This document shows positions 1 to 32,759 of a stretch of DNA of 32,759 nucleotides, one piece after another. The notes under the pieces are model-generated. The model made no database searches and had not been told where the DNA came from. It saw only the letters and a list, made by a program, of their open reading frames with translations. Where the stretch lies: the NCBI GenBank assembly GCA_001940705.1, contig MEHG01000012.1:1-32759 (forward strand), written 5' to 3'. Position numbers and translations under genes: made by a program. The DNA comes from Candidatus Thorarchaeota archaeon AB_25. Its GTDB lineage: Archaea; Asgardarchaeota; Thorarchaeia; Thorarchaeales; Thorarchaeaceae. The first letter of the stretch is position 1, and each line of letters begins with the position of its first letter.

Positions 1-2
1 AG

Positions 3-719
3 AATGACCAAAAAGTAATAGTTGATCTTCAATCCGGTGCATATCCATTACCTGTTTATATTGATTGGAGTAAAATCACTGATCCTCAGGATGTAGGTCA
101 ATATGTTGATGGTCATTGGGAATTGGAACCTGATGGCTTACGAACAAAACACATGGGGTATGATCGTATATTTCTGATCGGTGAAAAAAGTTGGCAAGAC
201 TATGAAATTACTATTTCTTTAAAAATAAACCAGGTAAGCCAAACCACAAGTAATGTAAGTAATGGTAATGGAATTGGGATCCTTTTTCGTTTTACGGGTC
301 ATATTAATGGAGGATTTTGGAATTTTCCTAAAATGCAACCCAAATGGGGTTATCAACCCTTCGGAGCAATTACGTGGTTTAGATGGGATCTGGGTCAATC
401 AGGACACCTGCCTTTTACGGAATTTTACCGGGGTGATAGCGGTGTCAGGGTAAATCATGGCCAATCCCCAATAGAGCTGGGTGAAGTATACTGGATGAAA
501 GCAAGATGCCAGACCCTACCTGATGATAGAGAAGGTGCGGGTGTGTCACGTTACAGTTTTAAAATATGGAAGGATGGGAAAGAAGAACCTGTTCAATGGG
601 ATTGGCAAGAGACACAGATCAGCATACATGCAAATCGAAAGGGAGGTGTTGCTCTACTTGCTCATCATGTGGATGTTACTTATGGAAATGTCACAATCGA
701 ATTTCCAGAAAATAACTGA
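3..719 (+). CDS. Partial (5' truncated) beta-sandwich, LamG/concanavalin-like protein; hypothetical
   Basis: The frame stays open from position 3 (NDQKVIVDLQSGAYPLPVYIDWSK...) into the listed ORF at 123, which begins at an internal TTG. The Trp/Gly-rich beta-strand pattern resembles LamG/DUF1080-type jelly rolls. Confidence 0.55.
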   Translation, partial: NDQKVIVDLQSGAYPLPVYIDWSKITDPQDVGQYVDGHWELEPDGLRTKHMGYDRIFLIGEKSWQDYEITISLKINQVSQTTSNVSNGNGIGILFRFTGHINGGFWNFPKMQPKWGYQPFGAITWFRWDLGQSGHLPFTEFYRGDSGVRVNHGQSPIELGEVYWMKARCQTLPDDREGAGVSRYSFKIWKDGKEEPVQWDWQETQISIHANRKGGVALLAHHVDVTYGNVTIEFPENN

Positions 720-964
720 TACAAAAAAATTGAGCACCCCATCTCAGTAATATTATCAGGATCGAACAGATATATCACAAGACAAATTAATCAAATCAGC
801 ATAAGTATTTCAATAAAAGTTGAACAGAACTAGAAAATCAATGCCCAATGTCTGTTGATTCATCACATCAACATGTAATAATCAACGAGTGCTGTTGGTA
901 TGTGCAGATTATGTGCCGCCAACCACATGTGAATGCATTGATGCTTGATAAAAGAGGCTACAGA

Positions 965-3900
965 ATGAGAAGAGTCCTGATTCCACTCCTAATACTCGTT
1001 ATCATACTCTCAGTTCCATCTGCAAGTAATGTATATTACTCCCAAATTAATGATGATGGTGTTCATGAACTGATGACAAATGAGCGAGTCATATTTGCAG
1101 CTGAAGGAAGTGGCAACGACTCAAACACAGTCGCGTTCTTTTCAAGGCTTGAAAATGGAAAACAAACTGGAATCTATAACTCATATCTTGATTCTTCACA
1201 TAATGGATTGATAGATCTCACAGAATACCAAGTCGCAGGATGGACTCTTTATCGTGCAGATGTTGAAGCGAATAGCATCATTGCCGCTCCAGAACGAGAA
1301 ACACTAGGTGTTTCGCCAAGTACTTACAACCTTATCCTAAACAATTCAGGAGTAATAACTGACGCATTATACCAGGAATTCTATGGACAATCTCATGATG
1401 GAAAATTGGAGAATTACTCTATAACGTACCTTTGTTCATACTATGCAGCATTTCTTGGACATGCATATCTTGGAGTAAGAAGTGACTATTCGGATCCTCA
1501 AACAAATACCACCAGTTGGATTACGCCCTTTACAATACAAGGTGCGGCCACAGATCTTACTCATGACGTTTCAGGCGATAATGCCATTCTAAACGCTAGT
1601 ACTCCATATTATGTCGTGATAGATGGTACAAAAATGACTGGGATGGATTTAGGGGGATGGAAGTTCAATACCATATGGTGGAGTGCCCAATTTCCACTCC
1701 TGGGTCTTGATACAGCCGAGCATATCAGGGGAGATGGCTGGTATTCATTTGTTGGTGGAAATCCTAGGGAAGCCTTAGTGAACTACACGTATACACCCTG
1801 GAATAAGACATCAAACTCACCGTTGAGTTATGCAACTGCTGAGTTAATATCCCTCACAAATACCACTCATGCCCTTGCTGGAACATCTTGGTCGTTCATA
1901 TCTGACACAAACATAACTCAGATTTCATTCCAATCAAATCAATCAGTTGAGATTGACTATGATATAACTCTCTGGTACAAAAAACCAGTTATAGCAAATA
2001 CAAACTGGAATTTACAAACACCAGGACCCAATGTTGAATGGAACGCTACGACTAGTGTTAGTTATCCAATGTTAACAGGCACGATAGAGAGGTCTCTTAA
2101 CTACTCAGTTCAGGCAGACTGGACTCCCTCAGCACTCTATAATGGCTCTGACTTGATTGCAGGCACTCACACGAAGTACAACACAATTGTTCACTGTACA
2201 GACATGACTAATGGCACATGGATACTGTCATCCTTAGCTCCCAACTATGTCGGTAATATTGACCTTACTGGAGTCACAGATGGCAAGGTAAGCATTTTGA
2301 CTGACATGGATATTGATGCAACAATCGAGGATGGAGACGACACTCCCATGACAGGCGGGACGACTAATCTCACTGTACTCCAAGCAGGAAGTAGTGTCAA
2401 TACCTCGGAGATTGCCGCCACAGATGGCTCTGCTAATTTCATATGGGATATAGATTCTACAACGTTGGGTAATGGTACACATTCGATTGAGATCTGGTGG
2501 ACAAACGGCCTAGAAGCCGGATATAACGTAACGCAGGTGTTTGTGTATTATCCAACAACACTAGTAGCAGATGACTACAGTATCACAGCCTATACCGACA
2601 ATACCTTTGATATTGGTATTGATTTCAATCAGATATTTCCAGTCAGGGGTCTTGACATACCGATAGCAAATGCGACCTATTCCTTTGGAAGTCTATTCAA
2701 TGATACAATGACCAATATTGGCGGAGGAAGATGGACCAAGACAGTTTCTACGACCTCCATGATAAGTGGGACATACCCCCTCACCGTCTACGCAGAAGGA
2801 TTCGCACTTGAAAATCAAAGCCTGGTAATATCAGTTGATCTCACTATTGAAACACAGGCTCTCAATTGGAACTGGCTTCCCAGTAATGATATCACATACC
2901 TCCAGAGTACAAATCTAACAGTTACGTATCAAGATTGGAGTAGTACTGCTATCTCTGATGCATGGGTGAATATTACGTTTGATTCAACCACGTATGATAT
3001 GAAGTGGGATGCTCTATCAGAGCTTTACTGGATTCAGCTTAACGGATCAGATTTTCTGACCGTTCCAGGAACCACAATAATGACAGTCAATGCCTGGAAA
3101 GCAGATTTCACTGCTCAATACAATGATACAATTACTATAACAATTAGCGAAGAAACTACAGGGATAGTATTAGATCCCGCCTGGAATCCAACAGATCGGA
3201 ATATAACCTACATTGAACAGATTACTATTACTGCAAACTACACCTACAACTCAGTACCGATAAATGATACTTGGGATGGCGTTTGGGTAAGGGTAACATT
3301 CAGTGGTTTCCCGCTAGTGAATATGACCTATAACGGTGTATTAGAGCTGTGGGAAGTAACTCTAGATGGTAGTGATTATTTCGGAGTAACGGCGGTCACA
3401 ATCAGAGCAAGTGCAGAAGGGTATAGTCAAAATTCGGTGGGACCAGTGAATCTCATAGTCACTGAAGATATTCCATCTCTTGCTAATTCGTGGACTGCTT
3501 CATCCGAATCGACGGATTATGCCACCGATGTTCCTCTGACCATCACTGTTAGAGATTCGAGTGGAACCCCAATCACAGATGCCAATGTTTCGTTTTCTGC
3601 ATTTGGAACAGATTACGAACTATTAGTAGGTGCAGGCGGACAATACACATTCAATATTGCACCAACATTTACACCAGGACTAGAGTCATTCACGGTATAT
3701 GTTGTTAGAACCGGTTTTGTATCAACACAAATGAATCTCAACCTGACTGTGAATGCTACAACAATAATAGATGTAGTGCATATCAGTTCTGAATATGAGG
3801 AGTGGAATCTTATAGTCACTGTGACTTACGAGGATTCTGTTTACAACAATAAAATTACTGATGCATTGGTCACAATGACATTGGATGGAAATGTCTACAT

Positions 3901-5470
3901 CCTTGAAAATTCAACTGAAGGCTACACAATAGAGATCACCCTCGATGCACCGCCGGGTTCTTACACAATCGATGTTTCAGCTTCTGCATTGTATGCTGTG
4001 ACTGCAACAAGCCAGACTGACTTCACAATACTTCCCAAAGAAGTGGTCTATCTTGAGGTAACGTTTGATGGAGATTTAATTGCAGGTCAGTTCATGGAGA
4101 TCCGTGCTACCTTGAGATCCAATGATACGCCCCACCCACCAATCCCGGGAGAGCCAATACGGTTTGAGGTTTCTGTGTATTTTGATAATGGTACAACAGT
4201 TCACTACACAGAGGGGACAATGATAGATTCAACCAACACTGAAGGTGTAGCGACCTTTGGATTCGAAGTGCCGTTCGGAAAAGTGAATAAACTGACTGCA
4301 CGTGCGATCTATGATGGAAGTCGCACTAGATGGAACGCAGAATTCATTAAAGAAACTGGTGTTGGCGTGAGTCCACTTTCACTTCTGCTGGCATTCTTCA
4401 TGAGCGATATTGGTATCCTGATGATTATCTCCATCGCACTCCTTGGTATAGTGGCTGCAGGATACAACCGCGGTGTTAAGCCAAAGAAGAAAGCAACAAA
4501 ACGTGGTCTCGAGAATCAGCTACAGATGTTCAAGGATCTTGAAACTGTCCAGCACTTCATGGCGGTCTACCTCGATCGCGGGACATGTGTCTTCTATCAT
4601 CCATTCACGGAAGAGAGAATCCAACCAGACCTAATCAGCGGCTTCATCGCTGCTATCACAAGTGTCTATGGTGAGATCAAGGGAGATGGAGTCAGAGGAA
4701 CGCTGGAAGAGATTCAGTACCACGGACTTCGTCTAAACAGCTACAGCGGTCAGTACATCATTGGCATCCTCATACTTGAGGGTGAGATGACACCACTCCT
4801 CAGGGAGCGACTTCAGTTCTTTGTGGAGTTGTTTGAGAATCAGTATGACCAAGACCTTGATGGCTGGACAGGACTTATCGACTGCTTTGATCCTGAATGG
4901 GTTGTTTCAACTCTAAACTCTTCCTTCAACTATGCCTGGCACTTACCTCACAGATTTGGACCCACACAGAAAGTAACCAAGTTGGATGCTAAGATTCTCG
5001 ACTACATCGGAGCAGTACGAGATGAATGGAGTGAGTTCTACATCAAGAATCTAGTATCTCCCTTAGGAGAGATGTTAGAGAAGACCGAGGCAGAGGTGTT
5101 AGACAGGCTGCTATCGCTCCAAGACCGAGGGGTAATAGTTCCGATTGGCATTCAGACCATTCTTCAGCGTCAAGGACTAGCTTTGGTGAATGGCACAGAT
5201 GAGTCTATAGTTGGACCTCCACCCAGTATTGACGAACCCGCAGTTGTTGATGAAGCTGAGCCTGCTGAGGAGCTCGAGTTCGAGGAGCTTGCGGAAGAGG
5301 TTGTCAAAGAACCAGAACCTGATGTGGACCCAATGGAGGCGTTTGTCCAAGATGTCGAATCACTTCTTGTTGCAAAGTCAGGTGAGGAGAAGAAAGACGA
5401 CAATGAAATGGACAAATTAGCGAAAGAGCTAAGAGCCAAGATTGAGGAAGACGAAGAGTCAAAGGACTAG
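965..5470 (+). CDS. Large surface protein: signal peptide, Ig-like repeats, single TM, cytoplasmic longin-like and winged-helix domains, acidic tail
   Basis: The ORF is open from 848. ATG at 965 (MRRVLIPLLILVIILSVPSAS signal peptide), preceded by GAGG at ~953, is the likelier start. There are dozens of NxS/T sequons. A TM lies at ~4396-4470 (SDIGILMIISIALLGIVAAGY), followed by KPKKKATKRG and a soluble domain. Confidence 0.85.
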   Translation: MRRVLIPLLILVIILSVPSASNVYYSQINDDGVHELMTNERVIFAAEGSGNDSNTVAFFSRLENGKQTGIYNSYLDSSHNGLIDLTEYQVAGWTLYRADVEANSIIAAPERETLGVSPSTYNLILNNSGVITDALYQEFYGQSHDGKLENYSITYLCSYYAAFLGHAYLGVRSDYSDPQTNTTSWITPFTIQGAATDLTHDVSGDNAILNASTPYYVVIDGTKMTGMDLGGWKFNTIWWSAQFPLLGLDTAEHIRGDGWYSFVGGNPREALVNYTYTPWNKTSNSPLSYATAELISLTNTTHALAGTSWSFISDTNITQISFQSNQSVEIDYDITLWYKKPVIANTNWNLQTPGPNVEWNATTSVSYPMLTGTIERSLNYSVQADWTPSALYNGSDLIAGTHTKYNTIVHCTDMTNGTWILSSLAPNYVGNIDLTGVTDGKVSILTDMDIDATIEDGDDTPMTGGTTNLTVLQAGSSVNTSEIAATDGSANFIWDIDSTTLGNGTHSIEIWWTNGLEAGYNVTQVFVYYPTTLVADDYSITAYTDNTFDIGIDFNQIFPVRGLDIPIANATYSFGSLFNDTMTNIGGGRWTKTVSTTSMISGTYPLTVYAEGFALENQSLVISVDLTIETQALNWNWLPSNDITYLQSTNLTVTYQDWSSTAISDAWVNITFDSTTYDMKWDALSELYWIQLNGSDFLTVPGTTIMTVNAWKADFTAQYNDTITITISEETTGIVLDPAWNPTDRNITYIEQITITANYTYNSVPINDTWDGVWVRVTFSGFPLVNMTYNGVLELWEVTLDGSDYFGVTAVTIRASAEGYSQNSVGPVNLIVTEDIPSLANSWTASSESTDYATDVPLTITVRDSSGTPITDANVSFSAFGTDYELLVGAGGQYTFNIAPTFTPGLESFTVYVVRTGFVSTQMNLNLTVNATTIIDVVHISSEYEEWNLIVTVTYEDSVYNNKITDALVTMTLDGNVYILENSTEGYTIEITLDAPPGSYTIDVSASALYAVTATSQTDFTILPKEVVYLEVTFDGDLIAGQFMEIRATLRSNDTPHPPIPGEPIRFEVSVYFDNGTTVHYTEGTMIDSTNTEGVATFGFEVPFGKVNKLTARAIYDGSRTRWNAEFIKETGVGVSPLSLLLAFFMSDIGILMIISIALLGIVAAGYNRGVKPKKKATKRGLENQLQMFKDLETVQHFMAVYLDRGTCVFYHPFTEERIQPDLISGFIAAITSVYGEIKGDGVRGTLEEIQYHGLRLNSYSGQYIIGILILEGEMTPLLRERLQFFVELFENQYDQDLDGWTGLIDCFDPEWVVSTLNSSFNYAWHLPHRFGPTQKVTKLDAKILDYIGAVRDEWSEFYIKNLVSPLGEMLEKTEAEVLDRLLSLQDRGVIVPIGIQTILQRQGLALVNGTDESIVGPPPSIDEPAVVDEAEPAEELEFEELAEEVVKEPEPDVDPMEAFVQDVESLLVAKSGEEKKDDNEMDKLAKELRAKIEEDEESKD

Positions 5471-5536
5471 TGTCTGCAAAATTCGAGCCAAGAACACTTA
5501 TGTACCATACATAGGGGTCTGACGCTGTGCTTAGAG

Positions 5537-5839
5537 ATGCCTTGGAACATTGATAACTACAACATCCTCGACGGGCGCATCCTAAGAGTGGAAATCTCCG
5601 TTCCGCTGATGGAGTTCATGTATCTCAAAATAGATGACGTCAAAGAGGCGTGGATAAATTTTCTTGGTCAGTTTGTTTCAGAACAGCCAGGGATAGACAT
5701 GTCTTGGGAGATGGAGCCTCAAGATGATAATGCCTTGGTCACCCTCAAGATTGCTAAGATTGGTGACCTTCCCGAGTTCAGCCCCGAAGAAGCCCGAGGC
5801 GCAATTGATGCAGTTGACGCGCTCTTTGATAATGCGTAG
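5537..5839 (+). CDS. Small acidic protein, unknown function
   Basis: 100-aa ORF between the surface protein and the convergent LarA-like gene; protein-like composition. Confidence 0.6.
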   Translation: MPWNIDNYNILDGRILRVEISVPLMEFMYLKIDDVKEAWINFLGQFVSEQPGIDMSWEMEPQDDNALVTLKIAKIGDLPEFSPEEARGAIDAVDALFDNA

Positions 5840-5840
5840 A

Positions 5841-7112
5841 CTAATGATTAGACAGCTTTGGGGTGCTTCGTAGACCATCATTCAAGAGGGCTACTTTCTT
5901 GCTAGATGCGAGCATGCTTTGAGCAGCCTCGAGCCCTTCTTGTGGGTCTTTAACTGCAGTACAATGTAATCGCTCCTCAACCAATGATTCACGCAGTCGA
6001 CTACAAATTACGATCTTTCTTGAACTCAATACATTCCAGAAGAAACGAGCCTTTTCCATTCCAAACTCAAAATTGGTCTCCACTGCAGTTAGAATTTCAT
6101 CCTCAGAAGAATACTCTGACATCCCGCGGATAAAGCCCTTGGGACCAACTTTTCCACCACACTCTGCCACAAGAACAATAGACCCTCCGTGCTCTGTAAC
6201 CTCTAGAGCGGGATAAAGACTATCAATTGCATAATAGAGCGATGTGTCATGTGGGTTCCCTCCAGCACTCACTATAGCAATATCAGCACGTTTACTATAA
6301 TCAGCCCTAGCTAATCGTGCAGCAGATTCTACACCGGTCTTCCACGATGAGTATGGATCTCCAGCTACAATATGAGCCAGATTACCTTGCCAGTCTGACA
6401 CAGAGTTGACAATGAAATCTAATCCAGCAAGCTGAGAGGTTTCTAGCATGTCAACACAAGAAGGTGTTTCCATATTGAATTGACCAATGTTTCTGGTAGC
6501 TCGAAGTTTTGCATTACGGTTTATAGTCCGTTTACCAGAAACACTTGGTATCACTGACATGCGTCCTCCTGTTGCTCCATAAAACACATCAGGTCGGATC
6601 TCACTCAGACCTATTTTCATGTCTGCACAGAGGTAGCTCTCATTAACGTGGACAGGCGTAGAGTGAGTGGGTGTTTCACCTACCAGTTTGAGAGATGTTT
6701 TGGTATCGGGGTTGTGAAGGATGAGCTGATGTCCTCTAGACTCTGGATTGCCCAAGAGTTCATCGACCTCGGTCTTCGAAAGTCGTTCATCGGAAGCGAC
6801 GGGATAGATGATCGACACGTTGTCAGGATTGAAGGAGAAGGTTTCTACACTATTGAGGAGTGAATAAAGAAACTCCTCCATAAGCTCCTGATGTTCAATT
6901 CGATTGACAACGATGGCAACTGAGCCAACCTCAGATACTCCCTGAGAGAATGGTTGCGAATCAATCGGCGACTCTAACACTCTCAATAGCTCTGATGCAA
7001 TATTCGGGTGCTCCGTAACAGTCTGCGGAACAATCTGCTCAATGGAAAGTCTGTGACTCAACTCGAGTGGAAGAGACCCCTCTCCATACCGCAAGTCAAC
7101 TCTCATTTCCAT
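5841..7112 (-). CDS. LarA-like (DUF2088 / nickel-dependent lactate racemase family) protein with a divergent active site
   Basis: N-terminal DLRYGEGSLPLEL, a central GATGGRMSVIPSVSGKRTI (cf. GfSGGaKxvxPGixg) and C-terminal GGNPHDTSLYYAIDSLYPALEVTEHGGSIVLVAECGGKVGPKGF are characteristic of the LarA family. Confidence 0.8.
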   Translation of the reverse strand: MEMRVDLRYGEGSLPLELSHRLSIEQIVPQTVTEHPNIASELLRVLESPIDSQPFSQGVSEVGSVAIVVNRIEHQELMEEFLYSLLNSVETFSFNPDNVSIIYPVASDERLSKTEVDELLGNPESRGHQLILHNPDTKTSLKLVGETPTHSTPVHVNESYLCADMKIGLSEIRPDVFYGATGGRMSVIPSVSGKRTINRNAKLRATRNIGQFNMETPSCVDMLETSQLAGLDFIVNSVSDWQGNLAHIVAGDPYSSWKTGVESAARLARADYSKRADIAIVSAGGNPHDTSLYYAIDSLYPALEVTEHGGSIVLVAECGGKVGPKGFIRGMSEYSSEDEILTAVETNFEFGMEKARFFWNVLSSRKIVICSRLRESLVEERLHCTAVKDPQEGLEAAQSMLASSKKVALLNDGLRSTPKLSNH

Positions 7113-7214
7113 TCACTCTGCTCTGTTGTGGTCTACCCACCTCTTAAAGTTACCAGCCTCTTGAAGGAATGTTCTTATCTTGACTAGTAGAGTTCTGCTA
7201 CGGCGGATTGGAAC

Positions 7215-7949
7215 GTGATGAGAAATTCAGACAGATTGTTGCTACTCTCAGTGGCCGTTCTTCTGGTCTACTTGGTTCTGAGCATCCTGTTTCCAGATCT
7301 TGTCAGTCCTTTTGGCGTAATCTATAGCTGGTTGTTAGACTTTTCACTCCTGCTAGGTTACCCGGGTGCATTTCTCATATCAGCTATCGGAAACGCAACA
7401 ATACTGGTTCCGTTTCCATACGTTGGAGTAGCATTCATCCTCGGAGGTTTGAGAGATGAGCTAACTTTGGCGTTTGTTTTCGACCCATGGTTGATTGGTA
7501 TCGTTTCAGGTATTGGCGCTATGATTGGAGAGATGACTGGATACTTCATCGGATATGGCGGGGGTAGGCTTATTGATGAGGATCAGACGAGTGCATTCAA
7601 ATCATTCGTAGACTCTCATCCTAGAGCAACCCCAATTGTCGTTTGGTTCCTTGCAGCCACTCCAATTCCAGATGATGTATTGGTTATTCCATTAGGAGCA
7701 GCCCGATATTCATGGTGGAAAGTTGCTCTTGTACAATTAATCGGAAAAACTATGTTCCTGATGGGCATATCATGGTCCGGAAGGATTGGGCTTGATTTTG
7801 TTGGCTCGATTCTGGGAAGTACAGATCCATTGAGTCTTCTCTCTCGTGTCATTGAGGTGTCGAGTGTTCTGCTTGTGATTTTTGCGATATATTCACTTGT
7901 TAGAATTGATTGGAACTCTCTAGTTAGTAGAAGGAACAGCAACTCCTAA
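7215..7949 (+). CDS. VTT-domain (DedA / SNARE-associated Golgi-like, YqaA-like) membrane protein
   Basis: Multi-TM protein with GEMTGYFIGYGGGRLI and FLAATPIPDDVLVIPLGAARYSWWKV, matching VTT-domain motifs. Confidence 0.75.
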   Translation: MMRNSDRLLLLSVAVLLVYLVLSILFPDLVSPFGVIYSWLLDFSLLLGYPGAFLISAIGNATILVPFPYVGVAFILGGLRDELTLAFVFDPWLIGIVSGIGAMIGEMTGYFIGYGGGRLIDEDQTSAFKSFVDSHPRATPIVVWFLAATPIPDDVLVIPLGAARYSWWKVALVQLIGKTMFLMGISWSGRIGLDFVGSILGSTDPLSLLSRVIEVSSVLLVIFAIYSLVRIDWNSLVSRRNSNS

Positions 7950-7951
7950 TC

Positions 7952-8917
7952 CTATTCGTCTGGGTCGGGAGGTTGGACACCATCCAAGATCTTCTTTCCA
8001 GCTTTGGTCAAAGATACGAAACCATCCTGCAGTATTTTTCCGAATGTTGCGATATTGATAGAACTCAGTGAAACGGGAATATTGACCATTCCAATGTCAT
8101 TCATCTCTCCAAGTAGTTGGAGGTATGCTCCTAATCGATATAGTGCGAGTAATCCCACACAGTTGGAGAAGGCTCGTTTGACTCCTTCAACAATGCCTTT
8201 CCGAGGGTCTTCAAATTCACTCAGGGCTCGTTCAATCTGCAAGAAGGAACAACACATGGTCTGAGCATTTTCATCTGGTTGGTCCATGAAATGTCCTGGA
8301 GCAGCAAGCATGAATGGATCACGAATGAAGCCTTCAACCTTCAAGCGTGCTTCCTCATTTGGGATCGACCACCAGGAATGGAGATGCGCGTCTGAGAGAG
8401 GTTGTACTTCGAGCCCCTTATCGATTTGAGAATCTTTGAGCTCTGTGGGTAAAAATGAATGCCAACCAGGTATCATTCGGAAGGCCTTTTTCGGGGATAA
8501 ATTAACCCGCCGCGAGCAGTAATGCACTAGGTCATAGATAGCATACTTACGAGGTCCATCTAGGTAAACGAAAATAGGTTCATAATCAGCCTCATGTGCA
8601 GGCACAGCTTGGTAGTCCCACACATAGAAGTACTGAAGACAAACTCCACCCCCGGACCCCTTCTGTCGCACTACTCGACCAAAAACTCCAACAAAATCAG
8701 TTTCGCGAAGCGCTTCACGGGTAGCATCTGGCATCACCGCACTGAGTGTGTTCGCAAGGGTTATGTCACCTTTGACAATTCCTTGGGTTCTCGGCAGGTG
8801 TTTCTGAAGTAGATGCTTGTCAAACTCAGCCGAGATACCGAATTCATGTTCATTAAATCTTAACTCATGCAGGGGCACGTGAACACGAAGTCTGTCAGTG
8901 AACTTTTTCTCAACCAA
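7952..8917 (-). CDS. Conserved hypothetical protein
   Basis: 321-aa ORF with YFYVWDYQAVPAHEADYEPIFVYLD. The HExDYE segment vaguely recalls VPS62-like proteins, but this is not secure. Confidence 0.65.
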   Translation of the reverse strand: MVEKKFTDRLRVHVPLHELRFNEHEFGISAEFDKHLLQKHLPRTQGIVKGDITLANTLSAVMPDATREALRETDFVGVFGRVVRQKGSGGGVCLQYFYVWDYQAVPAHEADYEPIFVYLDGPRKYAIYDLVHYCSRRVNLSPKKAFRMIPGWHSFLPTELKDSQIDKGLEVQPLSDAHLHSWWSIPNEEARLKVEGFIRDPFMLAAPGHFMDQPDENAQTMCCSFLQIERALSEFEDPRKGIVEGVKRAFSNCVGLLALYRLGAYLQLLGEMNDIGMVNIPVSLSSINIATFGKILQDGFVSLTKAGKKILDGVQPPDPDE

Positions 8918-8968
8918 CTAACTCTGACCTCTTTTATGAATGATACTTGGGTCATTATAGAGCTTCTG

Positions 8969-9004
8969 CAAAAAGAAAAGAACAGGGATCTCTTAAGAGA
9001 CCCC
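8969..9004 (-). terminator. Hairpin plus U-tract terminator of the thiolase-DUF35 operon
   Basis: On the minus strand GGGGTCTCTTAAGAGATCCC (8985-9004, stem with one bulge) is followed by TGTTCTTTTCTTTTT, directly after the stop at 9013. Confidence 0.6.
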
Positions 9005-9012
9005 AGTTAGAA

Positions 9013-9402
9013 TCATGCAGGTTTGAATGCCAAGTAAGTTTTGCCAGACTTCCCTTTTTCATAATCCAATGTGACAGGGATTCCAAGGTGTATCTCTTCA
9101 GGCTTGAGTGGATCAAACCCAAGAAGTCGAGCACTTACTCGAGTTCCTTCCGCAAGCTCAACAATTGCAATATAATAAGGTGCCTCCTCAGCAAACTCAT
9201 CTGGGGCTATGTGAATAACTGTGAAAGAAACAAGTTCTCCCTTGCCACTTACTTCAGTCCACTCCATGTTACTGCTTCCACAGCCATAACAGGTCCCTGA
9301 GGGTGGAGCAATAACATTTCCACAATCCACACATCGATAAGCTTTGAACATACCTTCTTCGATGTTCTTCAGATATTGTTCTATTGTCGGTTTCTCGCTC
9401 AT
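9013..9402 (-). CDS. DUF35 OB-fold / Zn-ribbon acyl-CoA-associated protein
   Basis: Zn ribbon CVDCGNVIAPPSGTCYGCGSSNMEW followed by an OB fold; overlaps the thiolase ORF by 4 bp. Confidence 0.9.
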   Translation of the reverse strand: MSEKPTIEQYLKNIEEGMFKAYRCVDCGNVIAPPSGTCYGCGSSNMEWTEVSGKGELVSFTVIHIAPDEFAEEAPYYIAIVELAEGTRVSARLLGFDPLKPEEIHLGIPVTLDYEKGKSGKTYLAFKPA

Positions 9403-10571
9403 GCGTCACTCCTCCTCATTACAGTGACCACACAAGAGGCTCCTGTACCTCCAAAATTATGGACAACGGCAGTGTCGTGCTTAGCGACCTGATTTGGTCC
9501 TGCATCACCGATGAGTTCTCTATAAGCAACCACAGCTTGTTTTACTCCAGTTGCACCCACGGGATGACCAACTGCTTTCAGTCCACCCATCGGATTGATT
9601 GGTCGGTCACCGTCTAGTGCAGTCACACCATCACGGACAGCTTTTGCTGCTTCACCGGGTTTGAAGAAACCAATGTCCTCACTGGCGATGATTTCAGCAA
9701 TGGTGAAACAGTCATGGACAATAGCGAAATCCATGTCCTTTGCCTCAAGACCAGCCATCTTGTAGGCCTCTCTACTCGCGTCAACAGAGGCACTGAATGA
9801 TGTTAGGTCAGAACGGTCGCATAGATTCATTGATGCTGAAGCCTGACCGGTCCCAGCAATCTTCACTGGGAGATCTGTGTACTTCTTTGCCTTCTCATTA
9901 GATGTCACTACAAGTGCTGCCGCTCCATCCGATATTGGAGAGCAATCAAAGAGTTTCAATGGCCAAGCAATATAACGGGGAGTTAGCGCTTTTTCTAGTG
10001 TGATCTCTTTCTGGAACTGCGCCAAGGGATTTGTGGATGCATTCTTATGAGCTTTGACAGCAACCCTTCCTAAATCCTCCTCAGTTGTGCCGTATTTTTG
10101 CATGTGAGCGACCGCAGCAATTCCGAATACACCTGGGAACGTCAGACCAATACTAGATTCAAACTGGTCATCTGCAGCAGCAGCCAAAGCTTCTGTAGCA
10201 CCACTTGTTGACACGGAGGTCATCTTTTCAACACCTGCAACCAGAACCGTGTCGTATATTCCAGATTCAATCGCCATCACTGCCGCTCGTAGTGCGGTAG
10301 CACCAGAAGCGCACGCAGCTTCATGACGTGTTGCGGGCAGTCCTTTCATTCCAACAAAGTCAAGAAGGAGGGGGGCAGTGTGTCCTTGATGGACCAGCAT
10401 CTCAGGGATGAAGCTTCCAATGAAAGCTGCTTGGATGTCCTTCTTAGGGATACCAGCTTCTATTGTTGCTTTATCAACAGCCTCAGAAAACATCTCTCTG
10501 AGGGTCACACCCTCAAGAGCTCCGAATTTCGTTTGAGCTGCACTCACAATGTTCGTGTTTTTTAGTGGCAC
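9399..10571 (-). CDS. Thiolase / acetyl-CoA C-acyltransferase
   Basis: HEAACASGATALRAA nucleophilic Cys motif, NPMGGLKAVGHPVGATGVKQ and a C-terminal GGTGASCVVTVM. GTG start with GAGGTGG upstream. Confidence 0.92.
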   Translation of the reverse strand: MPLKNTNIVSAAQTKFGALEGVTLREMFSEAVDKATIEAGIPKKDIQAAFIGSFIPEMLVHQGHTAPLLLDFVGMKGLPATRHEAACASGATALRAAVMAIESGIYDTVLVAGVEKMTSVSTSGATEALAAAADDQFESSIGLTFPGVFGIAAVAHMQKYGTTEEDLGRVAVKAHKNASTNPLAQFQKEITLEKALTPRYIAWPLKLFDCSPISDGAAALVVTSNEKAKKYTDLPVKIAGTGQASASMNLCDRSDLTSFSASVDASREAYKMAGLEAKDMDFAIVHDCFTIAEIIASEDIGFFKPGEAAKAVRDGVTALDGDRPINPMGGLKAVGHPVGATGVKQAVVAYRELIGDAGPNQVAKHDTAVVHNFGGTGASCVVTVMRRSDA

Positions 10572-10665
10572 TTAGCAATTCCACCTCTATAGATTATGCC
10601 CCGCAACGGAAAAACAAGTACAAAAATGTAAGGGCCTAAGAGCTTTTCTTGGAAAAAACCAAAGT

Positions 10666-11067
10666 ATGAGTGGAGGTAGTTTCGTATTGATACTGCCATT
10701 CGTGTTAGGAATTATCACAGGTAAGCTTGTCAAGAGAAAGATTATCGTGATTGTATTTGGTCTGGTTATTGGAATAATTGTGGGCCTTTTTGCAGGATTT
10801 GAGCTTGTACCATTACTCTATCCGTTTATGGTTTTAGAATTCCCTTGGGTAGGTGTTCCCGAAGTCAGACGCGTCGGACTTGTTTTTGCAAGCCCAGATT
10901 TCGTACTGTTTGCTGAATCCATTCATTTCCTATCATTTTCACTGATCATGATGTCAGCCCTCATAGCAATTAGTATCATTGGAGCAATCATGGGGATCCA
11001 TCTAGGTGTTAGGTGGCGTGGTAGCGATGCAGACTCACCATGGGAGCCTATTGATGAAACTGGGTGA
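10666..11067 (+). CDS. Small multi-TM membrane protein
   Basis: Hydrophobic helices (IVIVFGLVIGIIVGLFAGF; SLIMMSALIAISIIGAIMGI). Confidence 0.6.
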   Translation: MSGGSFVLILPFVLGIITGKLVKRKIIVIVFGLVIGIIVGLFAGFELVPLLYPFMVLEFPWVGVPEVRRVGLVFASPDFVLFAESIHFLSFSLIMMSALIAISIIGAIMGIHLGVRWRGSDADSPWEPIDETG

Positions 11068-11118
11068 CTTTTCCCAAGACATAAAAACCCGGTGCTGACA
11101 TCCAGATGATGATTTACA

Positions 11119-12321
11119 ATGGACTTCTCACTATCTGAAAAAGAGCAGAAGCTTTGGGAGCGCGCGAAAGAATTCACACATGAACATATCACTCCGCGTG
11201 CTCGCGAGCTTGAAAAGAAGAATGAGTTCCCGAAGGATGTGGTCCAGAAAGCCTATGAAGCAGGACTGATGAATCTTCACATCCCAACTGAGGCTGGAGG
11301 ACCAGGATTATCTTTGCTTGCGGAAACACTTGTTTCCGAGGCAACTGGATATGGATGCGCAGGTCTAGCAACTTCGATTATGTGTAACAACCTTGCATTT
11401 GCACCTCTCGTCATCGGAGCGACAACTGAGCAGTTGAAGACGTATATTGAACCATTGATCACAGGAAAGGATGCAAAGTTTGGGTCATTCTGTCTGACAG
11501 AAAGAAAAGCTGGTTCTGATGCGGCAGCAGTTGCTACAAAAGCAGTACGCGATGGTGACGAATATGTACTAAACGGTATGAAATGCTGGAGCACGAATGG
11601 TTCTGTAGCTTCACTCTTCACAGTATTTGCATCAACTCAACCAGAACTCAAACACAAGGGACTCTCAGTCTTCATGGTTCCAAAGGGAAAGGGTGTGAAA
11701 ATTGGACATATTGAGAACAAAGTGGGTCAACTCAACTCTATCCAATGCGAGGTATTCTTCGAGGATGTACGAATACCCACAGACTGTCTTGTAGGAAAAG
11801 AGGGTGATGGCTTCAAGATTGCAATGAAGACCCTTGACAAGACAAGAGCTGGCATCGCCTCTATTGCAACAGGTGTCGCACAACGTGCAGTGGATGAGGC
11901 GGCCAAGTTTGCAAATATACGACATCAGTTTGGGCAACCCATTGGTAAGTTCCAAGGAATTAGCTTCACACTTGCTGACATGGGTGCGAAGACAGCTGCA
12001 GCCAGATGGCAAACCCGCTATGCTGCTTGGCTTGCTGATCAGGATCTACCAAACTCCAAGGATTCAGCATTTGCAAAGTTTTTTGCATCGGATACAGCAA
12101 TGCAAAACGCTATTGATTGTGTCCAAATTATGGGTGGCTATGGTTACATAGAAGAGTACCCCGCAGAGAAACTGATGAGAGATGCAAAGCTTCTCCAGAT
12201 CTATGAAGGTACAAACCAGGTTCAGCGCCTTGTTGCTGGAAATGTGATCCTCAAGGAAAGTGTCAACCTAGACACAGGTTTCAGGTTCAAGTACGATGGA
12301 CGCGACGCTCCATTAATGTAA
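11119..12321 (+). CDS. Acyl-CoA dehydrogenase
   Basis: FCLTERKAGSDAAAVATKA, CVQIMGGYGYIEEYPAEKLMRDAKLLQIYEGTNQVQRLV are canonical ACAD motifs. A TATA-like ACATAAAAAC lies at ~11080. Confidence 0.95.
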   Translation: MDFSLSEKEQKLWERAKEFTHEHITPRARELEKKNEFPKDVVQKAYEAGLMNLHIPTEAGGPGLSLLAETLVSEATGYGCAGLATSIMCNNLAFAPLVIGATTEQLKTYIEPLITGKDAKFGSFCLTERKAGSDAAAVATKAVRDGDEYVLNGMKCWSTNGSVASLFTVFASTQPELKHKGLSVFMVPKGKGVKIGHIENKVGQLNSIQCEVFFEDVRIPTDCLVGKEGDGFKIAMKTLDKTRAGIASIATGVAQRAVDEAAKFANIRHQFGQPIGKFQGISFTLADMGAKTAAARWQTRYAAWLADQDLPNSKDSAFAKFFASDTAMQNAIDCVQIMGGYGYIEEYPAEKLMRDAKLLQIYEGTNQVQRLVAGNVILKESVNLDTGFRFKYDGRDAPLM

Positions 12322-12330
12322 AAATAATAT

Positions 12331-12372
12331 GACCGTGTAATTTTTGCACGGTCTTCTCTTCTATTGTTGTTT
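12331..12372 (+). terminator. Terminator after acyl-CoA dehydrogenase
   Basis: Perfect 7-bp stem GACCGTG-TAATTTTTG-CACGGTC at 12331-12353, followed by TTCTCTTCTATTGTTGTTT. Confidence 0.65.
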
Positions 12373-12448
12373 CCATAGTAAGTCTATGAGTTACTTACTT
12401 AAGCGAGATTTACTCCGGCCATGTCATCACTGACTGGAGATTCAAATC

Positions 12449-13195
12449 TTGGTCGATAATGAAACGATACAGACAATCAAGAATCGCCGGGCTATAAGGG
12501 ATTACGACACATCCAGGGATGTGCCGGATGAATTTGTGTTCCAAGTGATTGAAGCTGGTGGATATGCACCCAGTGCAGAGAATCAGCAACCATGGCGAAT
12601 CATTGTTGTAAGAGATAAGAAACTGCAGGAATTTATTGGACAGAGAGCAGTGGATAGGACAATCGAGCTCTTTGGTCGTGTGACACCAAGAGAGGAATTA
12701 GAACGGAGATTGAGCTACATAAAATCAAAGGCGAGCCTAGAACGAACTATTGACATCTTGATTTCAGGAGAACGCTTTGAATACATCAAAGGAAACCCCG
12801 AAACTAATGGTGCACCAGTGCTTCTTGTACTCGTTGTTGACCAGACTCATATTGGAAATTCACAGGCTACACTTCGGGGTACAGGAGGGGTCTATGGTTG
12901 GTCATCACCCAGGCATGCTGTCATCGCTGGATCGATGATGATGGAGAATATGACCCTCGCAGCTGCATCTCTCGGTCTAGGAAGTTGTATCTCATCAGTC
13001 CAGCTGGACCACTTCGATGACGTAGGAGCCATTTCAGAGAGATTGAATATTCCATATCCTCATTGGATGCCAATCCTATGTTTGACTCTTGGATATGCCT
13101 TGTATGAGAGAACACTAGGACCACCACGACAGCAACCTGAGGAGATATCTTTCCTGAACAAATGGGGTGAACCATTCAAGGGGGGGAAGAAATGA
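12449..13195 (+). CDS. Nitroreductase-family flavoprotein
   Basis: NRRAIRDYDTSRDVPDEFVFQVIEAGGYAPSAENQQPWRIIVVRD; TTG start with GGAG upstream. Confidence 0.88.
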   Translation: MVDNETIQTIKNRRAIRDYDTSRDVPDEFVFQVIEAGGYAPSAENQQPWRIIVVRDKKLQEFIGQRAVDRTIELFGRVTPREELERRLSYIKSKASLERTIDILISGERFEYIKGNPETNGAPVLLVLVVDQTHIGNSQATLRGTGGVYGWSSPRHAVIAGSMMMENMTLAAASLGLGSCISSVQLDHFDDVGAISERLNIPYPHWMPILCLTLGYALYERTLGPPRQQPEEISFLNKWGEPFKGGKK

Positions 13196-13740
13196 GCGAG
13201 TTAGAAACACTCCGAACAGGTTTTGTTGCTCTTCTTGATGGACTTTGGTGGGGACTCAGAGAAAATACTGGTCCACTATCCATGTACGAGGGATATGCTC
13301 GTGGATTCAAACAGATGGGACTCGAAATCGCCGAAAAATCCGGAGGCAAAGGAGCTCTAGCTGCTGCTGAGATTGCCGGTCAACTCTTCAGTGCTATTGG
13401 CCTAGATGTTGCTGTAGAAGAAAAGACAATCATTGTAAAGAAATGTCCAGTTTGGAACAGAATTCTCGAACGAGGTCTTGAGTATGCATTCCACGTAGAA
13501 GAGATTTGCTGGATGCCAATGCTTGAGGGTATTGGAGAAAAGATAGGTGCGAAACCAGAAATGGAATCTGTACTCCGGCTCGCACACATTCAGGGTGCTA
13601 AATTTCATAGAAAAAAGAGTAAGGCAAAAAGAGCACTAGACAAAGGTCAGATAACAAAAGAAGAGTATGATAAGGAAATAGTTATGCTGGATAATAGCAT
13701 ACAGAATGTACCAACACTTGGTCGTTACCGATTCAAGTAG
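13192..13740 (+). CDS. V4R-like / ATC-hydrolase-like small-molecule-binding protein (tentative)
   Basis: ATGA overlap with the nitroreductase gene. ...AIGLDVAVEEKTIIVKKCPVWNRI...VEEICWMPMLEGI pattern with conserved Cys. Confidence 0.5.
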   Translation: MSELETLRTGFVALLDGLWWGLRENTGPLSMYEGYARGFKQMGLEIAEKSGGKGALAAAEIAGQLFSAIGLDVAVEEKTIIVKKCPVWNRILERGLEYAFHVEEICWMPMLEGIGEKIGAKPEMESVLRLAHIQGAKFHRKKSKAKRALDKGQITKEEYDKEIVMLDNSIQNVPTLGRYRFK

Positions 13741-13768
13741 GTGAATCCAGACAGGCGGGCAAGAATAA

Positions 13769-15034
13769 ATGGAAAACCTAGAGAAAGCAGGACTTGCCGT
13801 CAACTATAACAAGATTCCTGGAACCAAACCGAAATCACTTCCAAAGCGAGTCCATATCTGGGATGAAACCCTTCGAGATGGGGAGCAGACACCCGGGGTC
13901 GCACTCACCATCGACGAGAAGATAGAGATTGCTAAGAAACTCGATGAGGTTGGCACAGCGATTGTCGCAGTTGGATTTCCAGCAGTCAGTGAGGAAGAGA
14001 AGAAAGCAGTGGCGGCTATTGCAAAAGAAGGCCTCAGCAAAGCAACAGTTGCAGCACCAGCACGAGCAGTAATCCCAGACATGGAGGCTTGTGTTGAGGC
14101 GGATGTGCAGGAAGTTCCTATTTTCATCGCTACATCTGACTTCAGACTAAAGTATCAGCTCAGAATGACTCGAGAGGAGATGCTTGAACGACTAACGGAA
14201 TGCATTGAGTTCGGTAAGGAACATGGTCTCATTGTCGACTATATCGCAGAGGATGCCACTCGTAGTGACATGGATTTCCTTTGTGAAGCCTATAGGACAG
14301 CTATTGATGCTGGAGCAGACAAGATCTGCATAGCAGATACCGTTGGATTCGTGCGACCGGAGGTCATGAAACACATCACTAGGGAAATCAGGGAAAATCT
14401 TTGGACCAAGTCGAAGTACAAGGTTCCCATGGCTGCGCATTGTCATGATGATTTCGGACTAGCGACAGCAAACACATTGGCAGCTATCGAGGAAGGAGTG
14501 ACGTATCCTCATGTGTGTGTCAATGCCTATGGAGAACGAGCAGGAAACGCAGCCTTTGAAGAGGTCGTCATGGCTCTTGAGGAACTCTATGGCATAGACA
14601 CAGGTATTGAGACTGAGAAACTCTACGGTCTGTCAAAGTTAGTAGAGCGTCACTTTGTTGTGCCTCTGCCACTCCACAAGGCAATCAGCGGTGATAATGC
14701 ATTCACACACTCAAGTGGCATTCACTCCCATGGCCAGCTCACTCACTCAATGACCTATGAGCCAATCAGTCCAACTCTTGTTGGAAGACGACGCGAGTTT
14801 CATCTGGGAAAATTTGTGGGTAGACATTTTGTAGAGTACCTCTTAAAGATGGGAGGTGTAAAAGCCACACCTGAACAGGCTCGCGAGATAACAGATCGTG
14901 TTAAACGCACTCATGAGGAGCGAAAGAAGAGTCAGTCCAAGGTCGCCTTTGACAAGATTAAGGGTGAACTGAAGGACCTCATGACTGGGGTCTCTGAACG
15001 TGAGTTCTGGGCGATTGTGTTCGATGTGGTATAA
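13769..15034 (+). CDS. HMGL-family synthase (2-isopropylmalate / homocitrate synthase-like)
   Basis: WDETLRDGEQTPGV, CHDDFGLATANTLAAIEEG, VNAYGERAGNAAFEEVV; no separate C-terminal LeuA regulatory domain. Confidence 0.88.
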   Translation: MENLEKAGLAVNYNKIPGTKPKSLPKRVHIWDETLRDGEQTPGVALTIDEKIEIAKKLDEVGTAIVAVGFPAVSEEEKKAVAAIAKEGLSKATVAAPARAVIPDMEACVEADVQEVPIFIATSDFRLKYQLRMTREEMLERLTECIEFGKEHGLIVDYIAEDATRSDMDFLCEAYRTAIDAGADKICIADTVGFVRPEVMKHITREIRENLWTKSKYKVPMAAHCHDDFGLATANTLAAIEEGVTYPHVCVNAYGERAGNAAFEEVVMALEELYGIDTGIETEKLYGLSKLVERHFVVPLPLHKAISGDNAFTHSSGIHSHGQLTHSMTYEPISPTLVGRRREFHLGKFVGRHFVEYLLKMGGVKATPEQAREITDRVKRTHEERKKSQSKVAFDKIKGELKDLMTGVSEREFWAIVFDVV

Positions 15035-15038
15035 TTAC

Positions 15039-15755
15039 TCAGGCTAATGATTTGCTTAGGCTTCTTCGCATTAGCACTCCCACATCCATAGCGATTATTC
15101 CGATGAGAAACACAAACCCAAATCCGATTAACACCCAGAGTTCTTGTGGACCTGTGACTGGGTCTAGACCTGTGAGCCAATGATTGGTCAATAAGCGATA
15201 CGCAACCTCCACAATTAGAAAGATAGTGGAGATGACCAGCGAGATTTTGATGCCGTTCCGGAATATTCTCGTGGTCTTAGTTGCTTGTTTCGTAAAGTCA
15301 GTGAGACTGGCTTCTACAACTACAGATTCCACTTTCACAAAACGGCCTTCCTTAATCTGCTCTTTCACGAAATGATCTAATTTGGTCAAATCAATCTTGG
15401 TGTGATCAGCCTCGATGAACGTACCTCTGATGAATTTGAACGATGCTCCACCACTGAATATTGCCAGAACAAGTATCACTGCTATGAAGATTACAACCTG
15501 CCAGAAAGCAAATGCTGCGAGGATGATAGCCACAAAGATGAACATGACTATCATCTCTATGATGCCGCCTGAGGATTCGACACCTCCTTCAAAAATGAAA
15601 CCCAATTGCTTCATCACATTGATGCTGAGCCAGGTCTGATAGAAGCTCTCATCAGAGAGTTCAAGGTTCCTTTCAATAGACTCCTTTACATCATCTCGTT
15701 TTCCACCATACACCGAGATGACCATTGTGGGTTCCTCCCTATTCATATAATACAA
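15039..15755 (-). CDS. Multi-TM membrane protein of unknown function
   Basis: Two hydrophobic TM clusters. Possible alternative start at MVISVYGG (~15725). Confidence 0.6.
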   Translation of the reverse strand: MYYMNREEPTMVISVYGGKRDDVKESIERNLELSDESFYQTWLSINVMKQLGFIFEGGVESSGGIIEMIVMFIFVAIILAAFAFWQVVIFIAVILVLAIFSGGASFKFIRGTFIEADHTKIDLTKLDHFVKEQIKEGRFVKVESVVVEASLTDFTKQATKTTRIFRNGIKISLVISTIFLIVEVAYRLLTNHWLTGLDPVTGPQELWVLIGFGFVFLIGIIAMDVGVLMRRSLSKSLA

Positions 15756-15880
15756 TCTCCCAAGGCCGAATGGTCTCCATTGAATCCAGTTTGATATAAC
15801 AGTTCCTTACATTAGTTCCTGAAACCAATTTCCTTTTCAGGAAGATTAACCAACTCCCATGTTGACATTCTAACGAAGAT

Positions 15881-16423
15881 GTGAACATAATGACAATATA
15901 TGCGCTTGGAGAGAAGAGACCGGAGATAGCACCATCAGCATATGTTCACCCTCAGGCATCAGTCACAGGTGATGTCAAGATTGGAGAACGTGTTTTTGTT
16001 GCACCCATGGCTTCCATCCGTGGAGACTGTGGAAGAATCGAGATAGGTGATGAAACAAATGTTCAAGACGGAGCTGTCATCCATTCACACGCCAGCTTCG
16101 AGACTAGAATCGGACGACGTGTGAATATTGGCCACAATGCCACAATCCACGCCGAGTCTGTTGAAGATAATGCAGCAATTGGGATGGGTGCAGTCCTTAT
16201 GCTTGGTAGCAAAGTGGCAGAGGGCGTGATGATTGCAAATTCAGCACTCCTTCACAACAAGACCAAGACAGAGCCGTACAAGATCTATGCAGGTGTTCCA
16301 GCCAAGTATATGCGAGACCTCGATCCAAGAGGTGAGGCCAGGAAGGCCATAGATGACTATCTAGATGACTATGTTGCTCTTGCTAAGTCATACAGGCAAG
16401 ACTTCCGAGAGGTTGACGACTAG
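15881..16423 (+). CDS. Gamma-carbonic anhydrase-like left-handed beta-helix protein
   Basis: Hexapeptide repeats. The three His ligand positions look conserved: IHSHASFETRIGRRVNIGHNATIHAE. Confidence 0.88.
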   Translation: MNIMTIYALGEKRPEIAPSAYVHPQASVTGDVKIGERVFVAPMASIRGDCGRIEIGDETNVQDGAVIHSHASFETRIGRRVNIGHNATIHAESVEDNAAIGMGAVLMLGSKVAEGVMIANSALLHNKTKTEPYKIYAGVPAKYMRDLDPRGEARKAIDDYLDDYVALAKSYRQDFREVDD

Positions 16424-16500
16424 GTTAGTCATTTTTGCGACATTTGCCATTCTCAATCAGGCGATAGTTCTGTCACCAAAGATACACACTATACTTTTAG

Positions 16501-16517
16501 CGATAGATGCGCTATCG
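16501..16517 (+). promoter_or_regulatory. Hairpin in the leader of the Zn-ribbon gene
   Basis: CGATAG-ATGCG-CTATCG, 31 nt upstream of ATG 16548 and just after a TATA-like ACTATACTTTTA. Confidence 0.35.
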
Positions 16518-16547
16518 TCAGTTCATTGATGAGATGAGGATGCGTCT

Positions 16548-16928
16548 ATGCCGAAGCTTCCATTACGATACTACTGCTATGTATGCGGTCACACAAATGA
16601 TCTGAAATTGAACGTCCCACTTGCACCTAAAATCGAACGGGATGAAATCAAGTGTGCAAACTGTGGAGATGTCACACACCTACTACTCACTGCCTGTCCA
16701 AAGTGTGAGGGTGCATTCAGATACTACCTTTCAGATCTTGACTTCCCTCAGGAGATTGTTTCTCTCGCAGAAGCTTACGTGAAACTGCTTACGGGAGTGC
16801 GAGATAGTCTCAAAGATCACATCAAAGAGTTCAATGTCCCTGTACCAAAGAAATGGTCTGTGAATCTGAAATGTGAGTGCGGCGAGGAGTACACCGCAGA
16901 AATCCCACTTCCTCAACTATCAGGCTAA
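16548..16928 (+). CDS. Multi-zinc-ribbon protein
   Basis: CYVCG, CANCG, CPKC and CECG motifs. Confidence 0.7.
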   Translation: MPKLPLRYYCYVCGHTNDLKLNVPLAPKIERDEIKCANCGDVTHLLLTACPKCEGAFRYYLSDLDFPQEIVSLAEAYVKLLTGVRDSLKDHIKEFNVPVPKKWSVNLKCECGEEYTAEIPLPQLSG

Positions 16929-16970
16929 CCCACAAGAATCTCAGAGTCCACAATAAACTCTTTGATAGCA

Positions 16971-17417
16971 TCACTCTATGATTACTTCATAGTTAAGATG
17001 AACCGGGCATTTCATTGAGTTGGTAACAAGACAATACTGATGAGCCCTCTCAGCCGCTTTTGTCATCCTCTTGTGGTCCTTCTCAGTTTCAACGATAATC
17101 TTCGCGTTGATTGTGATCTGTTCAAACTCCCAGCCAAACTCACCCTGTTTTAATGTGCCTGTGGCAGAGAGGCTGAAGTCCTTGAATTCACCGTGGAATC
17201 GTTTTGCCACACCAGATAGCGATACACCATAACAGGAGAGAGCTGAAGCTACAAAGAGGTCTTCCGGAGAGATGATGTCCTTTGGGCTTTCTGGCCAGAA
17301 ATCAGGAGGGGTGGCAACTTGAAAGTCAGGCTTGCCCTCGATTTCGATAGTGACAATCTTGTCCCTCACCCAGTCACTGGTCATGTGGTATCTATGCTCT
17401 TCTTGTCTATCTAACAT
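16971..17417 (-). CDS. OsmC/Ohr family protein
   Basis: TPPDFWPESPKDIISPEDLFVASALSCYGVSLSGVAKR... The listed ORF runs to 17486, but MLDRQEEHRY (17417) is a more natural OsmC start. Confidence 0.8.
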   Translation of the reverse strand: MLDRQEEHRYHMTSDWVRDKIVTIEIEGKPDFQVATPPDFWPESPKDIISPEDLFVASALSCYGVSLSGVAKRFHGEFKDFSLSATGTLKQGEFGWEFEQITINAKIIVETEKDHKRMTKAAERAHQYCLVTNSMKCPVHLNYEVIIE

Positions 17418-17754
17418 GGATTCTTCCCAATTAGAGTCATTGAATATCTTTTTGCTACCGGAACACCCAATTTTGCAACCCGACACCCAGGATGGTGAGG
17501 CTTATTAGGAACCTCGTACCATGCAGGAACGGTGGACAGGCGGCTGATTGGGCAACATTTTCTGTAACATGCCCTCATAACTCCCCCCCCTCCTACCATT
17601 TGCCTTATCGGCGCTTGCCACCAACTCATTGCCAAATTCTTCAGATAGTTCTATGACTATCCTGTTTTTTTTCATCTAGCTCTGTTAACTAGCCATTTTT
17701 GGAAATGTTACATCCTAAGAATCCTAAATACAAGTACTAAGAATAAAACAATGA

Positions 17755-17781
17755 TTGGTTGGCCTTATTTGAGGCCACCAA
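17755..17781 (+). promoter_or_regulatory. Hairpin in the leader of the giant surface protein gene
   Basis: TTGG-T-TGGCC / TTATTTGA / GGCCACCAA: 9-bp stem with a single bulge, 34 nt before ATG 17815. Confidence 0.45.
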
Positions 17782-17814
17782 ATGCAGGTTGAAAACCAAA
17801 GGTGGAAATGAGAA

Positions 17815-20800
17815 ATGGCATTATCCCCATCAAGATTCAGACCCGTCGCAAGAGAGATTTCTGTAGGAAACTCCTATCTTCTGAAATGGAGCGTTGTCTT
17901 CATCACGCTGTTATTCCTATCAGTTCCAACGCCAGACCGGGTCATGGTGCAGCCCGTGATGCCGCAAGATGCCATTTCAATTCAGGACCAGTTTGATACA
18001 GCATCCAACTTCATTGGTGTAAAGCTTCCGTATCCAATCTTCTCAATCGCTCCTGGAGAGATTCCAATAGGTACAGGATTTGCATACATCCATGACGAAA
18101 CGATACGATTTAAAGATCCAATCAATCAGCTGAACGACTCTGAAACAATAGGACCTGGAGATGTACTTCACGAAACCCTCATCGGAGATGACATTGATAA
18201 TGATGGGTATACCGAGTTTCTATTCATCATGTTTAATTACACGGCTACAATGTTTAACTTAGTAATTGTCGACTTCGATGCGAGTTCTGTTATAGGATAC
18301 GACTGTCTTATACCAGGACCGTTCGAGATACTCTTGGGTAATTTCACTCCTGATGCTCAAACGGATGCTGCAATCTATGGATATGATTTTGTATTAATCA
18401 AGGATTTGAGCGATGGTTCTGACTTCGGATTTTACAATCCAGTGGGTGATATTACGCGTGCGTGCGTTGGCAATTTCACAGCTACACCCCAACACGAGAT
18501 AGCAGTACTAAGTACAGATTGGGCAACTGAAAAGGTCAATGTTGCCATCATCTCTGGTGACGGAACCGAAATTAAGTGGATAGAACATTGGGATAAGTCA
18601 CAGGCACATGACATTGTGAAGGTGTCCAGACGATTGTTTCTAGATGATATTGCAATAACATTGTTCGACCAAGACCTCTTCACTACTGATTTAGTCGGAC
18701 TCTACGGCAACAATCTCACACCGATTTTCAACACTAAGATGCCAGAGTATCAGGGTTCCTCATTTGTAAAAACTGGTCATTTCAATGATGACATGATAGA
18801 GGATATTCTTGTTGTGCCGGGACAATGGCATTCTGCATGGTTCTATGATGGATTTGACGGTATGTTTCTCCGGCATTCTCAGGAACCGTGTAATAGTTAT
18901 ACGTATCATGGATTTGACACAGCTGTATTGGATTCAGACTCCTACAGTGATTTAGCAATAGAAGGTCCCCGAGGACAGCTTGCACTGATCAGAGGGAGTA
19001 CGGGTAAAATAGGATACGAGGAGCACAGGATTCCAGGATCCTTTTTCCAAGTTGTAACATATGATATTGATCAAGATGACCGTGAAGATATAATCACTGT
19101 GATGGGAGCTGTGTCTATTCTATTAAGTGACACAGAAACTCCTAATGTGGAACTGGATCCACTATACCCCGCCCACCCAACTATTTATGACACGTACATG
19201 AAGATCGAGCTCACTGCGACCGACAACATCTTTGTTGAACGTGCTACAATTTTCATCAAACCCACGGGAGGAATAACCACACCCTTCCTGTCAAATGAGA
19301 TGATTAAAGCTCCAAATGACAAGTTCATTTTCATCACCACAGACCTTCAAGCTGGTGATTATCTCTATTACATCGAGATCAGAGATTCATACCTGAACTC
19401 ATTCTCGTATGGGAATGAAACACATCCCGTGACGCTTACAGTAGATGACCATTTCGTCGATGGCGTCTACTACAATGCAACAATAGACGAAGCAATGGGT
19501 CATGTATTGGCCATGGGTAACTCCTCAACTGGTGAAGAGCGTATTCATATTTTAACCTCCGATGATTCAGATAGTACTACAACAATGCGGACTCTCTCAC
19601 CCGACGGAACCTCGATTTCAGATTTCGTAATCAGAAAGGCAACCACACTAGATACTTTCGAGGTCTATTGTGGTATGTTTGATGGAGACGCAGTATTAGA
19701 CCCTGTAGTTGTCAAATATAACAGGACTCATACCGTGTTCTATGTGATTCATGGAAATGATTTGACCTCCTGGCAGAATGTTTCTTACAAGGAATCACCA
19801 GCAATGCTACACGGAATATTGAGTGTATTCGATGATGACCAAGATGGTTTCGATGAAATTCATTACGTACAGGGGAATTATTCAGCTTATGCTCTTAGCA
19901 GAGTTGAGCATGACTTTTCATCATCAATCAACGACTATTTGTCAAATAATGGTGAAGTTGTTGAAATTGCTTATGCCACAATATCAGGAGCAAGACCTCA
20001 ATTGGCCATCCTCAGAGAGAACAATACAATAGATATCTTTCAAGCATACAATGTCACATTACTGAAGACACTAAGCTATTCCTCGCCGGGTTCTACGCAA
20101 GGAGATATGCCCCTTGGAATTGTGTCATATTCAAACACCAGTCACGTGAGTGAACAGTTCTTAGTTGGCTATAGCGGCTGGTCAGGCGATACGCCCCTTG
20201 TCTATCTCTGCTTAGTTGACGACCAAACGCTACAAGTAGGGGATGCTCCTTACACCGAATTATTGGGTGATCACATTAAGGGTGTGTACACCTCTGATAT
20301 AGATCTCGATGGAATTGACGAGCTGTTCGTTTTTGAAGAATCAGGTAATGTGACTCTGTGCGACTTGGCGTATGCAACACCCAGACAATGGTCGGTATTC
20401 GTCAGCGAGGCATTCCCAATCAGTACGGTTCTGCTAGACTATGATGGAGATGGTGCAGACGAGTTTCTCATCTCAACATCGGATGACATGCTTACAGCCA
20501 TCAATTTCCAAGGAGTCATTGATTATCAGGCTCAAGTTGGAATGATATTCAATATGGCTAGTGTGAGCAGTGTCGATGTTGGAGTTGGTGAAGATATAGC
20601 AGCGTTTCCAATATTTCGTGCCCGATACAGTTTGGCAACAATCCGCAATATTGATCTCTTGTACATTCTGAATGCGACTTTCGCTTTAGAGTCAAGTACC
20701 ACTCTTCAGGGCAGCAGCATCTGGGCTAACACCACAGTCTTAAACGCCTATAACGAACCCGTTTCTGATTCAATGGTTTCACTGACAGCTGAGTACGAAT

Positions 20801-23800
20801 TCGGGAGTGGAACATCACAGCAGACACTTGGACTAGTCTATGATGACATATTGCAGCTCTATGCAACCACTGTTACTCCGAATTGGCCAATTGGTATGGT
20901 AAACCTGACACTCAACATAAATCATGATTACTTCGACCCATTCACACTATTCCAGGCAGATGCCCTGAGGGTGGAGTCGCCTCTGACCATCTCCATTATT
21001 CGCGAACCCGAGTTGCTGCAAGGCAATGATCTTGAGGTCAATATCACTGTGTCGGACAGTCTAGGTGGAAAGGTCGCAAATGCTGATGTAACATTGACGT
21101 TTGATGGTACAGACTACATAGCAACTCACATAGGACAATTCTACTACGCATTGATTCCAAGTGTAACAAAGGCTCCTGGGAGCTATGGCATTCTGGTTTC
21201 TGCTAATCATAGCTACGCAACAGGTGTGAAGAATCTAGCAAGCTCAGTATCTATCCTCACTAATACTCTGACCATAGAAAGAAGTTCCCCCAGTCAAGTA
21301 ACTCAAGACCAGTACTTTGTAACATGGCTTAACATTACAGACGAGTATAGCAATTCCATCATCGGTGCTGATGTGAGGATTAGCTTTGATGGAAATGAGT
21401 TTCTGTTAACCGAACCACAGCCAGGCAGATATAAGCTAAACACTACGGCCGCATTGCCTGTTGGTAATTACACAGCTAGAATCACCGTTGAACACCCTTA
21501 TGTTGAGGGTAGAAACTTTGGCAATTATTCTATGGTAGTAAAAGGAAACCTGTACCCTGTAGTCAACTATGAATCCACAGTCAGTGGGGGAGAGAACTTC
21601 ACAGTCACCATATTCATCTATGATTCATACGGTGCCGCACCTGATGGTGCGTGGGCGACTGTGGAGCTGGGTGGAAGTAACTTCACAGCTTCACATATTT
21701 CAGGTGCAGAATACAGTGTCGTGCTAAATGCATCACTTAGTATTGGCCCTCAAAGCTTTGTAGTGTATGTTGGATCTGATTTTGGAAACTCACGATCAGA
21801 CATTCATGACCTCTACGTATACTCGTTTGCCAGTATGGATGTTGACTCTTCCCTTGGGTGGATTTTGAACCAAGGTGATTCAACGGATCTTATTCTTACA
21901 CTTGCAGATTGGTATGGAAACCCAGTTTCTGGTGCGACTGTTACAATGCTTAGCCCAAGCAGTCTTGCATTCATAGATAACTGGGATGGAACGTATTCAG
22001 TGACATTGGACACAAACGGATATGCCCCAGGCAACTATTCCCTGATTGTGTATGCAGAACACACCTACCTAATTGAAGCTGACTTCCATACCGTACTAAC
22101 AGTAAACGGTCAGTCCGTAGTTGATGTAGAAATACCTGACCTTGTCTGGAACCATCAGAACGTGACAATGTATTTCGCAGTAATTGACATATACGGGAAC
22201 CCGCTGTCATACTTCGATTACACGCTTACCTTCGCAGGAACCTACTTCAAGTCAGGGACGTCAGACTGGTATGAGCTGACTTGGGATTTCTTACCAGATC
22301 TCTATCCAGCGTCGTATCCATTAGACATTGTAATTGATGGAAACTTCCTTGCTCATTATGAATACACAATCTGGGTCGATGTGATGGGAGCTCCGTCTTC
22401 AAGTGTCCTGTCGCCTTCAAATAGCTCCACAATTACACAGGGCGATCTAGTAAACTTCACAGTCAATGTGGAAGACTTGAGTAATTACGACATTTCCGGT
22501 TGCCAAGTAAGTGTTACAATCCATGGGAGCAGTTATACACTGACTGAAGGTGCCGCCGGGGTTTACTCGAGAAACATCCCAACAGCTGGATTTCCACTAG
22601 GTCAATATAATGTGACAGTCAGAGTTACTCATACCTTCCTAGACTCGCAAGAGATCTCTATGATTATTTCATTAGAGGGCCTTGCTGATGTCAAGCTGTC
22701 ATACTCGCCATTCCCAGTGCAGAACAAGTACAATGTAACATTCAACTTCACAATAACAGACCAATACGGGAACCCGCTTTCGGACTTTGATTATAGCTTA
22801 GACTTCGCAGGAGTATACAATGAAACAGGAACGTCTGCGACTTATCGGTTATCCTGGACTGTTCTTCCAAGCTTCGCGCCTGGCACTTACACTCTGAACA
22901 TAACACTGGATGGAACATACCTACTACATTCGACATTTGCATATTTGATTGTCGTCGAGGGAATAGTTTCCGCCAGTATTCTTGCGCCGTTAGATGGTGC
23001 TTCGTTCTCACAGGGAACCCCAATTCAGTTCAGGGTACACGTGCAGGATGAGCTGTTCTTCAACATAACGGGAGCAACTGCTGAACTTGATTTACTTGGT
23101 AACACTTACGCACTAACAGAAGAATCGGAAGGCATCTACACGGTTACTATAGCCACTACTCAACTGCCGCTGGGAGAATACAATGTCAAAATTACAGTGT
23201 CCCAGGGTATGACCGATACTCTAGCTTACGTGGACATCTCAATTACAGGAAGTGCACGTATCACCGTGATAGCCAACTCTACAATTGTACTGAACTATCA
23301 GAATGTAACCTATGATATCAGTGTGGCTGATCAATTGGGCAACCCAATCTATGTTTTTGACTATGTGTTTGATTTTGGTGGAGTATACGGTATTTCGGGC
23401 ACCTCTACATCATCCCTCAAGTCTTGGACATTAAGTCCAGAGCTTGTGCCGGGACAATATATTCTCAACATTACTGTTGTAGGACTGCATTTTCCATCTG
23501 AAACCCGCATTGTGAATGTCCAGGTGAGAAGTGACACAGTTACATCTGTTCTATCACCACTGAACAATAGCCAATACATCCAAGGCACCGAAGACGTTCT
23601 CTTCACTTTGAACCTTGAAGATATGCTTGGTAATGTCATGATTGGGGGTTCAGTTTCAGTCCTCATACATGACTCATTCTACATGTTGACCGACCATAAC
23701 AATGGCACATACTCGATAAGCGTGTCGACGGACGGTTGGGCAGCTGGAATGTACAACTACACTTTGATGGTCGATCATCCCTTCTTGGCACAAGACGCAT

Positions 23801-25311
23801 CTATTGGAGGCTCCCTGGAGATATTTGCAGAGCTGAGTTTTTACATAGAGTATAGTCCCGAAGAACCTGTAAAGGGAGAACAGGTCAACATCACGATTGA
23901 AGTTACAGACAAATATGGAAATCCAATGTCCGGTCTTTCTGTTCATGTGACATTCCGAAATCATACTGAAGAAGCAATAGAAACATCCCAGATTGGGACC
24001 TACTTCGTGAGTTTCATTGTGACGGGAGAGGGTTTCGGTTGGGACGATATCGTGGTCAGTGGAGAGGGCACGAGATGTGTCGCTGATGTAGGAAGTATAT
24101 CTGCAAATGTTATCGTACCTGCGCCGCAGCTCTCACTAAGTGTTGATAACTTCGGAATTATGGCTCTGGGTTCATTCCTCATTAGCTTCATTGGCTTACT
24201 TGTCTACTTCAGAATCTCTTCCGGACTGTCGATCACCAGAGGAACTCAAGAGCAGCTCACACGAGGACTCCGAAGATTAGATTACCTCTATCTTGGTGTA
24301 GTCGGGCTTGCTGGATTGACTGTTGTACATTCATATATTTCAGCGGGAGCTGGTGATTACAGCCTTGCGGTACTAGAGAGCGTATTGTTACTTGGTATCT
24401 CGCTAATCCTGTATGGAATATGGCTCTATCGAGATGCCAGTTCAACAATACTTCAATCACAGGCTGTGGGCAGAAGGAGGATGCTTCTTGGTCTGTGGCA
24501 CCTGGTCTTTGTTCCACTTGTCATCATACAGATATTTGATTGGGGAAAGAACATCGAGTGGCTTGATTTCTACGTGCTACAGAATGTGTTCCATCTTGGC
24601 GAACTGGCAATCCCAACTATAATGCTGACGATATTCGCTGCTTACATCTCATCTATTGTGATCGTTGTTGTCAACCTCTATAGAGAGATCAGCAAGGGTC
24701 TCTATCGGATTCGAGAGATGGCTGTGCTTGGAACACCCCCTATTGTAGTAGAGCAGGAGTGCGTAGATCTGGTAGAAAAGATGGGTTCATCCATCCGCAT
24801 GAAGTTCTTCATGTTCCTTGTAGTTCTAGCAGGCACATCTGTACTCACGATGGACTTCTTGAAGAGCTATTCTCTTGGTGTCATAGTGCTGATGCCGGTC
24901 TTATTCCTCGTGGTTGTTCCATTTGCATCCTCAAAGATGGCAAGGGGTATTTCCAGAGCTTCGAGAGGACGACGTGATAGACCAGACGAAGATAGCTCGT
25001 TGGCTGAGATTGCAGACGAGGTGGTCGACACTGATACCTCCTTTGATATGAAATCATATTATGAGCCAGAAACTGAACTTGAACCTCCGGATGTAGAAGA
25101 ACCTCAAATCTTGGAAGAGCCTGAACCTGAAGAGGATATCAGCGAGGTCAAACCAAGTCGAGGTCTGAAGAAGAGCGAGCTGATCAAACTTCTTCCGGAA
25201 GATGTAAAGGAGTCAATCGGACTCGATGAACTCAAGAAGCTCTCAAAGGATGCGCTTGAAGCCCTTTTAGACCTTGAAGAGATGGGATCAAAGAGTAAAG
25301 ATGTCGATTAG
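17815..25311 (+). CDS. Giant surface protein: signal peptide, FG-GAP/VCBS propeller, Ig-like repeats, 7 predicted TM helices, acidic cytoplasmic tail
   Basis: 2498-aa ORF. N-terminal hydrophobic segment WSVVFITLLFLSVP; at least six DxDxDG-type loops; repeated Ig-like units; TM cluster 24130-24950; acidic C-terminal tail. Confidence 0.9.
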   Translation: MALSPSRFRPVAREISVGNSYLLKWSVVFITLLFLSVPTPDRVMVQPVMPQDAISIQDQFDTASNFIGVKLPYPIFSIAPGEIPIGTGFAYIHDETIRFKDPINQLNDSETIGPGDVLHETLIGDDIDNDGYTEFLFIMFNYTATMFNLVIVDFDASSVIGYDCLIPGPFEILLGNFTPDAQTDAAIYGYDFVLIKDLSDGSDFGFYNPVGDITRACVGNFTATPQHEIAVLSTDWATEKVNVAIISGDGTEIKWIEHWDKSQAHDIVKVSRRLFLDDIAITLFDQDLFTTDLVGLYGNNLTPIFNTKMPEYQGSSFVKTGHFNDDMIEDILVVPGQWHSAWFYDGFDGMFLRHSQEPCNSYTYHGFDTAVLDSDSYSDLAIEGPRGQLALIRGSTGKIGYEEHRIPGSFFQVVTYDIDQDDREDIITVMGAVSILLSDTETPNVELDPLYPAHPTIYDTYMKIELTATDNIFVERATIFIKPTGGITTPFLSNEMIKAPNDKFIFITTDLQAGDYLYYIEIRDSYLNSFSYGNETHPVTLTVDDHFVDGVYYNATIDEAMGHVLAMGNSSTGEERIHILTSDDSDSTTTMRTLSPDGTSISDFVIRKATTLDTFEVYCGMFDGDAVLDPVVVKYNRTHTVFYVIHGNDLTSWQNVSYKESPAMLHGILSVFDDDQDGFDEIHYVQGNYSAYALSRVEHDFSSSINDYLSNNGEVVEIAYATISGARPQLAILRENNTIDIFQAYNVTLLKTLSYSSPGSTQGDMPLGIVSYSNTSHVSEQFLVGYSGWSGDTPLVYLCLVDDQTLQVGDAPYTELLGDHIKGVYTSDIDLDGIDELFVFEESGNVTLCDLAYATPRQWSVFVSEAFPISTVLLDYDGDGADEFLISTSDDMLTAINFQGVIDYQAQVGMIFNMASVSSVDVGVGEDIAAFPIFRARYSLATIRNIDLLYILNATFALESSTTLQGSSIWANTTVLNAYNEPVSDSMVSLTAEYEFGSGTSQQTLGLVYDDILQLYATTVTPNWPIGMVNLTLNINHDYFDPFTLFQADALRVESPLTISIIREPELLQGNDLEVNITVSDSLGGKVANADVTLTFDGTDYIATHIGQFYYALIPSVTKAPGSYGILVSANHSYATGVKNLASSVSILTNTLTIERSSPSQVTQDQYFVTWLNITDEYSNSIIGADVRISFDGNEFLLTEPQPGRYKLNTTAALPVGNYTARITVEHPYVEGRNFGNYSMVVKGNLYPVVNYESTVSGGENFTVTIFIYDSYGAAPDGAWATVELGGSNFTASHISGAEYSVVLNASLSIGPQSFVVYVGSDFGNSRSDIHDLYVYSFASMDVDSSLGWILNQGDSTDLILTLADWYGNPVSGATVTMLSPSSLAFIDNWDGTYSVTLDTNGYAPGNYSLIVYAEHTYLIEADFHTVLTVNGQSVVDVEIPDLVWNHQNVTMYFAVIDIYGNPLSYFDYTLTFAGTYFKSGTSDWYELTWDFLPDLYPASYPLDIVIDGNFLAHYEYTIWVDVMGAPSSSVLSPSNSSTITQGDLVNFTVNVEDLSNYDISGCQVSVTIHGSSYTLTEGAAGVYSRNIPTAGFPLGQYNVTVRVTHTFLDSQEISMIISLEGLADVKLSYSPFPVQNKYNVTFNFTITDQYGNPLSDFDYSLDFAGVYNETGTSATYRLSWTVLPSFAPGTYTLNITLDGTYLLHSTFAYLIVVEGIVSASILAPLDGASFSQGTPIQFRVHVQDELFFNITGATAELDLLGNTYALTEESEGIYTVTIATTQLPLGEYNVKITVSQGMTDTLAYVDISITGSARITVIANSTIVLNYQNVTYDISVADQLGNPIYVFDYVFDFGGVYGISGTSTSSLKSWTLSPELVPGQYILNITVVGLHFPSETRIVNVQVRSDTVTSVLSPLNNSQYIQGTEDVLFTLNLEDMLGNVMIGGSVSVLIHDSFYMLTDHNNGTYSISVSTDGWAAGMYNYTLMVDHPFLAQDASIGGSLEIFAELSFYIEYSPEEPVKGEQVNITIEVTDKYGNPMSGLSVHVTFRNHTEEAIETSQIGTYFVSFIVTGEGFGWDDIVVSGEGTRCVADVGSISANVIVPAPQLSLSVDNFGIMALGSFLISFIGLLVYFRISSGLSITRGTQEQLTRGLRRLDYLYLGVVGLAGLTVVHSYISAGAGDYSLAVLESVLLLGISLILYGIWLYRDASSTILQSQAVGRRRMLLGLWHLVFVPLVIIQIFDWGKNIEWLDFYVLQNVFHLGELAIPTIMLTIFAAYISSIVIVVVNLYREISKGLYRIREMAVLGTPPIVVEQECVDLVEKMGSSIRMKFFMFLVVLAGTSVLTMDFLKSYSLGVIVLMPVLFLVVVPFASSKMARGISRASRGRRDRPDEDSSLAEIADEVVDTDTSFDMKSYYEPETELEPPDVEEPQILEEPEPEEDISEVKPSRGLKKSELIKLLPEDVKESIGLDELKKLSKDALEALLDLEEMGSKSKDVD
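18184..20660 (+). other. FG-GAP/VCBS (integrin-alpha-like) beta-propeller region
   Basis: DDIDNDGYTEF (18187), LDSDSYSDLAI (18928), DIDQDDREDI (19063), DDDQDGFDEI (19832), DIDLDGIDEL (20297), DYDGDGADEF (20439). Confidence 0.75.
22111..23820 (+). repeat. Three tandem A/B Ig-domain super-repeats, 570 bp (190 codons) each
   Basis: B-type modules begin at 22111, 22681 and 23251 (exact 570-bp spacing). A-type modules begin at 22390, 22963 and 23533. Shared motifs are D-YGNPL--FDY-L-FAG-Y--SGTS (B) and SVLSP-N-S---QG---F (A). Confidence 0.8.
24130..24950 (+). other. Seven-helix transmembrane region
   Basis: Seven hydrophobic segments, from GIMALGSFLISFIGLLVYF to LGVIVLMPVLFLVVVPFAS; alternate loops are Arg/Lys-rich. 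Confidence 0.7.
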
Positions 25312-25333
25312 AACGATTTGAACAATTGAGTGT

Positions 25334-25354
25334 GGTGCTGCTATCTGCAGCACC
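25334..25354. terminator. Hairpin between convergent genes (possible bidirectional terminator)
   Basis: Perfect 8-bp stem GGTGCTGC-TATCT-GCAGCACC between stop 25311 (+) and stop 25363 (-). Confidence 0.6.
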
Positions 25355-25362
25355 TTAAGAGA

Positions 25363-26256
25363 TTACTTTCGTGACTTCGATTTTAGCTGTCGTACAGCCT
25401 CGCGAATGTCGGCTTCGTCTATCTCTTGTTCTTCCATCCTCAAATCTTCACTTGCTGCAGCAGGAGCACTTGAGGGTCTTGCGGCCATTGCTCGTTTTCT
25501 GACCCCCTTTGCTTGGACTTTAGCTACAATTTCAGATATTTTATCCTCAGTGAACTCTTCATCAGCTGGGAACTCTTCCATGCTGACTCCAAGGTCTTCA
25601 AGGATTGACTTCTGGATGGCAAGCTTGTCAATCTCTTCAACCGCAATCCCGGTGATGATTTTGACGAGAAGGTCGGCCTTCTCCAAGGGAAAGAATCTTC
25701 CTTGGGAAACAGCAGCAATCTTCTCGTAGGTCTTCACTGCGTTCTGATAGTTTGCGATTTCGGGGAAGCATCCTACAGTGTGGATGACAATTCCTTTCTC
25801 ATAGGATCTCTTGGCCTCTTTGTCCCATTTTGCACCATCAGGTGTACCTTTTGGCCAGACATCTCCGGACTCAACTCCATGAGGTGGAGCATCGCCAATA
25901 AGTACAGCAATCTTGGCGGACTCATTGAGGAACTCCATCTTGTTCATAACTTGAAGTGCTGTGGATACAGCCTCTGGACCATCTCCACCCCCTGATGCGT
26001 CCATCTGCTTGACATAGCTCTCAATCATTGATGTATCTGGGGATAGCTCGTATTTCTGGGTGACATAGGTGGTCTCTTCGGGAGGATGGTCTCGATAAGA
26101 AACTAGACCCACTCTGAGCCTGTGACACAACTCCTCCTTCTTAATTGTACGAATAATCTCTAGAATCTTGGTCTTGACTGTGTTGATGTATGGACCCATA
26201 GATCCAGTGTTATCAACAACAAAGACCAGATCTAACTGTCCAATTTTTTCTGACAA
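25363..26256 (-). CDS. vWA-domain protein (alpha-kinase-type vWA)
   Basis: DLVFVVDNTGSMGPYINTVK MIDAS-like motif, VGLVSYRDHPPEET, GGGDGPEAVSTAL, AVLIGDAPPHG; helical charged C-terminus; no signal peptide. Confidence 0.88.
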   Translation of the reverse strand: MSEKIGQLDLVFVVDNTGSMGPYINTVKTKILEIIRTIKKEELCHRLRVGLVSYRDHPPEETTYVTQKYELSPDTSMIESYVKQMDASGGGDGPEAVSTALQVMNKMEFLNESAKIAVLIGDAPPHGVESGDVWPKGTPDGAKWDKEAKRSYEKGIVIHTVGCFPEIANYQNAVKTYEKIAAVSQGRFFPLEKADLLVKIITGIAVEEIDKLAIQKSILEDLGVSMEEFPADEEFTEDKISEIVAKVQAKGVRKRAMAARPSSAPAAASEDLRMEEQEIDEADIREAVRQLKSKSRK

Positions 26257-26371
26257 TTTTATTCTCCTCTTAGAAGCGTGTTATTGGTTTCACAAAAATA
26301 GTTAGAACCATTGCTTCGGCGAGTTCCCTTCGTGAGCGAAGATAAGTCTTAGCATGTTCTTTGCCCCACAG

Positions 26372-26377
26372 TTTATA
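26372..26377 (+). promoter_or_regulatory. Archaeal TATA-like box
   Basis: TTTATA ~31 nt before ATG 26403, consistent with a leaderless transcript. Confidence 0.45.
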
Positions 26378-26402
26378 GGTCTCCATTAATAGAAGTGAAA
26401 TC

Positions 26403-27098
26403 ATGCAGATTTTCAGTGAAAAATCGATCAGAGATTTCTTGTTAATTCACGTCATCTTTGCTGTGCTTGCAGCTGTCACTCTATTGATTCCCCTTCCAGG
26501 GGCCACAATCAGTGGAAGAATGCTCGTATTGGTGATGATCTATAATGGGCTGATAATTGTTGAATTCTATGGAAAAGGATACGATGACTGGAAGAGCATC
26601 TGGGTTTTCGCCTTCATACTGAGTCTTCTCATGGTTTTTCCAGATTGGTATCTTGCAGAAACTTTAGGAGCTCTACAGTTCCCAGTTGACGGTTTTCCGA
26701 TGATTGGAGGAGCGATTCCAATCTACATGGCTGGACTCTGGTCAATCCCATTTTTCATCATCCTGTTTGTTGGAAAAGAATCTCAAGAACGAAAATCTCT
26801 GAACTTTGCATATACTCTTGTGTCAGTCCTCACGGTGCTGATTTTTGCTCTGTCTGAGCTCACACTAGTCACTTTGCCATCTTGGACTGCCACAGTCATC
26901 GGCATGACTGGGAACCTGGCATGGTATATCATAATCCCAGAGTTGTTCTTAGGGCTCTCTGCATTCATCTGCTACAATTATGTTAAGGACAGAGAAATCT
27001 GGATGAAGATTTTTGGCGCTTTCACCGTGATGATCCTCTACATTGGTCATGCATCGTTCTTCTTTTTCCTAATCGAAACTTTACTTCTGGGAGCATAA
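26403..27098 (+). CDS. Multi-TM membrane protein of unknown function
   Basis: 231-aa hydrophobic ORF with about 6-7 helices and a TATA-like box. Confidence 0.65.
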   Translation: MQIFSEKSIRDFLLIHVIFAVLAAVTLLIPLPGATISGRMLVLVMIYNGLIIVEFYGKGYDDWKSIWVFAFILSLLMVFPDWYLAETLGALQFPVDGFPMIGGAIPIYMAGLWSIPFFIILFVGKESQERKSLNFAYTLVSVLTVLIFALSELTLVTLPSWTATVIGMTGNLAWYIIIPELFLGLSAFICYNYVKDREIWMKIFGAFTVMILYIGHASFFFFLIETLLLGA

Positions 27099-27193
27099 CT
27101 GGAAAATTAACCCAAATCTCTTGCATTTGGCAAACGTTGCCATTCAAGTAAGTTACAAAAGGACTTCCGAGGTTGCAGGAATGAGGGATTTGA

Positions 27194-27988
27194 ATGGAAC
27201 TCCCAGAAGGACTCAGATTTGATAATTACGAAATACCACGCAAGCTCATTGTCAACTTCATTACAGACTATGTATCACGAGCAGGAGTCAATGGAGTGAT
27301 CCTTGGTCTGAGTGGGGGAATTGATTCTAGTCTTGTTGCTACATTGACTTGTGAGGCTCTTGGACCTGAGAGAGTTCGGGGCATCATGTTGCCAATTGAT
27401 GCCAAGAAAGATGCAGAAAATGTTACTGATGCGAAAGAATTGGCCGAGTCCCTTCAGATGAAACATGAGTTGTTTGAGCTCAAGGAAGTAGTGAGAGCAT
27501 ATGACTCACTGTCACTTGATAGAGTAGCACTAGGAAATCTCACAGCTAGACTAAGAATGGTCACATGGTATGCCAGAGCAAATCAAGAGAATCTACTTGT
27601 CATCGGAACGGGTAACAAGACAGAGGTGATGATTGGATACTTCACAAAATATGGAGATGGTGGAACGGATATTCTTCCTATTGGAAACCTGTACAAAGAG
27701 AATGTTTGGAGTCTTTCACGACATGTTGGAATTCCCGAAAAGATCATCAAGAAAGCACCTTCAGCAGGCCTATGGAAAGGTCAGACTGATGAGGGAGAAA
27801 TCGGAGCTACATATTCAGAATTGGACAGTATACTCTTCCTGAAACTCGAGAAGGGTATGAGTGAAGAAGAGATTGTTGAGTGGGGAATTGATAGATTCAA
27901 AGTTAAGAAAGTTCTCCAAATGATGAAGAACTCACAACATAAGAGAAGCCCTCTACCCATTGCTAAAATTCGACCAAGAAAAGTCTAG
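27194..27988 (+). CDS. nadE: NAD+ synthetase (ammonia-dependent type)
   Basis: GVILGLSGGIDSSLVATL PP-loop; GTGNKTEVMIGYFTKYGDGGTDILPIGNLYK; no glutaminase domain. Confidence 0.95.
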   Translation: MELPEGLRFDNYEIPRKLIVNFITDYVSRAGVNGVILGLSGGIDSSLVATLTCEALGPERVRGIMLPIDAKKDAENVTDAKELAESLQMKHELFELKEVVRAYDSLSLDRVALGNLTARLRMVTWYARANQENLLVIGTGNKTEVMIGYFTKYGDGGTDILPIGNLYKENVWSLSRHVGIPEKIIKKAPSAGLWKGQTDEGEIGATYSELDSILFLKLEKGMSEEEIVEWGIDRFKVKKVLQMMKNSQHKRSPLPIAKIRPRKV

Positions 27989-28116
27989 TCACTGGAGGCG
28001 CCTAGGTCCCGCTAGACACCCCATAGAACACTCCGGCGTGGTTTGTATCCCTTTATTATTTTTCTAGTAAGTACAAGAAAATAATTCTGGGACTAAAATT
28101 CACTTACATGAGGAAT

Positions 28117-28136
28117 ATTCTTGAAAGTGCAAGAAT
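28117..28136 (+). other. Perfect hairpin in intergenic region
   Basis: ATTCTTG-AAAGTG-CAAGAAT, 7-bp stem. Confidence 0.35.
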
Positions 28137-28382
28137 CCGAACCGCGTAATTCAGATTTTTACGGAAAATCGTGAACTCGAGGTCAGAAATGACACCAGTT
28201 TGTACACGTCAATAGATATTCAATTTTATCCTGAAGAAACTTGGTGTTTGAATAGTGGCATTCGTTAAACTTAGGAAAAAAATCAATGCTGAACCAGATC
28301 TGAAGGAGCTTCATAGAATAAAGTCACAAGTACGGACTGAGATTTACAGAACTTCCTTCCAGAGGTAAAAACCATGTCATCC

Positions 28383-28450
28383 ATCTCTATGGAGATAGAT
28401 ACACATGTCGTGTCGGTCGCGCACTCCGCACGACCGCCCCTTTTCTTTTC
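28383..28450 (+). other. Structured intergenic element: hairpin, two overlapping alternative stems, T-tract
   Basis: ATCTC-TATG-GAGAT (28383-28396); GTCGTG(28407-28412)/CACGAC(28429-28434); CGGTCG(28414-28419)/CGACCG(28431-28436); then CCCCTTTTCTTTTCC. Confidence 0.45.
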
Positions 28451-28684
28451 CAGTTAGTCAGATTTCAACAATCTCAGAAATCGTTCATTCGTTTTCAAGG
28501 ATTCAAGATCCTAATCATCACGAGCCCACTCTCTTATTGACCCATCTTTTTAGAAGGCTTTACCAAGATAGTCAATCGCCTCATCGATCGATACCTCTCA
28601 CAGGAATTTTGCTGATGGTATGAAGAGGGATTTGAGTTGAAGGAGTATATTCCTCCAACTCATTACCTGAAGCGAGTTCAGACA

Positions 28685-29482
28685 TCAAGGCTCAAATGTA
28701 TACGATTCCCAGTGGCTAAGCCACATTGGAGTGCAATCTGAACAAGCCTCTATTTCATCAGTGTATGCCAAGACAAAGAACTCTGCATCGTGATTTGTCG
28801 TGTGTATTGGAAAGAAATAAACAGGCTGCAATTTGTCAATCGCATCGACAACCTCTAGACCTGTCATTGCCTGGCATCCCGGACCCAGTGGAAGTAGAAC
28901 TACGTCCATTTGACCTGTTATCTGCTCATACTCTGTGATGTTCTTTGAGTCACCTGCATGGAATATCTTGAATCCATTGATGTCAATGATATAACTTGTC
29001 CAGTTAGCCTCAGGAGGATGGCTTGCAAATCTTTCACCGTCAATCCAAATTTCAGTATACATGTAGAAGGCAGTGATATTGATGGTTCCAACTTGAACAC
29101 TATCAAGTGGGTCAACACCAACACCATCGTGGGTGGCTACTTCAGTGGACATGTTATCGGGAAAGACATTCACAGTCGAGGGTTTCTGAAGCATATTGAT
29201 ACTTGTGCTGTCGTAATGGTCAGCATGAGGATGTGTAATCAGGACAGCATCAGCGGGAAGTGTGGAATAGTTTGATGGTAGATTGATAGGATCAATGTAG
29301 ATTCGCAACCCCTCAGCTTCAATCATTACTCCAGCATTATCAAGAATCGTTAATTTGATTGAAGTGTCCTCGGATGGTTGTGGGTTGGACATGATCATAA
29401 CACCAGCAAAAACTCCAGTCCCCATAACAATAGCCAAGATAACAACTATTGCAATAGTTTGGGGTTTGCTTGATGGACTCAT
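28685..29482 (-). CDS. Membrane-anchored metallo-beta-lactamase-fold hydrolase (UlaG-like)
   Basis: VLITHPHADHYDSTSINML HxHxDH motif. N-terminal TM IAIVVILAIVMGTGVFAGVMI. TATA-like TTAAATA ~27 nt upstream of ATG 29482 argues against the longer 29632 start. Confidence 0.85.
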   Translation of the reverse strand: MSPSSKPQTIAIVVILAIVMGTGVFAGVMIMSNPQPSEDTSIKLTILDNAGVMIEAEGLRIYIDPINLPSNYSTLPADAVLITHPHADHYDSTSINMLQKPSTVNVFPDNMSTEVATHDGVGVDPLDSVQVGTINITAFYMYTEIWIDGERFASHPPEANWTSYIIDINGFKIFHAGDSKNITEYEQITGQMDVVLLPLGPGCQAMTGLEVVDAIDKLQPVYFFPIHTTNHDAEFFVLAYTDEIEACSDCTPMWLSHWESYTFEP

Positions 29483-29558
29483 GTTTCCATATCGAATATG
29501 ATTCGTTGTATTTAAGGTAAGGTTCAACGCAGCTTTTGACCAATTTGAACATCTTTGC

Positions 29559-29566
29559 GTATATCC
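29559..29566 (+). promoter_or_regulatory. TATA-like box for the methyltransferase gene
   Basis: GTATATCC about 25 nt before ATG 29587. Confidence 0.35.
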
Positions 29567-29586
29567 AAGGCATAATATCATACTAA

Positions 29587-30432
29587 ATGAAAATAGAATT
29601 GGAGTTGCGTGAATTGGGAGATTCCTCTTCAACGAGCGAATTAAGACCTAAGACATGGGGTGGCTTTTGGGACATCTTTGGAGAAGTCCTTGTTGATTTC
29701 TTAGAAATTCAAGAGGGTGACCGAGTCTTCGACATTGGTACAGGTGGTGGTTCAGTACTTTATCCTCTTCTAAGAGGAGTTAGAGATTCGGGACAAGTCA
29801 TTGGTGTTGAAACATGTGATCATTGTGCAAAGGCTACTACTGCAGAGATCAAGAGATGTAAGATCAAGAATGCAGAGGTTCATTTCATGGATGCCCGTGA
29901 AGCTGACTTCGGGGGTAATTCTTTCGACTGCGTCACTGCAGGTTTCATTGGATGGGACGACTATTTTGATTTCGACACCTTGGAGTATAAGAAGCCAGAT
30001 GAACTGATGAGGTCAATCTGTCGACTACTGAAACCTGGTGGTAAATTTGGAATGAGCACATGGCTCTTGCAGGAGGACCTTGATTGGATGTACAGATTCC
30101 TAACATCACATTCAATCGAATGCAAACGTAACTATCACATTGAGAATGAAGAGGGTTGGAGGATGATTCTCTCAGAAGCGGGATTCCGAGACATCCGAGT
30201 TCTTACGAAGTCAGCCACTTATACCTATGACACCATCGATTTCTGGTGGAAAGAAATGATGGACTATGACTGGCTTGACGATGGAGAGAATAGGGATGTA
30301 ATCACTGACTCGATCAAGAGAGATGCTTTCACCTCAATACAGAGTAACTTGACAAAAGAAGGTGGAGTTCCATTCAAGCGTGATGCTATCTTTGTGACAG
30401 CCATCAGAAAGGACCAAACATCAAGCTTATGA
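29587..30432 (+). CDS. Class I SAM-dependent methyltransferase
   Basis: RVFDIGTGGGSVLYPLL motif I; later FDCVTAGF and LLKPGGKFGMSTW. Confidence 0.88.
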   Translation: MKIELELRELGDSSSTSELRPKTWGGFWDIFGEVLVDFLEIQEGDRVFDIGTGGGSVLYPLLRGVRDSGQVIGVETCDHCAKATTAEIKRCKIKNAEVHFMDAREADFGGNSFDCVTAGFIGWDDYFDFDTLEYKKPDELMRSICRLLKPGGKFGMSTWLLQEDLDWMYRFLTSHSIECKRNYHIENEEGWRMILSEAGFRDIRVLTKSATYTYDTIDFWWKEMMDYDWLDDGENRDVITDSIKRDAFTSIQSNLTKEGGVPFKRDAIFVTAIRKDQTSSL

Positions 30433-30466
30433 CTGGATGCCGTAGTCGATTCTACTGGTCATTCTG

Positions 30467-30799
30467 ATGAACGCCAATGAAGCCTTTGAACGCGGAAGAC
30501 AAGAAATGCAGTCAGGGAGGCTGGAAAAGGCAATCGAGGCGTTTGATGAATCAACCCATCTTTCCCCCTCCTCTTTCGATGCGTGGTGGGCACTGGCAAG
30601 TGCCTGCAATCTGTTTGGTACACAACTGGAGGGAGAGGGAAACTACAAACGTGCAAACAGGTACAAGGTGAAGGCGGCATACTCTTTTGATAGAGCGACT
30701 AGAGCAGATCCTTCCAACTCGAAAGCTGAGAAAGCTAAGGCATATGCTCAGACGATTCGAGATGCACAGGCGAGGAAGAAGGAACTCGGTTATTTCTAA
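30467..30799 (+). CDS. TPR-like small protein
   Basis: AFERGRQEMQSGRLEKAIEAFDESTHLSPSSFDAWWALASA... TPR spacing. Confidence 0.7.
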   Translation: MNANEAFERGRQEMQSGRLEKAIEAFDESTHLSPSSFDAWWALASACNLFGTQLEGEGNYKRANRYKVKAAYSFDRATRADPSNSKAEKAKAYAQTIRDAQARKKELGYF

Positions 30800-30868
30800 A
30801 TTCAAACATTAGTATTTTATGAAAATGAGTCAATAGTGATATGAGAAACGTAGTAAGGATGTCTTGTT

Positions 30869-31369
30869 TTGGAGAGGAATCTAAGGAGAATGGGTATTGC
30901 AGTAGTTCTAATCTCCGTGTTATTTGTATCTTTTATCGCCCTCCAATATGCAATATATCCAAAGGTTCTTCCAAGTATACATTTTGAAGAGATTGAACAG
31001 GGAGGCACAAGTGGAATCAGGACTAGAATCAATTATGTGATTGATGATATGGAAACATGGGAAACTCTCTGGACAGATTTGAACAATATCAGCACATCTG
31101 TTCCAGATTTACCATATGTGAATTTCACTAGTGAGGTTGTTTTTGCTGTCTTCCTTGGGGAGTTTGCTACCGGGGGGTATGTGGCAGAAATCACTAGGAT
31201 AGAGCCCACAATAAATGGACTCGTAGTCCATATCAGGGAAACACACCCCGGAGCGAGTTGTATGGTGACAATGGCAATCACACAACCATACCACATTGTG
31301 AAGGCGTCGAATATATCGATACAATCTATAGAGTTTGTATACAACTTGGTCATTCATAATTGTCCATGA
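30869..31369 (+). CDS. Membrane-anchored PrcB-like protein
   Basis: N-terminal TM; VIDDMETWETLWTDL...VNFTSEVVFAVFLGEFATGGYVAEITRI...PYHIVKA resembles PrcB_C. Alternative start ATG 30890. Confidence 0.6.
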   Translation: MERNLRRMGIAVVLISVLFVSFIALQYAIYPKVLPSIHFEEIEQGGTSGIRTRINYVIDDMETWETLWTDLNNISTSVPDLPYVNFTSEVVFAVFLGEFATGGYVAEITRIEPTINGLVVHIRETHPGASCMVTMAITQPYHIVKASNISIQSIEFVYNLVIHNCP

Positions 31370-31374
31370 AGACA

Positions 31375-32757
31375 TCAGACCATTTCTGAATCACCATCAA
31401 AGTCTGGTTCAGATACAACCTCAAACCCAGTTGTGGTTTCCTCTTTTGGAACTCCCCAGGTTTCTTCCTCTGGAACTGGGACAGGATACGACAGACCCTT
31501 ACGTATCATGAGAACTCCAACGAGCGATATTGTGGCACATATGGCTAGAGAAACTGGGAATCCAAAATTCTGTATTGTGAAACCAATAATGACAATCTGA
31601 GGAAGTGCTAATATCATAGCAAGAGTGGGCATCAGAGAATAGACACTGTTTCGAATTCGATTTGGTATCACGTCCAATAGCAGTCTCTGGGTTAGAATGG
31701 CTGCAAATCCCGAAAAAAGACCGGTAATTATGAAAGTACAGAGTAATAACACGATGGGAAGTATGAATGTTTGAGGTAGATCCATTATCACGATGTTAGT
31801 AAATGGAAGCAGTATCTCGATGATTGTCACTCCCTCAGCAATTGGAGGAAAGATGATCATCACTAGACCTAAGACCAAGAAGAACAGAAATCCACAGGTC
31901 TGAAGTAAACGGAATCTGGGAATCCATTTCTGAGGATCAAATCTACGAGACCATATACCTGACCGCTCCTCTGAAAAGACACCTGGAATGAACAGAATTG
32001 TCCGAAAGCTCGATACACCAACATCTGTGATAAGATATAGAAAGTAGAATGGAAATAGAATTAGGTTCCCCCAGACGATGATGGCACTCGAAGCTAGGGT
32101 GCCTCCGATTATGAACCACTTGACGAATGGGTCAGAAAAGAGAAAACTAATACCAGACTTCAAAATTTCTTTGTATTCATCCATGGTTGGTCGCTCTCTT
32201 GCCTCACTCACCTCTGGGAAGTCTTTAACCAACCTCAAGACCAAAAAAGCAATGAAGAAACAGGCAAATCCTTCTAGTAGAAACACCCATTGGCGACCAT
32301 AGACCACTGCGAGTATGCTTCCAGGTATCAGGATTGCAGTCGCAAACACCTGAATAACCATACCAGTTCGTCCAAGGAAGACTCCGTATGATTTTCGATC
32401 GTCGTCGTCTGGTACAGCAACTCTGTAGTTGTTATCGAACCAGGCCATCCAGGCCCCACTCTCTTGAGAGGCGGCAATCGCCCAGAGAAGGTAAATCAGT
32501 ATAAAGAACACGAACGGAGTTGTTGGTGTGAGGAATGATGTCAAAAAGAATGCAAATGCATAGCACAGATAGGCAGAGAAAATGATCCAGCGCTGACCTA
32601 TCCAGTCCCCTATTGCACCGGTAGGATAATCAAGTGCGGTCTGAACACCTAACTGAATCATGACTAGAACACCAATGAGAGTTAGACCCTGCAGATACAT
32701 GCCTGGACCTCCACCCAGGGTGTCTGCTACAAATATCATGTAGAAAGTGCTGGACAT
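31375..32757 (-). CDS. MFS transporter (likely truncated at window edge)
   Basis: Motif-A-like YPTGAIGDWIGQRW after the first full helix pair; ~11 TM segments. The apparent start sits 2 nt from the window end. Confidence 0.82.
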   Translation of the reverse strand: MSSTFYMIFVADTLGGGPGMYLQGLTLIGVLVMIQLGVQTALDYPTGAIGDWIGQRWIIFSAYLCYAFAFFLTSFLTPTTPFVFFILIYLLWAIAASQESGAWMAWFDNNYRVAVPDDDDRKSYGVFLGRTGMVIQVFATAILIPGSILAVVYGRQWVFLLEGFACFFIAFLVLRLVKDFPEVSEARERPTMDEYKEILKSGISFLFSDPFVKWFIIGGTLASSAIIVWGNLILFPFYFLYLITDVGVSSFRTILFIPGVFSEERSGIWSRRFDPQKWIPRFRLLQTCGFLFFLVLGLVMIIFPPIAEGVTIIEILLPFTNIVIMDLPQTFILPIVLLLCTFIITGLFSGFAAILTQRLLLDVIPNRIRNSVYSLMPTLAMILALPQIVIIGFTIQNFGFPVSLAICATISLVGVLMIRKGLSYPVPVPEEETWGVPKEETTTGFEVVSEPDFDGDSEMV

Positions 32758-32759
32758 CA

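Follow-up and report, generated by a model that had tools for sequence, protein, structure and literature searches.

The DNA analysed here (the window, 32,759 nucleotides and a complete contig, C12, of a Thorarchaeal genome that is 85% complete) encodes a type I single-pass membrane protein, in which a long, beta-rich ectodomain is joined to a cytoplasmic domain with a predicted longin fold. We lean, if only slightly, towards the view that this protein is a surface receptor or contact protein whose longin forms a platform on which a Ras-superfamily GTPase docks. Asgard archaea are relatives of the cells ancestral to eukaryotes, and eukaryotes use longin-type domains to handle small GTPases and vesicles. 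Asgard genomes encode many small GTPases and longin and roadblock proteins, and whether these imply membrane trafficking is debated. A conserved longin receptor locates this machinery at the cytoplasmic side of the plasma membrane and provides it with a possible input in the form of outside contact. The longin at its inner end suggests that the cell surface is wired directly to the switch machinery inside the cell and, if this is true, receptor-to-GTPase signalling would take place within one polypeptide. The receptor family supplies specific proteins and interactions for testing, and it is also present in Lokiarchaeia, a lineage with cultured members.

Membrane topology and ectodomain

The receptor is encoded by an ORF of 1540 codons without interruption (848-5470; 1540 aa) on the forward (+) strand, as are all other features of the window given below. 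Position 848 is the start of the longest possible ORF, and the probable start codon is the ATG at 965 (residue 40), which stands directly before MRRVLIPLLILVIILS, a signal peptide by hydropathy. The hydropathy profile of the ORF has two strong peaks only, at residues 40-60 and about 1176-1207. The first peak corresponds to the signal peptide MRRVLIPLLILVIILSVPSAS (965-1027) and the second to a transmembrane segment (4373-4468), after which comes the basic stretch KPKKKATKR (4478-4504). This stop-transfer sequence places the C-terminal part of the protein in the cytoplasm. With its signal peptide, one transmembrane segment and positive-inside stop-transfer, the receptor is a type I single-pass membrane protein, and its full architecture is signal peptide, all-beta ectodomain of about 1,110 residues, one transmembrane helix, KPKKKATKR, longin, winged helix and acidic tail. 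The sequence-only reading of this DNA had already proposed the single transmembrane segment and the stop-transfer, which hydropathy and sequence bore out, and the segments it quoted were found where it had placed them.

The ectodomain consists of an N-terminal, all-beta part without an assignable fold (1028-2287) and a stretch of putative Ig-like or beta-sandwich repeats (2288-4372). The repeats were delineated from sub-threshold Pfam matches to CarboxypepD_reg (residues 898-976), Big_1 and fn3_3, and matches to CarboxypepD_reg and Big_1, likewise below threshold, are also present in the ectodomains of orthologs. These matches are consistent with Ig-like ectodomain repeats, short of proof. For the first 514 residues of the ectodomain, AlphaFold2 predicted nearly all strands (pLDDT 80.5), and a Foldseek search of the PDB gave no good match to a solved fold (query TM-scores of at most about 0.2). 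Complement/alpha-2-macroglobulin, EphA4 and Fusexin1 were considered as ectodomain folds and rejected, their TM-scores of about 0.15 reflecting generic beta-sandwich similarity. The receptor had been described as Ig-like with an adhesive ectodomain; the sub-threshold matches bear out the first description in part, the N-terminal part being all-beta with no good fold match, and adhesion is a putative role. The window also encodes a second surface protein, of very large size (17815-25311; 2498 aa), which has matches to Invasin_D3, Big_7 and Big_1, several hydrophobic segments close to its C-terminal end and an acidic tail at that end.

The cytoplasmic longin and winged helix

The longin domain (residues ~1233-1370; 4544-4957) was identified by structure prediction and by profile searches. 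An alignment of the window sequence with 53 orthologs (A3, 54 sequences) served as input for AlphaFold2, and the resulting model of the cytoplasmic part (pLDDT 82.9, pTM 0.78) has the element order helix, b1-b2-a1-b3-b4-b5-a2-a3, followed by the winged helix; this is the topology of a longin. When the model was compared with the PDB using Foldseek, all 15 matches with E<0.001 were longin proteins, namely AP sigma subunits, zeta-COP and related COPI chains, Fuzzy and a TRAPP core subunit. Next in the list were Sec22b (TM-score 0.71 by target length), VAMP7, sedlin and Mon1-Ccz1.

The window protein has no direct match to any Pfam longin model and its cytoplasmic domain has no Pfam match above the cut-off, so that automatic annotation would miss the longin. 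A profile built from alignment A3 found two soluble Asgard proteins, L101 (G022:C1) and L102 (G021:C1), with E-values of 9e-21 and 1e-18. The longins of both pass the cut-off of PF19036 (Fuz_longin_1), and in both proteins the longin continues into an Arf-family GTPase (PF00025 at 1.9e-21 and 1.1e-23). The AlphaFold2 and Foldseek results and this independent sequence route agree, and hence the predicted longin fold is well supported. A longin-like domain at this position had been suggested from the letters alone, and its kinship now extends to distant Asgard relatives above the PF19036 cut-off; neither a fold other than the longin nor a known sensor domain unrelated to it emerged from the prediction. 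A search of the host genome with PF01217 gave no match but is uninformative, as the model matched in no control genome either, and sequence searches of the PDB with both profiles returned chance-level matches alone. Another alignment (A1, 16 rows) was too diverse as a seed for the collection scan. C-terminal to the longin, the AlphaFold2 model contains the winged helix that had likewise been suspected (residues ~1376-1434; 4973-5149), which also has a sub-threshold HTH match.

The cytoplasmic part shares features with several known longin systems. Fuz/Mon1/HPS1-type proteins of eukaryotes are cytosolic, have several longins and lack an ectodomain. The receptor resembles these PF19036 longins, which include the Rab GEFs Mon1-Ccz1 and Fuzzy-Inturned, in having a longin fold, with Fuzzy and Mon1-Ccz1 in the Foldseek list, and in that its Asgard profile family includes members above the PF19036 cut-off, whereas that model has no direct match in the domain encoded by the window. 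Npr2 and Npr3 of the GATOR1/SEA complex act on Rag GTPases in eukaryotes. Their longin is followed by winged helices (PMC3521125), and the likeness to the receptor is one of domain order; the receptor has one winged helix in the AlphaFold2 model, while Npr2 and Npr3 have three and possess neither a membrane span nor a surface domain. Longin SNAREs (VAMP7, Sec22b) and AP sigma or zeta-COP have a single longin fold and a membrane context in common with the receptor. The SNAREs, however, consist of an N-terminal longin, a SNARE helix and a C-terminal membrane span, whereas the membrane span of the receptor precedes the longin, and neither Pfam nor the sequence gave a SNARE match, so that the layout is not that of a SNARE. 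Closest in lineage and domain family are the soluble longin, longin-GTPase and longin-ESCRT fusion proteins of Asgard archaea. The accessible parts of three papers (PMC4917890, PMC10933270, PMC10936438) already report longin-GTPase fusions as well as combinations of longins with Ig-like, HTH or TPR domains, the latter in ESCRT-related proteins, but in those parts the layout of signal peptide, ectodomain, single transmembrane segment and longin is not described for Asgard longin proteins. We found no published receptor with this layout in the literature searched, which covered few subscription journals.

Conservation, tail motif and a linked orphan gene

We surveyed the distribution of the receptor in one genome per species for 232 Asgard species and counted matches with E < 1e-60 as strong orthologs. 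The domain profile matched in 210 of the 232 genomes, and 89 contained a strong ortholog. These were mainly Thor- and Lokiarchaeia, with 35 in the family to which the window belongs, 43 in the Loki-type family f2 and 11 in three other families. Most of the strong orthologs (62 of 89) have frames of 1000 codons or more, 33 of the 37 ortholog ORFs with a complete N terminus have a hydrophobic segment near this end, and a transmembrane segment is found shortly N-terminal to the longin in nearly all ortholog loci. The fusion of an ectodomain to the cytoplasmic domain, first noticed in the window alone, thus recurs with the same domain order in dozens of Thor- and Lokiarchaeal orthologs, excluding a chance origin of the architecture. 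Among Thorarchaeia, identity in the first half of the longin reaches 97% within the genus and 92% between genera, compared with 19-66% for 50-residue blocks of the ectodomain, and selection is thus strongest on the inside part. A conserved face of the longin is found at a1 (P-x-L-I-S-G-F).

In several Loki matches, in-frame TAA codons raised the possibility of recoding, which we rejected; in the three loci checked they are ordinary stops just after the winged helix, and the profile overruns these stop codons. A contig labelled Bathyarchaeota (L095) carries the receptor up to the contig end. It was not counted as spread outside Asgard archaea: it resembles the Asgard locus L110 and may be mis-binned or mislabelled. 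Loki orthologs have about 200 extra helical residues in place of the Thor-type tail, and one of them has weak TPR/MIT-type matches. At L066 (7399-7827, -) and 10 further Loki loci, a gene that appears roadblock-like by eye lies on the strand opposite to the receptor ortholog, about 2.7-3.2 kb downstream of it.

The C-terminal tail of the window protein (5150-5467) is acidic and, in the alignment by region, of low conservation. Against these poorly conserved surroundings stands out the motif FVQDVESLL (5342-5368), which follows the pattern F-x-x-[DE]-[VL]-x-x-[LI]-[LMI] and contains [DE]xxxL[LMI], a core that resembles an acidic dileucine motif. The pattern is present in 25 of 25 Thorarchaeal tails, twice in four of them, with 0.03 occurrences expected in total after shuffling, a contrast inflated by the kinship of the sequences and obtained with a pattern written after the tails had been inspected.

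The immediate downstream neighbour of the receptor is an orphan gene for a protein of 100 aa (5537-5839). This gene lies directly downstream of the receptor in 24 Thorarchaeal loci and keeps its position even where the next gene, which is lactate racemase-like, is missing. It is present in 29 of 38 Thor-family genomes, in two of them at a distance from the receptor, and essentially nowhere else in the sample. Both genes occur in 27 Thor-family genomes and neither in 7, with one or the other alone in 2 and 2 (Fisher p 9e-5, a value weaker than it appears because adjoining genes go missing together in incomplete genomes). The 100-aa protein has no relative in Pfam, NCBIfam or the PDB, profile comparison revealed no relation to the longin, and no homolog was seen in the Loki receptor loci. 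Its conserved linkage makes the gene a probable operon partner of the receptor.

Possible coupling to small GTPases and competing explanations

Coupling to small GTPases appears the likeliest function of the receptor, which could act as GEF, GAP, scaffold or sorting factor. The link is made by association, from the longin-Arf fusions in relatives, the approximately 25 small GTPases of the host genome (23 Arf-profile and 27 Ras-profile matches) and the known biology of longins. Longin/roadblock dimers are common docking platforms for small GTPases (PMC10933270) and Asgard longins are already known within the small-GTPase toolkit (PMC10933270, PMC4917890). A highly conserved longin combined with a variable ectodomain is as expected for a fixed inside partner and variable outside targets. 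A scan that did not extend to all of the largest ORFs and the last ORF revealed no GTPase gene in the window, and there was no GTPase among the conserved neighbours seen around the receptor.

We hypothesize that the variable beta-sandwich ectodomain would bind an external target, which may be another cell, a surface or a polymer, and that the receptors would then cluster and their cytoplasmic longins probably dimerise. The longin would dock a Ras-superfamily GTPase on the inside of the membrane, at the site where the ectodomain makes contact. The complex could be completed or regulated by the winged helix and the tail motif and, in Thorarchaeia, also by the 100-aa operon partner. More tentatively, the receptors of Thorarchaeia, Lokiarchaeia and some other Asgard families may represent an undescribed class, in which outside contact would be converted into small-GTPase control via a cytoplasmic longin without a kinase or G-protein-coupled receptor and, in Thorarchaeia, with an operon partner of its own and a docking motif in the tail.

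Against the GTPase model stand the lack of a GTPase gene in the scanned part of the window and among the conserved neighbours, the lack of a direct Pfam longin match, and the fact that longins such as AP sigma subunits and those of SNAREs, which are among the best Foldseek matches, can function independently of GTPases. The main rival explanation is a sorting or anchoring device, with the longin binding a short peptide, either [DE]xxxL[LMI] in its own tail or one in a partner, so that the receptor would be localised or clustered in the manner of AP sigma with no regulation of a GTPase. Acidic dileucine motifs are ligands of AP-sigma longins, and the longins of SNAREs fold back onto the chain to which they belong. 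The high rank of AP sigma, zeta-COP, Sec22b and VAMP7 longins in the structural comparison and the acidic-dileucine-like motif in every Thorarchaeal tail favour such a device. However, the motif was examined in Thorarchaeia alone, Loki orthologs have a different, helical tail, and to our knowledge no clathrin-type coat has been established in Asgard archaea. Overall, we consider this explanation unlikely, if a serious one.

A long, beta-rich ectodomain and the very large surface protein that the window encodes besides the receptor would suit a structural surface-layer or adhesion protein, with a cytoplasmic part that merely anchors it to an internal scaffold or the cytoskeleton, but conservation peaks in a domain of the signalling or trafficking type and not in the ectodomain, making this role improbable. 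We regard as very improbable a membrane-tethered transcription regulator, whose winged helix would bind DNA and whose longin would be merely a sensor or dimeriser. The winged helix with its weak HTH matches is present, and the Loki winged helices, although mixed, are neutral to basic on average (median pI 8.3). The winged helix of the window protein, by contrast, is acidic (pI 4.5, net charge of the recognition helix -2) and has no basic DNA-binding surface, so that this protein is unlikely to bind DNA; the mean net charge in Thorarchaeia is -2.7, and the alignment by region shows the winged helix to be less conserved than the longin. Finally, we give next to no weight to the cytoplasmic domain being another PAS-, GAF- or roadblock-like sensor in place of a longin: these folds are related to the longin, the AlphaFold2 model starts, like roadblock proteins, with an additional helix and LAMTOR-Rag entries appear lower in the Foldseek list, but longins fill the top of that list and relatives score above the cut-off of a longin sequence model.

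Longins were also noticed in other settings. One locus of the host genome (L097, G000:C19) contains two adjoining soluble longin-like genes of 300 and 425 aa, next to a gene judged by eye to encode a MinD/ParA-like ATPase, and paired longin matches recur in many relatives. At two further Asgard loci (L022 and L025), seven to nine hydrophobic segments are followed by a longin of the receptor's family, and these proteins are possibly a multi-pass counterpart of the receptor.
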